Assembly (NCBI RefSeq): GCF_900143055.1
Contig: NZ_FRCW01000001.1
Span: 310,001 to 374,000 of the forward strand
Origin: Fibrobacter sp. UWR3
Lineage (GTDB): Bacteria; Fibrobacterota; Fibrobacteria; Fibrobacterales; Fibrobacteraceae
Length of the DNA: 64,000 nt
Direction of reading: 5' to 3'
The notes under the pieces were generated by a model, which saw only the letters and a list, made by a program, of their open reading frames with translations, was not told where the DNA came from and ran no database searches. Made by a program: the position numbers and the translations under genes. Shown piece by piece: positions 1-64,000 of the stretch. Numbering within the stretch: position 1 is the stretch's first letter; every line of letters starts with the position of its first letter.

Positions 1-261
1 GTGCGGGGGTATCTCGAACCAGCCGGCCTTCGGGGAGGGCGGGTTAAGCTTGCACCAGACCTTGTAGGCCAGTTCGTCGTCCCAGATTCCCTTCTCGCGG
101 AGGATGCCGAAAATGTGCCCGGCGGAACTCCCCTTGGGTATGTTTATGAGCACGGTTTCGCCGTTTTTGGAGGTCTCGGCCAGCCGATTTTTCATCTGGA
201 AGGCGAAAAAGGCACAGGCGAGGGCTAAAAAAACGCAAAAAATGGCAAAAATCTTCTTCAT
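1..261 (-). CDS. mltG: Endolytic murein transglycosylase MltG, N-terminal part (cut by window edge)
   Basis: The reading frame starts at an ATG at 261 and stays open for 87 codons to base 1, so only the N-terminus is visible. It has a short basic start followed by a single membrane segment (about residues 4-21). Then comes INIPKGSSAGHIFGILREKG (about residues 45-64), which matches the opening LysM-like region of the YceG/MltG family (pattern 'v.IpkG.sa..Ia..L...gvI'), and later a KAGWFEIP segment resembling the family's 'aG.Y.i'. MltG is an inner-membrane lytic transglycosylase that cleaves nascent glycan strands and sets their length. The catalytic Glu would lie outside the window. The upstream bases are AT-rich and show no strong ribosome binding site. 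The family call rests on the N-terminal pattern only. Confidence 0.75.
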   Translation of the reverse strand, partial: MKKIFAIFCVFLALACAFFAFQMKNRLAETSKNGETVLINIPKGSSAGHIFGILREKGIWDDELAYKVWCKLNPPSPKAGWFEIPPH

Positions 262-358
262 GATGTAAAAATTTAAAAGAAATTGTGACCAATTGCAAAA
301 ATAAAAGGTATATTCCTTATGCATTGTTGAATATTTTACCTTGCTTTTGAGGAACGAT

Positions 359-796
359 ATGAAAAAGCTTTTCGTAATGGCACTTGGTTTGATGGTCGCT
401 GCAGCCTTCGCTGCTCCTAATAAGGTCAAATCCAAGCTCGGTGATATTGAACTCACCAAGGAAAAGGGTGGTGGAAACGTAGTCTGCACTGCCGGGTTCA
501 ATGACGAACTTACCATCGTCAAGGACGGCGATACCGATGTTCTGGTCAAGGGTAGCTGCGGCCAGGGCTGGGTGCCCAAGTCCAAGGTCGAATACGTTGC
601 AGCTCTCGCCGGAGACAAGTCCATGAAACTCGATGGCGTGGACGTGGTGGGCTGGCTCGATAACCCGAGCGCCGTGTTCGTGTTGGAAAACGACGACATG
701 GACTTTGACGGTGTGAACATCGACCGTGACTTCAAGGAATACCTGCAGCACACGATGGACCGCGAAACCATGGAAATGCACAACAACGAAAACTAA
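359..796 (+). CDS. Small secreted protein with SH3-like segment
   Basis: This 145-residue protein starts at the ATG at 359, placed 6-7 bases after a TTGAGG ribosome binding site; an upstream TTG at 341 is less likely. Residues 1-19 form a signal peptide (MKKLFVMALGLMVAAAFAA) with an Ala-X-Ala-type cleavage region. The mature part has two cysteines (VVCTAGF and KGSCGQGW) that could form a disulfide. The stretch around GQGWVPKSKVEYV resembles the end of bacterial SH3-like domains, which often bind the cell wall. The C-terminal third is acidic (ENDDMDFDGVNIDRDF). No enzyme family is recognised; a periplasmic or cell-surface role is inferred from the signal peptide. A strong terminator follows the gene directly, so it is probably transcribed alone. 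Confidence 0.7.
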   Translation: MKKLFVMALGLMVAAAFAAPNKVKSKLGDIELTKEKGGGNVVCTAGFNDELTIVKDGDTDVLVKGSCGQGWVPKSKVEYVAALAGDKSMKLDGVDVVGWLDNPSAVFVLENDDMDFDGVNIDRDFKEYLQHTMDRETMEMHNNEN

Positions 797-824
797 TCGT
801 TGCCGCGTTTCGAACCGTTTTACG

Positions 825-850
825 CCCCGCCTAGAGCGGGGTATTTTTTT
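825..850 (+). terminator. Rho-independent terminator after the SH3-like gene
   Basis: CCCCGC (825-830) pairs with GCGGGG (836-841) across a five-base loop, followed by TATTTTTTT. Confidence 0.85.
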
Positions 851-868
851 ACCCTCCCTAGTCTCTTA
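851..868 (-). repeat. 18-base dispersed repeat starting at a stop codon (copy 1)
   Basis: On the minus strand this reads TAAGAGACTAGGGAGGGT; its first three bases are the stop codon of the CotH gene. The identical 18 bases follow the coding region that ends at 60927, again starting with the stop codon. A related, diverged copy lies at 54301-54355. Confidence 0.7.
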
Positions 869-2230
869 TAGATTATCGTCTATCCAGCGGGTGCGTTCGC
901 GTACCCACGATTTCAGGTCTTCGACCGTCTCGGCGTATGAGCCGTAGGCCTTGGTGTGGGTGAACTCGTTCACGTTGCCGAGCACGTCGGGCCATCCGCG
1001 GTAGTTGTTCTCTGCCGCCTTCGCGATGGCTTGCGCGAAGGCGTCGATGGAATCGGGGAGGGCTTCGAATATGGCCCTATTCCTTTTCCAGAAGAGCTCT
1101 GATGCTTCCTTCACGTTGGGCATTTTGAGCATGCGCCTGTACCAGGAGTAGTCGCGTATGTACCAGCCGTCGGTGCCTTGCAGTTTGGCGGTGGCGCCGA
1201 ACGCCGCGTCGAAATCCCATACCGGCCCCATGCGGATGACGCTCCCCGCGACCCATGTGAAAAACACGCTTGTGAGCGGGATGGCGTCGGGGTTCTTCGT
1301 GAATTCCTGTACCCAGTAGTGCTTGATGAAGGCGTCGACATCGAACCAGTTGTCGGGCGTGCTGTCGAGCGCGAGCGAGTAGTCCTGGTGGATATACTCG
1401 AGGTAGCCTTCCAGGCTGTCGAGGTGGAGCCTGAGCCGGTCCATCGTTTCTTCGGTCGGGTCCTTCGGGGCGTGTATCCGGAACGCCATTTCGCGCTCGT
1501 TGATGACTACGAATTCGTCGTCTCGGTACTTGCGGTCCACTTCGACCAGGTACGAATCCTGGTTGTCGGGTATGTTCACGCGGTTCTTGCCCACCTTGAT
1601 GGTTTCGCATAGCTGGTACACGCCGCGGTAGTTGCCGTTCAAGAAAAGTTCCACGAAACGGGAACGCGGGCTGTAGGCCATCCCCAGCCACTCCGAAAGC
1701 TTGAATGCGGTATAGTTCTTGACAAGGGTCTTGTCGCCGTAGTTCGCGAGGAGTGCCCAGTCCCTGTTTTCGGGCATGTCCAGGAGTGTTACTTTGTTTG
1801 TGAACGTGACCTTGAAACTGCGCTTGGGCATGGCAAGCGAGGTGTTGCCCCTTATGCGGATCATGAGCGGCATGGTGTCTGTAATGGCGGCGCCCCCCTC
1901 GGTAATTACGGCGTAGGCAGGGACGTCGGTTGTGTCGTCATCGGGTCTCTCCGGCGAGAGTGTTGCGATAAGCATCCTCGGGATTCCTGCATCGGGGTAG
2001 TAAGTCCGGTCGTTCTTGGTCGGGGAAAGCCTTTCGTACGCCATCAGGATCGAGAGAGAATCAATGGATTTGTCGAGGGTGTCGTCAATGGCGTTGGCGG
2101 TGTCGCTTGCTGTGGAATCCTGTGCAGTTGTTTCCTCATCCCACGGCGAGGAAATTTCCCTGTCGGAGCCGCTGTTGGAGCATGCCCAGCAGAATAGGGA
2201 GGCCATTATGGAAAGCAACGCCTTGCGCAT
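866..2230 (-). CDS. CotH-family kinase-like lipoprotein
   Basis: This 454-residue protein starts at the ATG at 2230. The N-terminus is a membrane-targeting segment ending at Cys17 (LFCWAC), a slightly irregular lipobox, followed by a Ser/Asp/Thr-rich linker to about residue 60. The rest is a CotH domain: IRIRGNTS, then KLSEWLGM and FVELFLNGNYRGVYQL, and late in the domain GPVWDFDAAFG, the acidic metal-binding region typical of CotH proteins. CotH of Bacillus is an atypical protein kinase of the spore coat; in Gram-negative gut bacteria related domains are common on secreted and lipid-anchored proteins, where the target is unknown. Upstream, TATAATTA lies four bases before the start and there is no ribosome binding site. 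Kinase activity is inferred from the family only. Confidence 0.85.
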   Translation of the reverse strand: MRKALLSIMASLFCWACSNSGSDREISSPWDEETTAQDSTASDTANAIDDTLDKSIDSLSILMAYERLSPTKNDRTYYPDAGIPRMLIATLSPERPDDDTTDVPAYAVITEGGAAITDTMPLMIRIRGNTSLAMPKRSFKVTFTNKVTLLDMPENRDWALLANYGDKTLVKNYTAFKLSEWLGMAYSPRSRFVELFLNGNYRGVYQLCETIKVGKNRVNIPDNQDSYLVEVDRKYRDDEFVVINEREMAFRIHAPKDPTEETMDRLRLHLDSLEGYLEYIHQDYSLALDSTPDNWFDVDAFIKHYWVQEFTKNPDAIPLTSVFFTWVAGSVIRMGPVWDFDAAFGATAKLQGTDGWYIRDYSWYRRMLKMPNVKEASELFWKRNRAIFEALPDSIDAFAQAIAKAAENNYRGWPDVLGNVNEFTHTKAYGSYAETVEDLKSWVRERTRWIDDNL

Positions 2231-2359
2231 ATACTAATTATATACAATTCAGGCTCTTTCGGACCGTTTTTTTTCGGAAAAAATCGGAAACGTTTACCCA
2301 TGTAACCGGCAAAGCCTTTTCCGCGGTTTTTGTCACGTGAAATATTGTCCCGAAAAATA

Positions 2360-2367
2360 TAGATTTA
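2360..2367 (+). promoter_or_regulatory. TAGATTTA box six bases before the start codon
   Basis: A -10-like box precedes the ATG at 2374 by six bases with no ribosome binding site between, consistent with a nearly leaderless mRNA. No clear -35 is seen. Confidence 0.4.
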
Positions 2368-2373
2368 CGGTAT

Positions 2374-5300
2374 ATGAAAAAGTTTTTCTTCTTGATACTC
2401 CCCCTGTTGCTTTCAACGCTCTCTTTTGCCGCCTTTGATAACGGTAAATTCAACTACGGAAGGCAGTGGGCGGGCAACCTCACTGCAAGTGATGTTTCGA
2501 ACAAGGGGCTTTCGCATATCGCAATCTGGCTAGGCGATAACGAAAAGTACAACGAGTATTGGGAAGGAGCCATGATGGGCGTATGCAAGGAGGCGAACCT
2601 GACGCCGGTAATATATGCCTACGTGATTGCCGAATACGACAAGGACAAGGGGAATGCGGATTGCGACATGGGTAATCCGAACCATTGCACCAACGGCGCA
2701 GAAACCATTCGCAAGAGTTGGGGGAATATTATCGCCCGTTACAAGAGTTACGCGGAGGGAATCGCGAAGGATTACGGGACTTCGAATCCGACGATCTGGC
2801 TGATTGAACCCGACTTTATTCAGTATTCCAGGACGGGCGATTCCATCGATACGCGTTTTAGCCAGGTGGGCGGCGGTATTCCCGATGATTCCCTTGCGGG
2901 CTATTACTTCAACAGCATCGTTTCTACAATTAAGACAGCGCTGCCGAACGCGAAGATTGCGGTAGATATTTCCCCGTGGCTCAACGACTACATACGCGTG
3001 TGGTACAGCAAGTTCGACAAGAGCAAGGTGGACTACCTGTTTACATCGGGCGGGCGTACCCAGGGCGACAATGCACGCATCCGCGGGGACAACAACAATA
3101 ACCTCACTTGGGCGGGCGCCTGGTCCGCGATGGGTGGGAAGCCGATTATTGCAGACGACGGTTACGGTGTGGGTGGCGCAAGCAATGGCGATTACATTGA
3201 ATGGCTGAATATCAATAATTTGAGCGCCCGCGTACAGGACGGGGTCATTGGGCTTACCATTCCGGAACCGGCTGACACGCTCTATAAGTTTGCGAAGCGC
3301 TACAATATTTCAATAACGGTTCAGGGTTCTTCCAGTTCTACGCAGTCAAGTTCCTCGATGTCTTCGAGCTCCATGAGCAGTTCCAGTTCCAAGGTGAGGA
3401 CGGTGTTTGAACTCACGAGCGGGAACGTGCCTCAGACTGTGACTGCGGGTGACGAGATGTCTCCGATTGTCTACCGCTATGAAAATCTGACTAAAGTCAG
3501 CGCGGCTGTCTTGTCGGGCCTGAGTGGAACGAAGAATTCGGACAAGAAAACCTACACGATTTCGGGACGCATTCCGGAGAACGCTCCGGATAGTTCGTTC
3601 GTGATGCAGCTGACCGTGACCGGACCGGATACGAACTTCGTTGTAAAACCAGTAATCAACGTGAAACACAAGCCGGTGGTTACGACCGTCGAGGTTACGA
3701 GCAACGCTACGCAGACGGTGACCGCGGGTGATTCCATCAAGCCGATTGTGTTCAAGTACGCGAATATAAAGAGCTATAGTGTAACTAAGCCAAGCGGGTT
3801 TACCTATGCTGTTGACGGGAATACTCACGAGATAACGGTTCGCGGTTTGCTTGATGACAATTTGAGCGACCAGGAATTGACTGTCAAGGTGGATGTGACC
3901 GGCCTGGACAACAATGCTTCGGCAAGCGCGAAAATTACGGTAAAGCACAAGCCTGCCATGATTGCTTACGAGGTTGTTGGCGGGAATGCGGACCGGACCG
4001 TAACGGCGGGTGAAGAAATTGAGCCTATAGTTTATTCGTACAAGAATGTGCGGAATTTTAAGTTGTCTGGGATTCCAAAAGGATTAAAAGGCGAGTTGAA
4101 CGGAAATGAGAAAACGTACACGATTTCCGGTATTGTCGCCGATTCCCTGACCGACCATGAATACACGTATACGATTTCCATGACGGGCATCGATAACGAT
4201 TCGACTGCGACGGGCAAGATTACCGTGAAGCACAAGCCCGCCTTGCCTGTACTTGAGCTCACGAGCGGGAACGCTAACCAGAAGGTTACTGCGGGTAGCG
4301 ATATCGAACCGATTGTATTTAAAATCCAAAATGTGACGGAGGTGAAGGCTTCCGGCCTTCCCGCCGGGTTGACAGGCGTGATCAGCAAGAGCAATACGAC
4401 CTACACGATCTGGGGTACGGTCGCAGATTCGTTGACCGCCTATGTGTACGATTATAGGATTGCAGTGACTGGTGCCGACGGCAGTGCTGATGCAGAAGGA
4501 AAGATTACCGTGGTAGAGCGGTCTTCCAGCTCTGTCGCATCTTCTAGCAGCGAAGAATCTTCTTCTAGTGAGGAATCTAGTAGTAGCGAGGAAAGTTCTA
4601 GTTCGTCGCTTGAATCGAGCAGCAGCGAGGAATCCTCGAGTTCTGTTGAATCGTCCTCGAGCGAAACGCCGTCGTCGTCTAGCGTCGAAAGCAGTTCTTC
4701 TGAAGAGAGTAGCTCTTCTTCCGAAGCAAGCAGTTCAAGCTTGGAGCCTTCATCCTCCAGCATCGTCACACCGCCGCCGAGTTCTTCCAGCGAGGAACTT
4801 GCGTCCAGCAGTTCGGAAGAATCGTCTTCTAGTTCTGCCGAATCCTCCTCGAGCGATGCAAACCAGGTTGTTGTGACAGGCAGTTTGAACCAGACGGTTG
4901 CCGCTGGCGGCACGTTTGAAACCATCACGTTCAGTAACGTGCAGACATTCAATCGCGATACATGGAATATTTGGTTCTTTGATTTCAAGAAGTCTGGGGA
5001 CGTGGTGACCGTTGAAGGTTCCGTGCACGAGAGCTTCCCGGTAGGTACGGCTGTAGAAACCGTGACGGTTAACGGGCAGAAGTATGAGATTACGTTTGTC
5101 GTGACCGCTCCTGAAAGCAGTTCCTCCGTGGCGAGCAGCTCAAGCTCCGCGCCTTCTTCCTCCAGCGTCGTCACACCGCCGCCGAGTTCCAGCTCGACAA
5201 GTGTGTCCAGTAGCAGTGCTGTGGAGTCCTCTTCCAGCGAGTCTCCGACGCTCGCGATGTCGCGCGTAACAAGCCCGCTTTCGATGGTTGTCGCGGGCCG

Positions 5301-5484
5301 TACGCTCCATGTCTCGGGCACAAATGACGTGTCGGTAGAAGTGTTCGACATGCAGGGCCGCCCGCTCATGGCAATCGCTCATGTGAAGGACTCCGTGAAT
5401 CTCGAAAGCCTGCACCAGGGTAACGTGGTGGTTCGCCTCCGCGCGGGCTCCAACACGCTGGTCCGCCGCATTGTGGTGAAGTAA
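2374..5484 (+). CDS. Large secreted modular protein: barrel-like catalytic candidate, Ig-like repeats, Ser linkers, C-terminal sorting segment
   Basis: This 1036-residue protein has a signal peptide (residues 1-19). Residues about 20-315 form a globular domain of probable alpha/beta-barrel type: conserved-looking blocks are HIAIWLGDNEKY, IWLIEPDFIQYS, AVDISPWLNDY, VDYLFTSGG and IIADDGYGVGG. The IEPDF block has the look of a catalytic strand end, but I cannot assign a glycoside hydrolase family. After a short Ser linker come four Ig-like repeats of about 85 residues, each opening with a 'Q.VTAG..I.PIV..' pattern and ending 'ITVKHKP'. A Ser/Glu-rich linker of about 115 residues follows (4523-4857), then one more Ig-like domain, another Ser linker, and a C-terminal segment ending LVRRIVVK that resembles type IX secretion C-terminal domains. 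This layout suits a polysaccharide-binding or -degrading surface protein. The function is inferred. Confidence 0.75.
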   Translation: MKKFFFLILPLLLSTLSFAAFDNGKFNYGRQWAGNLTASDVSNKGLSHIAIWLGDNEKYNEYWEGAMMGVCKEANLTPVIYAYVIAEYDKDKGNADCDMGNPNHCTNGAETIRKSWGNIIARYKSYAEGIAKDYGTSNPTIWLIEPDFIQYSRTGDSIDTRFSQVGGGIPDDSLAGYYFNSIVSTIKTALPNAKIAVDISPWLNDYIRVWYSKFDKSKVDYLFTSGGRTQGDNARIRGDNNNNLTWAGAWSAMGGKPIIADDGYGVGGASNGDYIEWLNINNLSARVQDGVIGLTIPEPADTLYKFAKRYNISITVQGSSSSTQSSSSMSSSSMSSSSSKVRTVFELTSGNVPQTVTAGDEMSPIVYRYENLTKVSAAVLSGLSGTKNSDKKTYTISGRIPENAPDSSFVMQLTVTGPDTNFVVKPVINVKHKPVVTTVEVTSNATQTVTAGDSIKPIVFKYANIKSYSVTKPSGFTYAVDGNTHEITVRGLLDDNLSDQELTVKVDVTGLDNNASASAKITVKHKPAMIAYEVVGGNADRTVTAGEEIEPIVYSYKNVRNFKLSGIPKGLKGELNGNEKTYTISGIVADSLTDHEYTYTISMTGIDNDSTATGKITVKHKPALPVLELTSGNANQKVTAGSDIEPIVFKIQNVTEVKASGLPAGLTGVISKSNTTYTIWGTVADSLTAYVYDYRIAVTGADGSADAEGKITVVERSSSSVASSSSEESSSSEESSSSEESSSSSLESSSSEESSSSVESSSSETPSSSSVESSSSEESSSSSEASSSSLEPSSSSIVTPPPSSSSEELASSSSEESSSSSAESSSSDANQVVVTGSLNQTVAAGGTFETITFSNVQTFNRDTWNIWFFDFKKSGDVVTVEGSVHESFPVGTAVETVTVNGQKYEITFVVTAPESSSSVASSSSSAPSSSSVVTPPPSSSSTSVSSSSAVESSSSESPTLAMSRVTSPLSMVVAGRTLHVSGTNDVSVEVFDMQGRPLMAIAHVKDSVNLESLHQGNVVVRLRAGSNTLVRRIVVK
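4523..4857 (+). repeat. Serine-rich linker-coding repeat
   Basis: Runs of four or five serine codons (AGC, AGT, TCT, TCC, TCG mixed) alternate with Glu or Ala codons. Codon mixing keeps the DNA from being a simple tandem repeat while the protein is strongly repetitive (SSSSEESSSSEES-type). It is a flexible spacer between modules. Confidence 0.85.
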
Positions 5485-5534
5485 ACAAGGAATTTTTTGC
5501 ACCGATAGGTGACCGCGCGAATAATCCGCGTAGT

Positions 5535-5566
5535 AGGGAAGGCAAAGCCTTCCCTTGATTCGTTCT
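5535..5566 (+). terminator. Possible terminator after the modular gene
   Basis: AGGGAAGGC and GCCTTCCCT form a perfect nine-pair stem with a three-base loop; the following bases are only moderately T-rich. Confidence 0.45.
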
Positions 5567-5617
5567 TGTAAAATGCGTAAATTTGCATATTTGCATAGAT
5601 TTCCTATAGAATTTTTC

Positions 5618-5625
5618 TATATTTG
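5618..5625 (+). promoter_or_regulatory. TATATTTG box five bases before azlC
   Basis: A -10-like box ends five bases before the ATG at 5631 and no ribosome binding site is present, so the mRNA may be leaderless. Confidence 0.45.
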
Positions 5626-5630
5626 TCGCC

Positions 5631-6437
5631 ATGAAGTTTTCTAAAGGCGTCCAGGACGGCCTTCCAATAGGCCTCGGGTACTTCGCGGTGTCGTTCTCGT
5701 TCGGCATCGCGGGCTCCAAGCTGCTTTCTTGGCCGCTGGTCACGTTCATCTCGATGACGAACCTCACCTCGGCGGGTCAGTTCGCGGGTCTCCAGATTAT
5801 GGCCGATGCCGCGGGCACTTTTATCGAGATGGCGATTGCGACTTTCTTTATAAACCTGCGTTACAGCCTGATGGCGATTTCCCTCTCGCAGAAGGTGGCG
5901 CCGAATTTCGGGACGTTCAAGCGCCTGCTGCTTGCAACGGGCATTACGGACGAAATCTACGCGCTTGCGGTAAGCCAGGCGGAACCAGTGACCGCACGGT
6001 ATTTCGCGGGTCTCATGGTGCTTCCCTACATCGGGTGGTCCTCGGGTACGCTCTGCGGGGCGGTTTGCGGTGAAATCCTCCCTGCGGTAGTGACGAACGC
6101 CCTCGGGGTGGCGCTGTACGGCATGTTTGTCGCCATCGTAGTCCCGCAGATGAAGGCGCATCGACCCACGCTTATCGCCGTCCTGATTGCAATTGCCTGC
6201 AGTTGCGCGTTCAGGTACGTGCCTGCGCTCAGTGGCGTGACTGTCGGGTTCGCGATTATCATCTGTGCGCTGGTCGCCTCGCTCCTCGGTGCAGCGCTTT
6301 TCCCGGTAAAGGACAATGAAGACGATACGCCCGATGGCCAGGCCGGCGCGCAACCAGCCAGCGTGCAATCTGCTGGTGTGCAAACTTCCGGCGCGCAACC
6401 CGCGGGGGAATGCAGACAACGTAAGGAGGGCACATGA
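5631..6437 (+). CDS. azlC: AzlC-family branched-chain amino acid exporter, large subunit
   Basis: The 268-residue protein begins with the AzlC signature region (GVQDGLPIGLGYFAVSFSFG), followed by the family's hydrophobic helices and 'TDEIYALA' near residue 105. AzlC and AzlD together form an inner-membrane exporter of branched-chain amino acids or their analogues. The last helix ends near residue 225; beyond it is an odd tail of about 35 residues with a pentapeptide repeat of the form (G/S)(A/V)Q(P/S/T)(A/S), encoded by a 15-base tandem repeat. The stop codon overlaps the AzlD start by four bases (ATGA), indicating translational coupling. The family call is firm; the transported substrate is not shown by the sequence. 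Confidence 0.9.
   Translation: MKFSKGVQDGLPIGLGYFAVSFSFGIAGSKLLSWPLVTFISMTNLTSAGQFAGLQIMADAAGTFIEMAIATFFINLRYSLMAISLSQKVAPNFGTFKRLLLATGITDEIYALAVSQAEPVTARYFAGLMVLPYIGWSSGTLCGAVCGEILPAVVTNALGVALYGMFVAIVVPQMKAHRPTLIAVLIAIACSCAFRYVPALSGVTVGFAIIICALVASLLGAALFPVKDNEDDTPDGQAGAQPASVQSAGVQTSGAQPAGECRQRKEGT
6345..6404 (+). repeat. Four copies of a 15-base tandem repeat in the azlC tail
   Basis: Four 15-base units of the type GGCGCGCAACCAGCC, diverged mainly at third positions, encode the pentapeptides GAQPA, SVQSA, GVQTS and GAQPA. The units keep the reading frame. Confidence 0.8.
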
Positions 6438-6751
6438 ACCTGAGGGATTACTGCTTCTTCCTGCTCGTGATGGCGGGTGTCACCTACCTGCTGCGTGCGG
6501 TGCCTTTCGTCCTTTTGAAGGGCAAGATCAAGAGCCGCTTCTGGCGTTCCTTCCTCGCGTACGTTCCCTACACGGTTCTCGCCGCGATGACGGTGCCTGC
6601 CATCTTCTATTCCACGAACAGCGTGCTTTCGGGAGCGTGCGCGCTCGTTGCCGCAGTCATCGCGTCGCTCCTCGGGCGCGGCCTCGTGGGTGTAGCCGTT
6701 GTCGCCTGCGTTACGGTGCTCGGTGTTGACGGCATCATGCTTTTGCTATAA
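6434..6751 (+). CDS. azlD: AzlD-family branched-chain amino acid exporter, small subunit
   Basis: This 105-residue membrane protein has three to four hydrophobic helices and the AzlD hallmarks near its start: 'TYLLRAVPFVLLKGK' followed by 'FLAYVPYTVLAAMTVPAI'. It is the obligate small partner of AzlC. Its ATG overlaps the azlC stop (ATGA at 6434-6437), and the AGGAGG-like ribosome binding site lies inside the azlC tail. Transcription probably ends in the convergent region before the tRNA-Arg terminator. Confidence 0.9.
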   Translation: MNLRDYCFFLLVMAGVTYLLRAVPFVLLKGKIKSRFWRSFLAYVPYTVLAAMTVPAIFYSTNSVLSGACALVAAVIASLLGRGLVGVAVVACVTVLGVDGIMLLL

Positions 6752-6777
6752 ACTATAAACGACAAACGAATTGCAAA

Positions 6778-6804
6778 TAAAAAAAGCGCCCCGTGCGGAG
6801 CGCT
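6778..6804 (-). terminator. Terminator after tRNA-Arg
   Basis: On the minus strand AGCGCTCC and GGGGCGCT pair around a short loop, followed by TTTTTTT. It lies just after the tRNA 3' end. Confidence 0.8.
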
Positions 6805-6808
6805 CTAA

Positions 6809-6880
6809 TACCCATGTCCGGAATCGAACCGGAATAACCTCCTTCGGAGGGAGGGACACTATCCATTGTGATACACGGGC
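6809..6880 (-). tRNA. tRNA-Arg(CCG)
   Basis: A full cloverleaf reads on the minus strand. The acceptor stem starts GCCCGTG. The anticodon stem CCTCC/GGAGG holds loop CTCCGAA (anticodon CCG), and the T arm is TCCGG-TTCGAAT-CCGGA. The discriminator is A and CCA is not encoded. Confidence 0.93.
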
Positions 6881-6972
6881 CCGGCCAATGTAATCCCGCG
6901 CGTGGCGGAATCCATCCGATTTAGGTCTGCGAAATATAGTAAAAAATGACCCGCCGTCAGCTTGTTTCTGCA

Positions 6973-8283
6973 TTATAGCAATTTGACAATCAGCTCGTGC
7001 GGTTCTGCGTCTACCACCAGCGCGTCGTGGAATTCTCCCACGTCGGCGTCGCCCTCGAGCACCTTCACGATGTCGTCGTTCTCCATCGAGTTGCCTTCGG
7101 TGCGCCCGTAAAAATGGTATTCGCTTTCTTCCGCCACCTGGTCGATGATGATGCGAACCTTTTTCCCAATCATCGATTCGGCGTGTTCCGCGTCGATTTC
7201 TTCCTGTAGGTCGGTCACGGCGTCGAGCCTTGCGCGGGCCTCGCTTTCGTCTACTGCGGGCAGGCTCATCTCCATCACGGGCGTGCCTTCTTCGGGGCTG
7301 AACACGAATCCGCCCAGGTGGTCGAACTGGATGTCTTCCAGCAGTTCCATCAGTTCCTCGAAATCTTCATGCGTCTCGCCGGGGAACCCGACAAGCACCG
7401 TTGTGCGGAGCGTGACTCCCGGAATGCGCTCGCGAATCTTATGCAAAATATCGACGAGCTCCTTTTTGCGGTAGTTCCTCTTCATGTTCTTGAGTACGTT
7501 GTCGCTGGCGTGCTGGATAGGCATGTCCACGTACTTCACGAGGCGCGGTTCGTTCGCCATCAGGTCCAGCAGTTCGTCGTCCACGAACATCGGGTACCAG
7601 TACAGCGTGCGAATCCACGGGATGTTCGTGTTGTCGAGAATCGCGCGGAGCAGGCCGGCCAAGGTGCCGCCCTTCTTGCCCTTCTCGCGCCCGAAGTATG
7701 TCGTGTCTTGCGCGATGAGGGTAATCTCCTGCACGCCCTGTTTTTCAAGTTCCTTGGCTTCTTCGACAATGTCTTCGATGCTGCGCGACACCTGCTTGCC
7801 ACGGATGAGCGGGATTGCGCAGTAGGCGCATCGCCGGTTGCATCCTTCCGCAATTTTCAGGTAGGCGTGGTGCTTGAACCCGCCGAGGTTCATGCGCTCC
7901 ATGTTCTCTGCATCGCAGCTTTGCGGGGCGACAATTCCCATCTTCTTCAGGAGTTCGCCCGGCTTGTACGTGCCTACCCAGTAATCCACCTCGGGCAGTT
8001 CCTTCACGAGCTCTTCGCCGTAGCGGCCCGAGAGGCAGCCCGATACAATCAGTTTCTGCCTTGCCTTCTTGCCGTTAATTTGTGCGAGAATCGCGTTGAT
8101 GGATTCTTCCTTCGCGGCCTCGATGAACCCGCAGGTGTTCACTAGGATGTAGTCCGCCTTGACAGCGCTGTCGCAGGTGGCAAAGCCCGCGTGCAGCATC
8201 TCGCCGACGAGGTTTTCCGCGTCGACCTGGTTCTTGGCACATCCTAAATGGACGACAAATACTTTGGGCTTCTTTGTAGGCAT
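6973..8283 (-). CDS. rimO: Ribosomal protein S12 methylthiotransferase RimO
   Basis: RimO is a radical-SAM enzyme that adds a methylthio group to an aspartate of ribosomal protein S12. The protein (436 residues) has the N-terminal MTTase domain beginning VFVVHLGCAKNQVDAE, with the cluster-binding cysteines in HLGCAKN, NTCGF and SGCLSGR. The radical-SAM motif is CNRRCAYCAIP with RGKQVSR after it. A C-terminal TRAM domain carries HFYGRTEG, the RimO-specific version rather than that of MiaB. The start is set at the ATG at 8283 because the family begins there; an alternative at 8313 would add ten unrelated residues. A TAAATTTG box lies five bases before this ATG and no ribosome binding site is visible. 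Confidence 0.93.
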   Translation of the reverse strand: MPTKKPKVFVVHLGCAKNQVDAENLVGEMLHAGFATCDSAVKADYILVNTCGFIEAAKEESINAILAQINGKKARQKLIVSGCLSGRYGEELVKELPEVDYWVGTYKPGELLKKMGIVAPQSCDAENMERMNLGGFKHHAYLKIAEGCNRRCAYCAIPLIRGKQVSRSIEDIVEEAKELEKQGVQEITLIAQDTTYFGREKGKKGGTLAGLLRAILDNTNIPWIRTLYWYPMFVDDELLDLMANEPRLVKYVDMPIQHASDNVLKNMKRNYRKKELVDILHKIRERIPGVTLRTTVLVGFPGETHEDFEELMELLEDIQFDHLGGFVFSPEEGTPVMEMSLPAVDESEARARLDAVTDLQEEIDAEHAESMIGKKVRIIIDQVAEESEYHFYGRTEGNSMENDDIVKVLEGDADVGEFHDALVVDAEPHELIVKLL

Positions 8284-8288
8284 GTTTG

Positions 8289-8296
8289 CAAATTTA
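8289..8296 (-). promoter_or_regulatory. TAAATTTG box five bases before rimO
   Basis: On the minus strand the box is followed by CAAAC and then the ATG, a spacing that would give a leaderless or nearly leaderless rimO message. Confidence 0.42.
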
Positions 8297-8311
8297 GAAA
8301 ATAGGTCCTGC

Positions 8312-8339
8312 AAAAAAAGAGCCCCGGAGGAGCTCTTTT
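8312..8339 (-). terminator. Terminator between the SPOR gene and rimO
   Basis: On the minus strand AAAAGAGC...GCTCTTTTTTT forms a GC-rich stem with a T-run, ending transcription from the SPOR lipoprotein gene. The symmetric A and T runs could also work in the other direction. Confidence 0.75.
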
Positions 8340-8360
8340 CGTAAAGATTGCGCGAACCGC

Positions 8361-9215
8361 TTATTCCCAGTCGTCCACGAAGTCTTCTGCAGGCGGGGCA
8401 GGGGGTGCCGCAGGTGCAGGAGCGGGTGCGGGTGCAGGTTCCTGTGCCGGAGCGGGTGCTGGTTCCGGAGCAGGCGCAGGTTCCGGTGCGGGAGCGGGTG
8501 CCGGTTCAGGCTCGGGAGCAGGAGCAGGTGCCGGTTCCGGTGCAGGCGCGGGTTCAGGTTCCGGAGCAGGAGCAGGCGCGGGTGCCGGTTCGGGTTCAGG
8601 GGCCGGGGCCGGTTCGGGCTGGTTGTCCTGCGGAGGAGCGTAGTACGAACTGGATTCGCCGCTGTTGTCGGAATCTCCGGCCGGGTTGCCGACCTCGTCG
8701 TTTCTGCTGTTGTCAACCCACCACTGGAAGTTCAGTGCGCTAAGCACCTGCTTGCCGTATTCCTGGGCATTCGCGAAGGTCGCGAAGTAGCCGATACGCA
8801 CGCGGTAGTAGGTACCCTCGAGTTCGCCCGGGTTTTCCACCTCGGCGACGTAGGCCTCGATTTTCTGTTCTGCAAGTTTCTTCACGATGGCGTCGGCACC
8901 CTTCTTAGAGGGCTGGATGCTCACCTGGATAACAAACTGGCCATCTTCCTGGGGCTGGATGTTGCCGGTGACTGCCGGGGCTTCCTTGGCGGGTTCGGCC
9001 TTCTCGTCCTTCTGGGCGTTGCCCTGGGAAAGGGACTGGATGGGCACGAGTTCCGGTTCATCGGCGGGTGCCGGAGCCGCTTCGGTCTTGGTGACCGCGG
9101 GTGCCGGTTCCTTTTTCTGCATGTCGGGGACTATTTCCTCTTTTTCGCCACATCCGCAAAGGAGGGCGCCTGCGAGGGATACGACGCATAAGCTAGACGA
9201 CCATGTCTTTTTCAT
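8361..9215 (-). CDS. SPOR-domain lipoprotein with long Pro-Ala-Glu tail
   Basis: This protein (284 residues) starts at the ATG at 9215, six bases after a GGAG ribosome binding site (9223-9226); the longer open frame to 9611 would run through the promoter. A lipobox ends at Cys22 (LLCGC). A Pro/Ala/Glu linker leads to a SPOR domain (about residues 85-165: QFVIQVSIQPSKKGADAIV, then TYYRVRIGYFATFANAQEYG). SPOR domains bind glycan strands stripped of peptides, usually at division sites. The last 75 or so residues are almost only Pro, Ala and Glu (PAPAPEPEP-type), ending EDFVDDWE; such tails can span the periplasm or reach through peptidoglycan. The function in wall remodelling or division is inferred from the SPOR domain. 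Confidence 0.85.
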   Translation of the reverse strand: MKKTWSSSLCVVSLAGALLCGCGEKEEIVPDMQKKEPAPAVTKTEAAPAPADEPELVPIQSLSQGNAQKDEKAEPAKEAPAVTGNIQPQEDGQFVIQVSIQPSKKGADAIVKKLAEQKIEAYVAEVENPGELEGTYYRVRIGYFATFANAQEYGKQVLSALNFQWWVDNSRNDEVGNPAGDSDNSGESSSYYAPPQDNQPEPAPAPEPEPAPAPAPAPEPEPAPAPEPAPAPAPEPEPAPAPAPEPAPAPEPAPAPAQEPAPAPAPAPAAPPAPPAEDFVDDWE

Positions 9216-9259
9216 TAAATACTCCGGAAAATGAATGGCATGCCTGTTAGGCAACACTA

Positions 9260-9290
9260 AAAATATATATAAGTCTTTGATGTTCCGCAA
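9260..9290 (-). promoter_or_regulatory. Promoter of the SPOR lipoprotein gene
   Basis: On the minus strand TTGCGG (9290-9285), a 17-base spacer and TATATTTT (9267-9260) lie about 45 bases upstream of the start. The arrangement matches the promoters seen at 9349, 30234 and 56853. Confidence 0.65.
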
Positions 9291-9348
9291 GTTATAATTA
9301 AAAAAATGCCCATTTTTTGTCCAAAAAACGCCTGATGTGCCCCCACCC

Positions 9349-9379
9349 TTGACGAAATCGGCAGAGTTAAATATATTTG
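9349..9379 (+). promoter_or_regulatory. Promoter of rpsU
   Basis: TTGACG (9349-9354), a 17-base spacer and TATATTTG (9372-9379) form a near-consensus promoter about 35 bases before the rpsU start. Confidence 0.75.
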
Positions 9380-9414
9380 GGCTCTCAAACTGAATTTTTA
9401 ACCAAAGGATAATC

Positions 9415-9624
9415 GTGATCGGCGTTATTGTTAAGTCCAACGAACCTTTCGAACGCGCTCTCAAGCGTTTCACCAAGTCTTGCGAAAAGAACGGCATCAT
9501 TTCCGATGTCAAGAAGCGCCAGCGCTTCGAAAAGCCCTCCGAAGAAAAGAAGCGCATCGAAACTGCGGCTCGTCGCAAGCGTCTCAAAGAGATTGCTGAC
9601 CAGAACCGCAAGCGTCTCTACTAA
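9415..9624 (+). CDS. rpsU: Ribosomal protein bS21
   Basis: This 69-residue basic protein opens IGVIVKSNEPFERALKRF and continues with a long Arg/Lys-rich helix ending NRKRLY, which is typical of bS21 in length and sequence. It binds the 30S platform near the anti-Shine-Dalgarno region and acts in initiation. The start is the GTG at 9415, preceded by AAAGGAT at a suitable distance. It has its own strong promoter and is followed after about 100 bases by yqeY, a common partner of rpsU. A stem-loop lies between the two genes. Confidence 0.95.
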   Translation: MIGVIVKSNEPFERALKRFTKSCEKNGIISDVKKRQRFEKPSEEKKRIETAARRKRLKEIADQNRKRLY

Positions 9625-9650
9625 TAACAATTAGTATATTGCGTAAAGGT

Positions 9651-9677
9651 GAGTCGCCGATCCATGATCGGTGGCTC
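9651..9677 (+). other. Stem-loop between rpsU and yqeY
   Basis: GAGTCGCCGATC (9651-9662) pairs with GATCGGTGGCTC (9666-9677) over twelve positions, two of them G-U, around a CAT loop. A weaker hairpin (GCGGTGAGACCGC) follows just before the yqeY ribosome binding site. No real T-run follows, so RNA processing or stabilisation of the rpsU mRNA end is as likely as termination. Confidence 0.6.
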
Positions 9678-9723
9678 GTTGCGTGTTTTATAACAAAAGC
9701 GGTGAGACCGCAAAGGATTCACT

Positions 9724-10194
9724 ATGGCAAGCGAACTTCTTGCAAAAATCAAAGACGATATCAAGACAGCCATGAAGGCGCACGACGCCGAGACTCTCGG
9801 AACGCTCCGCACCCTCCATTCCGACATCAAGAACGAGGCCATGAAGGCTGGTGCCACTCCGGCCCAGATCGAGGAGACAATCACCGATGCGATGTGCGTC
9901 GACGTGCTCGCCCGTAGCGTGAAGCAGAAGCAGGAAGCCATCGACATCCTCAAGAAGGGCGGTTTCATGGACAAGATCCCTGCCGAGGAATCCTGCATCG
10001 CGCTCTACCGCAAGTACATGCCCGCCGAAATGACCGAGGACGAAGTCAAGGCCCTCATCGCCGAAATCAAGGCGGCGACCGGCGCTGCAAGCCCGAAGGA
10101 CATGGGCAAGATTATGAAGGAACTCTCCCCGAAGGTCAAGGGCCGCTTCGACGCCAAGCGCGCATCCGCCCTGGTTCAGGAAGCCCTTAAATAA
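9724..10194 (+). CDS. yqeY: GatB/YqeY-domain protein
   Basis: This 156-residue protein shows the YqeY pattern: a start rich in 'LLAKIKDDIKTAMKAHD', 'LRTLHSDIKNEAM', 'RSVKQKQEAIDILKKGG', 'YRKYMPAEMTEDEVKALI' and a GatB-like helical C-terminus containing 'DMGKIMKELSPKVKGRFD'. The same C-terminal fold binds tRNA in the amidotransferase subunit GatB. The stand-alone protein is widespread, often beside rpsU or dnaG, and its exact role is not settled. An AAAGGATTC ribosome binding site precedes the ATG. Confidence 0.9.
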   Translation: MASELLAKIKDDIKTAMKAHDAETLGTLRTLHSDIKNEAMKAGATPAQIEETITDAMCVDVLARSVKQKQEAIDILKKGGFMDKIPAEESCIALYRKYMPAEMTEDEVKALIAEIKAATGAASPKDMGKIMKELSPKVKGRFDAKRASALVQEALK

Positions 10195-10204
10195 CCGCTC
10201 GGCT

Positions 10205-10380
10205 CTATTGTAGGTAAAGAAACCGTCATCCTGAGCTATACGAAACTAAGAACTTTAGTTCTAAAGTTGAGTTATCCTCTTTGTGGAGGAGAGGCGTGGC
10301 CTCGAAGTCGATATACGAAACTTGGCTACTTGTAGCCTTAGTTGAGTTAGGTTCGTAGGAGCAGGATCTAGTCCCTCGTT
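10205..10380. repeat. Degenerate dispersed-repeat region after yqeY
   Basis: This gap has no gene. It holds CGTCATCCTGAG near 10225 and AGGAGCAGGATCTAGTCCC near 10355, with two copies of TATACGAAACT between them (near 10237 and 10312). It looks like a decayed member of the GTCATCCTGAGC...GGATCTAG type of interspersed repeat. A related end (GGTTCGAAGGAGCAGGATT) lies at 12493-12511. Confidence 0.5.
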
Positions 10381-10409
10381 GTCATGCCCGGCCCGACCGG
10401 CAATTTTTC

Positions 10410-10434
10410 ATCCCCGCGCAGGCGGGGATTTTTT
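10410..10434. terminator. Palindromic terminator between yqeY and the YhcG-type gene
   Basis: ATCCCCGC (10410-10417) and GCGGGGAT (10422-10429) enclose a four-base loop and are followed by TTTTT. It lies between convergent genes. The same stem occurs inside birA at 45715-45734. Confidence 0.75.
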
Positions 10435-10444
10435 GTTAATTCTT

Positions 10445-11629
10445 TTACCCCTTTTTCCCGCTGATTTCGTTCTTGAGCCACTTGGTCAATTCGTCTTCGG
10501 CAGGCAGTTTCAATTTGTATTTCTGCACGAAAAGCGATTCTTCGATTCCCGTAGTCGTATATTCCACCAGTTCCTTGCCTGCCTTGGTGCACATCAAAAT
10601 GCCTACAGGCGGATTGTCGCCCTTTTCCATCACGTTTTTCCTGTAGTATGCAAGGTACAGGTTCATCTGTGCAATGTCGTCGTACTTGATTTTGTTAGCC
10701 TTGAGGTCGATCAATACGTGGCACTTGAGAATCCTGTGGTAAAAGACCAAATCGCAGAAGAAGTAGTCGTCATCGACAAGGATTCGCTTTTGCCGGGTTT
10801 CGAAACAAAACCCGTTGCCGAGTTCCAGCAAGAATTCTTCAAGGTGGTTCATCAGTGCGTCTTCCAGGTCGGATTCTTCGACAACGTCCTTGTTCTTGAG
10901 CCCGATGAATTCATAGACGTACGGGCTCTTCACGACATCTTGGAGTTTCAGCGGATGGCCTGATTGCGCAATGCGGGACTGGACGATTGCACTCATCTTT
11001 GCAGGGTCCTTGCTCAGGGCCGTGCGTTCGAAGTAGTTCGAGTCAATTTGGCGTTTGAGTTCGCGGAAAGACCAAACGCCTTTCATAGATTCCAGTTCGT
11101 AAAAGACCCTGCCCAACGGATTTTCGACGCCCATAATGAGCAAGAAGTGCGAATACGAGAGATGATTAAAGAGTTTTTCAGGCGGAATTTCAAGTTTTTC
11201 AGATTGGGCAAACGGTGTTTGCCTAATTTGGCAATCACTGCTTGCCAAATCTGATTCCGACGGTGGCAAAACGTCCAATTTTGCCCCTAAATCAGCCGTC
11301 AATGGCCTGGTTGCCCCGAATTCGGTGGCTGTAAATTCAAGAACGGGGCGAGCCAAACACTTGAATTCCGAGTAGAATTGACGGTAAAGTTTCAGGTTCC
11401 TGTAAGAAAGTGACTTCTTGTTCAGGCGCTCCGCCAGCCTCTGGAGCGTCTTCTCTCCGTATTTGGCCCTGTCGTTGCCGTTCTGCTCGTAATGCACAAT
11501 GTAGTAGCCGGTAAGCCAGTTGCGTGCGGTTACATTCTTGTTGATTGCCTTGGCGGTGTTTTCTTCGAAAGCCTCGTCAATTTGCGCAATAGCATTGCAG
11601 AGACCGTTAAAATCGATGTTGCTTGCCAT
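10445..11629 (-). CDS. YhcG-type PD-(D/E)XK nuclease (DUF1016 family)
   Basis: This 394-residue protein starts at the ATG at 11629, six bases after an AGGAG ribosome binding site; a longer frame to 11839 lacks one. The N-terminal half is the DUF1016 helical domain (ARNWLTGYYIVHYEQNG, AKYGEKTLQRLAERL, NLKLYRQFY). The C-terminal 160 residues are the nuclease-like part: a Leu-rich entry (LEDALMNHLEEFLLELG), then FFCDLVFYHRILKC and VLIDLKANK, giving the D...(D/E)XK core with Asp in the middle position, and a late PPVGILMC strand. YhcG-like proteins are patchily distributed, often near restriction or mobile genes, and their substrate is uncertain. The central third (about residues 110-150) is variable. 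No methylase or specificity gene is next to it. Confidence 0.88.
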   Translation of the reverse strand: MASNIDFNGLCNAIAQIDEAFEENTAKAINKNVTARNWLTGYYIVHYEQNGNDRAKYGEKTLQRLAERLNKKSLSYRNLKLYRQFYSEFKCLARPVLEFTATEFGATRPLTADLGAKLDVLPPSESDLASSDCQIRQTPFAQSEKLEIPPEKLFNHLSYSHFLLIMGVENPLGRVFYELESMKGVWSFRELKRQIDSNYFERTALSKDPAKMSAIVQSRIAQSGHPLKLQDVVKSPYVYEFIGLKNKDVVEESDLEDALMNHLEEFLLELGNGFCFETRQKRILVDDDYFFCDLVFYHRILKCHVLIDLKANKIKYDDIAQMNLYLAYYRKNVMEKGDNPPVGILMCTKAGKELVEYTTTGIEESLFVQKYKLKLPAEDELTKWLKNEISGKKG

Positions 11630-11922
11630 GATGTACTCCTGTGAAAATTTTGTGGCTTGCAAACAGGAGATATGCATGTATAGCGCAGAACACCGGTTCA
11701 CAAACCTGTTGATGACAGATTGGAAATTCCACGGAATGTGGAGGTGCTCTACGTTGATCGCCAGGGGCCGTTCTCCCCATAGGGTTCCTGTCCTCAAATC
11801 GCGGGGCGTGTCGCGCCTGCAAAGGGAGGACGGCGTCAAGCAGATAGTTGAACTACCCGCCCGGAAAGAATGCGCTGTCAGCGGGATTGACTGCTATTAC
11901 TGAATTGAATATATAAAAACGC
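11630..11922. other. Gap with no supported gene
   Basis: About 290 bases between the divergent YhcG-type and PLD-like genes. Open frames here lack ribosome binding sites and resemble no family I know. Near the right end TTGAATATATAAAAA may act as a promoter for the PLD-like gene. Confidence 0.5.
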
Positions 11923-12480
11923 GTGACAAAAAACAAGAGGAAGGTTATCTTTACTCCCGTGCCCACATTCACCAAGTACATCCAGAACGAGGAACATTAC
12001 TCCGAGGTCATTGCGCGGATTGCGAAGGTTCGCGAGACGTTGTGGATCGGTACCGCCGACATCAAGGATGTCTATGTGAAGCAGGATGGCGAATCGATGC
12101 CGCTGCTCGGGCAACTGGCCGCACTCCTGAAGCGTGGCGTTGGCGTGCGGCTCATTCACGCGAAGGAGCCGGGCCCGAACTTCCGCGAGGACTTTGACCG
12201 CTTCAAGATTTTGGCGACCGACCTTGAGCGCGTCATGTGCCCGCGGGTGCATTTCAAGATGATGATTTTCGACTTGGAAACCGCCTACATCGGTTCCGCG
12301 AACTTGACGGGTGCGGGCATCGGCATGAAGAGCAGCTTGCGCCGCAACTTCGAGGCGGGAATCCTCACCAACGACCCCGAACTTGTGCAGCCCGCCATTG
12401 AACAGTTTGACACGATCTGGATGGGCTCGCACTGCAAAAATTGTGGTCGCCAGGAATTCTGCGGCGACCGGATTAAGTAA
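11923..12480 (+). CDS. Single-domain phospholipase D-like protein with C-terminal cysteines
   Basis: This 185-residue protein starts at the GTG at 11923. It has one HKD motif: VHFKMMIFD (His, Lys, Asp spaced HxKx4D) near residue 110, followed by AYIGSANLTGAG. That is the Nuc/PLD pattern in which two chains pair to make one active site. Upstream, TLWIGTADIKD and LLKRGVGVRLIHAKEPG fit the first half of the PLD fold. The C-terminus carries HCKNCGRQEFCGD, a cluster of three cysteines and a histidine that could bind zinc, which is unusual for small PLD proteins. Members act as nucleases or lipid hydrolases; the short length and lack of a signal peptide favour a cytoplasmic nuclease or helper. It sits between two repeat-rich gaps. 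Confidence 0.82.
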   Translation: MTKNKRKVIFTPVPTFTKYIQNEEHYSEVIARIAKVRETLWIGTADIKDVYVKQDGESMPLLGQLAALLKRGVGVRLIHAKEPGPNFREDFDRFKILATDLERVMCPRVHFKMMIFDLETAYIGSANLTGAGIGMKSSLRRNFEAGILTNDPELVQPAIEQFDTIWMGSHCKNCGRQEFCGDRIK

Positions 12481-12492
12481 ATTTTATATGTT

Positions 12493-12520
12493 CGGTTCGA
12501 AGGAGCAGGATTCAGACCCA
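12493..12520. repeat. Copy of an AGGAGCAGGAT-containing dispersed sequence
   Basis: GGTTCGAAGGAGCAGGATTCAGACCC is closely related to GGTTCGTAGGAGCAGGATCTAGTCCC near 10350. On the minus strand it looks like a worn tRNA T-arm and acceptor end, but no cloverleaf can be made. Confidence 0.45.
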
Positions 12521-12535
12521 CATTTTCTTTTCCGG

Positions 12536-12581
12536 TGCCCGTGCTGAATGTAGTAGCACAACTGGGCATTTCTTTTTTTTT
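12536..12581 (+). terminator. Terminator after the PLD-like gene
   Basis: TGCCCGTGCT pairs with AGCAC and GGGCA through a bulged stem (12536-12568), followed by TTTCTTTTTTTTT. Confidence 0.75.
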
Positions 12582-12612
12582 GTCCAAGGATTTTTTATAT
12601 TAATCAGCAACA

Positions 12613-13293
12613 ATGTCTTTCTTGAAATTAAGCTGCTTTTTGATAGTTTTTTGTTGCTTTCTAGTTTCCTGCGGTCATGAGGAAAAGCAATCCTGCATAA
12701 ATTTGTACGAGTTGAAAATCTCCTACAGCAAAAATAATGTTCCGAGAAAATTCAATTTTGTTTATCGGGAAGTCCCTGAATATAGTCAAGGCACTTTAAA
12801 GACAATTTATCCTATTAAAGATGCGATTGATTATGCTGGGAAAGTTCAGTTTATGCAGGATTCTGGTTATCAAGAATTCCTCATATCCTATATAGATCCA
12901 TTCGAAGAGAGAAGAATAGAGGATATGCAAGTGATTGTTGCGGTGGATTCTATTTCAGGAAAGACGGATTCAACGACAGTCGAAAACCTGTGGGGTACCG
13001 GAAGCTTGTTTTCTCGATCCAATATTCTTCATAACAAATGGAAATCAATGCGGTTTCTTACGCCAGTCTTTGTGGAAAGGGATGGAAAGATTGTGGATGC
13101 TGGATATGCCTGTTCTGAATGGGAAAATTTGCGAGAGGTTACAAAGCCCGATTGCAGAAAACCAAAGGGATTGGTTATACAGGGAAGGGTAGAAAAAACA
13201 GGGCTAGAACCACCGTTGCCGGCTGATAGTTTGATGGAGCGACTTAAGGATGACATTGATCGCATTCTTGAATGTAGCGAAGAAGAGTTTTAG
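12613..13293 (+). CDS. AT-rich lipoprotein of unknown function
   Basis: This 226-residue protein has a lipobox ending at Cys20 (FLVSC). I recognise no domain. The mature part has many Tyr, Phe, Ile and Lys residues, blocks such as YPIKDAIDYAGKVQFMQDSG and a conserved-looking TPVFVERDGKIVDAGYACSEWENL, plus three cysteines beyond the lipid-bearing one. Codon choice is markedly more AT-rich (AAA, ATT, TTT, GAA) than in the surrounding genes, where NNC and NNG codons dominate, which suggests recent acquisition. Upstream is TATATTAA nine bases before the ATG with no ribosome binding site. It is the last gene of the accessory stretch before the NifA-like regulator. Confidence 0.65.
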   Translation: MSFLKLSCFLIVFCCFLVSCGHEEKQSCINLYELKISYSKNNVPRKFNFVYREVPEYSQGTLKTIYPIKDAIDYAGKVQFMQDSGYQEFLISYIDPFEERRIEDMQVIVAVDSISGKTDSTTVENLWGTGSLFSRSNILHNKWKSMRFLTPVFVERDGKIVDAGYACSEWENLREVTKPDCRKPKGLVIQGRVEKTGLEPPLPADSLMERLKDDIDRILECSEEEF

Positions 13294-13331
13294 GAGTCGA
13301 TGAGTTAAATTTTCTTGTTCGCTATTTTGTG

Positions 13332-13339
13332 TATATTTA
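13332..13339 (+). promoter_or_regulatory. TATATTTA box four bases before the NifA-like gene
   Basis: The box is followed by GAAT and the ATG at 13344. No ribosome binding site is present, suggesting a leaderless message. Confidence 0.42.
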
Positions 13340-13343
13340 GAAT

Positions 13344-14873
13344 ATGTCCACCTCGCAATCCAAAATCCAGGAACTGGAACTGCTCTACAAGATCAGTTCC
13401 ATTCTGAACCAGACGCTCGATTTCGAGAGTGTTGCACATCCGATTCTGGAAGTGGTGGAATCAATGATGGGCGTGGAACATGCGACGCTTACGCTTTACA
13501 ACCGCCACACCGGCGAAATATCCATCGAAATTGCGGAAGGCTTGAGCAGCCGCCAGGCGCGCAAGGGCCGCTACAAGGTGGGCGAGGGCATTACCGGCCG
13601 CGTGGTGGAAACGGGCAAGCCGATTATCATTCCCTCGGTTGCGAAGGATCCGGACTTTCTGGACCGTACGGGCCGCGGCAAGACGGAGGACAAGGCGTTC
13701 CTCTGCGTGCCCGTGATTATGGAGCACCAGGTGATTGGCGCCTTCAGTGCCGACGTGCAGAATCCGGTAGAAGATGAACTTCCCGAGAAACTCCGCCTGC
13801 TGGAAATCATCGCGCAGATGCTTGCGGCGGCAGTGAAGCTCCGTCGCGAAGCTCGAGAGGAAAATGAACTCCTGAAGGCCGAAAACGAACGCTTGACCTT
13901 GGAACTCAAGGACCGTTTCCAGCCCGACAACATCATCGGGCGTTCGAGCGAGATGCAGCGCGTGTATGCGCAGATTGACCAGGTTTCAAAGAGCCCCCTA
14001 CCCGCGCTCATCGTGGGCGAGGTGGGTACGGGCAAGGGGCTCGTGGCTGAGGCTATCCATTACCGTTCCGACCGCAACATGGGCCCGTTCGTCCGCGTCC
14101 ATTGCGCCTCCATGCCGGAATCAGTACTTGACCGCGAACTGTTCGGCAGCGTGCGTGGTGCCCTCGTGGGTGTGTTTGCGGAAACCCCTGGCCGCGTAGA
14201 ACAGGCCGAAGGTGGCACGCTGTTCCTGGACGAAGTGGGCGAACTTTCTCCGAACCTTCAGGTGAAACTCCTGCGTCTGTTGCAGAACGGCGAGGTGGAA
14301 CGTATTGGCGCCCGCATTCCCAAGAAGGTGAACGTGCGCGTGATTGCGGCCACCACCAAGAACCTGCAGCAGATGGTCGAAGAAGGAACCTTCCGTGAAG
14401 ACCTCTATTACCAGCTGCACATTTTCCCGATTTACGTGCCGCCGCTCAGGAACCGCAAGACAGACATCGTGCTCCTGGCGGACCACTTTGTGGAACATTA
14501 CTGCCGCATCGTGGGCAAGAACGTGCGCCGCCTTGCCCGCACCACCATCAACATGCTCATGAGTTACCCGTGGCCCGGAAACGTGCGCGAACTTGAAAAT
14601 GGAATCGAGCGTGCCGTTCTCGTTGCCGACGAAGACGTCATCTACCCGCACCATTTCCCGACCACGCTGCAGACCGCCGAAACGAGCGGCACTCCCGTGA
14701 ACGGAAACCTGAAACTCATGGTGGAGGCCTACGAGAAGGACATCATCTGCGATGCCCTCAAGAGTAGCAAGGGAAAAGTCGCCGCTGCTGCGCGCAGTCT
14801 TTCCACGACTCCGCGTATTTTAACGTATAAAATCAACCAACTTGGCATAGACCTCGCCAGTTTCGGTAAATAA
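13344..14873 (+). CDS. NifA/NtrC-like GAF-AAA+ regulator with altered GAFTGA motif
   Basis: The 509-residue protein has a GAF sensor domain (about residues 15-165), a short coiled coil, an AAA+ domain of the sigma-54 activator family (about 195-425) and a Fis-type helix-turn-helix (about 470-505: KVAAAARSLSTTPRILTYKI). Walker A is GEVGTGKGLVAEAIH and Walker B is GGTLFLDEVGEL, both intact. The loop that normally reads GAFTGA, which contacts sigma-54, reads GALVGV here (in LFGSVRGALVGVFAETPG). In known activators changes in this loop usually abolish sigma-54 activation, so the protein may act without sigma-54 or as a repressor. No histidine kinase or receiver domain is nearby; the GAF domain is the likely input. 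It stands alone between the accessory stretch and tyrS. Confidence 0.88.
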   Translation: MSTSQSKIQELELLYKISSILNQTLDFESVAHPILEVVESMMGVEHATLTLYNRHTGEISIEIAEGLSSRQARKGRYKVGEGITGRVVETGKPIIIPSVAKDPDFLDRTGRGKTEDKAFLCVPVIMEHQVIGAFSADVQNPVEDELPEKLRLLEIIAQMLAAAVKLRREAREENELLKAENERLTLELKDRFQPDNIIGRSSEMQRVYAQIDQVSKSPLPALIVGEVGTGKGLVAEAIHYRSDRNMGPFVRVHCASMPESVLDRELFGSVRGALVGVFAETPGRVEQAEGGTLFLDEVGELSPNLQVKLLRLLQNGEVERIGARIPKKVNVRVIAATTKNLQQMVEEGTFREDLYYQLHIFPIYVPPLRNRKTDIVLLADHFVEHYCRIVGKNVRRLARTTINMLMSYPWPGNVRELENGIERAVLVADEDVIYPHHFPTTLQTAETSGTPVNGNLKLMVEAYEKDIICDALKSSKGKVAAAARSLSTTPRILTYKINQLGIDLASFGK

Positions 14874-15023
14874 ACTGACTGCAGTCAACTCTCGATAGCC
14901 GACTAATTCTATATTTATCCCGTATGATTATCCATTCCTTCTACATGGGCTTTCAGTGATTAGTGGTTTAGACTTGTAATTTCCCTAACCAATAATCATT
15001 AACCATTAACTATTGAGAAAATT

Positions 15024-16241
15024 ATGCAATTCCGTCCCGTTAAGGAACAGCTTGATATTTTGATGCGCGGCGTTATCGATGTCGTGCCGCAAGAAGAACT
15101 CGAAAAGAAACTCCAGAAGTCCTACGATACCGGAGTCCCGCTCCGTATCAAGATGGGCGTGGACCCGACGGCCCCGGACGTGCACTTCGGCCACACGGTC
15201 GTGATGCGCAAGCTCCGTCAGTTCCAGGACCTGGGCCATACCGTCGTGCTCATTGTGGGTGACTACACCGCCCAGATTGGTGACCCCAGCGGCCGCAACA
15301 AGGCCCGCCCGCGTCTCACGCACGAACAGGTGCTCGAGAACGCGAAGGAATACCAGGAACAGTTCTTCAAGGTCGTCCGCCGCGACCAGGTGGAAATCCA
15401 CTACAACGGCGAATGGTTCTCCAAGCTCCCGTTCAGCAAGGTGACCGAACTCATGGGCCAGTTCACCGTGGCCCAGATGCTCGAACGCGAGGATTTCCAC
15501 AACCGCTACACGGCCAATACGCCGATTAGCCTGCACGAGTTCATGTACCCGATGATGCAGGGCTACGATTCCGTGGCCATCAAGAGTGACGTGGAATTGG
15601 GCGGCACCGACCAGAAGTTCAACGTGCTTCGCGGTCGTGACTTGCAGATTTTCGAAGGCATGGAACCGCAGATTGGTCTCTTCATGCCGATTTTGCTCGG
15701 TACCGACGGCAAGGTCAAGATGAGTAAGTCCATCGGCAACTACGTGGGCCTGAACGAGCCCGCCGACGTGATGTACCACAAGATTTACAGCCTCGCCGAC
15801 AGCATCGTCGAGAACTGGTTCGAACTCCTCACCAACATCCCGCTTGCAGAAATCAAGCAGATGATGGCCGATATCGCTGCGGGCAAGATGAACCCCAACG
15901 ATGCGAAGCACCGCCTCGCCATCGATATCGTGACGCAGTACTACGGCGCAGAAGCCGCCGAGGCCGCCGCCGCGAAGGAACGCGAAATCCACAGCGGAAA
16001 CGCCATCCCGAGCGATGCTGCCGAATGCAGCGTGGCGGCCGGCACCTATGGTGCCCTGGATCTGCTTGTGGAAATCAAGGCCTTTGCATCTAAGGGCGAA
16101 GCCCGCCGCATGATTCAGAACGGCGGCGTCAAGATTGCGGGCGAAAAGCTCGCTGACCCGCAGGCCTCGTTTGAAATCAAGGGCGGTGACCAGCTGGTTG
16201 TCCAGGTGGGCAAACGCAAGTTCTACAAGGTGAATTTCTAG
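15024..16241 (+). CDS. tyrS: Tyrosyl-tRNA synthetase
   Basis: This 405-residue class I synthetase charges tRNA-Tyr. The first signature is HFGH (near residue 55, in MGVDPTAPDVHFGHTVV) and the second is KMSKS (near residue 235, in GKVKMSKSIGN). VGDYTAQIGDPSGRNKARP and the C-terminal S4 RNA-binding domain (SKGEARRMIQNGGVKIAGEK) match the TyrZ/TyrS2 subgroup rather than the other bacterial TyrRS type. The start is the ATG at 15024 after TTGAGAAAATT. The 150-base leader holds degenerate AACCATTAACTATT-type repeats and a TATATTTA box near 14910; I see no T-box structure. A PfkB kinase gene follows four bases after the stop, so the two are probably co-transcribed. Confidence 0.95.
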   Translation: MQFRPVKEQLDILMRGVIDVVPQEELEKKLQKSYDTGVPLRIKMGVDPTAPDVHFGHTVVMRKLRQFQDLGHTVVLIVGDYTAQIGDPSGRNKARPRLTHEQVLENAKEYQEQFFKVVRRDQVEIHYNGEWFSKLPFSKVTELMGQFTVAQMLEREDFHNRYTANTPISLHEFMYPMMQGYDSVAIKSDVELGGTDQKFNVLRGRDLQIFEGMEPQIGLFMPILLGTDGKVKMSKSIGNYVGLNEPADVMYHKIYSLADSIVENWFELLTNIPLAEIKQMMADIAAGKMNPNDAKHRLAIDIVTQYYGAEAAEAAAAKEREIHSGNAIPSDAAECSVAAGTYGALDLLVEIKAFASKGEARRMIQNGGVKIAGEKLADPQASFEIKGGDQLVVQVGKRKFYKVNF

Positions 16242-16245
16242 TACC

Positions 16246-17202
16246 ATGCCGCAAGAAATCCTCATACTCGGTCTCAATCCCGCCTGGCAGCGTTTGTTCT
16301 TTTTGGACAAATTCACTCCGGGCGAGGTGCACCGCATAACGAACGTCGAAGAATACGCTTCGGGCAAGGGAATCAACTGCAGCCGCGTGTTGCAGAACCT
16401 GGGCGGAAAGCCCCTCCTGATGCACTTCCTCGGGTCCGACCACGGGTCCCGCATTTTCGACGAGATTTCCGGTTGCGGCATAAGCCAGGCCCCGATATGG
16501 ATTAAGGAACCGACACGCACCTGCACGACTATCGCCTGCGGGGGCGAAGCGACGGAACTTATCGAGCCTTCTCCGGTACTTACCGATATCGAGAACAAGG
16601 ATTTCGCGCAGACTCTTGGGGAATACTGGAACACGGCGCAGTGCGTTGCCCTCTGCGGGTCGTTCCCGGGTAACTTCGACGTCGAATGCATAAACGGCCT
16701 CGACTTTACGGGCAAGCGCGTGTTTGTCGATGCCATCGAGAATATCGACTCCTGGCTCGAGAAGGGCGTGGAACTGCTGAAGATCAACATGCACGAGTAC
16801 AGCAAGTTGCTCGACCGCATGGGAATTCCGCAGGTGAAGTCGAGCCCGCAGTTCTGGAAAATGACCGCGACCGCAGTGCTCGAGCGCCTTCCCATCAAGA
16901 ACCTCGTGGTGACCGACGAGGAATCGCCGGTACGCGCGTTCCGTCTGGTCGAAAAGAAGTTTCAGAGCGCGATAGTCACGCCTCCCGCAGTCGAGGTGCA
17001 GAACAGCGTGGGTGCGGGCGATTCGTTCTTTGCCGGCTGGCTTTATGCCGATAGCATGGGCCTCGAATTCGAGGAATGCCTCGTGAAGTCGACCGCCGTC
17101 GCTGTGGCCCGCTGTGAAGTCGACAAGCCCTGGATGCTTTCGCTTGAGCGCGTTGCCGAGCTGGAAGAAACTATCCGCGAAAGCCTCGAACAGCAGGAAT
17201 AG
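16246..17202 (+). CDS. PfkB-family sugar kinase (1-phosphofructokinase-like)
   Basis: This 318-residue protein opens ILILGLNPAWQRLFFLDKF, the 'LNPA.D' start of the 1-phosphofructokinase/tagatose-6-phosphate kinase branch. EYASGKGINCSRVLQNLGG is the substrate-side motif near residue 38. NSVGAGDSFFAGWLYA near residue 250 is the PfkB signature with the anion hole and catalytic Asp. Family members phosphorylate a phosphosugar at C1 or C6 with ATP. No transport or aldolase gene is near, so the exact substrate stays open. Spacing to tyrS (four bases) and mqnB (ten bases) suggests one transcript. Confidence 0.85.
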   Translation: MPQEILILGLNPAWQRLFFLDKFTPGEVHRITNVEEYASGKGINCSRVLQNLGGKPLLMHFLGSDHGSRIFDEISGCGISQAPIWIKEPTRTCTTIACGGEATELIEPSPVLTDIENKDFAQTLGEYWNTAQCVALCGSFPGNFDVECINGLDFTGKRVFVDAIENIDSWLEKGVELLKINMHEYSKLLDRMGIPQVKSSPQFWKMTATAVLERLPIKNLVVTDEESPVRAFRLVEKKFQSAIVTPPAVEVQNSVGAGDSFFAGWLYADSMGLEFEECLVKSTAVAVARCEVDKPWMLSLERVAELEETIRESLEQQE

Positions 17203-17212
17203 GCAGGCCGGC

Positions 17213-17860
17213 ATGAACGGGACGCTTGTCGTATTTGCCTCGAAGCAGGAATTCAACACGATTTTCCCGCAGATATCCGCTGTGGTGGCGTCCACTACGC
17301 CGCAATCCATAGACAACCGTTTCGATGTCGCCGTGTGCGGGGTGGGAATGCTCGACTTTTCGGCGAACCTCGCGTACCTCCTGGCGAAGAACCGCTACGA
17401 GCGCGTAATCCAGGTGGGCATCTGCGGGGCATATCCCAACCGCGGGATAGAAATTTGCGACGTGGTGCGTGTCGATACCGACGTTGTCGGCGATATGGGA
17501 ATCCAGACACGTGAAGGCCATTTTGTCGCCTGGAAGGATGCTTCTGGTGAAGACGGCGTATATGCGGGCGAATCCCCGCGATTCCTCACGATTGCGCTTG
17601 CGTCTATACGTTCTGTTGCCGGCGTCTCGGTGAACTGCTGTACCGGTACCAAGTACCTGGCGCTCCGTCGTGGCGGGCTCTTCAAGGCCGATGTCGAGAG
17701 TATGGAAGGCGCGGCATGCTTTGCCGTGTGCAGGCGCTTTGGCGTTCCGGCCTACCAGTTCCGCGCGGTAAGCAACATCGCGACCGACCGCGATACGTCT
17801 ACCTGGAAGATTCCCGAAGCCCTCATGGCCCTCAAAAGTGAGGTGCTGGACAATCTGTAA
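17213..17860 (+). CDS. mqnB: Futalosine hydrolase MqnB
   Basis: This 215-residue protein belongs to the nucleoside phosphorylase/nucleosidase fold. VAVCGVGMLDFSANLAYLL, VIQVGICGAYPNRGIEICDVV and the late VESMEGAACFAVCRRFGVPAYQFRAVSN match the ESMEGAA nucleosidase signature in its futalosine-hydrolase form. MqnB splits futalosine into dehypoxanthinylfutalosine and hypoxanthine, an early step of the alternative menaquinone route. The start is the ATG at 17213; a longer frame overlaps pfkB. MqnD follows after a repeat-rich gap of 108 bases, which supports the pathway assignment. Confidence 0.88.
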   Translation: MNGTLVVFASKQEFNTIFPQISAVVASTTPQSIDNRFDVAVCGVGMLDFSANLAYLLAKNRYERVIQVGICGAYPNRGIEICDVVRVDTDVVGDMGIQTREGHFVAWKDASGEDGVYAGESPRFLTIALASIRSVAGVSVNCCTGTKYLALRRGGLFKADVESMEGAACFAVCRRFGVPAYQFRAVSNIATDRDTSTWKIPEALMALKSEVLDNL

Positions 17861-17863
17861 ACA

Positions 17864-17960
17864 ATGTGGAATGTGGAATGTGTAATGTGAAATGAAGAAA
17901 TTCACATTACACACCCCACATTTAGCATCTCTCATCTCTCATCTCACATCCCACATCTCA
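17864..17960. repeat. Inverted and tandem repeat between mqnB and mqnD
   Basis: GTGTAATGTGAA (17880-17891) and TTCACATTACAC (17901-17912) form a perfect twelve-pair stem with a nine-base loop. Outer arms AATGTGGAATGTG and CACCCCACATT extend it imperfectly. To its right are tandem CATCTCTCATCTCTCATCTC-type units up to the mqnD start. Confidence 0.75.
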
Positions 17961-17968
17961 CATTTGTT

Positions 17969-18784
17969 ATGCGTCTTTCCCTCGGCATTTCCACCTGTCC
18001 TAACGACACCTACATCTACGAGGCGCTTGTCGCCGGTCTCGAGAATTCCCCTTTTGAATGGGACGTGCATTTTGCCGACGTGCAGACATTGAACGAGATG
18101 ATTATCGCGGGCAAGCTCGACGTGGCCAAAGTGAGCGCGCAGGTCTACCCGAAAATTCGTGACAACTACGTGTGCCTCGGGTGCGGCGGCGCCATCGGGT
18201 ATGGCTGCGGCCCGCTCCTGCTTTCTTCTGTGTCCGGCGCCTTCGACCCTGCAAAAGAAACTGTACTCCCTGGAGCGAACACGACGGCCGCGCTCCTTTT
18301 CCGGTTCTGGTTTGCTCACGAGTTCGGCGTAAAGTCCGGTCGCCCGGGTGCGTGTGCGCCGCAGGTGCGCTATGCGCTTTTCAACGAGGTCTACTCCTCG
18401 CTGCTCATCAAGTCTGCGGTTCAGGGTGTAACCATTCACGAACATCGCTTCACCTGGAAACGTGACGGGCTTCACATGTTGCAGGACCTCGGCGCCTACT
18501 GGGAACAGGAAACGGGCTCGCCGATTCCGCTCGGGATTGCAGTCGCGCGCCGCTCGCTTTCGTACGAACTTGTCAGGAATATCGAGAAGGAGATTCGCGA
18601 TAGCCTCTCGATGGCTCGGAAAAGGTCGGAACTCGTGACCCCGTTTATTCGTGAAAAAGCGCAAATTTCCGATGAAAAAGTCATCGAATCGCACATAAAA
18701 ATGTTCGTGAACGACTTTTCCGAGAGCGTGGGCGAGGCGGGTCGGCGCGCTCTCGAGTCCCTTTGGGGTATCGCAGATTGTTGA
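17969..18784 (+). CDS. mqnD: 1,4-dihydroxy-6-naphthoate synthase MqnD
   Basis: This 271-residue protein starts MRLSLGISTCPNDTYIYEAL, the diagnostic MqnD opening ('STCPND'), and continues with DVQTLNEMIIAGKLDVAKVS and a GCGPLLLS loop. It has a periplasmic-binding-protein-like fold but no signal peptide. MqnD makes 1,4-dihydroxy-6-naphthoate from cyclic dehypoxanthinylfutalosine. With mqnB next door and MenG/UbiX/UbiA-type genes at 43-45 kb it shows that this organism makes menaquinone by the futalosine route. The start at 17969 comes right after the CACATT repeat tract and has no clear ribosome binding site. Confidence 0.92.
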   Translation: MRLSLGISTCPNDTYIYEALVAGLENSPFEWDVHFADVQTLNEMIIAGKLDVAKVSAQVYPKIRDNYVCLGCGGAIGYGCGPLLLSSVSGAFDPAKETVLPGANTTAALLFRFWFAHEFGVKSGRPGACAPQVRYALFNEVYSSLLIKSAVQGVTIHEHRFTWKRDGLHMLQDLGAYWEQETGSPIPLGIAVARRSLSYELVRNIEKEIRDSLSMARKRSELVTPFIREKAQISDEKVIESHIKMFVNDFSESVGEAGRRALESLWGIADC

Positions 18785-18910
18785 TAACCTGTTGATAACA
18801 ACAAAAATCGTGTAATAATCCGTAAACGTAAAATTATTTTTACAAAACTGCGAATTTTTGCGAAAAACTTTATTTATTTTCCAAAAAGCACTTTTTTTGG
18901 GAGTTCGCTT

Positions 18911-19111
18911 ATGAGTTTAGTCAACGACCTCGATCTCGAAGTTGAAAACTTCAAACGTGAGTACGAAAAGTTCGAACGCGGCAACAAGTCCGCTGGAACG
19001 CGTGCGCGCAAGGTTCTGCAGGATATCAAGAAGACCTGCCAGGAGATTCGCGTGTCCATCCAGGGGGCGAAGAAGGAGGAGGAAAAGTCCAACCTTTCCC
19101 CTGAGAATTGA
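18911..19111 (+). CDS. Histone H1-like (Hc1-type) DNA-binding protein
   Basis: This 66-residue protein has the Hc1/histone H1-like pattern: a helical start (LVNDLDLEVENFKREYEKF), the motif RGNKSAGTRARKVLQDIKK, and a Lys/Glu-rich end. In related small proteins from chlamydiae and Bacteroidetes the 'KaAGtRARKal' motif marks a chromatin-associated protein. This copy lacks the long Lys/Ala tail seen in chlamydial Hc1. A GGGAG ribosome binding site lies seven bases before the ATG and the 120-base leader is AT-rich. A role in nucleoid organisation is inferred. Confidence 0.75.
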   Translation: MSLVNDLDLEVENFKREYEKFERGNKSAGTRARKVLQDIKKTCQEIRVSIQGAKKEEEKSNLSPEN

Positions 19112-19183
19112 CGTTCAAGGCCTGCCTAACGGGCACTTTTTGCTTTTTTTAAGCGTTTTTTTGGGTTATTTCTCAAAAAGCGT

Positions 19184-19212
19184 TTGACTAGAGCCCGTTA
19201 TGAAGGTATATT
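19184..19212 (+). promoter_or_regulatory. Promoter of the envelope cluster
   Basis: TTGACT (19184-19189), a 17-base spacer and TATATT (19207-19212) form a near-perfect housekeeping promoter about 85 bases before the first cluster gene. Confidence 0.75.
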
Positions 19213-19297
19213 CCCATTCGGGTTTTGAATTTGTCGATTCGGCAAACCAAAAAAACAAACGATTTTATGTGTTCTATGATTGGAGAAACGTAGCAGT

Positions 19298-20815
19298 ATG
19301 ACCCTAAAGAAACTGGTCTTAATTACGGCCGGGGCTTTGCTTCTTTCCGGAACCGCCATGGCAAGAATCATCAACGTGCCTGGCGAATTCCAGAAAATCG
19401 GTGACGCTCTCGGTAATGCCGATGCTGGCGATACCATCAAGGTAGCGCGCGGCACCTACAACGAAAACATCACTCTCGTGATGGGCGTGATCCTGAAAGG
19501 CGAAGATCCGCTGACAACAATCATCGATGGCGGCCGCAATGGTCCGACCGTCATGGGTACTTCGGGCGCAGAAATGTCGCACTTCACTGTGAGGAACGGT
19601 CTCGAAGGCATCCTCTGCGAAAACGCTGCCCCCTACATTCACCACTGCTACGTGATGGATAACCACGCTACGGGTATCGGTGCGTTCATCTCGCTCCCGC
19701 ATCTCCGCAACAACGTGGTGTACGGCAACCGCTGGTCCGGCATCCTCGCTTGGGGTGCCAAGTCTCTCGACGCCTTCATCGAGCACAACGTCGTGCTCCG
19801 TAACGGCTACTCGGGCCTTGCCCTGAAGGGACCGACCAACGTGGTCGCCCGTAACAACATCTTCATGGAGAACCACTATTACGGTGTGTTCGCCGACCCG
19901 GCCGCCGGCCAGACGAAGGTGGAGTACAACAACATCTACAAGAACTACTACCCGTTCAACCACTTCATCAAGGTGAACCGCACCAACGTTTCCCTCGATC
20001 CGAAGTTCATGAACCACTCCCTCTCGAAGCCGAACTTCTACTGCCAGTCCACCTCGCCGATGCTCAAGCGCGGTAAGGGCAAGCTCGACATCGGTCTTAC
20101 GACTGTCGAGGTTGTGAAGGAAGAAGAACAGGCTGAAGAAACCCGCAACCCGGATACCGATGCCGATGGCCTCTGCGATCCGTGGGTTTCCGAAGAAGGC
20201 GTTTCCGACAAGTATGCTTCTGTTTGCACCGGCATCGACAACTGCCCCGAAGAAGCCGAAGACTTCGACGGTTACCAGGATGACGATGGCTGCCCGGATG
20301 CCGACAACGACCGCGACGGTCTCTGCGACCCGTGGGTCGAAGCCAAGGGCTTGCTCGCGAACTTTGCTCATGTGTGCCAGGGTGTTGACCGCTGCCCCGA
20401 ACAGGCCGAAACCCAGAACGGTTACAAGGACGACGACGGATGCCCGGACGAAGTCCCGCAGCCGCCGAAGAAGGTGTTCGTGCTTGAAGGCGTGAACTTC
20501 GAATCCGGCAAGGCGACCATCACTCAGGACTCTCACGTGTCCCTCATGAAGGTTGTCGACATCATGGAAACCTTCCAGGAAGCGACGTTCGAAATTGTGG
20601 GTCATACGGACAACGTTGGTTCCAAGGAAAAGAACAAGCAGCTCTCCGCCGACCGCGCCGCTGCAGTGAAGAACTTCCTTGTCGAGAACGGTATTAACGA
20701 AGCCCGCATTGTTACAAGCGGTAAGGGCGACTCTCAGCCGGTTGCCTCTAACAAAACCCCCGAAGGGCGTGCGCAGAACCGTCGTATCGAGTTCATTCGC
20801 ACGGATATCAAGTAA
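19298..20815 (+). CDS. Beta-helix / thrombospondin-type-3 / OmpA-domain envelope protein
   Basis: This 505-residue protein has a signal peptide (residues 1-22). A right-handed beta-helix follows (about 25-260, of the parallel-helix type found in NosD and pectate lyases: IINVPGEFQKIGDAL, GDTIKVARGTYNENI, IIDGG). Two calcium-binding thrombospondin type 3-like repeats come next (DTDADGLCDPW...DNCPEEAEDFDGYQDDDGCPD and a second copy). The C-terminus is an OmpA domain (about 385-505: VNFESGKATI, IVGHTDNVGSKEKNKQLSADRA, RAQNRRIEF) that binds peptidoglycan. The ATG at 19298 gives the best signal peptide. The gene opens the envelope cluster and its product probably anchors the machine to the wall in a Pal-like way. 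The acidic TSP3 part suggests calcium-dependent rigidity. Confidence 0.88.
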   Translation: MTLKKLVLITAGALLLSGTAMARIINVPGEFQKIGDALGNADAGDTIKVARGTYNENITLVMGVILKGEDPLTTIIDGGRNGPTVMGTSGAEMSHFTVRNGLEGILCENAAPYIHHCYVMDNHATGIGAFISLPHLRNNVVYGNRWSGILAWGAKSLDAFIEHNVVLRNGYSGLALKGPTNVVARNNIFMENHYYGVFADPAAGQTKVEYNNIYKNYYPFNHFIKVNRTNVSLDPKFMNHSLSKPNFYCQSTSPMLKRGKGKLDIGLTTVEVVKEEEQAEETRNPDTDADGLCDPWVSEEGVSDKYASVCTGIDNCPEEAEDFDGYQDDDGCPDADNDRDGLCDPWVEAKGLLANFAHVCQGVDRCPEQAETQNGYKDDDGCPDEVPQPPKKVFVLEGVNFESGKATITQDSHVSLMKVVDIMETFQEATFEIVGHTDNVGSKEKNKQLSADRAAAVKNFLVENGINEARIVTSGKGDSQPVASNKTPEGRAQNRRIEFIRTDIK

Positions 20816-20826
20816 AGGAGTAGGTG

Positions 20827-23052
20827 ATGATGCATACTAGTTTCATCAAGACATCGGTCCTCGGACTTACAGTGGCGGCCAGCTCCCTGTTTGCTGACGC
20901 TACCTACTCTCCGCACAAGTATCAGCAGAACGACTGGTTCGCAGAATTCGGCGGCAACACCGCCATGTACGTGAACCCGGCAAGCATTGCTGAAACGGAA
21001 CAGTTGGAATTCAGCGCTGCGTTCTTCAGCTCCATCAGCGGCGAAGCAAGCCAGGAATACGTGAGCTTGACCTTCCCGATGGACTACAAGCACACGCTCG
21101 GCTTCTCGTTCTTCGAGAACGGCGCTTCTATCGACGGTGGCAAGTCCTACGGTGAATACGCGTTCATGTTCGGCTATGCCTACAACCTCTTCCAGTTGAT
21201 CTCTCTCGGTGTGGACATCTCGGTGCTCTACATCAACCAGTTCGACGACGTGAAGCAGGTGACCTTCGGTTCTGACATCGGTATCAGCTGGAACCCGCTC
21301 GCTTCTTCCAAGCTCGGCTACCTCCTCGTGGGTGTCGCCTTGCAGAACGTGCTGCAGCCGGCCATCGCCACGAGCGACGACGCTCCGGCAGTGGTGCTCT
21401 TCACCGAAAGCGAAGCCTACAAGATTCCCGCGAACCTGAACTTCTCCTTGTTCTACCGCGGTCTTAACAGGAGCCTCGAAGCGAAGATCGAAGCATCCTT
21501 CATCGACATCATGCACGATGACGAGGAAGGCGGCGAAGGCTTCAACCTCGAGACCAGCTTCACCTTGACCTACTACCTCTCCCCGCACTTGGGCGTGCGT
21601 GGCCGTTTCACCAAGGAAGGTTACTTCGTTGCTGGTGCTACGGTGAACGTGAAGGACGTGAGCATCTTCCGTTACCTCCAGTTGGATTTGGAAATGTCTC
21701 ATGACGACCTCTACGCCAAGAAGAACCGTGGTTTCATCTGGGCCGTGAAGATTACTTCTCGCTTCGGTGACACCCGCGAAGAGAAAATCGGTGAGGAACG
21801 TTACCGTCGCTTGAAGATCGAACCTGAAAACGACTACCGTGCTGCTATGCGCCTGTACTTGAACCGTCAGTTCCTCGAAGCTGCTTACGCCTTCGGTAAG
21901 GTCCAGACCAAGTACCCCGCATTCCACCTTGTCGACCAGGCTGCGTTCTACAAGGCAAAGTCTTTCGAAAACCTCCGCATGCACAAGGCTGCAAAGTCCG
22001 TGTACGAAGACGCTATCAAGCGCTATCCGCAGAGCGACCAGAAGGCCAAGTACCACTTCCAGTTGATGAACATTGACTATAAGGAAGGCAAGTACACCGA
22101 AGCCATGAGCAAGTACCAGAACATTGCCCAGAAGTTCGGTGAAAGCGACGTGAAGGCCGACGCCGACTACGTTGCCGGCCAGATCAAGTTCGAACAGGGC
22201 CTCTACCAGGAATCTGTCGACCTGCTCGCCGCCATCCTTCCGGGTAACGCGAACTACTTCTATGCCCGTTACACCATGGGTATCGCCTACAGCCGCCTCG
22301 GCAAGTTCGAAGAAGCTGAAAACTGCTTCCGCGACATTACCGAGCAGCAGTACTCCAACCAGTCCGAACAGGACCTCCAGGACGCTGCCCGCGTGAAGCT
22401 CGGCCACCTCTACTTCTCCGGCGAGAAGGCTGACATTGCCGCCGCCGCCCAGATGTATGGCCAGGTGCAGCCCGGTTCTCCGGTGTACGACGAAGCTATG
22501 CTCGGCATTGCATGGTCCTTCCTCAAGGTGAACAAGCCGGACGAAGCCATGAAGCCTGCCAAGTGGATTATTTCTAACCTTCCGGAATCCTTCCTCGTGT
22601 CCGAAGCCTACCTCGTCCAAGGTTACTGCTACTTCATGAAGAAGGACTACCAGAATGCAGCCAAGTCTCTCGAACAGGCTGAAGCCAAGACCGAGAAGCC
22701 GGCTGTGTCCGTGGCTGCCCGCGATAGCGCCCGCCAGGCATACGACGCTATGCAGAGCGAATTCGACTCCGTGCAGGTCCAGGCACTTGACCTCGCTCGC
22801 CAGCTGCCCACCCCGCGTGTGGAAAGCAAGCGTGAGGCTCTGCGCCCGACCTTCGACAAGGCCAACCAGGCTATCGAAGACTACGCCGCGTTCACCCAGA
22901 GGGCCATCCAGAGTGACCGCTTTGAATCCAACCGCAAGCGCATCCTCGAAGATGCGGGCTTCACTCTCGCTACTGTGAAGACCAAGATGGGCCAGGGCTC
23001 GACTTCTTCCGAAGCGGCTCAGGAACTCGAAGAATTGGAGGACCTGGAGTAA
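20827..23052 (+). CDS. Outer-membrane beta-barrel fused to TPR repeats
   Basis: This protein of about 741 residues has a signal peptide (to about residue 24). An N-terminal barrel-like part of about 300 residues carries the motif AMYVNPASIAE, as in PorV/PorQ-type outer-membrane proteins, and has alternating amphipathic strands. From about residue 335 a series of TPR units follows (AAMRLYLNRQFLEAAYAFGKV, YKEGKYTEAMSKYQNIAQKF, FEQGLYQESVDLLAAILPG, MGIAYSRLGKFEEAENCF). The C-terminus is helical and ends in an acidic coiled segment (AQELEELEDLE). The ribosome binding site AAAGGAG precedes a choice of ATGs at 20827 and 20830. It is eleven bases from the previous gene. The barrel-TPR fusion suggests an outer-membrane part with a periplasmic scaffold. 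Codons are strongly biased, indicating high expression. Confidence 0.82.
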   Translation: MMHTSFIKTSVLGLTVAASSLFADATYSPHKYQQNDWFAEFGGNTAMYVNPASIAETEQLEFSAAFFSSISGEASQEYVSLTFPMDYKHTLGFSFFENGASIDGGKSYGEYAFMFGYAYNLFQLISLGVDISVLYINQFDDVKQVTFGSDIGISWNPLASSKLGYLLVGVALQNVLQPAIATSDDAPAVVLFTESEAYKIPANLNFSLFYRGLNRSLEAKIEASFIDIMHDDEEGGEGFNLETSFTLTYYLSPHLGVRGRFTKEGYFVAGATVNVKDVSIFRYLQLDLEMSHDDLYAKKNRGFIWAVKITSRFGDTREEKIGEERYRRLKIEPENDYRAAMRLYLNRQFLEAAYAFGKVQTKYPAFHLVDQAAFYKAKSFENLRMHKAAKSVYEDAIKRYPQSDQKAKYHFQLMNIDYKEGKYTEAMSKYQNIAQKFGESDVKADADYVAGQIKFEQGLYQESVDLLAAILPGNANYFYARYTMGIAYSRLGKFEEAENCFRDITEQQYSNQSEQDLQDAARVKLGHLYFSGEKADIAAAAQMYGQVQPGSPVYDEAMLGIAWSFLKVNKPDEAMKPAKWIISNLPESFLVSEAYLVQGYCYFMKKDYQNAAKSLEQAEAKTEKPAVSVAARDSARQAYDAMQSEFDSVQVQALDLARQLPTPRVESKREALRPTFDKANQAIEDYAAFTQRAIQSDRFESNRKRILEDAGFTLATVKTKMGQGSTSSEAAQELEELEDLE

Positions 23053-23055
23053 TCC

Positions 23056-23073
23056 GGGGCCTCCCCTTTTTAT
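23056..23073 (+). terminator. Weak hairpin with T-run between the two TPR genes
   Basis: GGGG and CCCC around CCT, followed by TTTTTA. It is short and may only lower read-through. Confidence 0.35.
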
Positions 23074-23097
23074 GATTATATAGGTGGATAGAGAACG

Positions 23098-26000
23098 ATG
23101 AAAAAAATCATTCTTGTCGCTGCGATTGTTTGCTCCTTTATCGGAACTTCTTTCGCTGCATCGGATCCTTGTAAGGAAAAGACCAACGAAGCAAAGAAAA
23201 TGCTTGCCAAGTGCAAGTCCATCGGGAAGGGCAAATCTGGTTATGAGCAGTGCGCCAGTTCCTATAAGGTAATCAAGAACCAGGCCGAACAGGCATGCCG
23301 TTCCGGCGGCCTCGACGAACAGGGCATGGTGAAGGCCATCGAGCAGTGGGAAAAGCTCGCCAAGGGCGAAACCTGTAAGGGCAAGAAGTCCGACCGCTGT
23401 GCCGGTGCTCTCCAGCAGCTGGGTCACTACCAGTTCATGCTCGAAGAAAAGCAGTTCCTGGATATCCAGGGCCAGTACGAAGAAGATGTCGCCTGGTGTG
23501 CCGACCGCGATAACAAGCCGGCCAAGTGTGCGAACATCGGCCAGTACCCGAAGGCCGACCACCAGAAGTCCCTCGGCTACTTCCTCGAGTACATCGACAA
23601 GTACCCGAAGGCTCCGAAGATTCCGGTGGTGCTCTACCAGGCCGCTGCCGTGCAGGAAGCTAGCGGCGAAGACGAAAAGGCGTTTAAGCTCCGCGATCGT
23701 CTCGTCAAGAACTTCCCGAACGACGGTCTCGTGCCGAAGGCATGGCTCCGTATCGCCGAATACCACTTCATGAACCGCAAGTTCCGTGATGCTATCGCCG
23801 CCTACAAGAAGGTGACCGGCTTTGAGAACCTCACCGGTAAGGAAGCGGCTCTCGCCATGTACCACTTGGCTGAATCCTACTACAACATCGCCGAATACGA
23901 AACGGCTGCTTACAAGTACTACGAATATATCATCGGTGCCGACAAGGGTAAATACCCCAACGACCTCCGCGCCGAAGCTATGGACTTCATGGCTGCCTCC
24001 TTCTCTGACCTTGAAGGTGGTGGTGTCGCCGAAGCTGAAGCCTTCCTCAAGGACAAGAAGGTTCCGTTCAAGGATTCCGTGTACTACCGCATCGGTATGA
24101 AGAACAAGGACCACGACCGTAACGAAGAAGCTGTCCAGTCCTTCAAGCGCTTGATGCAGATCAACCCGGACTACATCGACGCTCCGCTCGCCGATATCGC
24201 CATGATCGAAATCTTGCTCGTGCAGCAGAAGTTCGACGAAGCCCAGAACTACCGTTACGTGGTGGTGAAGCGCTACGACAAGAACTCCTCCTGGCGCAAG
24301 AAGAACACCAAGTATAAGGAATCCGTCGCGAACGCTGACAAGGCTATCCGCGGCGCTATGCTCGAAATTCCGCACTACCATCACCAGCAGGCCGCGAAGA
24401 TCACCAAGGAAGGTGATATCGAGGGCGGTAAGCGTCGCTATGCCGAAGCTATCAAGGCTTACGAGGCGTTCCTCACCCGTTACAAGAATGAACCGACCTG
24501 GGATGAATACACCGTGCATATCGACCTCGCTGCCGCCTACCAGGAAATGGGCCAGCATGCGAATGCCGCCAAGATGTTCAACTGGATTGTCGATACCGAT
24601 ACCACCCGTTATGGCCGCCGCGCTCTCGGTTCCGCTGCCCTCCTGAAGAAGGAAGAAGCTGCCTACAACGCCGTGCTCATGATGGACCAGGCTCGCGAAG
24701 CCGCTCTCAAGAGCAAGGCTAACGGCGATACGGTCAAGGCTTACGACCTCCCCGAAACGAAGGCTTACTTCGCCCAGGTGGACAAGTACATGCAGAAGTT
24801 TGGCCAGAACAAGGAAGCTGCCGAACTTGCCTACAACGCTGCCCTCGTGCACTACAATGCCAAGAAGTTCAAGACTGCGGTTACGGTTCTTCGCGAACTC
24901 CGCCAGAAGTACCCGAACCACCAGTACATCTTGCTCATCAGCCAGATGCTTGCCAAGTCCTTGCTCGAATCCAACCAGCTCGATGAGGCTCTCGCCGAAT
25001 TCGAATGGCTGTTGAAGCAGTACACGCAGGTGAAGGCCACCAAGAACGACTCGATGGCTAAGGAAACCGAAAAGGCTATCGCGTTCGTGCTCTACCAGAT
25101 GGCTGAAAAGGCTGTCAAGGAAGGCCAGTACGAGAAGGGTGCCAATGCTTACCTCTCTCTCGTGAAGCGTTACCCGAAGGTCGAGATTGCCGACAAGGCT
25201 ATCTTCGAAGCCGCTGCCGCGTTCGAAAGCGCGAACCAGTACAACAAGGCTGCCGAAACCTTCATGATTCTCCCGAAGCAGTACGCAAGCTCTCCGCTCA
25301 CTATCAAGGGCGTGCTCCGTGCCGCATCCGCATACAAGAAGGACAACAAGCCGCAGATGGCTGCGACCACGTTCCTCTTTATCACGAACAACTTCCCGCA
25401 GGATTCCATGGCGTTCCAGGCAATCGGCTTTGCTGCCGCCGTGTATGACTCCATCCCGGATAAGAAGAACGCTGCTGTTACCTACGAACTTGCCTACAAG
25501 CGCTACCCGAAGAACGAGAAGACCCCGAGCTTCCTGTACAGCGCCTGCTTGAGCTACGACGAAGCGAAGATGACCGACGAAGCAATCCGTTGCTCCAAGG
25601 ACCTCGTTCGCGACTACCCGAAGAGCACCTACGCTCTTGACGCCGCGTTCTCCATCCCGATGGCTTACGCTAACGCCAAGAAGTGGGATCTTGCCGCCTC
25701 CGAATACCACAACTTCATCAAGATGTACACCGAAGACAAGGAAAAGCTGATTGCCGCCTACATCGGTGCAGCCCGTGCCTACATGGAACTGAAGGAAGAA
25801 GACAAGGCTATCGAAGACTACCGCAAGACTCTCGAAGCTTACGACAAGTACGGTTTGCAGATCAAGAACGCCGACCCGGGTGTCCCGGCCGAAGCCGCCT
25901 TCTACATGGGTGAACACGAGTTCCACAAGATGGACCCGATTGTGCTGAAGGGTAAGGAAAAGGACAAGGCCAAGATCATCAAGACCTTGGTGGAAATACT

Positions 26001-26943
26001 CCAGAAGGCTATGGGTCACTACTCCAAGTCTGCTGCCTACGCTTCTGAAAAGTGGACCTTCCGTGCCACGAACAAGATGGGTATGCTCTTCGTGACCATG
26101 GCCGCCAAGATCCGCGAACAGGAAATGAACGCGAAGAAGGAAGACGAGAAGTTCGCCGAACGTATTACCATCGTGCAGCAGCTGCCGAGCTACTACGAAC
26201 AGGCTCGCCCGATCTTCCAGAAGAACATCGACCTTGCACGCGACCAGGGCTTCTACAACAAGGACGTGGTCGAGGCTGAAGAAGGCTACATCGAAATGTT
26301 CTACCAGGGCTGCGCCGTGTTCGTCGAAGTGGCTGACGCATTCGCGAACGCACCGCTTCCGGACTCCGCCGCCATCGTTCAGGAATACATCTACGAAGAA
26401 ATGGTGAAGGCCGACGCTATCGAAGCCGCTCACGAAGACCTCGAGGCCTATCGTGAAGAGCTCATGAACAAGTCGAACTCCGCAAAGGAACTCGCCGTTC
26501 CGCAGTGCGCTACCGGTATCAAGGCCTCTGCCCACTACGGTATCGACAACCAGTGGACTGCGAAGTTGTTCGAAACGTTGAAGGCTCTTGACGAAACGAA
26601 CGAAGTTCTCGCCACGAAGATCGAAAAGTTTGACCCGTCGACTCTGTTCTCTGACCCGAGCTACTTCAAGACGAAGGCCCGTATCGAACAGATTTCGAAG
26701 TCCGAAGTCATGACTCCGGAAGAAAGGATCAATACCTTCCGCGAAATCATCAAGGATGCCAAGGCTGAAAACGAAAAGTTGAAGGCCGAACTTGAGGAAC
26801 TCAAGAAGCAGCTGATGAGTGCTCCGGCCCCGTCTGCCGAGCCGGAACCGTCCATGGACGAACCTGCTGCTGCTGAAGAGGCTGCCCCCGCTCCGGCACC
26901 TGCCAAGAAGAAGGCTGGTAAGAAGAAGGGCAAGAAGAAGTAG
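23098..26943 (+). CDS. Very large periplasmic TPR protein
   Basis: This 1281-residue protein has a signal peptide (residues 1-20) and a Cys-rich first 130 residues, with about ten cysteines that may form disulfides. More than fifteen TPR-like units follow (for example YHLAESYYNIAEYETAAYKY, KFDEAQNYRYVVVKRY, MAEKAVKEGQYEKGANAYLS). A coiled coil comes near residue 1200, then a Pro/Ala/Glu stretch and a final Lys-rich tail (KKKAGKKKGKKK). Such arrays are protein-binding scaffolds; in gliding and Tol-type machines they bridge inner and outer membrane parts. The Lys-rich end may bind anionic wall or DNA-like polymer. The gene ends with a strong terminator, so the ExbB group downstream has its own promoter. 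A 1933-codon antisense open frame here is a codon-bias artefact. Confidence 0.85.
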   Translation: MKKIILVAAIVCSFIGTSFAASDPCKEKTNEAKKMLAKCKSIGKGKSGYEQCASSYKVIKNQAEQACRSGGLDEQGMVKAIEQWEKLAKGETCKGKKSDRCAGALQQLGHYQFMLEEKQFLDIQGQYEEDVAWCADRDNKPAKCANIGQYPKADHQKSLGYFLEYIDKYPKAPKIPVVLYQAAAVQEASGEDEKAFKLRDRLVKNFPNDGLVPKAWLRIAEYHFMNRKFRDAIAAYKKVTGFENLTGKEAALAMYHLAESYYNIAEYETAAYKYYEYIIGADKGKYPNDLRAEAMDFMAASFSDLEGGGVAEAEAFLKDKKVPFKDSVYYRIGMKNKDHDRNEEAVQSFKRLMQINPDYIDAPLADIAMIEILLVQQKFDEAQNYRYVVVKRYDKNSSWRKKNTKYKESVANADKAIRGAMLEIPHYHHQQAAKITKEGDIEGGKRRYAEAIKAYEAFLTRYKNEPTWDEYTVHIDLAAAYQEMGQHANAAKMFNWIVDTDTTRYGRRALGSAALLKKEEAAYNAVLMMDQAREAALKSKANGDTVKAYDLPETKAYFAQVDKYMQKFGQNKEAAELAYNAALVHYNAKKFKTAVTVLRELRQKYPNHQYILLISQMLAKSLLESNQLDEALAEFEWLLKQYTQVKATKNDSMAKETEKAIAFVLYQMAEKAVKEGQYEKGANAYLSLVKRYPKVEIADKAIFEAAAAFESANQYNKAAETFMILPKQYASSPLTIKGVLRAASAYKKDNKPQMAATTFLFITNNFPQDSMAFQAIGFAAAVYDSIPDKKNAAVTYELAYKRYPKNEKTPSFLYSACLSYDEAKMTDEAIRCSKDLVRDYPKSTYALDAAFSIPMAYANAKKWDLAASEYHNFIKMYTEDKEKLIAAYIGAARAYMELKEEDKAIEDYRKTLEAYDKYGLQIKNADPGVPAEAAFYMGEHEFHKMDPIVLKGKEKDKAKIIKTLVEILQKAMGHYSKSAAYASEKWTFRATNKMGMLFVTMAAKIREQEMNAKKEDEKFAERITIVQQLPSYYEQARPIFQKNIDLARDQGFYNKDVVEAEEGYIEMFYQGCAVFVEVADAFANAPLPDSAAIVQEYIYEEMVKADAIEAAHEDLEAYREELMNKSNSAKELAVPQCATGIKASAHYGIDNQWTAKLFETLKALDETNEVLATKIEKFDPSTLFSDPSYFKTKARIEQISKSEVMTPEERINTFREIIKDAKAENEKLKAELEELKKQLMSAPAPSAEPEPSMDEPAAAEEAAPAPAPAKKKAGKKKGKKK

Positions 26944-26959
26944 CGGTAAAAACTATTTT

Positions 26960-26993
26960 ACGGGGACCTTGTTCATAGGTTCCCCGTATTTTT
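26960..26993 (+). terminator. Strong terminator after the large TPR gene
   Basis: ACGGGGACC and GGTTCCCCGT form a stem with an eight-base loop, followed by ATTTTT. It separates the TPR genes from the ExbB group. Confidence 0.85.
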
Positions 26994-27130
26994 AGGGCTT
27001 TAGGCGGGTTTCTGACGCGGTAAATAAAGTTTTACTCCGTTGACCCTCCAAAAACGCCCAAAAAAAAATAAATATGAACAAAGATTTCAAAAACAAACAC
27101 AAAAACAACACTCGAAAGGAGTAATCTAAA

Positions 27131-27751
27131 ATGTCTAAAATGCTTCAATCCTTCAGCCCTGAATCCGATGGTTGGCAGTTCATGTGGATCATCCTGGCCG
27201 TGTTCATCATCGGTCTCGGCATCTCCATCGAACGTATCATCTACATCCTGGTGAAGAGCTCCAAGGGCCGTGCCAAGTTCCTCGCTGATTTCGGTAAGCT
27301 CATCAGCTCTCAGCAGTATGACCAGGCTCTTAGCCTCGCCAACGCTACCAACCTCCCGGTTGCTCGCATTATGTCTGCTATCGTTGCCAACCGCGCCGGT
27401 GGCCGCGAAGGCATGCAGGCTGCTTGCGATGCAGTGTTCCTGACTGAAGCTCCGCGTCTTACTCGTTACATCTCCCTTATTTCCGTGATGGCTTCCATCT
27501 CTACGTTGCTCGGACTTATGGGTACGATTTACGGTCTGATCTACACCTTCGACGCTGTGGCTAACAAACCCGCTTCCGAACGTGCCAAGGCTCTTTCCGA
27601 CGGTATCGCTATCGCTATGGGTACGACGCTTGAAGGACTTCTCTCCGCAGTGCCTCTCCTGGTCATTGTGGGCTTCCTCAACATGAACTCCGAACGCCTC
27701 ATCCAGGAAATGGAAGAAAAGGGCCTCAAGATTATCAACTCTCTCGTCTAA
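27131..27751 (+). CDS. MotA/TolQ/ExbB-family proton channel
   Basis: This 206-residue protein has three membrane helices: about residues 18-40 (FMWIILAVFIIGLGISIE), 110-135 and 165-190. The second and third are typical of the family (SLISVMASISTLLGLMGTIYGLIYTF and IAIAMGTTLEGLLSAVPLLVIV). With ExbD/TolR-type partners this protein forms a proton-driven stator in the inner membrane. It is more like the TolQ/AglR group than flagellar MotA in length. A clear AAAGGAG ribosome binding site precedes the ATG. Two ExbD-like genes and an AgmX/TonB-like gene follow at 40, 2 and 3 base gaps, so the four form one operon. Confidence 0.92.
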   Translation: MSKMLQSFSPESDGWQFMWIILAVFIIGLGISIERIIYILVKSSKGRAKFLADFGKLISSQQYDQALSLANATNLPVARIMSAIVANRAGGREGMQAACDAVFLTEAPRLTRYISLISVMASISTLLGLMGTIYGLIYTFDAVANKPASERAKALSDGIAIAMGTTLEGLLSAVPLLVIVGFLNMNSERLIQEMEEKGLKIINSLV

Positions 27752-27790
27752 TTGTGTTTGAGAGTTAAGTCTTTAACTGGAGTTTAAAAA

Positions 27791-28684
27791 ATGGCAAAAG
27801 AAGTCAAGAAACCAGCAAAGCCTGAAGAACCGGACCTGTTGCCGGCGATGGGCTTGTTCACGATTCTGATTCCTATGCTTCTCTCCATGGCTGCTTTCTC
27901 CAAGCTGGCAATTGTTCAGGTGAACCTGCCCGAGCGCAGTATGATCAACCCGAACGATGAAACACCTCCGCCGGATGAGCAGGCATTGAACTTGAGCCTC
28001 GCGATTACCAACGAATATCTCGTGATTGGTGCTCGTGGTGGTTTCCAGCCGAACGTCTATTTCAAGGAAATGTGGACGTTCCGCTGCAAGTCCGATGCTA
28101 AGCTGATTACCCATGCCGTCGAAGATGTCAAGGCCGCAGTTGAAGCCGGACATGGTCCGAAGTGCAAGGACGGTAGCGAGATGGATAAAGAGAAGTATCT
28201 CTACGAAATCGAAACTATCGAACTCTGGGCAATCCAGAAAGAATCTGAAGAGGATCCGGGTCGCGTGATCTGGGCGCTCTACACCAACGGGGGTACTCCC
28301 GAAGAACCTGTTGCCGACAGTGCTTATGTTGACGGCAACAACAACTTCCTCGCTCTCCCGGGTGAAGGCGCTATGGGCCTGACTCCGCCGCCGGCTCTCA
28401 AGAAGCCCGCTGCAGGTACGGCTCTCGCAACCCTTACCCCGAACTCCGCTCGCACGCTCAAACCGGACGTTGCGGCGAAGAACCTCATTCATCCGCTTTC
28501 CGCATACGATCTCATCGCAAAGGATCTGATCGCAATCCATACGCAGTTCATCGACCTGGAAGACGTCGACAACATCATCATCGTGGCTAACGACGATACG
28601 CAGTTCGACAAGATCATCCAGCTCATGGACCGTTCTAAGGAAGCGGGCTTCAGCAAGATCAACCTTGCAAAGTTGGGAGGTTAA
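27791..28684 (+). CDS. ExbD/TolR-like protein lacking the transmembrane aspartate
   Basis: This 297-residue protein is about twice the usual ExbD length. It has one N-terminal membrane helix (LLPAMGLFTILIPMLLSMAA) followed by KLAIVQVNLPERS, which lines up with the ExbD helix and its 'VnLP' strand. At the position of the proton-carrying Asp of ExbD/TolR there is Gly or Leu. The next 200 residues form a periplasmic region that contains extra segments rich in Pro and charged residues (ETPPPDEQALNLSLAITNEY, then a long insert) and a late HTQFIDLEDVDNIIIVANDDTQF resembling the ExbD/TolR peptidoglycan-facing domain. It is probably the non-conducting half of a mixed ExbD pair with the next protein. 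Function is inferred from position and helix pattern. Confidence 0.75.
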   Translation: MAKEVKKPAKPEEPDLLPAMGLFTILIPMLLSMAAFSKLAIVQVNLPERSMINPNDETPPPDEQALNLSLAITNEYLVIGARGGFQPNVYFKEMWTFRCKSDAKLITHAVEDVKAAVEAGHGPKCKDGSEMDKEKYLYEIETIELWAIQKESEEDPGRVIWALYTNGGTPEEPVADSAYVDGNNNFLALPGEGAMGLTPPPALKKPAAGTALATLTPNSARTLKPDVAAKNLIHPLSAYDLIAKDLIAIHTQFIDLEDVDNIIIVANDDTQFDKIIQLMDRSKEAGFSKINLAKLGG

Positions 28685-28686
28685 TC

Positions 28687-29235
28687 ATGGCTAGAAGAAC
28701 TCGTAAATACGCTGACGACGTCCCGTTCTCGATTACCTCGATGATGGACATGATGACCATCATCCTGGTGTTCATGATCAAGAACATGGACGCTGAAGGT
28801 CAGCTCTTGACCCAGGCCGAAAACCTGATCCTTCCGGTCTCCACGTCCAAGCTCCAGCCGACAGAAGTTTCTCTGACGGTCGTGATCGATAAGGAATACG
28901 TGGTGGTCGACAATGAGAAAGTCGTGCCGACTTCGGACGTGCTTGCTCAGGAAGATCTCTGTGTTCAGCCTGTTCTTACTACCCTTTACGGGAAACGTAA
29001 GGCCGAAGTGGACCAGCACTTGCGTCAGGGCCAGCCTGCCGACGAAGCCGGTAGCGTTGTTGTCCAAATCGACAAGAACATCCCTTACGACGCCATGTAT
29101 AAGGTGATGGCTACCTGCGGTATCGCTGGCGTGCCGTCCTGCAACTCTTCCGAAGGCGAAACTGGCTACGAGAAGATGAGCGGCTATACGAACGTTTCCT
29201 TTGCCGTTCTCGAAAAGAACGGAGGGGAGGAATAA
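28687..29235 (+). CDS. ExbD/TolR-family proton-conducting subunit
   Basis: This 182-residue protein has the single helix of ExbD with the conserved Asp: ITSMMDMMTIILVFMI (Asp near residue 21). A periplasmic domain follows (ENLILPVSTSKLQPTEVSLTVVIDKEYVVVDNEKV). The late segment VVVQIDKNIPYDAMYKVMATCGIAGV is the family's 'd..v.y..v..vm..a..aG' part. It should work with the ExbB protein upstream. The insert around residues 95-125 is longer than usual. Gaps of 2 and 3 bases to its neighbours show tight coupling. Confidence 0.9.
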   Translation: MARRTRKYADDVPFSITSMMDMMTIILVFMIKNMDAEGQLLTQAENLILPVSTSKLQPTEVSLTVVIDKEYVVVDNEKVVPTSDVLAQEDLCVQPVLTTLYGKRKAEVDQHLRQGQPADEAGSVVVQIDKNIPYDAMYKVMATCGIAGVPSCNSSEGETGYEKMSGYTNVSFAVLEKNGGEE

Positions 29236-29238
29236 TCT

Positions 29239-30174
29239 ATGGCTAAGAAAAATACTCCTGTAGATCCGTTAGTTGCGGCTCTTATGCCTGAATCCGACAA
29301 GAAGATGGCCACCATCGCTGGTGCGTCTGTGCTTGTCGCTCTTGCCCTTTCTTTCTGGGCCTCCATGTACGAAGTGGTCGTCGATGAAGTTATCTTCGAC
29401 TCTTCTGAAGGCCCCGACCTGACCGCCCAGATGTCTATGGACGAGAAGAAGGAAGAAAAGAAGGAAGAGAAGAAGAAGGAAGAGCCCAAGAAGCCCCGCA
29501 AGAAGGCGGGTGGTGGTGGCAAGCCCCGTGGTAAGGGCCAGCCGAACGCTCCGCAGACTCGCGGCGTGCTCAAGCTCCTCACTGCTCAGACCAAGACTGC
29601 TAGTGCTGCTGCCTACGACCTCATGAAGAACCAGAAGTTCACCAAGGACATCGATAAGGTTCTTAAGGACGTGGCTGGCCTCCAGACGACGGGTAAGACC
29701 GTTCTCGGTGGCCGTCGCGGTAAGGCTGACGGTGGCTTCAACGAAGGCTATGCTGAAGGCGGTGCCGGTGGTATCGGCGACGGCCTCGCAGGCCTCTTCG
29801 GCGGTGGCGGTGGCGGTATTGCTACCAAGGCCAAGGGTAACATCAAGACCCCGTCTGCCCGTGACATTGACATGGGTGCAGGTGGTGGCTCTCGTTCCGC
29901 AGCGGACATCATGAAGGTCGTCCGTCAGCGTACCCCGGGTCTGCGCCACATCTACAACAAGTTCCTGAAGAAGAAACCGGGATTCCAGGGTAAGGTTACC
30001 CTGAAGTTCACGATCGCTCCGGGTGGCGAAGTTATCAGCATTTCCATTGTGTCTTCCACCACTGGTTACGGCGAATTCGATGCTCAGATCAAGGGCGCCG
30101 TCTCCAACTGGACGTTCAGCAAGGTTAAGTCCGGTAACACCACCGTTACGATTCCGTTCACCTTCTCCGAATAA
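29239..30174 (+). CDS. AgmX/TonB-like energy-transducer protein
   Basis: This 311-residue protein has a cytoplasmic start, one helix (about residues 29-48), a Lys/Glu-rich stretch (DEKKEEKKEEKKKEEPKKPR) and a Gly-rich middle with GGGGG runs. The C-terminal domain of about 90 residues (SAADIMKVVRQRTPGLRHIYNKFLKKKPGFQGKVTLKFTIAPGGEVISISI) matches the AgmX/PglI C-terminal family, which is TonB-like. Charged-then-Gly-rich linkers of this kind let TonB/TolA-type proteins cross the periplasm. In Myxococcus similar proteins belong to gliding machinery. It is the last gene of the ExbB operon, followed by a strong terminator. Confidence 0.87.
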   Translation: MAKKNTPVDPLVAALMPESDKKMATIAGASVLVALALSFWASMYEVVVDEVIFDSSEGPDLTAQMSMDEKKEEKKEEKKKEEPKKPRKKAGGGGKPRGKGQPNAPQTRGVLKLLTAQTKTASAAAYDLMKNQKFTKDIDKVLKDVAGLQTTGKTVLGGRRGKADGGFNEGYAEGGAGGIGDGLAGLFGGGGGGIATKAKGNIKTPSARDIDMGAGGGSRSAADIMKVVRQRTPGLRHIYNKFLKKKPGFQGKVTLKFTIAPGGEVISISIVSSTTGYGEFDAQIKGAVSNWTFSKVKSGNTTVTIPFTFSE

Positions 30175-30194
30175 CGGAAAACCTGTTGAAAAAA

Positions 30195-30230
30195 GGCCAC
30201 GCTCAAAAAGCGTGGTCTTTTTTTATTTTT
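30195..30230 (+). terminator. Terminator of the ExbB operon
   Basis: GGCCACGCT and AGCGTGGTC form a stem around CAAAA, followed by TTTTTTTATTTTT. Confidence 0.9.
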
Positions 30231-30233
30231 CTA

Positions 30234-30264
30234 TTGCGTTTTTCTTTAATTTAATCTAACTTTA
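30234..30264 (+). promoter_or_regulatory. Promoter of the outer-membrane barrel gene
   Basis: TTGCGT (30234-30239), a 17-base spacer and TAACTTTA (30257-30264) lie about 30 bases before the start; an AGGAG ribosome binding site follows at 30281. Confidence 0.7.
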
Positions 30265-30292
30265 TAACAGAATTTTTAATAGGAGTCCTCAA

Positions 30293-31585
30293 ATGAAGTT
30301 GAGATCAGCAATTGCCGTTGGCGCTGCTTTTGGAATCCTCGGGGTAGGTTCTGCTTTCGCTACCTTCGCTCGCGTCGAATCCATGGGCAAGAACACGACC
30401 TACATCATGGATGATGTGAGTATTTTCGACAACCCTGCAAACATCAATCTCTACCCGAACTACTTGATTGGTGAGTTCGGACCTTACACGCAGGATGTCG
30501 CTACGGGTACGAACCAGGACCCGATGCACCCGAACTTCGGCGGTATCTTCTCGCTCTCCCTCGGTGACGAGAACAATCCGGATCCGCGTCTTTCCATCGG
30601 TGGTCTCTTCGGCCGCATCAACGAGGAACTCGCACGCTACCTGCCGAACCGCGTGATTGCTGAAAATGGCCGCGACATCTCTAACGTTCCCGAAACCGTT
30701 ACTAACTTCGACGGCTTCCTCGGGTTCACGCTCTCTAACGGCGACGCTCTCGGCTTGCACATCTACATTGCACACCAGGACGGTGGCTACGAGACCCCGA
30801 GTGGCATCTACCAGGTCGATGACAATGCATACGCTTCCATCGTGCAGGCTGATGCAGGCTTGAACATGCAGTTCGGTGCGAACATCGACTTCGAGTTCAT
30901 GTTCGCTCTCGCTCGCATCCAGTTCGGCCCTGACCACAAGAACTTCTTCGATGATGGCGACTTCAGCTTCCTTGCCAAGTCCCGCGCCTTCTTCACCCTC
31001 GAGGCAATCGACGGCGAACTGGTACCCGCGGTTTCCGCTAAGTTCATCGAAGCTCCGGGCATCGACAACAAGCGTGCCCAGGTCGGCCTCGGCATCAACG
31101 TCGCTCTCGACCGCGGCTTCTTCTGGTTGGGTCTCGACTTCATCTGGGACAAGCTCGAGGCTCATGACTGGAGCATTGACTACACCACTGGCGAGAGGGT
31201 CTACAATTCCTACGACAACGACGATCCGGCTTGGGATGAACGTCGCGACATCGGCGGCATGATCAGCTTCGGTATCGAACGCAACATCTGGTGGGACTGG
31301 TTCGTGATCCGCGTCGGCGGTCAGAAATCCATCCTCTACACCGACTGCGACCAGAACGAAAAGAACAAGGGCCGTTCGGGCATCTGCACCGACAGCGGCA
31401 ACTTCTTCAGCACGAACCCGCTTGCTAACGGCACTGCCGACGACCACGTGGGCTTCGGCTTCGGTATCAACATCGAAGAAAAGCTGAAGATCGACGTGAC
31501 TGTCGCCGAAGACCTGCTGTTCCGCAACCCGTTCCAGGGTGAAGGCCGCATCTTCTCGAGAATCTCTGCTACCTACTCCTTCTAG
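30293..31585 (+). CDS. Outer-membrane beta-barrel protein
   Basis: This 430-residue protein has a signal peptide (residues 1-23) and the motif IFDNPANINLYPNY, close to the NPA motif of PorV-type barrels. Alternating strands run through the sequence, and the chain ends with an aromatic residue in a strand (RISATYSF), as expected for insertion by the BAM complex. An acidic turn region holds DNDDPAWDERRD. It lies directly after the ExbB operon but has its own promoter and terminator. Together with the barrel-TPR protein it may supply the outer-membrane side of the cluster. A PorV-like role in the secretion of proteins with type IX-type ends is possible. Function is inferred. Confidence 0.82.
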   Translation: MKLRSAIAVGAAFGILGVGSAFATFARVESMGKNTTYIMDDVSIFDNPANINLYPNYLIGEFGPYTQDVATGTNQDPMHPNFGGIFSLSLGDENNPDPRLSIGGLFGRINEELARYLPNRVIAENGRDISNVPETVTNFDGFLGFTLSNGDALGLHIYIAHQDGGYETPSGIYQVDDNAYASIVQADAGLNMQFGANIDFEFMFALARIQFGPDHKNFFDDGDFSFLAKSRAFFTLEAIDGELVPAVSAKFIEAPGIDNKRAQVGLGINVALDRGFFWLGLDFIWDKLEAHDWSIDYTTGERVYNSYDNDDPAWDERRDIGGMISFGIERNIWWDWFVIRVGGQKSILYTDCDQNEKNKGRSGICTDSGNFFSTNPLANGTADDHVGFGFGINIEEKLKIDVTVAEDLLFRNPFQGEGRIFSRISATYSF

Positions 31586-31608
31586 TAGGCAAGGACTGGC
31601 TATTGAGG

Positions 31609-31642
31609 AATGCTCTCCAACCGGAGGGCATTTCTTTTTTTT
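31609..31642 (+). terminator. Terminator after the outer-membrane barrel gene
   Basis: ATGCTCTCC and GGAGGGCAT form a stem with a four-base loop, followed by TTCTTTTTTTT. Confidence 0.85.
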
Positions 31643-31669
31643 GTTGCGATGATAACTATTTTTTCAACC

Positions 31670-32050
31670 ATGAAATACTTGCTTATTTTGCTTACGGCGA
31701 TTGTCTTGTTAGGTTGTTCTGAAAGGACGGAACGTATTGAGAATAAATTAAACGCGTATGTCCAGGAAGACCTCAAGTTTATTGTGGCCCAGACCATCCA
31801 TGCATCGGGTGACCGTAGCGGAATCCTTGATACGCCCTACTACCGCGTGAAGGACTTCAGGCTGTTTGCGGGCGATACGGCCGCCATCTATTCGGCGTAT
31901 GCCGAGGTGGACTTCTTCATTTATCAGGACATCAACATGCACGAGAAGCGCAAGTACCGCTACGACGCCCATGCGCGCCAGTGGGACCGCTATTACAAGG
32001 CGCTCAAATTCGGGCAGGATTCCTTGGACCGCAAGGAAAAGCAGAAATAA
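31670..32050 (+). CDS. Small lipoprotein upstream of mreB
   Basis: This 126-residue lipoprotein has its lipobox at Cys16 (VLLGC). An earlier start would lie inside the preceding terminator, so the ATG at 31670 is chosen. The mature part contains EDLKFIVAQTIHASG, a predicted helix, followed by a beta-rich segment (YRVKDFRLFAGDTAAIYSAYAEVDFFIYQDI) and a basic end. I recognise no domain. It is 50 bases from mreB and may be on the same transcript. Confidence 0.65.
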   Translation: MKYLLILLTAIVLLGCSERTERIENKLNAYVQEDLKFIVAQTIHASGDRSGILDTPYYRVKDFRLFAGDTAAIYSAYAEVDFFIYQDINMHEKRKYRYDAHARQWDRYYKALKFGQDSLDRKEKQK

Positions 32051-32100
32051 AAGTTTTATATTTTCGCTTGTAAGGATTCACCTTTTCAAAGGACCATATT

Positions 32101-33123
32101 TTGTTCGGACTCTTCTCCTGTGATATCGGTATCGACCTGGGTACGGCGAACACTCTCGTTCACGTGGCAGGCCAGGGCATTGTCATTAACGAACCTACGG
32201 TGATTGCCGTGGACAGCAAGAACAATCGCGTGTCGGCGATTGGTTTCGAGGCGAAAAAGATGCTCGGCAGGACTCCGGGCGAGACGCGTGCCGTGCGCCC
32301 CATGCGCGATGGCGTGATTGCGGATTTTGAACTGGTCGAAACTCTCCTCCAGACCTTCATTAAGCGCGTGCAGAAGTACCCGCTGTGGATTGTCAGGCCC
32401 CGCGTTGTTGTGGGCGTGCCGAGCGGCATTACCGAAGTGGAAACCCGCGCCGTTATCGATGCCGCCAAGCAGGCTGGTGCGAAGGAAGTCCACCTGGTCC
32501 ACGAACCGATGGCTGCCGCTGTCGGTATGGGCATCCCTGTGGAAGACCCTGTGGGTAACATGATTGTGGATATCGGCGGCGGTACTTCCGATATCGCGGT
32601 GATTGCCTTGAACCACACCGTCTGTAGCGCGTCTGTGCGCGTGGGCGGCGACGAGATGGATGAAGCCATTGTTCGTTACCTCCGCACGATGTATAACCTC
32701 CACGTGGGCGAAAGCACTGCCGAACAGATCAAGATCCAGATTGGTTCTGCAAGCCCGCTCGAGGAAGAACTGACCATGGAGGTCAAGGGTCACGACTTTA
32801 TTGCCGGCATGCCGCGTACGATGACGATTTCGAGCACGGAAATCCGCGAGGCCTTGAATGAACCCGTGACTGCGATTATCGAGGCTGTGAAGCAGGCTCT
32901 GAGCATTACGCTCGCTGAACTTTCTGCCGACATTTACGACAAGGGTATCATCATGACTGGCGGTGGCTCTCTGCTCCGCGGTTTCGATGAACGTATCCGC
33001 AAGGAAACGGGACTCTCGGTGAATGTGATTGACGAAGCGCTCACCTGCGTTTGCAAGGGTGCCGCTCGCATTCTCGAGGACCTCGACAAGTATCGCCCCG
33101 TGTTGGTAGCATCTTCCAATTAA
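32101..33123 (+). CDS. mreB: Rod-shape actin homologue MreB
   Basis: MreB polymerises with ATP under the inner membrane and guides lateral wall synthesis. This 340-residue protein has the phosphate-1 loop DIGIDLGTANTLVHV, the phosphate-2 loop MIVDIGGGTSDIAVIAL and the adenosine motif GIIMTGGGSLLRG, plus VRVGGDEMDEAI. It begins MFGLFSCDIG, where the short hydrophobic start can bind membrane. The start is TTG at 32101, five to ten bases after AAAGGA. mreC, mreD, mrdA and rodA follow in order with short gaps or overlaps, giving a complete elongation operon. Confidence 0.97.
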   Translation: MFGLFSCDIGIDLGTANTLVHVAGQGIVINEPTVIAVDSKNNRVSAIGFEAKKMLGRTPGETRAVRPMRDGVIADFELVETLLQTFIKRVQKYPLWIVRPRVVVGVPSGITEVETRAVIDAAKQAGAKEVHLVHEPMAAAVGMGIPVEDPVGNMIVDIGGGTSDIAVIALNHTVCSASVRVGGDEMDEAIVRYLRTMYNLHVGESTAEQIKIQIGSASPLEEELTMEVKGHDFIAGMPRTMTISSTEIREALNEPVTAIIEAVKQALSITLAELSADIYDKGIIMTGGGSLLRGFDERIRKETGLSVNVIDEALTCVCKGAARILEDLDKYRPVLVASSN

Positions 33124-33141
33124 CGGGGATTCTACTGTTCG

Positions 33142-33972
33142 ATGCTTAGGGCGTTCCGCTTTATAGTTGAACTGTTTACTCAAAGGCATGGCGTTGTCGC
33201 TTTTGCCTTTTTCTTGCTTGTTGGTCTCTTGATGCGGCAGGCTCCGCAGACGGTGCGCGAGAACATAATCTCTACGGCGCTCGGTACGGTGTTCTATCCG
33301 GCACAGATGGTCGTATCTTCGGTGGGCGCATACCATTCGGTGGTTGAAGAGAACGAACGCCTGAAAGAGGAAAATGCACGCCTGCGTCAGGAAACGTACT
33401 ATGCGAGTGAGGGCTTGCAGGAACTGACAAGACTGCACACGTTGGTCCGGTTCGATGACAAGTGGGATTACCCGATTGTGACAGCGCGCGTGGTGGGGCA
33501 TAACCCTGGCAGGTTCCTTACGACGCTCGTGATTAATCGCGGTACGATACAGGGCGTGAAGGAAGATATGCCCGTGTTCTCGATGAACGGGCTCGTGGGC
33601 AAGATTACGAAGGCGACAAGCACGCATTCGCATGTGCAGTTGCTGGTGGACCCGAACCTTAAGTTGTCTGTACTCGAGAAGAAATCGCGCGTGGTGGGGT
33701 TCCTTGAATCGGTTGACGGCCACCTGCTTACGGCGATGATTCCTTCGCATGCGGGCGTGGAAGTGGGCGATACGCTCATTACTTCGGGGCTTGGCGGGAT
33801 ATTCCCGAAGGGGATTCCCGTGGGTACGGTGAAGGCGGTTCGCAAGTCTGACCTCGATGTGATGCGCCAGATGGATGTGGCTCCGTTCCAGGAGTTCTCG
33901 GCGCTCGAGGAAGTGTTCGTGATGGAAAAGGAACCGGAATGGATTATCCAGGAGTTGCTCGATGAACAATAG
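33142..33972 (+). CDS. mreC: Rod-shape protein MreC
   Basis: This 276-residue bitopic protein has one membrane helix (about residues 18-35). A coiled coil follows (EENERLKEENARLRQE), then two beta domains with the usual MreC blocks NPGRFLTTLVINRGTIQGV, VFSMNGLVGKI and GDTLITSGLGGIFPKGIPVG. MreC is a periplasmic scaffold that activates PBP2-RodA. Its stop overlaps the mreD start by eleven bases. Typical length, nothing odd. Confidence 0.95.
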   Translation: MLRAFRFIVELFTQRHGVVAFAFFLLVGLLMRQAPQTVRENIISTALGTVFYPAQMVVSSVGAYHSVVEENERLKEENARLRQETYYASEGLQELTRLHTLVRFDDKWDYPIVTARVVGHNPGRFLTTLVINRGTIQGVKEDMPVFSMNGLVGKITKATSTHSHVQLLVDPNLKLSVLEKKSRVVGFLESVDGHLLTAMIPSHAGVEVGDTLITSGLGGIFPKGIPVGTVKAVRKSDLDVMRQMDVAPFQEFSALEEVFVMEKEPEWIIQELLDEQ

Positions 33973-34453
33973 CTGGAAATGGATTCGCGTTCTTATTTTG
34001 TTTGTAATCTGCTTCGTGTTGCAGACGACGGTTGCGGATTGGCTCTCCATTTTTGGAGCAGGGCCCGACTTCGTGCTTATTTTGATTGTGTCGATTGCGA
34101 TAAAGCACGGGCCTGCGGCCGGTGCGCTGTGGGGATTCCTTGCGGGCTTTACGCAGGACGTTTACGCCCCGGTGGAATGGCTCGGCGCAAATACGATTTC
34201 GATGACGGTGCTCGGGTTCTTTGTGGGCCAGCTTGAAGAGCGGTTCCTTACGCTGAACCTGCCCGCGAAGGTGGGCGTGCTCGGTTTCGGGTTCCTCCTT
34301 TGCGACATGCTCTATTTCTTCTTGACCGGACTTGAGAAGGACGTGGTCACGAACCTGTTCTTCTCGAAGACATTGCCGGAATGCGCCTATACGATGGTTA
34401 TCGGGGCCGTTGTGTTCCACTTGTCTGTCGGAAAGAAGAAACGCCATGCTTAG
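33962..34453 (+). CDS. mreD: Rod-shape membrane protein MreD
   Basis: This 163-residue protein has about five membrane helices. It contains the family's GAGPDFVLILIVSIAI segment and ALWGFLAGFTQDVYAPVEWLGANT, matching the pattern 'G...Gl..D.......G.n.' of MreD. It works with MreC in the elongasome. It overlaps mreC at its start and mrdA by eight bases at its end. Confidence 0.9.
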   Translation: MNNSWKWIRVLILFVICFVLQTTVADWLSIFGAGPDFVLILIVSIAIKHGPAAGALWGFLAGFTQDVYAPVEWLGANTISMTVLGFFVGQLEERFLTLNLPAKVGVLGFGFLLCDMLYFFLTGLEKDVVTNLFFSKTLPECAYTMVIGAVVFHLSVGKKKRHA

Positions 34454-36293
34454 CATGTCGGATAACGACAGCGTCCAGACCAGGAACTGGAACGTGCTGG
34501 TGTTCATGGCCGGCGTGGTGATTCTTTTTACCATTCTCCTGGTTCGACTCTTTAGCTTGCAGTATCTCGATTACGACGAGAACTTCCAGCGCTCTGAGAA
34601 CAACCGCCTGCGCCGTGTTGTGCTTGTGGCGGAACGCGGGTTCATTTACGACCGCAATGGCGAAGTGATGGTGCAAAACCGCCCCTCTTACCAGATTGCC
34701 TTGCAGGCGATGCACTTGCCGCGCAGGGATTCTGCCCGCGCGATTATTTTCAACCGCCTCTTGCAGATTGTGGACAAGAACGGCGAACGCATGTTCGACT
34801 CGCTTTCGCTCGATACGGCTTTCCAGAGGGCGCACTGGATTAAGAACCGCCCGATTCGCATTCTCGAGGACGCATCGCCCGAGCAGGTGGCGATAATCGA
34901 GGAACACTCGAGCGAACTCCCGGGCGTTACGACGCTCATCGAATCGAGACGCGAGTACCCTTACGGGACGCTCGCTTCGCACGTGCTCGGCTACACGAGC
35001 GAGATTTCGGAAGAACAGCTGAAGTTGCCCGAGTTTGCGGACTATTCGCAGGGCGACCGTATCGGCCAGAAGGGGCTCGAGCAGCATTACGATAGCGAGT
35101 TCCGAGGCAAGAACGGCCTGAAGCTTGTGGAAGTGAACGCGATGGGCCGCGAGGTGGGCCTGGTGCGCGGTGTGGAGAGTGAACCGCCTGTCCCGGGACT
35201 GCACCTGGTTTCTACGATTGACCTCAAGTTGCAGAAGGTGGCGGAAGAGGCGATTGCCGACAGCGTGAAGGGTGCGCTCGTGGCGATTGACCCGCGCAAT
35301 GGCGAGATCCTCGCCATGGTGAGTTCGCCGCGCCTCGACCCGAACATTTTCTCGTTGAAGAAGCGCGAACGCAACAAGGGCTGGGCACAAGTGGCGCTCG
35401 ATTCCATGCGCCCGCTCACGAACCGTGCGATTTCGGGAACGTACCCCCCTGCATCGGTGTTCAAGCTTGTGACCGCCGGCGCGGGGCTCGAGAGCGGAAT
35501 ACTTTCGGAGACGAAGTATTACCCGAAATCCTGTACGGGTGGCTACCAGTTCGGTTCGCGTTACCAGAAGTGCTGGGGCGTGCACGGCAACCTGAACGTG
35601 GTGCATGCATTGAGGCTTTCGTGTGACGTGTTCTTCTACCAGGCGGGTCTCGATATCGACATGGCCCGCATCAACGAGTTCGGGCGCCGCTTCGGCTACG
35701 GCGAGCAACCGCTCGGCATTGACATTCCGGGCGAGAAGAGCGGCTGGCTCCCGGATTCGGTGTCGTTTAACGAAAGGAACAAGAGGCTCGGTTGGCGATG
35801 GGCGCGCGGACTTATCCTGAACCTCTCGATTGGGCAGGGGCAATTGGTTACCCCGCTGCAGCAGGCGACGTTCATCGGCTCGCTTGCGACGAACAAGGGT
35901 GTTTACCGCCCGCACCTCATGAAGGAACTGCGCGACTACAAGGGCAACGTGGTGAAGGAATTCGAACCCGAGATAGTGCGGCCCGGGAAGATGAAGCCGG
36001 AAACGCACAGGATTCTCCTTGCGGCGATGGATTCCGTGGTGAACCATCCGGGCGGCACGGGCAAGCGCGGCGCGCTCCCGGGTATCCGGGTGGGCGCGAA
36101 GACGGGTTCCGGCGAATGGAAGAAGGGCGAGAAGACTCACGCCTGGTATGCGGCTGTGGCCCCGCTCTATGACCCGCAAATCGCGGTCGCCGTGATTCTC
36201 GAGGCGGCAGGCGGTGGCGGCGCGAAGGCGGCCCCGATTGCGCGCAAGGTGATGATGGCGTATTTCGGGCTTGAAGAGGAGGCGAAGAAATGA
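34446..36293 (+). CDS. mrdA: Penicillin-binding protein 2
   Basis: PBP2 is the transpeptidase of the elongasome, anchored in the inner membrane. The 615-residue protein has one N-terminal helix (about residues 17-37) and a pedestal domain with RGFIYDRNGEVMVQNRPSY. The transpeptidase domain has the active-site SVFK (near residue 338, in YPPASVFKLV), SCD (near 392, in RLSCDVFFYQAG) and KTG (near 553, in GAKTGSGEW). The ATG at 34446 is preferred; a second ATG at 34455 would shorten it by three residues. It overlaps mreD and rodA, so translation is coupled through the operon. Confidence 0.95.
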   Translation: MLSMSDNDSVQTRNWNVLVFMAGVVILFTILLVRLFSLQYLDYDENFQRSENNRLRRVVLVAERGFIYDRNGEVMVQNRPSYQIALQAMHLPRRDSARAIIFNRLLQIVDKNGERMFDSLSLDTAFQRAHWIKNRPIRILEDASPEQVAIIEEHSSELPGVTTLIESRREYPYGTLASHVLGYTSEISEEQLKLPEFADYSQGDRIGQKGLEQHYDSEFRGKNGLKLVEVNAMGREVGLVRGVESEPPVPGLHLVSTIDLKLQKVAEEAIADSVKGALVAIDPRNGEILAMVSSPRLDPNIFSLKKRERNKGWAQVALDSMRPLTNRAISGTYPPASVFKLVTAGAGLESGILSETKYYPKSCTGGYQFGSRYQKCWGVHGNLNVVHALRLSCDVFFYQAGLDIDMARINEFGRRFGYGEQPLGIDIPGEKSGWLPDSVSFNERNKRLGWRWARGLILNLSIGQGQLVTPLQQATFIGSLATNKGVYRPHLMKELRDYKGNVVKEFEPEIVRPGKMKPETHRILLAAMDSVVNHPGGTGKRGALPGIRVGAKTGSGEWKKGEKTHAWYAAVAPLYDPQIAVAVILEAAGGGGAKAAPIARKVMMAYFGLEEEAKK

Positions 36294-37543
36294 AACTGAA
36301 CCATTTCCTCGACAATACCAGGAGAGTGGATTGGCTGTTCCTCGGCATAACGCTTGCCCTCATGACGTGTGGCGTCTGCCTGGTGTATTCGGCGACGGCG
36401 AGCGACAACCTGCCTTTTTACGAGACTCTCTGGTTCAAGCAGATTCTCTACTTTGCTGGCGGGTGCGTCTTGGCCGCGGGTATCGTGTTCCTGAAGATTG
36501 ACTGGCTGAAAAGGGCGACGGTCCCCCTGTATATTTTGTCCCTGGTGTTTCTCTTCGTGGTGCTGTTCGTGGCGGGTGACGTGGTGAAGGGCGCGGGCCG
36601 TTGGATTGACCTCGGGCTATTCAAGCTGCAGCCTTCCGAATTCGCGAAGATTGCCTACCTGCTCACGATATCGTACTGGCTTTCGCGCCACCCGGTGAGC
36701 CTCTACAAGGTAAAGACCTTCGTGGTTCCTGCCCTGTTGTTCATTGTGCCTTTCGCGCTGGTGCTCAAGCAACCCGACCTGAGTACGGCCCTCGTGTTCA
36801 TCGCGGTCACGTACGTGGCGTTCTTCTTTGCGGGCCTTACGCTCACCGACATGTTCCTGCTTGCAAGCCCGGTGCTTTCGGTGCTGTTCTCGCATTCCCA
36901 GGACATCGTATTCCAGGTGCTATGGGGCCTCCTGATTTGCGCGGTGGTGTTCGCGTTGGTACGCCGCAGGCTCCCGAAGGTGCTGACGGTGCTTTTTCTT
37001 GCGGCGAACATCCTTGCGGGTTACGCGAGCTCGATGGCGTGGAATATGCTGGAACCTCACCAGCAGAAGCGCGTGCATACGTTCCTCGACCCGACGAGCG
37101 ACCCTAAGGGTGACGGTTACCAGGTGCTGCAGTCGCTTACCGCGATTGGTTCGGGCGGCCTTACGGGCAAGGGCTTTGGTCAGGGCACGCAGACAAACCT
37201 CGCGTTCTTGCCCGAAGAACACACCGACTTCATTTTCAGCGTGCTCGGGGAACAGTTCGGCTTTGCGGGCTGCCTGTTCATACTCTCGCTCTACACGCTG
37301 TTCCTGTGGCGGGCGAGTTCCACGTGCAAGTTGTTCGCGGACCCCTTCATTACGCTCATTACCATGGGGGCCTGTACCATATTCCTGTTCCACATGATAG
37401 TGAACATCGCGATGACTATCGGGCTCATGCCCGTGACGGGGCTTCCGCTCCCGTTCCTTTCGTACGGCGGGTCGTTCGCCCTTACCTGTATGGTGCTTGT
37501 GGGCGGAATCCTCTGCATGCGATTCCAGGGTTGGCGTCAGTAA
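36290..37543 (+). CDS. rodA: Peptidoglycan glycosyltransferase RodA
   Basis: RodA is the SEDS-family polymerase that pairs with PBP2. This 417-residue protein has about ten membrane helices and the SEDS signatures KGAGRWIDLGLFKLQPSEFAK, LKQPDLSTALVF, YQVLQSLTAIGSGGLTGKGFG and GLPLPFLSYGGSF. The Asp in the large loop after FLPEEHTDFIFSVLGEQFG fits the catalytic region. The start overlaps the mrdA stop (ATGA). It is the last gene of the mre operon. Confidence 0.96.
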   Translation: MKLNHFLDNTRRVDWLFLGITLALMTCGVCLVYSATASDNLPFYETLWFKQILYFAGGCVLAAGIVFLKIDWLKRATVPLYILSLVFLFVVLFVAGDVVKGAGRWIDLGLFKLQPSEFAKIAYLLTISYWLSRHPVSLYKVKTFVVPALLFIVPFALVLKQPDLSTALVFIAVTYVAFFFAGLTLTDMFLLASPVLSVLFSHSQDIVFQVLWGLLICAVVFALVRRRLPKVLTVLFLAANILAGYASSMAWNMLEPHQQKRVHTFLDPTSDPKGDGYQVLQSLTAIGSGGLTGKGFGQGTQTNLAFLPEEHTDFIFSVLGEQFGFAGCLFILSLYTLFLWRASSTCKLFADPFITLITMGACTIFLFHMIVNIAMTIGLMPVTGLPLPFLSYGGSFALTCMVLVGGILCMRFQGWRQ

Positions 37544-37610
37544 AAAAAACAGGCGTTTTGGCTCATTTTCCGTTTGAAACCGTTTATAGGTATAGGAGGG
37601 CGGTTTCATT

Positions 37611-38336
37611 ATGGAAATTATCCGTCGTTGTACAAACTTTCTTTTTGGTATGGAGTGCCTGGGCTGCGGCCGGGCATCGGAACAGCTGGACCCCTGGCTG
37701 TGTTCTGCCTGCAGGGAAGAACTTGCCCGCGAGGCGCTGGCATATTCGTTCCCTTCGCCCGATGCTATGTGCATGTTCCCCGTGCGTCCGCTTACGCGCA
37801 GGCTCGTGCATGCGCTCAAGTACAGGGGGCTTCCGGGAATGGCGTCGTACCTGGTAAGGCGATCTACCGCGGTGAAGGGGGGCGAAATCGCGCAGAGCAT
37901 GGCGTTGCTTGCAAGGCCGTTCTACTTTGTGCCTGTCCCCCTGCACAGTTCGAGGTTCAGGGAACGCGGGTACAACCAGGCGCAGAAGATTGCGGCGGCG
38001 CTCGCCACCTGCACCGGGGGTCGTGTTTGCAACTGGCTTTCACGTACGAACTTCAGGGTGTCGCAGACCAAGCTTTCGCGCGAGGAGCGCGGCTATAATG
38101 TGGCGGGCGCGTTCGAGCCGAAACTGCCGAGGAATATGCCTTCGCGGGGGACTATCTTTGTGGTGGACGACGTTTACACGACCGGGGCGACTACGGGGGC
38201 GTGCGTGCATGCCCTGCGCCGCGGGACGGTGCTCGATACGAAGGTGTGCACGCTCCTTTACGACGAGCCCGTATCCGCGACGATGGACTTCGTGGCGGAC
38301 TGCCGGATGGAATGGGATGGCAATTATGGCGATTGA
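37611..38336 (+). CDS. comF: ComF-family phosphoribosyltransferase-like protein
   Basis: This 241-residue protein has an N-terminal zinc-ribbon part with two CxxC pairs (MECLGCGRA and WLCSACRE), then VHALKYRGL. A phosphoribosyltransferase domain contains FVPVPLHSSRFRERGYNQAQ and the PRPP-binding motif IFVVDDVYTTGATT. ComF proteins take part in DNA uptake in naturally competent bacteria and occur widely in others. A GGAGG ribosome binding site precedes the ATG. The gene is probably transcribed apart from rodA, with 67 bases between. Confidence 0.92.
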   Translation: MEIIRRCTNFLFGMECLGCGRASEQLDPWLCSACREELAREALAYSFPSPDAMCMFPVRPLTRRLVHALKYRGLPGMASYLVRRSTAVKGGEIAQSMALLARPFYFVPVPLHSSRFRERGYNQAQKIAAALATCTGGRVCNWLSRTNFRVSQTKLSREERGYNVAGAFEPKLPRNMPSRGTIFVVDDVYTTGATTGACVHALRRGTVLDTKVCTLLYDEPVSATMDFVADCRMEWDGNYGD

Positions 38337-38430
38337 GTTACTAGTTCCGAGTTCCAAATAAAAAAGCGGGCTTCGATATGCTTCTCGAAACCCGCAATTC
38401 GAATAACTAGTAACTATTGACTAATAACTG
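38337..38430. repeat. Degenerate ACTAGTAACT / ACTAATAACT repeats around a terminator
   Basis: TTACTAGTTCCGAGTTCC lies before, and AATAACTAGTAACTATTGACTAATAACT after, the tRNA-Ser terminator. Similar AT-rich units (AATAATCATTAACCATTAACTATT) precede tyrS at about 14990-15015. Confidence 0.5.
38357..38395 (-). terminator. Terminator after tRNA-Ser
   Basis: On the minus strand GCGGGTTTCGA and TCGAAGCCCGC pair with one mismatch and are followed by TTTTTTATTT. Confidence 0.8.
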
Positions 38431-38451
38431 GCACCGAAGGTGCCGAGATAG

Positions 38452-38532
38452 CGGAGGAAGAGGGACTCGAACCCCCAAGCCTTACGGCGGCGGTTTTCAA
38501 GACCGCTGACTTACCAATTAGCCTATTCCTCC
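38452..38532 (-). tRNA. tRNA-Ser(TGA)
   Basis: The acceptor stem is GGAGGAA/TTCCTCC, with discriminator G. The anticodon stem GCGGT/ACCGC holds CTTGAAA (anticodon TGA). A long variable arm follows, then T loop TTCGAGT. A UUCG-loop hairpin (GGCACCTTCGGTGCC, 38430-38444) follows the 3' end. Confidence 0.93.
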
Positions 38533-38628
38533 GGATTCAACGCCAACAATAAAAAACTCACGCCATTTCGTCAATGGAATTTGGGCGATTGTCTTTGGCG
38601 GGAATGAATATTAATTAAATTTTTCAAT

Positions 38629-39792
38629 ATGGAGACAATTGCAGAAAATACTGTGGTGGAGAACAAGCGGGTCCTTGACCTCCTGTTCTCCTACATGCCG
38701 AAAATCGCCGCGGAAAGGAAGATGGACAACCTGCTCGTGCTTATGGCCGACATGGGTCGTTCCCTTGTCCAGGCGGACCGCTGCTCCCTGTGGCTTACCG
38801 ACGAGGAGCACGGGGAACTGTGGACGAAGGTCGCTCATGGGGTGAGCGAGCTTCGCATTCCGATTGCGGCTGGTTTTGTGGGCTGGTCTGTGAAGAACGG
38901 CCAGCCGTTGCTGATTCCCGATGCCTACCTTGACCCGAGGTTCGACCATCGCAGCGACGAGAAGACCCACTACCGCACGACGTCCGTGATGACCGTGCCC
39001 CTGTTCGATTCGCAGGGAAAGGTGATGGGGGTTTTCCAGGCGATAAACAAGCAGGGCGAGGAGAAGGTATTTTCGAACCAGGATCTGGAACGCCTCTCGC
39101 TTACCGCCGTGTATTCTGCAAAGACTGTAGAATCCGCCCGACTGACCTCGGAGGTCGAAGACTCCAAGGATGAACTCGAGGCGACGCAGGAAGAACTGAT
39201 CCACATCCTGGGCGACGTTTCCGAATCCAGGAGCCGCGAGACGGGGGACCATATCCAGCGCGTGGCCGAAATTTCTTACAAGCTGGCGCAGTACTACGGG
39301 CTCAACGAAGAGGAGGCGCAGCGCATTCGCCTTGCCGCCCCGATGCACGACCTGGGGAAGGTCGCCATTCCCGATGCCATCCTGAACAAGCCGGGCCGGT
39401 TCACCGACGAGGAATACGAGGTGATGAAGTCCCACGCCATCAAGGGCGAGGAAACCCTCATGAAGTCGAAGCGCGACCTGTTGCGCTTTGCGGCGACGCT
39501 TGCGGGCTCGCATCACGAGCGCTGGGACGGCAAGGGCTACCCGCGTGGACTCAAGGGCGAGGAAATCCCGCTGGCAGGCCGTATCTGCGCCGTGGCCGAC
39601 GTTCTGGATGCCCTCTCGAGCCCGCGCTGCTACAAGCCCGCGTGGCCCGAGGAGAAGGTCAAGGAAGAATTCATCAAGCAGCGCGGAGCGCAGTTCCAGC
39701 CGGAACTCATCGACGTGCTTGTGGAGCACTGGGACGATGTTTTCGAGTGCTTCAGGCAGGCGCGCGCGAAGTTCGAGGCTGCTGCAGTATAA
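38629..39792 (+). CDS. GAF and HD-GYP domain cyclic-di-GMP phosphodiesterase
   Basis: This 387-residue protein has a GAF sensor (about residues 20-180: LVQADRCSLWLTDEEHGEL, VMTVPLFDSQGKVMGVFQAINK). A short helical linker joins it to an HD-GYP domain (about 195-340) with GDHIQRVAEI, MHDLGKVAIPDAILNKPG, GSHHERWDGKGYPRGLKG and ICAVADVLDAL. HD-GYP proteins hydrolyse cyclic di-GMP, using bound metals held by the HD residues. All expected residues are present (HD, HHE, GYP), so it is likely active. A TAAATTTT box lies five bases before the ATG with no ribosome binding site. It seems to be a single-gene unit. Confidence 0.93.
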   Translation: METIAENTVVENKRVLDLLFSYMPKIAAERKMDNLLVLMADMGRSLVQADRCSLWLTDEEHGELWTKVAHGVSELRIPIAAGFVGWSVKNGQPLLIPDAYLDPRFDHRSDEKTHYRTTSVMTVPLFDSQGKVMGVFQAINKQGEEKVFSNQDLERLSLTAVYSAKTVESARLTSEVEDSKDELEATQEELIHILGDVSESRSRETGDHIQRVAEISYKLAQYYGLNEEEAQRIRLAAPMHDLGKVAIPDAILNKPGRFTDEEYEVMKSHAIKGEETLMKSKRDLLRFAATLAGSHHERWDGKGYPRGLKGEEIPLAGRICAVADVLDALSSPRCYKPAWPEEKVKEEFIKQRGAQFQPELIDVLVEHWDDVFECFRQARAKFEAAAV

Positions 39793-39916
39793 GACCGCTC
39801 GCGCTAGATTCTAGTGCAGTGTCTCCGGTTTGCGCTCGCTTTCGCCTTCGACGACTCGTTAGGACAAGTCGCCTCCGGCTCACGAAGACCGTTCGCGTTT
39901 ATATTGCAAAAAATTT

Positions 39917-39950
39917 ACGGGACCCGGGATAATGGGCCCCGTTTTTTTGT
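39917..39950 (+). terminator. Terminator after the HD-GYP gene
   Basis: ACGGGACCC and GGGCCCCGT form a stem with one mismatch, followed by TTTTTTT. Confidence 0.75.
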
Positions 39951-39967
39951 TTTTCGGTGTTTTTTGC

Positions 39968-39999
39968 AAAAAAGAAAACCCCCGACTTTGGGTCGGGGG
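39968..39999 (-). terminator. Terminator after tRNA-Phe
   Basis: On the minus strand CCCCCGAC and GTCGGGGG form an eight-pair stem, followed by TTTTCTTTTTT. Confidence 0.85.
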
Positions 40000-40005
40000 C
40001 CTTCG

Positions 40006-40078
40006 TGGTTCCGATTGGAATTGAACCAACGACACGCGGATTTTCAGTCCACTGCTCTACCAACTGAGCTACAGAACC
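40006..40078 (-). tRNA. tRNA-Phe(GAA)
   Basis: The acceptor stem starts GGTTCTG and discriminator A follows CGGAACC. The D arm is GCTCAGTTGGTAGAGC. The anticodon stem GTGGA/TCCGC holds CTGAAAA (anticodon GAA). The T arm is TTGG-TTCAATT-CCAA. Confidence 0.95.
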
Positions 40079-40148
40079 ATTTGGTAAGCCAAAGATAGAA
40101 GAAAACGTGATATTTGTCAAGGGTAAATAGAATATTACCGAAAAAATT

Positions 40149-40178
40149 TTGATTTTCTAGAATATTCTTCTAAATTTA
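40149..40178 (+). promoter_or_regulatory. Possible promoter of the second CotH gene
   Basis: TTGATT (40149-40154), a 16-base spacer and TAAATTTA (40171-40178) lie about 70 bases before the start. Confidence 0.5.
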
Positions 40179-40247
40179 GGGTAGGATGTTCGATTGGTTG
40201 TGCGCGGCGCTTTGCTCCGTGGGGCTTAACATTTTATAGGCTTGAAT

Positions 40248-42749
40248 ATGCGAAAGAAATTTCAGATTAGGAACCTCCTTGCAGTCGGGACACTTTGCCT
40301 TGGGCTCTATGCCTGTTCCTCCGATGAAGGTAGCGACAGCCCGGTTGTTCCTCCGTTATCGGGTGACGATCCCTCTTCTAGCGATTCCCAGCCGGGTTCG
40401 GATAAACCGGGTTCCTCGTCTGCGATTGAAATCGACACCGTTCGCAAGATTGTTAATGGTGATACAATCTTTGACACGGTTCATGTCGTTGTGCCCAAGG
40501 ATACGACGCCCCACTGGGTGGGCAACTCTGCACTCCGCATTACTGAAATTTCCCCGCTGAACCTTTCGTGGCTGGATGAATCCGGCGAGGACCCCGCATG
40601 GGTGGAAATATACAACGCGGGCGATGTCGCTGCGAACCTGAAGGGTTATGCGCTTGTCGAAAGCCTTGAGAAGCCCCGCAAGTGGGTTTTCGGCGACGAG
40701 CTTATCGCTGCGAAGTCCTTCCGCATCGTGTTCTGCGACAAGAAGAATATTACCGAAGTCAAGGGCGCAGATAACGGCGACATGCACGCCCGTACCCACA
40801 CCAGCTGGAAGATGGACAAGGCCGGCGGAACGGTTTACCTGATCGATGCCGCCTACGGCATCCGCGATTCCGTTGCATTCCCCGAAATCACGAAGGGTGA
40901 CCTGAGCTGGGGTATTACCGACGGTGGCATCTGGAAGTATTTCGACAAGCCGACTCCCGAAAAGCCCAATACCGGCTCGACCGCTTATGACGCGCTTGCT
41001 CCGGAACTCGACCTGAGCCAGATCAAGGGCGGTTTCTACAATGATCCGGTAACAATCAATCCGCCGTCCCTGCCGAGTGGCGTGAAGCTGCGCTGCACCG
41101 AGGACGGCTCCGCTCCGGGCGCGAACTCCCAGGAATTCAATTCTGCAAAGACGTTCGACAAGAACACGACGCTCCGTTGCGCCGTCTTCAAGGATGGCTC
41201 GCTCAGCACGCAGGTGGTCACGAAGACGTTCTTTGTGGGCGAACAGGTGAACATGCCCGTGGTGGCGGTGAGCGTGAATCCGGATTTCTTCAACAAGCAT
41301 TACATTCAGCCGGAACCTGGCCACACGAACGCAAGCAGCCCGGAATCGGCTCCCTCTGGCCTGTACGAGGATGTCGAATTCCCTGTGCACGTGGAATACT
41401 TCCCCAACGGCAGTTCCTCGGACAAGTCTGCATGGGATATCGAAGCGGGAATTTCCATGATGGGTAACTACAGCCGTCTGGAACGCAAGAAGTCCGTCGC
41501 TATCGTGATGAGGGAAGAATACCAGGATGGCTGGCTGCATTACTCTCTGTTCGATACACGCAAGAGCGAAAACGACAAGTACAAGGGATTCAACCTCCGC
41601 AACAATGGTAACCGTTTTGTGAGCGACTACTTTGCCGATGCCCTGGGTGGTGCAATCCTTGAAGGCAGCGGTGTCGATTACCAGCGCAGCCGCCAGGTGG
41701 TGGTGTTCTACAACGGCAAGTACTTCGGCATCCACGACATGCGCGAACGTTTCAACAAGAACTATGTCGAATCGAACTACGGCATCGAGGCTTCTACCGT
41801 GACGATGGTCAAGCACCTTACCGAGACGGTTACGGCAAGCAATGGTACGCCCGACGAGTACATCTCCATGCTTGAACTTGCCGCGGACAACGATTTCAGT
41901 GGCGACAACAATGCATCCTATGCACAGCTCAAGACGATGATGGATGTCGGCAACTTTGCAGATTACATGGCTGCCGAGATGTATATCCATAACGGTGACT
42001 GGCCGAACAACAACGTGCGTGCCTGGCGCAGCCCGGATAACATGTGGAAGTTCATGGTTTACGACCTTGACCACGGATTCAACTGGGATTGGAACGTGCA
42101 GGGCTTTGGCCAGAGTACGAACATGTTTGACTGGGTCAAGCAGGGTGGCCGTAGCAGTGGCAAGTGCTATACGAGCAACGACAAGGCCTTCACGGGCGAC
42201 AAGAGACACTGCTTCCACGTGTTCTACGTACGCCTCATCAAGAATCCCGACTTCAAGCGCCTGTTCCTCAACCATGCTGCCGTCATGTTGCAGAATTACC
42301 TAAACGCCGATGTCATCGAGAAGGTCCGTGCGAAGATGGCGGGCTCGATTGATGAAACCGAAGCGGAAAGGGATTTGGCGGCAAATGGCCAGAAGGAGCG
42401 CGGCTACGGTTCGTTCACCGTATCGAATTCGAGCATAACGGAATGGGCTCGCCAGCGCGACAGCGATATGCTGCAGCAGTACAAGAGCGAGTTTGGCCTG
42501 GGCGAAATGGTCAATATGACGATTTCGTCGAACGGGAACGGCTCCGTGCTGATGGAAGGCATGAAGCTCCCGGGTAGCACCGCAACTTCTACCAAGTACA
42601 CGGGCAAGTTCTTTAGCGGAAACCAGATGGAGGTGACAGCTGTGCCTTCGAATGGGGCCGTGTTTACCGGATGGTCTGACGGTTCTACTGACAACCCGCA
42701 CCTCGTGAACATCACGGAAGGTTCGACGATTACGGCCAACTTTAAGTAA
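40248..42749 (+). CDS. Multi-domain CotH lipoprotein (lamin-tail, chitobiase-like, CotH, InlB-like repeat)
   Basis: This 833-residue lipoprotein has a lipobox ending at Cys23 (LGLYAC) and a Ser/Pro/Gly-rich linker. Domains in order: a lamin-tail-like domain (about residues 90-210: LRITEISPLNLSW, DPAWVEIYNAGDVAANLKGY), a chitobiase C-terminal-like segment (about 245-330: GGFYNDPVTINPP, VKLRCTEDGSAP), a CotH domain (about 335-690: GISMMGNYSRLERKKS, VVFYNGKYFGIHDMRERF, WKFMVYDLDHGFNWDW) and a C-terminal InlB-type beta repeat (about 755-833: NGNGSVLMEG, SNGAVFTGWSDGSTDN). The layout suits an outer-membrane or surface protein modifying or binding an extracellular polymer. The ATG at 40248 is used rather than the TTG at 40242. 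The role of the kinase-like domain is inferred from family only. Confidence 0.88.
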   Translation: MRKKFQIRNLLAVGTLCLGLYACSSDEGSDSPVVPPLSGDDPSSSDSQPGSDKPGSSSAIEIDTVRKIVNGDTIFDTVHVVVPKDTTPHWVGNSALRITEISPLNLSWLDESGEDPAWVEIYNAGDVAANLKGYALVESLEKPRKWVFGDELIAAKSFRIVFCDKKNITEVKGADNGDMHARTHTSWKMDKAGGTVYLIDAAYGIRDSVAFPEITKGDLSWGITDGGIWKYFDKPTPEKPNTGSTAYDALAPELDLSQIKGGFYNDPVTINPPSLPSGVKLRCTEDGSAPGANSQEFNSAKTFDKNTTLRCAVFKDGSLSTQVVTKTFFVGEQVNMPVVAVSVNPDFFNKHYIQPEPGHTNASSPESAPSGLYEDVEFPVHVEYFPNGSSSDKSAWDIEAGISMMGNYSRLERKKSVAIVMREEYQDGWLHYSLFDTRKSENDKYKGFNLRNNGNRFVSDYFADALGGAILEGSGVDYQRSRQVVVFYNGKYFGIHDMRERFNKNYVESNYGIEASTVTMVKHLTETVTASNGTPDEYISMLELAADNDFSGDNNASYAQLKTMMDVGNFADYMAAEMYIHNGDWPNNNVRAWRSPDNMWKFMVYDLDHGFNWDWNVQGFGQSTNMFDWVKQGGRSSGKCYTSNDKAFTGDKRHCFHVFYVRLIKNPDFKRLFLNHAAVMLQNYLNADVIEKVRAKMAGSIDETEAERDLAANGQKERGYGSFTVSNSSITEWARQRDSDMLQQYKSEFGLGEMVNMTISSNGNGSVLMEGMKLPGSTATSTKYTGKFFSGNQMEVTAVPSNGAVFTGWSDGSTDNPHLVNITEGSTITANFK

Positions 42750-42773
42750 GGCTTTCGCTTGACGATGGAATTG

Positions 42774-42800
42774 CGCGGGCTTTTAAGTCCGCGTTTTTGT
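42774..42800 (+). terminator. Terminator after the second CotH gene
   Basis: CGCGGGCTT and AAGTCCGCG form a nine-pair stem (one G-U), followed by TTTTTG. Confidence 0.8.
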
Positions 42801-42850
42801 TTATCGTGCGAATGTTTGTCACGGGTACGTGAATGCCCGCGGGATATTTC

Positions 42851-42858
42851 TAGATTTG
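42851..42858 (+). promoter_or_regulatory. TAGATTTG box five bases before menG
   Basis: The box is followed by TGCGC and the ATG at 42864, with no ribosome binding site; a leaderless operon start is likely. Confidence 0.45.
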
Positions 42859-42863
42859 TGCGC

Positions 42864-43565
42864 ATGAATAGCCCCGTGCGAAAGATGTTCGACGGTATCG
42901 CGAACCGCTACGATTTCTTGAACCACTTCTTGAGTTGTGGCCAGGATATCTTGTGGCGCCGTGCGTGCTGCCGCGAGATTCGGCGGATGCGCCCCGGAAA
43001 ACGCTTGCTGGACCTGTGTGGCGGTACGGGCGATTTTGCGGTTACGTACGAGAAGTTCAACGGCGTGCAGGACGTGGCCATTCTGGGCGATTTTTCGTAT
43101 GGCATGCTGAAGGGCGCCGCGGGCAAGAAGACGACTGCGGTTCCCGTGCAGCTCGATGCGATGAAGATGCCGTTTGCGGACGGCTCGTTCGACGTGATTC
43201 TGAACGGGTTCGGGATGCGCAACCTGCCCGATGCGGAGGGCGGCCTGAAGGAATCCGCACGCGTGCTCACGGATGGCGGCTACCTGCAGGTGCTTGAATT
43301 TTTCTCCCCGCGGAACGTGTTTAACAAGTTTTTCTACAAGGCGCTGGCCCCGCTGTTTATCCCGGTGCTGGGAGCTTTTTTCAGCAAGCGCGATGCGTAT
43401 GAATATCTGGTGAATTCCATATTGCGTTTTTTGCCGGTGGCGGACTTTGTGGCGCTCGCCGAAAGGAACGGCTTCGAGCTTGTGCACGTGAAGCCCTGTT
43501 TTTTCGGGGTGGCGTACCGTGTGCTTCTGCGCCGGAAGTCTATTCCGGCGGGAGGTGATGCGTGA
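42864..43565 (+). CDS. menG: Demethylmenaquinone methyltransferase
   Basis: This 233-residue SAM-dependent enzyme belongs to the UbiE/MenG family: VRKMFDGIANRYDFLNHFLS at the start, the SAM loop LLDLCGGTGDFAV, DAMKMPFADGSFDVILNGFGMRNL, and the end GFELVHVKPCFFGVAYRVLL. It methylates demethylmenaquinone, the last step of menaquinone synthesis. The start at 42864 gives the standard N-terminus; a longer frame covers the terminator. The stop overlaps the next gene's GTG by four bases, so menG, the UbiX-type gene and the UbiA-type gene form one operon. Confidence 0.92.
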   Translation: MNSPVRKMFDGIANRYDFLNHFLSCGQDILWRRACCREIRRMRPGKRLLDLCGGTGDFAVTYEKFNGVQDVAILGDFSYGMLKGAAGKKTTAVPVQLDAMKMPFADGSFDVILNGFGMRNLPDAEGGLKESARVLTDGGYLQVLEFFSPRNVFNKFFYKALAPLFIPVLGAFFSKRDAYEYLVNSILRFLPVADFVALAERNGFELVHVKPCFFGVAYRVLLRRKSIPAGGDA

Positions 43566-44188
43566 GCCGCTATATCCTCGGAGTGACGGGGGCCAGCGGG
43601 GCGATATATGCTACCCGCACGGCGATGCACCTGAAGCGCCTCGGGCATGAGGTTTCGCTTGTGGTGACGGCGCCTGGCTGCGATGTTGTAAAGTTCGAAG
43701 GTCAGCAGGCGCTTTTCGACTATGCGGACCGCACTTTCGATGTCGATGATTTTTTTGCGGAATGCGCGAGCGGGTCTGCCGACTATGCAGGCATGGCTGT
43801 GGTGCCCTGCTCCATGGGCACGCTCGGTCGCATCGCTGCAGGGACCTCGGACAACCTGCTGGTACGCAGTGCGGACGTATGCCTCAAGGAACGCCGCTCC
43901 CTGGTAATTGTCCCCCGTGAGATGCCCTACAACCTGATCCATATCGAGAATATGGCGCGCGTGACGCGGGCGGGCGCTGTGGTGATTCCTGCTTCCCCGC
44001 AGTTCTATAGCAAGCCTGCAAGCATCGAGGAACTCGTGGATACTGTTGTCGCGAAAATCCTGAAACATCTGGGTGCGGCGTCGGCGGAAGACTGCGCCGA
44101 GATTGTGAAACCATGGAATAGTTCCGCCAGTCAGAAATTGCCCGCGGATGGCGGGTCGCAAAATGTGCTCGGGGGCCCTATATGCTGA
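43562..44188 (+). CDS. UbiX-family flavin prenyltransferase
   Basis: This 208-residue protein starts YILGVTGASGAIYATRTAMHL, the UbiX/Pad1 signature. It has VVPCSMGTLGRIAAGTSDNLLVRSADVCLKERR and the family's 'LVIVPREMPYN' and 'MARVTRAGAVVIPASPQFYS' blocks. UbiX makes prenylated FMN, the cofactor of UbiD-type decarboxylases; in the futalosine menaquinone route the pair removes the carboxylate of the naphthoate ring. The matching UbiD-like gene is not in this window. It starts with GTG overlapping menG and overlaps the following UbiA-type gene by seven bases. Confidence 0.93.
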   Translation: MSRYILGVTGASGAIYATRTAMHLKRLGHEVSLVVTAPGCDVVKFEGQQALFDYADRTFDVDDFFAECASGSADYAGMAVVPCSMGTLGRIAAGTSDNLLVRSADVCLKERRSLVIVPREMPYNLIHIENMARVTRAGAVVIPASPQFYSKPASIEELVDTVVAKILKHLGAASAEDCAEIVKPWNSSASQKLPADGGSQNVLGGPIC

Positions 44189-45075
44189 AGAAGATATTAG
44201 AATTCGGGCACATGGTGCGCTTTAGCCATTCGCTTTTCGCGATGCCCTTCGCGCTTGGTTCCATGTGGGTGGCGGCGAACGGGTTCCGCGACATGACTGC
44301 TGCCGAGACTGCACGCATCGTGCTCCTGATTGTCGGTTGCATGGTGACCGCCCGCAACAGCGCGATGAGTTTCAACCGCATTGCCGATGCCGATATCGAC
44401 GCGAAAAACCCACGTACGGCGAAGCGCCACCTGCCTGCGGGCCGCCTTTCGAAAAAATCGGTAATTGCGTTCCTTGCCATAAACGGCGTGCTGTTCGTTG
44501 CGTTCGCGTTCCTGTTGCAGCCTCTCGCAGGCATGCTCGCCTTGCCGGTATGGCTTTTGCTGCTTTCCTATTCCTACTGGAAGCGTTTCAGCTGGCTATG
44601 CCACTGGTTCTTGGGGTTTGCGATAGGGATGAGCCCGCTCGGCGCCTGGATTGCCATTCGGGGCGAGTTTGCGGTGTTCCCGATATTCTTGCTCGTGATT
44701 CTCATGCTCTGGATGGGCGGCTTTGACATCATCTACGCCACGCAGGACGAGGAAATTGACCGCCAGATGGGACTGCATTCCGTGCCCGCGCGTTTTGGCC
44801 GCAAGCGCGCCCTGCAAATTGCCTTCTGGAGCCACATTGCCATGCTCGCGCTCTGCGTAGCCTTCGGGTTCGTATGGAATATGGGTATCCCCTGGTGGGT
44901 GGTGACCGGGCTCATGGCCGCAGCAGTTCTTTATATTCATTTGTTCAGAAAATCCGATGACCTGGATGCCATGAACCGCGATTTTTTCCTGGCGAATGTC
45001 GCGATAAGCGTGCTTGTGATGGCGGGGCTCATCGTGTGGATTTGCATGGGAGGTGACGTCAATGCCCTTTATTAA
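44182..45075 (+). CDS. mqnP: UbiA-family prenyltransferase of menaquinone synthesis (MqnP-type)
   Basis: This 297-residue membrane protein has about eight or nine helices and the two Asp-rich motifs of UbiA enzymes: NRIADADIDAKNPRT (NxxxDxxxD) near residue 70 and DIIYATQDEEIDRQMG near residue 183. It opens LEFGHMVRFSHSLFAMPFAL, typical of the 4-hydroxybenzoate/MqnP branch. It attaches the polyprenyl chain to the ring. Which substrate is used is inferred from the futalosine genes at 17-19 kb and from menG and the UbiX-type gene in the same operon. Confidence 0.88.
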   Translation: MLKKILEFGHMVRFSHSLFAMPFALGSMWVAANGFRDMTAAETARIVLLIVGCMVTARNSAMSFNRIADADIDAKNPRTAKRHLPAGRLSKKSVIAFLAINGVLFVAFAFLLQPLAGMLALPVWLLLLSYSYWKRFSWLCHWFLGFAIGMSPLGAWIAIRGEFAVFPIFLLVILMLWMGGFDIIYATQDEEIDRQMGLHSVPARFGRKRALQIAFWSHIAMLALCVAFGFVWNMGIPWWVVTGLMAAAVLYIHLFRKSDDLDAMNRDFFLANVAISVLVMAGLIVWICMGGDVNALY

Positions 45076-45289
45076 GAAAACCGACGGAAAGTTCACGACC
45101 GAAGACAAGGTCAAGATGTTCCAGCAGATGGGAAGCGTGGGCGCGGTGATTGCCGTCGTGTTCGTGATTCTTATAGAGTCGGGCGTTGCGGGTGACAAGA
45201 CTCCGCTTGCCGAGATGGGGCTTACCGCGATGATCGTGGTGCTCGCCGTATCGCTCATCGGGAGTATGTACTTTAAGCGGAAACTGTAG
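45062..45289 (+). CDS. Small membrane protein after the menaquinone operon
   Basis: This 75-residue protein has a charged start (MPFIKKTDGKFTTEDKVKMF) and two membrane helices (about residues 25-42 and 52-70), ending FKRKL. It overlaps the end of the UbiA-type gene by 14 bases and has a GGGAGG ribosome binding site inside it. The family is unknown to me. Co-expression with the quinone operon suggests a link to the membrane or to quinone enzymes, but this is inference. Confidence 0.65.
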   Translation: MPFIKKTDGKFTTEDKVKMFQQMGSVGAVIAVVFVILIESGVAGDKTPLAEMGLTAMIVVLAVSLIGSMYFKRKL

Positions 45290-45290
45290 G

Positions 45291-46193
45291 CTAGATTTCC
45301 AGATCTGCGGAATAAACGGTTTCCATAGTCCCGTCATCGCATTCGAATAGCAGGCTGCCATCGGCGTTCATGTCGATGATGCGGCCTGTTTTCTTTATGG
45401 CGCCTGTGCCGCTGTCGCGGTTTTCATCGGTGCAATGGTTGTTCACGACGACGGTCCCGCGGGCGCCTATAAACTGGTCCATCTTGCGCCAGGCGGCGAC
45501 CCACGGCGATATCCCGAAGGCGCGGAACTGCCCGATGGCGCGTTCCAGGCTTGCGATAAGCGACTGCAACAGTTTTTCACGGTTGACGCTTTGCCCGCAG
45601 ATATCCCTGAGGGTGGTGACGGCGCGCCCGAGGTGCGCGTAGTCTGCGGGGTCGCTGTTCACGTTGATGCCTACCCCCATGCTGATGGCGGGAGCAGGCG
45701 GAATGTTAGTGGAGATCCCCGCCTTCGCGGGGATGACAGTTCTTTTTATATAAACTAATTCAGCGAGTATCCCGCAGAACTTGTGCTTGCCGCACAGGAT
45801 GTCGTTCGGCCACTTGACGGTGATTTTCCCGATGTCGCTGTTGCCAAGCCCTTGCGCGTTGGAACTTTCTTGCAGGTCGCGGAATACTTCGGCGAATGTG
45901 AGCGATGCAACCTGCGTGATTTGCGGGGCCGAAGCAAGCGGAATACCTTCCAGCGGGATGATGATATTGAAGTAAAGGTTCTTGCCGGCGGGGGAGGCCC
46001 ATGTGCGTTCGTGACGCCCGCGGCCGGCTGTCTGCGTGTCGGCGACAATGAGCGTGCCGGGTACGATTTCACCCGCGGAGGCGCGTGCCTTCATCAGGCT
46101 ATGCGTGCTTTCTAGGGAAGCGAAAAGAAATGCAGGTGCGTCGCCAAATCCGCACAGGTGCCACTCATTAAAATTACGTTCGCAAGAAAACAT
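45291..46193 (-). CDS. birA: Biotin--[acetyl-CoA-carboxylase] ligase BirA (catalytic type) with repeat-derived insert
   Basis: This 300-residue protein lacks the N-terminal DNA-binding domain of E. coli BirA, so it is ligase only. Signatures are TQTAGRGRHERTWASPAGKNLYFNI (biotinyl-AMP loop), KWPNDILCGKHKFCGILAEL, GVGINVN and a C-terminal SH3-like end. Between the strand GILAEL and MGVGINVN is an insert, VYIKRTVIPAKAGISTN, encoded by a palindrome ATCCCCGC-N4-GCGGGGAT (45715-45734) with flanking bases. Similar in-frame palindromes elsewhere give VIPAKAGI-type peptides. Start: the ATG at 46193, with a GAGG upstream; a TTG at 46217 is possible. Function should survive since the insert is in a loop. 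Confidence 0.88.
   Translation of the reverse strand: MFSCERNFNEWHLCGFGDAPAFLFASLESTHSLMKARASAGEIVPGTLIVADTQTAGRGRHERTWASPAGKNLYFNIIIPLEGIPLASAPQITQVASLTFAEVFRDLQESSNAQGLGNSDIGKITVKWPNDILCGKHKFCGILAELVYIKRTVIPAKAGISTNIPPAPAISMGVGINVNSDPADYAHLGRAVTTLRDICGQSVNREKLLQSLIASLERAIGQFRAFGISPWVAAWRKMDQFIGARGTVVVNNHCTDENRDSGTGAIKKTGRIIDMNADGSLLFECDDGTMETVYSADLEI
45715..45737. repeat. Palindromic repeat inside birA
   Basis: ATCCCCGC-CTTC-GCGGGGAT followed by GAC; on the minus strand it reads GTCATCCCCGCGAAGG and so on, a classic dispersed palindrome. The stem is identical to the terminator stem at 10410-10429. Confidence 0.8.
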
Positions 46194-46238
46194 ATTCAAG
46201 TGAAGATCCTCGGACAAGCCGGGGATGACGAATCGGGC

Positions 46239-46694
46239 CTATTCTTCGTCTTCCTTCTGCTCCTGCAGTTCCTTGAGGGCTTCTTCGGGGAAGATTGTGA
46301 AGAATTCACGCTTGCGGTCTTCGAAGAGCTGCAGCATGCGTTCCTGTTCGAACTGCTCGCGGTCGATGTTCTGCATAAAGAACTCGTCGCGTGCAAAATC
46401 GCGGGTCGTCATCATCTTCTTCAGGTCATCGGAGATTTCCATGCGGTCCCACAGGATGTAGTACGACTGCACGTCCAGGCTACCGAAGATGTCGACGTTC
46501 AGGTGTATGGAATTTGCCTTGCTGGAATCGACGAGTTCGACCTTTGTTTCGCGCTTTTCGGGACGGAAAATCTGTGCGTCGCTCACGCCTTTCGAGAGAT
46601 CCTGGGGAGGCTCTTCGGCAAATGCGCCAAGTGCGAGAGCACACAGGGTGGCACCGGCAAATGCGAACGTCTTATGTAGTTTCCCGAAAATCAT
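46239..46694 (-). CDS. Periplasmic or secreted protein of unknown function
   Basis: This 151-residue protein starts at the ATG at 46694 and has a signal peptide ending near GAFAEE. The mature part is rich in charged residues and contains KANSIHLNVDIFGSLDVQSYYILWDRM and a helical C-terminal half (REQFEQERMLQLFEDRKREFF) with an acidic end (QEQKEDEE). I recognise no family. A TATATTGT box lies four bases before the ATG and no ribosome binding site is visible. It is followed by birA on the same strand after 45 bases. Confidence 0.65.
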   Translation of the reverse strand: MIFGKLHKTFAFAGATLCALALGAFAEEPPQDLSKGVSDAQIFRPEKRETKVELVDSSKANSIHLNVDIFGSLDVQSYYILWDRMEISDDLKKMMTTRDFARDEFFMQNIDREQFEQERMLQLFEDRKREFFTIFPEEALKELQEQKEDEE

Positions 46695-46782
46695 ATCCAC
46701 AATATAACATCATTTAGGATAAAAGAAAAGTTATTTCTGCGTGCCTGTGATAAAAATCGCATTTTCCGCCGGCACTAGGGGG

Positions 46783-47790
46783 CTAGAGTGCGAGCGGCAT
46801 CCAGGGCTTTACCACGTCGATGGACTTGAGGAGCCCTTGCTTGTTGCGCCTGATGGCTGCTGCGGCAATCATCGCGCCGTTATCGGTGCTGAGGCTCCTG
46901 TCAGGGATGCAGAACCGGATTCCGTGTCTGCCGCAGTAGTCCTGCAGGCGGTTGCGCAGCCATGCGTTCGCGCTTACCCCGCCACCGACGACGAGCGTCT
47001 TCATGCGGGTCTTCTTGAGCGCGTTGATTGTTTTTTCCACAAGACTCCCGACGATTGCATCTTCCAGCGAGGCGCAGATGTCGCACAGGTTTTTCTGGAT
47101 ATATTCCGGGTCGTGCGTCTCGGTGTAGCGCAGCACTGCGGTCTTGAGCCCGCTGAACGAAAATTCGCAGTTGTCGTGCGAGTGGAGCGCCCTCGGGAAT
47201 TCGACGAACTTGCGGTTGCCGTTTTGGCCGAGCCTGCTGATGGTTGCCCCTGCGGGGTACTTGAGGCCGAGCAGTTTGCCACACTTGTCGAACGCTTCGC
47301 CTGCGGCGTCGTCGCGGGTGCGTCCGATGCTCGTGTACTTGAATCCGGGTTCTTCCATCACGAGTTCCGTGTGCCCGCCCGATACGGTGAGCGTGAGGAA
47401 CGGCGGCTCGATATCTGGGTTGCTGAGCCATGCGGCTGCGAGATGGCCCTCGAGGTGGTTGATGCCGTATGCCGGGATGTTTAGGTCGCGGGCGAGGCCC
47501 CTTGCGAAACTCGCCCCTACAAGTAGCGGGCCCATGAGCCCGGGGCCTGTGGTGTAGGCAATCGCGTCGATATCCTTGAGTTCGATACCCGCTTCCTTGA
47601 CGGCGGCCTCCGCGATGGGGGCAATCTTCTGCAGGTGGGCGCGTGCTGCGATTTCGGGAACGACACCGCCGTACAGGGCGTGCTCGTCTATCTGGCTGTA
47701 GAGCGGGTTGGAAATTACCTTGAGGGGGTCGTCCTGCAGTACTGCGCAGGCGGTCTCGTCACAACTGGATTCAATTCCGAGCCAAATCAT
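46783..47790 (-). CDS. tsaD: tRNA N6-adenosine threonylcarbamoyltransferase TsaD
   Basis: TsaD transfers the threonylcarbamoyl group to A37 of tRNAs reading ANN codons. This 335-residue protein begins IWLGIESSCDETACAVL. It has the metal-binding NHLEGHLAAAW, TTGPGLMGPLLVGASFARGLA and late GGGVSANAWLRNRL with NGAMIAAAA. All are expected for the family, and length is typical. Its start overlaps the stop of the YbbR gene upstream by four bases, so both are on one transcript. Confidence 0.96.
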   Translation of the reverse strand: MIWLGIESSCDETACAVLQDDPLKVISNPLYSQIDEHALYGGVVPEIAARAHLQKIAPIAEAAVKEAGIELKDIDAIAYTTGPGLMGPLLVGASFARGLARDLNIPAYGINHLEGHLAAAWLSNPDIEPPFLTLTVSGGHTELVMEEPGFKYTSIGRTRDDAAGEAFDKCGKLLGLKYPAGATISRLGQNGNRKFVEFPRALHSHDNCEFSFSGLKTAVLRYTETHDPEYIQKNLCDICASLEDAIVGSLVEKTINALKKTRMKTLVVGGGVSANAWLRNRLQDYCGRHGIRFCIPDRSLSTDNGAMIAAAAIRRNKQGLLKSIDVVKPWMPLAL

Positions 47791-48803
47791 TCAAGTTTCT
47801 CCTCGGCATCCTCGTCCAGCGAATCGGCGGGTGCGGCGAGTTTCTTGATATCTTGCAGCGACACCTTGTCGGGCGAGAGCTGTATGGCCTTGATGGACAT
47901 CTCGCGGTTCACGCCCGAGGGGAGCGTGAGCTTTACGGTGGGCGTGAGGCTGTCGACATCTTCGATCTGGAAGCGGTTGAATTCCACGAACAGTTCGATG
48001 CTCGTGTTGCTGATGGAATCGAGCGTGCCTTCGCCGCCGGTTATTTCGACGGATACGTTGGGCGGGTTAAGCCTGTACGTTTCACGGTCGAACATGCCGA
48101 TAAGCTGCACCGGGATATCGCGATAGAACTTCTTGCCGATTTTCTGGATGTTGACCGAAATGCTCGTGAGCGAGTCGCCCAGAGATACGTGTGCGGGGAA
48201 CTGCTTGAAATCGAGCGGGATAGAGTACGTCGTGTCATGAACGAGCCCGCTGAACGATACGGAGTCTGTCGGGATTTCGATGATGCGCGTGATGACGTTC
48301 CTTGCGCCGGAAACCGTGATAAAGTCCGGTTCCAGCTTGGGCTCGTCGGTAAGCAGGTAGCCCGTTGCCGCATCGAAGGTGACCATGGAGCGCACGGGCA
48401 CGTTGCGTTCGATTCGCGTGTCGAGGTCTAGGTCTATGAACAGGAGCTGGTTGTCGGGTTCAATGAACTTGATGTTTGAAAAGTTTGGTGCCGAGAAGTT
48501 CTTTTCGCCGATAGGCTTGCGGGTGGCGCCGAGTTCTGCATCCTGGAGGTCCACGATGATGGCCGCTGCGGTCGTATCGCCCTGCATGACCTTGGAACGC
48601 AGGCGCATGAGGTCGAACGGAGCGCCTTCCAGGGTGATGCGCATGGTGTGCGGCGGTTTCGAGGCGATGGCGAGCATTTCCGGGAGTTTCACGAGGCGCA
48701 CGGGGATATCCAGCTCAACCTTGAACGTGTTGAGCGACACGACGTAAAGCCATAGTGCAATCCCGAAGATGAACGCTGTAATCTTTAATGCGATATGTTT
48801 CAT
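47787..48803 (-). CDS. YbbR-like domain protein
   Basis: This 338-residue protein has one N-terminal membrane helix (about residues 3-23: ITAFIFGIALWLYVVSLN). Several YbbR-type beta units follow ('PVRLV..P..L', 'RNVPVRSMVTFDAATGYLLTDEPKLEPDFITVSGA', 'DIPVQLIGM'). YbbR proteins regulate c-di-AMP cyclases in Firmicutes (CdaR); no cyclase gene is adjacent here, so the role is open. The ATG at 48803 starts the protein just before the helix, and a longer frame to 48857 is not needed. It is divergent from ftsX, sharing a short promoter region. Confidence 0.85.
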   Translation of the reverse strand: MKHIALKITAFIFGIALWLYVVSLNTFKVELDIPVRLVKLPEMLAIASKPPHTMRITLEGAPFDLMRLRSKVMQGDTTAAAIIVDLQDAELGATRKPIGEKNFSAPNFSNIKFIEPDNQLLFIDLDLDTRIERNVPVRSMVTFDAATGYLLTDEPKLEPDFITVSGARNVITRIIEIPTDSVSFSGLVHDTTYSIPLDFKQFPAHVSLGDSLTSISVNIQKIGKKFYRDIPVQLIGMFDRETYRLNPPNVSVEITGGEGTLDSISNTSIELFVEFNRFQIEDVDSLTPTVKLTLPSGVNREMSIKAIQLSPDKVSLQDIKKLAAPADSLDEDAEEKLE

Positions 48804-48845
48804 AGATGCCCCGTGAAGCATTGAAAATTTAGTTATATTCAACGC

Positions 48846-49733
48846 GTGTTCGGACAACTCGGGTACCTAATATCGGAATCTTTTCGTGGATGGAAGCAGC
48901 ATCGCACGGTCATATTGCCGTCGCTTCTCACGATTTTCCTGTGCTCGCTCCTTCTCGCGGCATCGCTCACGGTGCTTGGGGGCGTTTTTCGCGTGCTTTC
49001 TGCCGAAAGTTCTCTCTATACGGTCGAGGCTTTCCTGCCCGAGACGGTGAGCGAGGATTCCGTACAGGCGGTAAGGCAGAGACTTGAACATTTCAGGGGC
49101 GTGGAACGCGTCGAGTACGTGAGCGCTGATTCCGCGCTGGCCGATTTCCGCAGGCATTTTTCGGGCGAGATGCTCGACCTTGTGGACGAGAACCCCATAC
49201 CGCCGTTTTTCCGCGTGTCTCTTGTGCCGGGAAACCAGAATCCGGCAGACCTTACGGAATTCATTGCAGCCCTCTCGCGCCTGGAATACTTCGAGGAGGT
49301 GCAGGCCCCGGTGGACTGGGCGACCCGCGTTTCGGAATGGAAGTTCCGGATGGTGTTCTGGCCTGTTTGTCTGAGCCTCCTTTTGCTGGTGACGCTCTCG
49401 CTCATTATCTGCAACTCGGTGCGGCTTTCGCTCCTGTCACGCAAGCTCCTGGTCGAGAACATGAAGTACGCCGGCGGAAGCCCGTTCTTTATCGAGTTCC
49501 CGTTCGTGCTCGAGGGCATGATGCAGGGGCTTGTCGGTAGCGGCTTTGCCGTATCGATCCTTCTTGTGATTGTTGAATCTATCGGCAGGGCAATTCCCCT
49601 TGTTGGCGAAAACATTGGCGGGCTCTGGGCGCTCCTTGGACTTGTGGTTTGCCTGGTCACGCTCGTTTCCGCATACTTCAGTTACCGCACCGTCCAGGAA
49701 TTCCTGCTTGCGAAACGGAGCGAACGGGAATAA
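48846..49733 (+). CDS. ftsX: Cell-division protein FtsX
   Basis: This 295-residue protein has four membrane helices with the FtsX layout: helix 1 at about residues 22-46, a large periplasmic loop (about 55-165: VEAFLPETVSEDSVQAVRQRLEHFRGVERVEYVS), then three helices from about residue 172. FtsX couples the FtsE ATPase to EnvC-type activators of amidases. The start is GTG at 48846, with TATATTCA four bases upstream. ftsE is not next to it, which is unusual because ftsEX is almost always a pair. An EnvC-like gene follows after three bases. Confidence 0.9.
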   Translation: MFGQLGYLISESFRGWKQHRTVILPSLLTIFLCSLLLAASLTVLGGVFRVLSAESSLYTVEAFLPETVSEDSVQAVRQRLEHFRGVERVEYVSADSALADFRRHFSGEMLDLVDENPIPPFFRVSLVPGNQNPADLTEFIAALSRLEYFEEVQAPVDWATRVSEWKFRMVFWPVCLSLLLLVTLSLIICNSVRLSLLSRKLLVENMKYAGGSPFFIEFPFVLEGMMQGLVGSGFAVSILLVIVESIGRAIPLVGENIGGLWALLGLVVCLVTLVSAYFSYRTVQEFLLAKRSERE

Positions 49734-49736
49734 GCC

Positions 49737-50966
49737 ATGCGTCTGCTGGTCGTTTTTCTCTGCTTGCTTGTAGGCCTTGCGGGTGCTGCCCCGAAAAAGA
49801 CGGACGCCCAGATCAAGGAGCAGCGCAACGCCCTCAAAAAGCTTGAGTCCGACCTTGCGAAAAAGCGCGAGGAACTCGTGCTCCTGGAAACAGAAGAGAA
49901 GGGCGTGCTGAATACGATTTCGCTTTTGGACCAGAACCTGAACCAGACGCGCGTCTACATCACCGAACTTTCGAAAAACGAGAAACTCGTGCAGCAGGCG
50001 GTGGAACAGCTCAAGCGGGATATAGATTCCCTTGACCAGAAAATCCACGTGCGTAAGGAAGCTATGAAGGTGCGCGTGCGCAAGTTGTATGTAAACGGCC
50101 GCTACAGCGAGGCGGAAGTCCTGTACCGGCTGCTTTCCCGCGAAGGTGACCCGAGGCGGCAGGCGTACTGGGTGCACCACGTGCTGAACGAGGACCGAAT
50201 GCAGGTGGAAATCCTGACGGCGATGGTTACGGAACGCGACGAGAAAAAGCGCGAGTCGGAAGAGCACCTGGTGGAACTGAACGGCCTGCGCGAAAAGAAG
50301 GCGCGGGAAGAGAAGGGGCTTGTAAGCCAGATGGGCAACCAGGAGCGCATGCTCCTGAACCTCAAGCACGACAAGGCGATGCAACAGCGCGCGCTGCAGG
50401 AATTCGAACGCAACCAGAAGGTGATGCAGGCCCTTATCGCGAAGTTGGAAGCGAAGCGCAAGAAGGAAATCGAGGAAGCGAAGAAGGCCGAGGCCGCCCG
50501 GAAGGCGAAGCAGAAAAAGCAGAAAGAAAAGAAGGTCGTGGAAAAGCCCAAGAAGACTATCGCGGGCTCGGTCAAGGGGCCGAAGTGCATGCCTCTGGAA
50601 GGCGAAATCATAAGCAACTATGGCCTGCAGGAACATCCGGTATTGCATATCGCCACGCGCAACCTGGGCGTAGAGATTCGCGGCAAGCGCGGGGCCGCCA
50701 TACGTGCCGCTGCGGCAGGGACTGTCGTGATGGTCGCAGAAATTGACGGGCGAGGCCCTTCCGTGATTATCGAGCACGAGGGGGGTACGTATTCCGTGTA
50801 CGGCCACCTGCGCTCCATTCGCGTGCAGGAGGGAAAAGAGGTGCGTAATTGCGAAGAAATTGGCGAGGCGGGCGATATCGCGAGTCTAAATGGAATTAAA
50901 TTGTACTTTCAAGTTAGCGAAGGCACCCAGACGGTGGATCCGCTACAGTGGTTGAAGACGAAATGA
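49737..50966 (+). CDS. envC: EnvC-like murein hydrolase activator with degenerate LytM domain
   Basis: This 409-residue protein has a signal peptide (residues 1-17), a coiled coil of about 230 residues (DAQIKEQRNALKKLESDLAKKREELVLLE onward, with the restraining region near YNGRYSEAEVLYRLLS), a Lys-rich linker and a C-terminal LytM-type domain (about 290-405). The zinc-binding residues of active M23 enzymes are missing: the usual HxxxD reads NLGVEI and the HxH reads KLYFQV. This is the degenerate pattern of EnvC-type activators, which switch on amidases. It follows ftsX by three bases; its ATGA overlap with the delta-prime gene shows coupling. Confidence 0.9.
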   Translation: MRLLVVFLCLLVGLAGAAPKKTDAQIKEQRNALKKLESDLAKKREELVLLETEEKGVLNTISLLDQNLNQTRVYITELSKNEKLVQQAVEQLKRDIDSLDQKIHVRKEAMKVRVRKLYVNGRYSEAEVLYRLLSREGDPRRQAYWVHHVLNEDRMQVEILTAMVTERDEKKRESEEHLVELNGLREKKAREEKGLVSQMGNQERMLLNLKHDKAMQQRALQEFERNQKVMQALIAKLEAKRKKEIEEAKKAEAARKAKQKKQKEKKVVEKPKKTIAGSVKGPKCMPLEGEIISNYGLQEHPVLHIATRNLGVEIRGKRGAAIRAAAAGTVVMVAEIDGRGPSVIIEHEGGTYSVYGHLRSIRVQEGKEVRNCEEIGEAGDIASLNGIKLYFQVSEGTQTVDPLQWLKTK

Positions 50967-52087
50967 TCAAGTATCGCTTAAATGGTCCCGCGTCGCAGGA
51001 ACGCCAGCGCATCCGCCTGATGGCGGCGCTGTGCGAGAACCGCTTCCCTCAGGCGGTCGTCATTGACGGTACTCCGGGAATCGGCAAGAAGGCGCTTGCC
51101 ATGGAACTCTCGAAGGCGCTCCAGTGCACCGACATGTTCGAGCGCCCATGCGGGCAGTGCTTCGGCTGCAAGATGGCCGCCGACCCGGGAGCCGCCGACA
51201 ACTGGGTGTTTCCGCTTACGGCCGCCGAGGCGCAGGCCAAGTCCGCCGAAGACGTGAAGGCGGGGAGCCGCGCGAAGACGCTTCAGGATATCAAGCAGGG
51301 CTATATCGAGCAGATTGTTGCTAACCCGTACCGCACCGACATCTTCGATGCGGGTGCCGAGATTTCGGTGAATCTCATCCGCGCCATGAAGTCGACGTTC
51401 GTGATGAAGGGCGACCGTACCCGCGTGGTGATTGTCGCTGAGGCGGACCGCATGAACGATGCCGCCTCGAATGCCTTCCTCAAGACGCTCGAGGAGGTCC
51501 CGCCCGATACGTACTTCGTGTTGACCGTGGCCTCGCGCGAAAGGCTGCTCCCGACGATACGTTCCCGTTGCCTTGCGATTCACCTGTCGTCGCTTACCGA
51601 CGCCGAGGTGAAGGAGGAAACCCTCCGCATGCTGGGCGACGATGCCGACGAGGATCAGGTGTCCCGTGACGTGATAGGGCTTTCGCTCGGGTCTCCCGGC
51701 AAGGCGTTCTTCTATCTGGAAAATGCGAAAGCGCTTTGCGGCCTGGCGTCGGACTTTATCGTGAAGAGCCTCAAGAACGACTATAGCGCGCTTTTCGAGG
51801 AGCTTGCGGAAAACGACCTGACCGAAGTCTCTGAGGCGAACGGCTTTTTGGAAGTGCTCTCGTTCCTTATCGCCGACATCCTGCGCAAGCAGTCCGGTGC
51901 GGCGGTGCGCCTGCCCGATACCATGGCGGGTATGGACATGGATGCGTTCCCGCGGGTAGATGCGGATGCACTCGAGATGGCGCTTGCCACTGTGCAAGAA
52001 ACTATGGAAAGGATAGCGAGCCGCCGCAGTACTGCGATGATGTGCCTGCAGTCGCTCGCCATAAAGCTTTTCGAGGGTTACAAGTAA
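50963..52087 (+). CDS. holB: DNA polymerase III delta-prime / clamp-loader subunit
   Basis: This 374-residue AAA+ protein has Walker A GTPGIGKKALA (near residue 38) and a zinc-binding cluster (QCTDMFERPCGQCFGC). EADRMNDAASNAFLKTLEEVP is the Walker B/sensor region and TIRSRCLAIHL the SRC motif that contacts a neighbouring subunit. It belongs to the HolB/DnaX group; its modest length and single copy here favour delta-prime. The insert between the cysteines and the core (about residues 75-125) is longer than in E. coli. The start ATG at 50963 overlaps the envC stop. Confidence 0.88.
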   Translation: MIKYRLNGPASQERQRIRLMAALCENRFPQAVVIDGTPGIGKKALAMELSKALQCTDMFERPCGQCFGCKMAADPGAADNWVFPLTAAEAQAKSAEDVKAGSRAKTLQDIKQGYIEQIVANPYRTDIFDAGAEISVNLIRAMKSTFVMKGDRTRVVIVAEADRMNDAASNAFLKTLEEVPPDTYFVLTVASRERLLPTIRSRCLAIHLSSLTDAEVKEETLRMLGDDADEDQVSRDVIGLSLGSPGKAFFYLENAKALCGLASDFIVKSLKNDYSALFEELAENDLTEVSEANGFLEVLSFLIADILRKQSGAAVRLPDTMAGMDMDAFPRVDADALEMALATVQETMERIASRRSTAMMCLQSLAIKLFEGYK

Positions 52088-53784
52088 TGAACGACACCGT
52101 AGCTTCGACGCTTGCGCGGGAACTGGAAATCCCGCATCTGGTAGCGAGGCTTCTCGTATCCAGAGGGATCCGTACCGCATCTGCGGCAAACCGGATTCTG
52201 GACGACGGCTGCGGTGCAGAACTTTCCCCCTGGCTCATGAAGGGCATGGAAGATGCAGTGAGCTGGATTCTCGCGGTGCGCGAGAAGAAAGGGAAGGTGT
52301 TTATTTTCGGGGACTACGACCTGGACGGCATGACCTCGGTGACGCTCCTTTCGAGGTGCTTCGCGCAGATAGGGATTGAGTCGGAGTGGAGGCTCCCGAA
52401 CAGGTTCGGCGACGGCTACGGGCTTTCCATTGCCGCCGTGGAAGAAATGTACAATGCGGGTGCACGCAACCTGGTGACCGTGGATACGGGCATTACAGCG
52501 AATGTGGAAATCGCCCGCGCGAAGGAACTCGGGATGTCGGTGATGGTCATTGACCACCATCAGCCCTCGGGGGACGCGCTCCCTCCGTGCGACGTGCTGC
52601 TCGACCCGCACCAGCAGGGGGACATGTACCCGAATCCCGAACTCTGCGGGGTGGGGGTTTCGTACAAGTTTATATGCGCGCTGTTCGAACGGCTCGGGAT
52701 GGAATCTCCCAGGAACTTGCTCGAACTTGTTGCCCTCGGGACGCTTGCCGACCTCGTGCAGATGACTCCCGAAAATCGCTTCTTTACCAAGACCGGACTT
52801 GCAAGGCTCCAGAACAGCCAGTTGCCCGGAGTGCAGGCTCTGTATTCCTCGCTCATGAAACCGGGGAGCGCGGTCGGCGGCATCGATGTGATGTACAAGA
52901 TTGCGCCGCTCCTGAACGCACCCGGCCGTATGGAAAAGCCGGACCCCGCGCTCAAGTTGCTCATGTGTACCGACGTGGCGAATGCTCCGGACCTGATGGC
53001 GGAACTGAAGGAATGGAACGCGCAGAGGAAGGCGAAGGAAGCAGAGATTACCGACATGGCGCTTACCCGCGTGAAGGAAATCTACGGCGACAAGATTCCA
53101 AAGGTGCTCGTGGTGGATGGCGCCGGCTGGCACGTGGGCGTTATCGGGATTGTATCTGCAAAGCTGGCGCAGGAATTTTGCCGCCCGACCGCGGTGCTCT
53201 CGATTGACGAGGGCATGGCGCACGCGAGTGCGCGCGCGGTCCCCGGTTTCAACTGGCACAAGGCGCTCTTTGAATGCCGCGACCTGTTTGAGCGCTGGGG
53301 CGGGCACGCGAACGCCGCGGGCTTCTCGCTCCCAGCCGACAAAATTCCCGAACTGCGCGAACGCCTGGCCGCTTCTGCCGAAGAGCAGGGCTATACCGGC
53401 GAGGCGTTCGATACCAACGAACCGCATGCCTACGATATCGACGTGGCGCTCGGCGAACTGATTGTGGAAGGCACGCGCCACCGCATCGAGAAGACGGTGC
53501 TTGACTATTTTGACAAGATGGAACCGTTCGGGGGGAACTTCCCGTATCCCGTGTTCCGTGCCGAGGGCGTGACCGTCCATCGGGTGAAGGAACTCCGCGG
53601 CGGACACCTCCAAATGGAAATCTCGCAGGCGGGTAGCCCCTCGTTCTCGGCTATCGCGTTCGGGCTTCGCAAGTGCAAGCCTCTCCTGGGCGGTTCGCGC
53701 AAGGTTTCCATCGTGTTCGAACCCACGTGGAACTATTTCAATAACAAGAAAACTATCCAGCTTTGCGTAAAGGCCATCGAGTAG
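52087..53784 (+). CDS. recJ: Single-strand-specific exonuclease RecJ
   Basis: RecJ degrades single-stranded DNA from the 5' end during recombination and mismatch repair. This 565-residue protein has the DHH phosphoesterase motifs VFIFGDYDLDGMTSV (near residue 75), TVDTGI and IDHHQPSGDALPP, and the DHHA1 domain with ASARAVPGFNWHKAL and WGGHANAAGF. Length and order are typical. Its ATG overlaps the delta-prime stop (TAATG). A TonB-like gene begins six bases after the stop. Confidence 0.95.
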   Translation: MNDTVASTLARELEIPHLVARLLVSRGIRTASAANRILDDGCGAELSPWLMKGMEDAVSWILAVREKKGKVFIFGDYDLDGMTSVTLLSRCFAQIGIESEWRLPNRFGDGYGLSIAAVEEMYNAGARNLVTVDTGITANVEIARAKELGMSVMVIDHHQPSGDALPPCDVLLDPHQQGDMYPNPELCGVGVSYKFICALFERLGMESPRNLLELVALGTLADLVQMTPENRFFTKTGLARLQNSQLPGVQALYSSLMKPGSAVGGIDVMYKIAPLLNAPGRMEKPDPALKLLMCTDVANAPDLMAELKEWNAQRKAKEAEITDMALTRVKEIYGDKIPKVLVVDGAGWHVGVIGIVSAKLAQEFCRPTAVLSIDEGMAHASARAVPGFNWHKALFECRDLFERWGGHANAAGFSLPADKIPELRERLAASAEEQGYTGEAFDTNEPHAYDIDVALGELIVEGTRHRIEKTVLDYFDKMEPFGGNFPYPVFRAEGVTVHRVKELRGGHLQMEISQAGSPSFSAIAFGLRKCKPLLGGSRKVSIVFEPTWNYFNNKKTIQLCVKAIE

Positions 53785-53789
53785 GCCGT

Positions 53790-54296
53790 ATGCAGAAGTT
53801 GCTCCCTTACTTTTTTTCGTTTGTCGTAGTTGCCGTCCTGGCGATATTCCTCTTCTATTCCGGCTTTAGGGAGTTGTTCACGGTAGCCGTTCCGGAACCG
53901 CCCGTCGAAGAACAGCCTGCACCCGAGGAACCGAAGGCGTTTACCGGGCGCGTCGTGATGCCCGACAGCGAAAGCATTCTCGTGCTCGAGAACAGCGCGG
54001 ATCGCGACATCAAAAAAGTGGCTACGTATTTTTCGGGCCGTGCGGCGGGACTCCACTGGCTTGCGCGCCCGTACTTCAAGAAGCACCGCGATGCGGAAGA
54101 TGTCATCGTGGGCATCCGCATGACCATCGATTCGCTCGGACGCATCACGTGCAACGAGATTGAGTACACGAACGCCGAAGACGAGAGCCTCAAGGACACC
54201 CTGCAGAGGCATATCGAGTATTACTGGCGGTATAGGAAAAGCGAGTACGGCACGACCGAAATCTGGCTCCCCATCCGTTTCCGCGCCGTTTATTGA
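53790..54296 (+). CDS. Small TonB-like protein
   Basis: This 168-residue protein has one N-terminal helix (about residues 4-22), a Pro/Glu-rich linker (VPEPPVEEQPAPEEPKAF) and a C-terminal domain (about 75-168). It contains VIVGIRMTIDSLGRITCNEIEYTNAEDESLKDTLQRHIEYYW, the 'G.v...f.i...G.v....i..s.....l...v...i..w.f' layout of TonB/AgmX C-terminal domains. It lies six bases after recJ on the same transcript. No ExbB/ExbD partner is near; those at 27-29 kb are possible partners. The family call is moderate. Confidence 0.7.
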   Translation: MQKLLPYFFSFVVVAVLAIFLFYSGFRELFTVAVPEPPVEEQPAPEEPKAFTGRVVMPDSESILVLENSADRDIKKVATYFSGRAAGLHWLARPYFKKHRDAEDVIVGIRMTIDSLGRITCNEIEYTNAEDESLKDTLQRHIEYYWRYRKSEYGTTEIWLPIRFRAVY

Positions 54297-54300
54297 CCCA

Positions 54301-54355
54301 CTATGAGATTAGGGCGGGCGCACGCACGGCTAGCCCTCCCTAAGGCCCTCCAGCA
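54301..54355. repeat. Diverged copy of the AGACTAGGGAGGG element
   Basis: ATGAGATTAGGGCGGGCG and AGCCCTCCCTAAGGCCCTCC match the two halves of the element at 60925-60977 over roughly 50 bases. Confidence 0.55.
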
Positions 54356-54377
54356 AACTCTGCCGACTGCCGACTAA

Positions 54378-54803
54378 TTACCCCTTGAGAATCTTCAGCA
54401 GTTGTTCGGTGCGCTTCTCGATGAGGATGAACGCCTCGAACATGCGGGCCTCGCGCCACTTGGTCAGGTATTTCGCGCGCCATTCCGCGGCAACCTGGTC
54501 GGGAGCCTCGGGTGCGTCTTCGTTACGGTACCAAACTTCCTTCGTGATTTCGCGGATCATGTCGCCCATCTCGGCGGCAGGCTGCAGGCTGCCCTTGCAC
54601 AGCAGCAGGGCGCGGAGGTTGTCGAGCAGCACTTCGTCGCTCGGGTTTTCCGAGTCGTCGCGGGCGCAGTCCCAGATTTCGCCGCGGTGGCGTTCCGTCC
54701 AGCCCATGAGGTGCTTCTCGGTGCGTTCGAGTTCACCCTTCGCGAGCTTTTCTTCCACGGCTTCGCGGGGGTAGTAGATGCTGTTCGGGTAAAATTCGAT
54801 CAT
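54378..54803 (-). CDS. Conserved short cytoplasmic protein downstream of tRNA-Leu
   Basis: This 141-residue protein begins [20 protein letters not shown]. The rest is mostly helical and charged: [51 protein letters not shown] and a C-terminal [28 protein letters not shown] recognise no family. The ATG at 54803 has TTGGGA at about six bases; the next upstream ATG (54809) is too close to it. The tRNA-Leu 3' end is only 18 bases before the start, so the protein is probably translated from a transcript that also carries the tRNA. Confidence 0.65.
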
Positions 54804-54821
54804 GGTCATTCCCAAGGTTAA

Positions 54822-54907
<86 letters not shown>

Positions 54908-55029
54908 TGTGCCTGCCAAATATAGGAAATTTCGCCATTTTTCCGTTTGTTGTCCTTTTGTCAAGGCATTTTTCGGCAGAATCTTACAAAAAAGAACCAT
55001 TCCGGGAAAAATTTGCTAGATTAAGAAAC

Positions 55030-55554
55030 ATGAAACACTTAGTGCTTATTTCCGCTGTCATGGCTCTTGCCATAAACGCCTTCTCTGCAGACGACAACGA
55101 GAAGGAATTCAAGGAACAGCTCGCCTCGCTCCGCGATAGCTACGCTTCCTCCATCAATATGGCTATGGAAGATGCCATGGAGGGCGACCCTGCCGGCTGG
55201 TTCAAGGCCCGCAACGAAGGTCTCGATGCCGACTGGGACGACCTGGAATTCGAACCGCCCACCCTTTCCCTGTTCTCCATCGAGGAAATCCCCTACGGGT
55301 TCAAGATTTCGGGCAGCAACCACGATTTCCAGCTCAATGCCGAGGTTTTCGTCTGGACCCGCAATACCGACATCCAGTACACGATTACCTACCTTGATGG
55401 CACGAACGAGGCCGCCAAGGAGATTGCGAAGGAAGTGTTCCAGAACGAGCAGTCCGACTACCCGTCCAAGTGCGCGAAGGGCGCCGTGACCTGCTACAAC
55501 GGTAAGTCTACCTTCGGCGAACTGAAGAAAAAGGGCAAGAAAAAGAAGAAATAA
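55030..55554 (+). CDS. Small secreted protein with Lys-rich end
   Basis: This 174-residue protein has a signal peptide (MKHLVLISAVMALAINAFSA). The mature part begins with an acidic helix and includes SINMAMEDAMEGDPAGWFKARNEG, PPTLSLFSIEEIPYGFKISG, and two cysteines late (SKCAKGAVTCYNG), then ends GKKKKK. I recognise no domain. The start at 55030 has a TAGATTAA box five bases upstream and no ribosome binding site; a longer frame runs into the tRNA. A hairpin pair follows the gene. Confidence 0.65.
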   Translation: MKHLVLISAVMALAINAFSADDNEKEFKEQLASLRDSYASSINMAMEDAMEGDPAGWFKARNEGLDADWDDLEFEPPTLSLFSIEEIPYGFKISGSNHDFQLNAEVFVWTRNTDIQYTITYLDGTNEAAKEIAKEVFQNEQSDYPSKCAKGAVTCYNGKSTFGELKKKGKKKKK

Positions 55555-55568
55555 TCACTTTTTTCTTA

Positions 55569-55594
55569 CGGGTAAATAAATTTTTACCCTTTTC
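55569..55594 (+). terminator. Possible terminator after the small secreted gene
   Basis: GGGTAAA and TTTACCC form a short stem at 55570-55590, followed by TTTTCCCG. It is weak. Confidence 0.4.
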
Positions 55595-55607
55595 CCGAAA
55601 TTTTATA

Positions 55608-55656
55608 TATATTAGAAAGAGCCCGGTCCTGTTTTGGCGCCGGGCTCCGGATTTTT
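55608..55656 (+). promoter_or_regulatory. TATATTAG box and leader hairpin of the pseudopilin operon
   Basis: TATATTAG (55608-55615) may be a -10 box. A stem of GAGCCCGG (55619-55626) and CCGGGCTC (55640-55647) follows at once, with GGATTTTT after it. If transcription starts near 55620 the hairpin is at the very 5' end of the mRNA and could attenuate or protect it; it could also be a terminator for the upstream gene. Confidence 0.45.
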
Positions 55657-55730
55657 GTACCCTGAAAATTCGTGAAATTGCTAACTTGTTGAGTGTCAAT
55701 GGATTGTTGTTTTGTCGGAGTCTAGGAAAT

Positions 55731-56282
55731 ATGGTCAACTGTTCTAGAAAGCTCGGTTTTACCCTGGTTGAGGTCCTCGTGGTGGTCGCCATCATGGGCA
55801 TTCTTTCCGGTATCGGGGTGGCTAGCCTGCGCAGTGCGGTTGCGAACAGCCGAATCAAGGACGCCGGTATCAACGTGACCGCTTTCATGCAGCGGGCGGC
55901 GAACGAGGCTACGCGGTTGAACGAGAAACTGGCAGTCAATGTTGAAAGCGGCAATAAGACGTTGAGGCTCTACAAGTGCAATGCTGTTGATGGTAACGGA
56001 ATTTGTACCAATTTTGGTGATACGGTTGACGAGATGACTCTTGAATCGTCGAACGCTTTTGTTACGGATAAAAATTGTCCGGACTTGACTGGTGCCAAGA
56101 CGACACCGGCGACCGTCGTGACTCTCGTTCCGAAAATAGGGGTATCCCCGATTCCAACGTCGTGTCTCATGGTGCGTTATGGTGGTACCGACCGTTATGC
56201 GGTTTCAATCAAGTCCCCGACAAAGTTCTCTATGTATTATGAGTTGAGTTACGATTCTGGTGCGAGCTGGTTTGAACCGTAG
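55731..56282 (+). CDS. GspH/FimT-like pseudopilin
   Basis: This 183-residue protein has a type IV prepilin start: short basic leader MVNCSRKLG, cleavage before Phe, then FTLVEVLVVVAIMGILSGIG with Glu at position 5. The rest of helix 1 and a beta-rich domain follow (TTPATVVTLVPKIG, PTSCLMVRYGGTDRYAVSI). Four cysteines could pair. Prepilins of this kind are processed by PilD and assemble into type IV pili or type II secretion pseudopili. No assembly genes (ATPase, platform, secretin) are in this window. The gene is eight bases before a second pseudopilin. Confidence 0.87.
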   Translation: MVNCSRKLGFTLVEVLVVVAIMGILSGIGVASLRSAVANSRIKDAGINVTAFMQRAANEATRLNEKLAVNVESGNKTLRLYKCNAVDGNGICTNFGDTVDEMTLESSNAFVTDKNCPDLTGAKTTPATVVTLVPKIGVSPIPTSCLMVRYGGTDRYAVSIKSPTKFSMYYELSYDSGASWFEP

Positions 56283-56289
56283 GTGTGTT

Positions 56290-56799
56290 ATGGATAAGTT
56301 AATAAAGAGCAAGAAAGGTTTCGGTATCACGGAGGTGCTTATCTCCGCGGTAGTTCTCGGTCTTTTGTACATGGCGATTCTCCACATGCAGACGGGCAAC
56401 CGCGAGGCTTTGCTCCGTATCCGCGGCCGTGACGGTGCCATCGAGGTGGCGCAACAGGTCATCGATTCCCTGAACCGTATCGGCATCGCGTCCATTCCCG
56501 ACCCGACGAGCGTTGCTTCTGGAGACGAACATATCAAGGAAGGTAACTATGTATGGGAGTGGGACGATATTTCGCGTTCCTGGGACCGAGGCGAAAAGGT
56601 CGGTGGTGGCCACTCCACTATCGCTTATACCCCGACTGTGACTGTGTCGCCGGTTGAGGATTATACCGCGAAAAGTGTGTCGTACTATACTGGCGCCGAT
56701 ACAATAAGGCACGTCTACGCCAAGCAGGTGAACGTGCAGGTGTCCTGGCAGTTCAAGGGCTCCACGCAGTCCATAAACATGTCCACCGTGATACGCTAG
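56290..56799 (+). CDS. Second pseudopilin-like protein (PilV/GspI-type)
   Basis: This 169-residue protein begins MDKLIKSKKGFGITEVLISAVVLG. The mature end would start FGITE, with Glu at position 5, so it is processed like a pilin but with Gly-Ile-Thr rather than Thr-Leu-Val. The rest of the helix has few charges until residue 45. The C-terminal half holds a Trp/Tyr-rich beta region (NYVWEWDDISRSW, HVYAKQVNVQVSWQFKG). It is likely a minor pilin. A terminator follows, and the large surface protein gene downstream has its own promoter. Confidence 0.8.
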   Translation: MDKLIKSKKGFGITEVLISAVVLGLLYMAILHMQTGNREALLRIRGRDGAIEVAQQVIDSLNRIGIASIPDPTSVASGDEHIKEGNYVWEWDDISRSWDRGEKVGGGHSTIAYTPTVTVSPVEDYTAKSVSYYTGADTIRHVYAKQVNVQVSWQFKGSTQSINMSTVIR

Positions 56800-56820
56800 G
56801 CCGTCTTGCCTGTAATCTGT

Positions 56821-56851
56821 GCCGGGATTTGCTCCCGGCCTTTCTTTTTTG
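56821..56851 (+). terminator. Terminator of the pseudopilin operon
   Basis: GCCGGG and CCCGGC form a stem around ATTTGCT, followed by CTTTCTTTTTT. Confidence 0.8.
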
Positions 56852-56852
56852 T

Positions 56853-56883
56853 TTGCGAGCCCGTTCCATTTATTATACATTTA
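56853..56883 (+). promoter_or_regulatory. Promoter of the large surface protein gene
   Basis: TTGCGA (56853-56858), a 17-base spacer and TACATTTA (56876-56883) lie 30 bases before the start; CAGGAG at 56901 is the ribosome binding site. Confidence 0.6.
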
Positions 56884-56913
56884 CTTACATACAGTAAAAA
56901 CAGGAGTTTCCAG

Positions 56914-59900
56914 ATGGCCGGGAAATCTACCCTCTTTAAGACAGCTGTCGCGTTGGCGTTTTCTATTCTCATAGCTACCCCCTGGGCTGCGGGCCTTTCG
57001 GATGAGCAGGAAGGTGCGTCCAAGTTCTATTGCGTAAAACTGACGCGGGATGTCAATTATAATGCTGCAATCCAGTTGTCGCAGCAGAATGCATCGTACG
57101 AACCGGACTCGGGCGAGTCGTGTTTCGAAAAATGGGATTCTCCGGAGGGTTACCAAACGGCATATGAGTTTATTGGCGAACTTCTCTATAATTCTAACGT
57201 TCAGCCAGAAGCGTTGTTGCTTGCTTCGGATATCGACTTCGGCGGTTATGACGGGCAGACGCGGTCGTGTAACGAATATTTCAAGCCATTCGAGTTTGAT
57301 ATTACGTCTCAGATAAAACTTACAAGTGCGGAAGACGGTATCTATACGATTAGGGGAATCTGTTATACCTCGCTTTCTGATGAGGCTTCGTTTGGCGGAA
57401 ACCTGATTGGTTCCATTCAGAACGTCCGGTTCGAGAACATTCGTCTGGAATCCCTTACCTTTGCGAGCCTTTTTGGCACGGCTGTGAATGAACCCGAAGT
57501 GAATAATGTCTATGTTGCAAACGCGGCCATAAGTGCCCCTGTAGCGGGCCTTTTCGTTTCGTCGTCGGTCGGGCTTTATGTGACGGATTTCGAGGGAAGC
57601 TCCATTCAGGTCCGTTCTGTTCCCGATATGGACTTGAATGACGCTGTCGATTTAATTTATCCTTCTTCGGTCGCGATTGGAGGCCTTGCGGGCAGCGTGT
57701 CTAATATGTTTGCGGTCGGCGTCTCCGTAGATGGCCTTAGCGTGTCGAACAACGCATACCTCTGGGATGGCGCCCATCACTTTGTCGAGGAGGTTGCCAT
57801 GGTTGAAGCGCACATAGGTGGAATTGTTGGTCATACAGGGCGTGTCGAACTGCGCCGGGTGGGGCTTGACAGATCTTTGTTGAGCGACGATGCTTCTGCG
57901 GGAAAAAAGCAAATGTCTTACCTGGGCGGACTTGTCGGCTCGCTTACGTACAATACGATGGTGTGGTTCCATTCCACCTACACCTCTAGCGATATCACTT
58001 GTTCATTGGAAAGGGGCCCGCAACATTGCAAGGCGGGTTATCTTGCAGGTTTGGCTGTATTCTCTGATTCCCTTTCCAAGAATGCGAACGATATAAGTAT
58101 AGTCTCGAATTTCCATTACACCGAAGCCGTCAATGATTCCGCTTCTGGCATGTTTGGTGAAGCTTACTGCGATTACCTGAAGCCATATATGCCGGATAAT
58201 GAGCAGGGCCTGGAACATATATCCTGTGCATACGAATTCAATACCTTTGGCGAGCTTTCTGTGTTGGATGATGAAAACGGGGAAACCACCTTCGCTCCCA
58301 AGGCCTATGCCCACGGCAACTACCGAAGCGCAGCCGGGAATGCGGTGGCGACGGACAACTTTAACTCGGACACCTACATGTTGGGTGGAGATGCGCGCGA
58401 AGCGGTCTCCGTGGGTATCATTGAGAAAGAGTACATGCAGGGCCAGGCGTTTGCCGATGTCCTGAACCGTTTCAATGCAGATTATGGGAACACCTCGGTG
58501 GAATGGATTGCTGACACTTCTCGCGTTTATCCGTATGTCGCATCGACTTACTACGGTGTAAATGCGGGAGTCTCCAACGTGCACAGGATTGTGTTCATGC
58601 TTGACTGCATCGAGTCGGGATGCCTTACCGAAAGCGAGGAGCGCATGCTTGGACAGTTTAATAATTACCGGATGGGTACTAACGAGTTCGAGTTCGTGAC
58701 GGATGAATCTGGAGCAATCACGAATACGGCGTGGCTCGAATTTGCGGCTAGTCTAGAACAGCCGAATGCTGACCGCGACCCTGTTCATTGGGAAAGTTCG
58801 AACGACAACGGTCCGTACAAGAAGTTCTCTGCGGACGAGGCGTACGACGGCGACTACGTCTTTAAGCTTATGCCGGGCGAGGCGCAGGAGGAAACGACCG
58901 AAGAGTTTGCCTATGCGTTCTTCGGGAAGGGAATCGATTACGACCAGACCATCATAGAACTTATCAGTTACGATGGCGAAACAGTCGAGAATAAGGGCTC
59001 ACAAATCGACATGATGAGTTACTCCGGCGGAAGCCAGCCCATTTCGCTCCGGGCGGGCAAGGTGATGCAGATTTTCTCGCGCAACCCCGTGACTACGGAC
59101 GGTAGCGATTTCAAGGGCTGGAAGGTCCGCGCCGAGATGACGTTTACAACCAACGAAACTGAACTGAAGAAGATTGCTTTTGCGGGTATGGACATTCCCG
59201 TGGATGGCGATGGATACTTTAGCTTGGGCGAGAACTGGGAATCGCTTAATGCCCGGTTTGAAAAGGCTTTGGGTGAGAATGCCAATGCCCTTACAGAAAG
59301 TCGTTCGATTGCGCTTGCCATATTCCCCGCGGGCTTCGAGGATGTAAACGGCGTGGATGATGATGGCGAAAAACAGGAGGAAGTCGAGGTTGTCTACCCG
59401 GCGCTGTTCTGGTCGGGTAACGCTATCCAGCTAGCCGTGAAGACGGACGATTTCGTGAACGAGGAGGGAGCGCCCTTCGTGAGCGTGATGCTTGAGAACT
59501 TGAGCGACGAACCGCTGCTGGATACCCTGATGGAATTCCCGAACGGCGGTTGGCCCGAGGTGTTCACGTGGGAAAAGTACCCGCTTGCCGCGGGCATGTA
59601 CCATGTAGTCGCAAAGATATACAACGGGAAGGGCGACAATCCGGACGTGCGCGAATGGACTTTCGAGGTGAAAGACGTAATCGAGAACGATTGTGGTGAC
59701 TGCTGGCAGATGGTTGCGCTTTCGAATGTCGATTTCGAGAAATACGAGTGGAATGACAATGAGGTGTTCTACTGGTGGGACGAATTCGCTATTTATGGCA
59801 AGTACTGGCAGTACAAGGAGTTTACGAAGAAGGACTCCCCGGAACACGTGAGGGGGTATTGGTATCACTCGCTTGAAGGCCGTCCGCTTGTGCTCAAGGA

Positions 59901-60927
59901 CGAAGCCTTTACCGGCGAGGCCGTGTGGCATCTCGATAGCGTGAATACCGGCTGGAACATGGTGGCCAACCCCTATGGCTGGAAGATGAAGATTGGCGTT
60001 GCTGGCCAGGAAAATCGGGAAGAAAAGCCTGAGTTGGAATTCTGGCGCTGGAACAAGCAAACCGGTCAGTACGACCCGCCTGAAGCTGTGGAGGAACTTG
60101 AGCCTTACGAGGCTGTGTGGGTAAAACTCAATCGCGGTCCGGAGATGGATTGGAGTCTTCCGGCAACGCCGGCCTTTGTCGATTTCGTGAACGAGGATGG
60201 CGAAATAGTTCATGTGAAGTCACTCAACAAGAAGGGCGTGCTTGCGAAGGCGGCCGGCGCCGACGGCTGGGCGTTGCAGGTGGAACTTTCCGATGCGAAC
60301 GGCAAGATGGACAGCTGGAACATGCTCGGCGCGGGCAAGGCTGCGTGGGATTCCGAAGAACCGCCTGCCGGCATGGGCAACCGCGTGAACCTCAGCATCG
60401 TGGATGCGGGCAGGCGCCTGGCAAAGAGCGTGAAGGCTTTGGGCGAAGACGCATACGAATGGAACGTGGAACTTTCGGCGACAAGCGCGCGTGCAGGTTA
60501 CCTGAAGTTTGCGGGTATCGACGGAATTCTCGCGAGCGGGCTTCGCGTGTTCGTGACGGTCGATGGCGTGACTACCGAAATGCACGACGGCGAAAAACTG
60601 CAGGTGATGCTCTCCACGACGGCGAAGTCCGCGAACATCCGTGTGGCGAAGTCTGCAAGGAAGGTTGTCGCGAGCACTTTGCAGGGCTTGCGCGCTCATG
60701 ATCTGGGCTCTGCACTGCAGGTGGGATTCGATGTGGGCGAGGGCCTTGCGGGTGCGAATGCGCGCGTGGACCTTGTGGATACGAAGGGCCACGTCGTGAA
60801 TACCGCAAGTTTCAAGGCCGAAAACGGGCGTAACGAGGTAAGCCTCGAGAGGCCGGTGCTCGGGCTCTACGTATTGCGCGCGGTTGTCGGGCGCGAGATC
60901 GCCGTGCAGAAGATTATGGTGAAGTAA
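56914..60927 (+). CDS. 1337-residue surface protein with type IX-like C-terminal segment
   Basis: This protein has a signal peptide (to about residue 27). Residues about 30-560 form a beta-rich region with repeated hydrophobic strands (IQNVRFENIRLESLTF, VNNVYVANAAISAPVAGLFVSS, AIGGLAGSVSNMFAVGVSV), resembling beta-helix adhesins with GLUG-like turns. The middle (560-980) is acidic. From about 985 a region with WNMVANPYGWKM and WRWNKQTGQYDPPEAVEEL follows, a pattern seen in secreted proteins near the C-terminus. The last 75 residues (RVDLVDTKGHVVNTASF, LGLYVLRAV, IAVQKIMVK) resemble type IX secretion sorting domains, like the 2374-5484 protein. It follows two pseudopilins. A role in adhesion is inferred. 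No catalytic motif is seen. Confidence 0.75.
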   Translation: MAGKSTLFKTAVALAFSILIATPWAAGLSDEQEGASKFYCVKLTRDVNYNAAIQLSQQNASYEPDSGESCFEKWDSPEGYQTAYEFIGELLYNSNVQPEALLLASDIDFGGYDGQTRSCNEYFKPFEFDITSQIKLTSAEDGIYTIRGICYTSLSDEASFGGNLIGSIQNVRFENIRLESLTFASLFGTAVNEPEVNNVYVANAAISAPVAGLFVSSSVGLYVTDFEGSSIQVRSVPDMDLNDAVDLIYPSSVAIGGLAGSVSNMFAVGVSVDGLSVSNNAYLWDGAHHFVEEVAMVEAHIGGIVGHTGRVELRRVGLDRSLLSDDASAGKKQMSYLGGLVGSLTYNTMVWFHSTYTSSDITCSLERGPQHCKAGYLAGLAVFSDSLSKNANDISIVSNFHYTEAVNDSASGMFGEAYCDYLKPYMPDNEQGLEHISCAYEFNTFGELSVLDDENGETTFAPKAYAHGNYRSAAGNAVATDNFNSDTYMLGGDAREAVSVGIIEKEYMQGQAFADVLNRFNADYGNTSVEWIADTSRVYPYVASTYYGVNAGVSNVHRIVFMLDCIESGCLTESEERMLGQFNNYRMGTNEFEFVTDESGAITNTAWLEFAASLEQPNADRDPVHWESSNDNGPYKKFSADEAYDGDYVFKLMPGEAQEETTEEFAYAFFGKGIDYDQTIIELISYDGETVENKGSQIDMMSYSGGSQPISLRAGKVMQIFSRNPVTTDGSDFKGWKVRAEMTFTTNETELKKIAFAGMDIPVDGDGYFSLGENWESLNARFEKALGENANALTESRSIALAIFPAGFEDVNGVDDDGEKQEEVEVVYPALFWSGNAIQLAVKTDDFVNEEGAPFVSVMLENLSDEPLLDTLMEFPNGGWPEVFTWEKYPLAAGMYHVVAKIYNGKGDNPDVREWTFEVKDVIENDCGDCWQMVALSNVDFEKYEWNDNEVFYWWDEFAIYGKYWQYKEFTKKDSPEHVRGYWYHSLEGRPLVLKDEAFTGEAVWHLDSVNTGWNMVANPYGWKMKIGVAGQENREEKPELEFWRWNKQTGQYDPPEAVEELEPYEAVWVKLNRGPEMDWSLPATPAFVDFVNEDGEIVHVKSLNKKGVLAKAAGADGWALQVELSDANGKMDSWNMLGAGKAAWDSEEPPAGMGNRVNLSIVDAGRRLAKSVKALGEDAYEWNVELSATSARAGYLKFAGIDGILASGLRVFVTVDGVTTEMHDGEKLQVMLSTTAKSANIRVAKSARKVVASTLQGLRAHDLGSALQVGFDVGEGLAGANARVDLVDTKGHVVNTASFKAENGRNEVSLERPVLGLYVLRAVVGREIAVQKIMVK

Positions 60928-60977
60928 GAGACTAGGGAGGGTCCGTACTACTCCCCCTCCCTAAGACCCTCCCGACG
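60925..60977 (+). repeat. Dispersed G-rich element starting at the stop codon (copy 2)
   Basis: TAAGAGACTAGGGAGGGT (60925-60942) is identical to the 18 bases at 868-851 on the minus strand, and in both places the first three bases are the stop codon. A C-rich half (CCCTCCCTAAGACCCTCCC) follows and pairs partly with the G-rich half. Confidence 0.7.
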
Positions 60978-61036
60978 CGCGCATAATCGCCTAGGATAGG
61001 GTAGGTATTTTAGGGTGGAGGCGATTAAGCGCACGG

Positions 61037-61068
61037 GCACACCTTCGGTGTGCATTACTGTTTTTTTT
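61037..61068 (+). terminator. Terminator with UUCG loop before the acyltransferase gene
   Basis: GCACACC and GGTGTGC form a seven-pair stem around TTC, giving a C(UUCG)G loop, followed after a few bases by TTTTTTTT. Confidence 0.75.
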
Positions 61069-61069
61069 C

Positions 61070-61077
61070 TAAATTTA
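61070..61077 (+). promoter_or_regulatory. TAAATTTA box seven bases before the acyltransferase gene
   Basis: The box lies between the terminator and the ATG at 61085; there is no ribosome binding site. The space is too short for a normal leader. Confidence 0.45.
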
Positions 61078-61084
61078 GCGCACG

Positions 61085-62266
61085 ATGGCAGAGAATTCCC
61101 TGAACACAGGTGCGAAAAAGCCGGATTACTTTCCGGCGATTGATGGCCTGCGCCTTCTCGCGAGCATAAACATCGTGATGCTCCATCTGGGGAGCTCGAA
61201 TGCGCTCGCCTACATGGCAAACAACACCTGGCTCATGCCCGTCTTTACCGCCCCGGCATTTGCGGCAGGCATATTCTACGTGTTCGCGGGGTTCCTCTTT
61301 GCAAGCAAGTTCAGCGACCCGGAACGCCGCATACCGGTAATCCCGTTCATGTTCGCCCGTATAGCGAAGCTATACCGGCTCCACTTCTTCATGACCCTCC
61401 TCATGTTCGTGGTGCTCGTGTTCAAGTTCAGCGGCTACACGCACTTGCCCGGCCCAGGCGAAATCGTCGATTGCGCCTCGGCGGGGCTCGCGAAGATGTT
61501 CCACCCCTGGCGTAGCCTGCTCCTGCATCTTTCGCTCACGTGGTCCATCGTTCCCGACCTAGGTATGAAACTCAACGAACCCAGCTGGTCGCTCACGAGT
61601 TTCTTCATGTGCTATGCCATCACGCCGTGGTTCAGCCGCTGGCTCTTTAGGCAGAATCGCCGCACCCTCTGGATTCTCTTCTTCGCGGTGTTCGTCCCGG
61701 GCATCGCGTGGGCGGTGACTTTCGGGCTTTCGGGCAACCTCTGGTTCGACAGTTACGATGAAAAGTACAGGTTCTTCCACATGTTCGCGCCCGTGCGCGT
61801 GTTCGAGTACATCTTCGGCATGGTCATCTTCCGCCTGTACAAGGAAGGCTTCTTCGAGTTCCTCAAGAAGGACTACGTGAGCGGAATCGTTCAGGCGTTG
61901 CTCCTTGCCGCCCTCTACGGGAGCCTGTTCCTCATGTCGCCCTCGTTCAATCCCGGCGTGAACTACTTTATCCACCATAGCGTCGCCGTGTTCATCTACG
62001 GGCTGTTCGTGCTCTCGCTCCTTTCTAGCAAGGGATTCATGGCGCGGTTCTTCTGCATCGGCATCGTGCGCAAGGTGGGCCGCGCGAGTTTCTACCCTTA
62101 CCTAATCCACCTGCCGCTCATCACGATTGCTTGGGGTATATGCAACCTGAACACTCCCAAGAACACGCTCCTCTTTATGCTGTTCGTCTACACGGTGAGC
62201 ACGCTCTACATGGAGTTCAAGGTCTGGAACAAGAAGCGCAAGAAGCGCCTTGAGCAGGCAAAATAG
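61085..62266 (+). CDS. Acyltransferase-3 family membrane protein
   Basis: This 393-residue protein has about ten membrane helices and starts the acyltransferase-3 pattern with YFPAIDGLRLLASINIVMLHLGS (the catalytic His of the 'H' motif follows 'IVML'). Further blocks are GIFYVFAGFLFASKF, FARIAKLYRLHFF, WSIVPDLGMKLNEPSWSLTSFFMCYAITPW and a late FYPYLIHLPL. Family members acetylate or acylate surface polysaccharides, lipid A parts or peptidoglycan. No polysaccharide gene is near, so the acceptor is unknown. The C-terminus is basic (KKRKKRLEQAK). Confidence 0.9.
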   Translation: MAENSLNTGAKKPDYFPAIDGLRLLASINIVMLHLGSSNALAYMANNTWLMPVFTAPAFAAGIFYVFAGFLFASKFSDPERRIPVIPFMFARIAKLYRLHFFMTLLMFVVLVFKFSGYTHLPGPGEIVDCASAGLAKMFHPWRSLLLHLSLTWSIVPDLGMKLNEPSWSLTSFFMCYAITPWFSRWLFRQNRRTLWILFFAVFVPGIAWAVTFGLSGNLWFDSYDEKYRFFHMFAPVRVFEYIFGMVIFRLYKEGFFEFLKKDYVSGIVQALLLAALYGSLFLMSPSFNPGVNYFIHHSVAVFIYGLFVLSLLSSKGFMARFFCIGIVRKVGRASFYPYLIHLPLITIAWGICNLNTPKNTLLFMLFVYTVSTLYMEFKVWNKKRKKRLEQAK

Positions 62267-62463
62267 TCCTGCCCCGGTGTGCTCCCGCTCACATCTCTCT
62301 GCGAAGGTTTAAAAATCTTTACCGTACTTGCCTGTTTTTGCGAAAAAACGGAACTTTTTGTCGCCGAGTGCAAGTTATTTATTACATGATTGGGGTGGCG
62401 GTTTTTGTTCAATCAAATTATATTTTAGATGGGTGGGAATAACAACAAAAAAAGAGGATGTTG

Positions 62464-64000
62464 ATGAAAAACTTCTTTAAAGCAACAGTGTGCGTGGCCG
62501 CCCTGGCCGCAACTTCTGCCATGGCGGGCTCGTTCCCGTTCCCGCAGAACATGAAGAGCCCTCACGGCTACACGATCCCGTTCGCGGATACCCAGGTCAT
62601 CAAGGACCACTTCAATCTGTGGAAGCAGGCCTGGTACCAGGATAAGGGCGATGGAAGTGCCTGGGTGCTTGCTCCCGAAGGTACCTGCTCTACGGTTTCT
62701 GAAGCTATTGCCTACGGCATGTTGATTACCGTGTATATGGATGAACAGGGCATGTTTGACAAGCTCTACAAAACCTGGACAAACAATGCCGTGAATGGAA
62801 ACGGCGGTATGAACTGGCGTATCGGTTGTAGTGGCGGAACAGGTTCTGCATCTGACGCTGACTTCGATGCGGCCCTCGCCCTTATCATGGCTTCCAAGCA
62901 GTGGGGCGGTAATTACCTCAACAATGCCAAGTCGCTTATCAGCTGGATTGCCTCGAACGATATCAATGGCAGCCAGATCAAGCCGGGTAACGCCTGGAAC
63001 GATGCATTCAACCCCAGCTATGCCACTACAGCCAACTTCAAACTTTTCCAGGACGTGGCAGGCGGTTCCTGGAATAACGTGATTTCTCAAGCCTATACCG
63101 ACCTGAACGCTTGCCAGAACAGTAAGTCCGGCCTCGTGCCTGACTGGTGCTCTTGGGGAGACCATAAGCCGACCAAAACAAGTGCATCTGTTGCGCAGGA
63201 CGAAGATCCGGGCTTCTTCGACGATGCTGCCCGTACTCCGTGGCGCATGGCTTGGGCTTACTACTGGTACGGTGATACCAAGGCACAGGCCTTCAACAAG
63301 AAGATTAACGACTGGATGATTCCGACTGCCCGTACGGCTAGCGGCATCAACTCCGGCTATTTTGTAAGCGGTCAGGCAGTGACCTCCGAAAAGCGCAACT
63401 TCGTCTCTTCTACCTTCTCGGGTGGTATGGGCATGGCTGCGTCTTCCTTTGACGACGCTGCTTCCAAGGACTTCATGGAATCGGTGTACAAGACACTTTC
63501 CAACCTGAAGAGCTGCAAAACTGCTAGCGGCTGTGGAGAAGGCAGCAATTCCGGTGAAAAGTACTACCCCTCCACTCTCAACATCCTCTACCTCCTCCTC
63601 ATCACGGGTAACATGCCCAACTTCTACGACATGACGGGCTTTACCCAGTTCACTCCGGACCCGAGCCTCGCCAGCGGTGTTTCTACTGCCGAAGGCGTGC
63701 AGCAGGCTTCCAGGGATTCTACGGTCGGTGTTTCCGGATTCTGGAACTGGGGTGCATACCACGACAAGCTCGGTATCGGTACCGTGATGTCTCCGGATTC
63801 GGGTACGTCTCCGCTCTACAAGACCGGCTGCGAAATTACTGCAGAGGCCACCATGGAAATCGGTCCGGAACCGGAATGGACGCAGGCCAAGGCTGATGTG
63901 TGCAAGAATACTCCGGCTCAGTGCGAACTCAAGTACCCGAGCGCCGGTATCGCCATGTCGTTCCTCTCTAATGACAAGAAGGGCGTTAACCTCGATGCTT
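62464..64000 (+). CDS. Glycoside hydrolase family 8 enzyme, N-terminal part (cut by window edge)
   Basis: The frame begins at the ATG at 62464, after an AGAGG ribosome binding site, and is still open at base 64000 (512 codons visible). A signal peptide (to about residue 21, ending AMAG) is followed by a GH8 domain of about 370 residues. TCSTVSEAIAYGMLI matches the family's proton-donor block ('SEG.gYGM', here with Ala after the Glu), ASDADFDAALALIMAS matches the 'aSDaDldia.ALl' block with the catalytic-base Asp, and RTPWRMAWAYYWYGD matches the 'R.pWr.a.dy' block. GH8 enzymes cleave beta-1,4 links in cellulose, xylan, chitosan or licheninan. After it comes a region of other fold (about residue 420 onward) that continues past the window. 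A secreted role in plant-wall digestion is inferred. Confidence 0.9.
   Translation, partial: MKNFFKATVCVAALAATSAMAGSFPFPQNMKSPHGYTIPFADTQVIKDHFNLWKQAWYQDKGDGSAWVLAPEGTCSTVSEAIAYGMLITVYMDEQGMFDKLYKTWTNNAVNGNGGMNWRIGCSGGTGSASDADFDAALALIMASKQWGGNYLNNAKSLISWIASNDINGSQIKPGNAWNDAFNPSYATTANFKLFQDVAGGSWNNVISQAYTDLNACQNSKSGLVPDWCSWGDHKPTKTSASVAQDEDPGFFDDAARTPWRMAWAYYWYGDTKAQAFNKKINDWMIPTARTASGINSGYFVSGQAVTSEKRNFVSSTFSGGMGMAASSFDDAASKDFMESVYKTLSNLKSCKTASGCGEGSNSGEKYYPSTLNILYLLLITGNMPNFYDMTGFTQFTPDPSLASGVSTAEGVQQASRDSTVGVSGFWNWGAYHDKLGIGTVMSPDSGTSPLYKTGCEITAEATMEIGPEPEWTQAKADVCKNTPAQCELKYPSAGIAMSFLSNDKKGVNLDA

Follow-up and report, generated by a model that had tools for sequence, protein, structure and literature searches.

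The SDR elements of Nostoc are reportedly very small dispersed repeats of 21-27 nt, which share a structure upheld by compensatory changes and lie inside other repeats, and to our knowledge no enzyme is known for them. The compensatory changes and the nesting were both found in the 51-bp element of Fibrobacter described here. It differs from SDR in its length (51 nt, or 39 + 13 in one F. intestinalis form), in having two hairpins, in its occurrence in one family of Fibrobacter's phylum and in its residence in REP palindromes. Double-hairpin elements of suspected mobility are known from fungal and other mitochondrial DNA. The 51-bp element is like them in that two adjacent hairpins form one dispersed unit, but they belong to organelle DNA, and an organelle origin does not apply here. 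Integron attC sites carry the core boxes RYYYAAC and GTTRRRY; an attC identity was rejected because most copies, judged by eye, have GTTATCC at the GTTRRRY position. Minielements of the IS200/IS605 type (HUH) use a Y1 transposase and one fixed short left target. This identity was also rejected, since the genome studied has no Y1_Tnp match and the left flanks are CCGC, CTCGC, GAGC, TCGA, CGCC and CTTT.

Three groups of repeats described in the literature were compared as well. Hairpin elements of sponges have conserved stems and variable loops (PMC2800124), which is the reverse of the 51-bp element. CGTC-tagged REPs apparently have no dedicated transposase and can be inserted within other palindromes (PMC3733652); its main text does not mention Fibrobacter. 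The palindromes that harbor the 51-bp element fit most features of this class, which has a CGTC/TGTC tag, stems of 8-9 bp starting with AT and short loops of 4-5 bases. The class also has an unpaired CCA tail; judged by eye, the ends of most host REPs seen read ATCT or ATCC. These REPs are the hosts, and the 51-bp element resides in them as a guest. REPINs (PMC3116915) resemble the element in being short, hairpin-forming and non-autonomous with compensatory changes. The 51-mer was rejected as a REPIN because it has no inverted REP pair and is identical in different REPs; the RAYT (Y1_Tnp) that goes with REPINs and GTAG REPs also has no match in the genome studied. No earlier description of the element was found in the literature searched, the coverage of which was mostly outside subscription journals.

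The window, 64,000 nucleotides from Fibrobacter sp. UWR3, holds two whole copies of the element, A and B, and one remnant (12494-12506), as seen in Table 1. G000 denotes its genome and the other G numbers denote relatives. An earlier note had taken two related repeat ends as possible limits of one inserted block of about 2.2 kb. Within the window, exact matches to the motif concerned, AGGAGCAGGAT, are confined to 10357-10367 and 12501-12511, and with one mismatch allowed it has 5 matches, compared to a shuffle mean of 0.79. The two ends are real and not due to chance, but they belong to a dispersed genomic repeat and are not a unique border pair. In each, the right end of the 51-bp repeat is followed by the 3' arm of a palindrome (REP) that lies between genes. 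A BLAST comparison of the 226-bp leader at 10215-10440 with its own genome gave at least 40 matches, the leader's own among them (of 105 first-look candidates, 40 were scored); part of these 40 match only the terminator-like palindrome at the leader's end. Taken alone as ssDNA, A and B show weak folding (z of -1.1 and -2.9), compared to a z of -4.8 with the host REP. That REP is of the interrupted kind, and both copies score low in the flanking-palindrome test. The 13-nt half of B resembles REP sequence and may be host-derived.

Table 1. Features between yqeY and nifA in the window
Feature	Position	Strand	Evidence or remark
Host REP palindrome, 5' arm (GTCATCCTGAGC)	10225..10236	+	Same REP empty after yqeY in G042 and G065
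51-bp double-hairpin copy A (38-nt + 13-nt hairpins)	10237..10287	+	cmsearch 69.5 bits (copy in the model's training set)
Host REP middle, between the two inserted elements	10288..10311	+	
51-bp double-hairpin copy B (stem GGCTAC/GTAGCC, right half GGTTCGTAGGAGC)	10312..10362	+	cmsearch 72.3 bits (copy in the model's training set)
Host REP, 3' arm (AGGATCTAG)	10363..10371	+	
Two more REP-like palindromes, of which the second resembles a terminator (GC hairpin, then T)	10381..10434	+	Partly by eye
YhcG / DUF1016 PD-(D/E)XK nuclease, 395 aa	10448..11632	-	Pfam; PADLOC candidate family PDC-S02
Small PLD-superfamily protein, 185 aa as called	11923..12480	+	Pfam PLDc_2
Remnant: B-type right half (GGTTCGAAGGAGC) and REP 3' arm AGGATTC; left border of the lipoprotein insertion	12494..12513	+	
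AT-rich lipoprotein-like gene	12613..13293	+	Composition; at this site in the window genome alone

Comparison of related genomes provided occupied and empty sites. After yqeY, the REP is empty in G042 and G065, holds A alone in G063 and holds A and B in G000 and G037. Each step is exactly 51 bp, with a gap of precisely that length in G063 at the place of B, and the B of G037 is a different one with different stems. At a second site, 8 loci were compared: G000 and G063 carry the element, G070 and G003 have a REP that lacks it (that of G003 holds the sister repeat instead), and the remaining four loci have no such REP at that place. One identical 51-mer occurs 23 times in 12 of 167 genomes and two genera, inside unlike palindromes: 7 copies occupy the TT loop of a different palindrome, 15 follow a GTCAT/GACAT arm of several sequences and 1 is elsewhere. 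The placement in the host, mostly REPs, can be written as GTCATCCCCGC, element, GAAGGCGGGGATCT. The polarity is fixed, with GTCA(T/C) found at most 16 bases to the left in 26 of 57 copies and (A/G)TGAC within 26 bases to the right in 0 of 57. A census of 1.03 Mb of loci, partly chosen for the element, gave 97 GTCA-starting palindromes with perfect 8-bp arms, compared to 2 for the reversed-arm control; their loops are 4-6 bases long in 61 (6 bases in 17 of these) and 55, 57, 58 or 59 bases long in 10, and in all those of the 10 that were inspected the loop contains the 51-mer. A strong palindrome lies directly around the copy in 22 of 57, and the flanks of 12 of 57 are not classifiable. Some pairs of copies look orthologous (L220/L230, L221/L126), so that not all copies are independent insertions. 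Others moved within larger composites, namely the F. intestinalis tandem units and the GACGCC family, and, therefore, the mobile unit may sometimes be a composite. Neither a fresh transposition event nor a donor molecule or enzyme was found. Taken at the level of single sites, the dispersed element is present or absent as exactly 51 bp, with no target duplication and in one polarity, inside other small palindromes.

The element consists of a 38-nt hairpin, whose stem is variable yet complementary, and a 13-nt hairpin. The consensus of the former is TATAC-GA-NACT-N-stem-TT-stem'-NN-AGTN-GA-GTTA, and 15 different apical 14-mers were seen among 35 distinct elements. In 29 distinct rows, 99.0% of 522 cells are paired and 11 of 18 pairs are changed on both sides; the covariation of 0.385, compared to a shuffled mean of 0.091, comes from an alignment fitted to the model. 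An unfitted alignment of 14 rows gave 98.1% of cells paired and a covariation of 0.472 compared to 0.140. The element was found in 76 of 80 genomes of the genus at E 0.01 (27 copies in the genome of the window; no match at this cut-off in G014, G050, G056 and G068) and in 84 of 167 genomes of the phylum at E 0.001, which belong to 3 of 40 genera. A variant one base longer occurs in F. intestinalis ATCC 43854 (16 stretches) and in Fibrobacter MAGs (3 stretches), and F. intestinalis also has tandem units. A sister family of the same length reads GCGGACAGCACT..AAGGTGG. Among 55 copies (57 minus the window's two), 15 lie inside crudely chosen ORFs, compared to 2192 of 2750 random places. A 156-bp leader had no match in phages or plasmids at E 1e-5, and the element pattern, a narrow one, had no match in viral contigs.

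The genes that share the interval with the repeats are patchily distributed, as the earlier note had supposed. The interval was compared in 69 relatives in which it is resolved, which together with the window make the 70 genomes counted at the site, and the three genes do not stand there in all relatives: YhcG is present in 2 of 70 (G000 and G063, the copy of the latter split over two frames), PLD in 9 (internally deleted in G063) and the lipoprotein in the window only. The spacing from yqeY to nifA is below 300 bp in 38 of the 69 relatives, and varying cargo of 0.7-5.4 kb is present in 31; among the cargo scanned were a HincII-type R-M pair in G071 and a RelB-type pair in G061. The proposed identities of YhcG and PLD were confirmed by Pfam above the cut-offs. 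YhcG has both domains of its family, YhcG_C PDDEXK (164.4 bits, cut-off 32.5) and DUF1016_N (86.3, cut-off 32.8), and is like other YhcG / DUF1016 nucleases of PDC-S02 in architecture and scores, with nothing unusual seen; such matches number 6 in the window's genome, and 71 of 80 genus genomes have some. PLD reaches 57.7 bits with PLDc_2 (cut-off 27), and in G009, G021 and G037 the homology starts near the GTG at 11959. Its sequence relatives in the PDB are weak matches alone, the best at E 0.0038. As to the suggested defence setting, YhcG matches a PADLOC candidate family, and PLD was rejected as DISARM DrmC (38.6 bits with NCBIfam NF038319, cut-off 133); the other four genes scanned nearby are no DISARM genes by Pfam. 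At E 0.01, no family of Pfam, PADLOC or NCBIfam matches the lipoprotein-like ORF. Its codon use deviates as had been noticed, with a GC of 0.394 (window 0.55) and a GC3 of 0.381, compared to 0.72-0.79 in yqeY, PLD, nifA, tyrS, pfkB and rimO and 0.625 in YhcG.

These genes did not come together. PLD stands at the site without YhcG in G009, G021 and G037, and directly upstream of it in G002, G010, G047 and G051 is another family, PDDEXK_2 in the one scanned. In G047, G051, G009, G037 and G063, the PLD match stops 13 positions before the nifA start and the gap contains neither gene nor repeat, and, therefore, the lipoprotein entered separately. At fourfold sites, PLD at this place is 0.80-0.89 identical to the window copy, compared to 0.60-0.77 for nifA, and is higher in 8 of 8 relatives; it also exceeds yqeY in 7 of 8, the exception being G063 (0.89 over 27 sites compared to 0.93). 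For tyrS, which was located in 5 relatives, the value is 0.75-0.80 and equals that of PLD in G009, and seven PLD copies at other places reach 0.45-0.59. This hints, on codon-level identity, that PLD may have spread at the site more recently. The yqeY-nifA gap is an insertion hotspot at which PLD, YhcG and the lipoprotein arrived separately, and among the relatives compared the 51-bp repeats were gained or lost independently of neighboring genes. We give hardly any credence to a single 2.2 kb module, possibly for defence, in which YhcG and PLD came together between two repeat ends: the motifs do have the same orientation about 2.1 kb apart, and YhcG is in a PADLOC candidate family, but the two genes occur apart at the site, five relatives have PLD next to nifA with no right repeat in between and G037 has the left repeat complex without YhcG. 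Short motifs matching at two places in this gene interval are a dispersed repeat and not island ends. The arrival of the genes is not explained by the 51-bp element itself, and putative homologous recombination from REP to REP is the likeliest route.

Taken together, we favor, at a probability of roughly 0.6, a hotspot with separate gene arrivals and a putative double-hairpin element that is mobile but non-autonomous and inserts into palindromes without a scar. Another explanation is that the element is a loop variant of a REP or REPIN, which spreads only with its REP and is moved by a RAYT. In REPINs, a hairpin spacer with frequent compensatory changes separates the two REPs of a pair (PMC3116915), the F. 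intestinalis tandem composites look like the spread of whole units, and Y1_Tnp matches number 9 in G139 (48 copies of the element) and 5 in G144 (17 copies). However, REPs whose arms differ, and an unrelated palindrome too, harbor one and the same 51-mer, and REPs without it stand at the same place. A Y1_Tnp match (PF01797), as a RAYT would give, occurs in 79 of 167 phylum genomes; there are 0 matches in G000 with its 27 copies and in G018 with 39, and G014 and G068 have Y1_Tnp and no element at the cut-off used. We, therefore, consider this explanation unlikely. A RAYT or IS200-type enzyme needed in cis was rejected because G000 has no Y1_Tnp; a Y1 transposase may still serve the element family, as G139 and G144 carry both.

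The covarying structure and the mostly intergenic copies could also be due to a transcribed cis-acting RNA element (a terminator, stability element or riboregulator) that is under selection and not mobile. The 13-nt hairpin has G-T pairs and no A-C, as expected for RNA of that strand, but the 38-nt hairpin shows no G-T pair and no one-sided change in 377 cells, and 5 G-T cells of 490 in a larger set with one more pair. Presence also varies between relatives at the same site, and only tRNAs reach Rfam gathering scores in the window, with sub-threshold matches around the site, so a known RNA family was rejected as its identity. This makes the RNA explanation quite improbable. We are more doubtful still that these REPs held the element ancestrally and that relatives lost it by precise excision. 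The difference of 51 bp is symmetric, and a loss would look identical, but a plain loop of 4 to 6 bases is the state of 61 of the 97 REPs in the census, and identical copies lie in unlike hosts.

In the mechanism that we propose for a mobile element, it would travel as a single strand of fixed polarity, either ssDNA or RNA, and would fold into two hairpins. A putative enzyme that acts in trans would then join the folded element to a palindrome that is itself folded, at its exposed loop or arm. Stem complementarity would be kept because folding is needed for movement or because of hairpin-templated repair. More tentatively, and with the odds slightly against it, the 51-bp family and at least one sister family may form a hierarchy of hairpins nested in hairpins in Fibrobacter and its near relatives. 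They would spread as folded single strands that are inserted without a scar and in one polarity into the loop or arm of another folded palindrome, and a putative new enzyme would recognize shape over sequence.

The mover of the 51-bp element, a very small repeat without genes, can be sought directly because its ends and its empty sites are exact, its polarity is constant, unlike hosts hold identical copies and the genus includes a sequenced culture-collection strain. If the more tentative reading is true, the 51-bp elements would count among the smallest bacterial mobile elements.

The stretch between yqeY and nifA, the gene of a NifA-like regulator, is an accessory hotspot, since its cargo differs between relatives. 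yqeY was present in 73 of the 80 genus genomes, counting the window's own (G000; other G numbers are relatives), and its neighbourhood was compared in all 72 relatives with the gene. nifA lay downstream in 69 of these; none was found within the fetched stretches of G026, G029 and G033, with tyrS directly after yqeY in G029 and the contig ending there in G033. The yqeY-nifA gap was below 300 bp in 38 of the 69 and 700-5361 bp in 31. Cargo was identified from ORFs, and representatives were scanned, ten with Pfam and eight with PADLOC. It included acyltransferases, other lipoprotein-like ORFs, PDDEXK_2 genes, a RelB-type pair, a Fib_succ_major/collagen-like protein, a protein of 638 aa with no family, and a group of ORFs of 201-253 aa (one was scanned and matched no Pfam family). 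The G071 interval holds a HincII-type restriction enzyme and an Eco57I-type methylase.

An earlier note had described three genes here (YhcG, PLD and an AT-rich lipoprotein-like ORF), two repeat motifs and an odd lipoprotein composition, all of which are real in the window sequence. It had also suggested that the two matching repeat ends might bound one inserted block of about 2.2 kb. The relatives' layouts contradict such a block and show that the three genes arrived separately. PLD was found at the interval in 9 of 70 genomes (window counted), YhcG in G000 and G063 only, and the lipoprotein in G000 only, with relatives of 33-50% identity in 8 other genomes. In G047, G051, G009, G037 and G063, 13 positions separate the end of the PLD match from the start of nifA. 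Directly before PLD in G002, G010, G047 and G051 lies another gene family (PDDEXK_2 in the one scanned), and close YhcG relatives (85-89%) in G003, G016 and G046 are on contigs other than those with yqeY.

YhcG and PLD are clear members of their families, and Pfam, PADLOC and NCBIfam searches gave no family match for the lipoprotein-like ORF. By eye, PLD has an HxK...D...GSxN motif. The PDDEXK_2-type family (loci L035, L039, L055 and L069; one scanned) occupies the slot of the window's YhcG, so that two PD-(D/E)XK families share one slot before PLD. In the close relative G063, YhcG is split in two frames and an internal deletion in PLD (locus L033, about residues 69-152) removes the PLD motif; both genes are decaying there, and G063 has another, full-length PLD at a different place in its genome. 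The called PLD start may be about 12 codons early, because homology in G009, G021 and G037 begins near a downstream GTG. A further lipoprotein nearby, presumably SPOR-like, has a long Ala-Pro/Glu-Pro repeat tail.

Coordinates of features in the window and in one relative's locus
Feature	Sequence	Position	Strand
Lipoprotein with repeat tail	window	8361-9200	minus
Element copy A	window	10237-10287	
Element copy B	window	10312-10362	
PLD start as called	window	11923-11973	
GTG near which PLD homology begins	window	11959	
Element remnant	window	12494-12506	
nifA-tyrS gap	window	14873-15024	
Restriction enzyme and methylase	L084 (G071)	5275-7620	

The repeat ends belong to a dispersed element. The window has two exact copies of AGGAGCAGGAT, and five when up to one mismatch is allowed, vs 0.79 expected. 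In an alignment with G063, exactly the 51 bp of copy B are missing from that relative; they are flanked by GTCGA and AGGATCTAG, both parts of a REP, the small intergenic host palindrome in which the element sits. The same post-yqeY REP is wholly empty in G042 and G065, holds copy A alone in G063, and holds A plus a B with a different stem in G037. At a second site, compared in 8 loci, the element is present in G000 and G063; G070 has a plain REP, G003 has a REP with a second repeat in it, and the four other loci are without such a REP.

A 38-nt hairpin and a 13-nt hairpin make up the full unit, which is 51 nt long in its main form and 52 nt in one copy of 57 (L081). A covariance model built from 14 own-genome copies found it in at least 76 of 80 genus genomes, with at least 27 copies in G000, a count that takes in the training copies, and at least 39 in G018, the highest number in the genus. 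Across the phylum it was found in at least 84 of 167 genomes and 3 of 40 genera, all within one family. These counts are lower bounds, because the filters in both searches were strict and just a part of the first-look candidates was scored (74 and 35 per genome). A variant with a 39-nt hairpin occurs in F. intestinalis ATCC 43854 (L200, L202, L204-L212, L214-L218) and in Fibrobacter MAGs (L201, L203, L213). In F. intestinalis two or three elements stand in tandem within GTCATTGCGA..GAAGCAATCC REPs or within a GTCACCCCGA variant of these REPs; the arrays of the 39-nt form lie within one REP kind, and the composite recurs at many sites.

Among 29 distinct rows and 18 pairs, 99.0% of cells were paired vs a shuffled mean of 83.5%, with both-sided changes at 11 of the 18 pairs vs 5.9; this alignment was fitted to the covariance model, and an unfitted one gave the same picture. 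One-sided changes were seen in 0 of 377 cells of the 38-nt hairpin; in the 13-nt hairpin a single pair accounted for all 13 such cells, and 5 cells were unpaired. A larger set of 35 distinct elements (32 model hits and 3 via a relaxed pattern), with the innermost apical pair also counted, gave 490 cells for the 38-nt hairpin, 5 of them G-T and 6 unpaired (some of these due to two out-of-register copies), and 175 for the 13-nt hairpin, 14 of them G-T and 12 unpaired. The internal GA/GA loop was conserved in 31 of the 35. That the long hairpin keeps so strictly to Watson-Crick pairs would fit a DNA constraint, or repair that uses the other arm as template, better than an RNA-only constraint.

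Insertion sites were classed for 57 copies; these are not a random sample, being the hits of the model in 49 and in 81 chosen sources. A GTCA-type arm lay directly on the left in 27; 6 were at TCGA|AGGAT inside the REP 3' arm, 8 within a GACGCC/GGCGTC-like palindrome and 4 in the TT loop of the second repeat, leaving 12 unclassed. GTCA(T/C) was near the left in 26 copies and its reverse on the right in none. Directly flanking palindromes scoring 7 or more were found at 22 of the 57 copies vs 19 of 2000 random places. One 51-mer recurred without change at 23 places, spread over 12 of 167 genomes: 7 in the second repeat's loop, 15 after a GTCAT or GACAT arm (with CCCCGC, CCTCGC, GCTCGC or TCTCGC next to the arm) and 1 elsewhere. 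At least two pairs of these copies look orthologous.

Because of the exact ends, the lack of target duplication, the single polarity and the palindromic targets, we propose that a folded single strand of the element would be joined into a folded palindromic target. Y1_Tnp had 0 matches in G000 and G018 despite their copies, and therefore a Y1 enzyme is not required in the same genome at present; it may act elsewhere or have acted earlier. There were 9 matches in G139, the genome with the highest copy number seen (at least 48), and 5 in G144; G014 and G068 carry Y1_Tnp, and neither has a match to the element at the cut-off used. The nearest known kinds are SDRs and double-hairpin elements. The literature searched contained no description of this 51-bp element. 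The host palindromes match CGTC REPs in most features (PMC3733652).

The second repeat is also 51 bp, in the 3' arm of REPs, and its core was found in 7 of 13 genomes searched. It has the form GCGGACAGCACT..hairpin..GGCCACCAAGGTGG (L014, L024, L025, L119, L120, L129, L132, L152) and is mostly inserted before GGATCT of that arm. By eye, its stems differ in paired fashion. Its TT loop is where the first element is nested.

The gap between nifA and tyrS is variable too (about 0.14 kb to 4.9 kb over the window and relatives), and may for this reason form a second hotspot next to the yqeY-nifA interval. Homologous recombination from REP to REP is a candidate route that may serve the gene hotspot.
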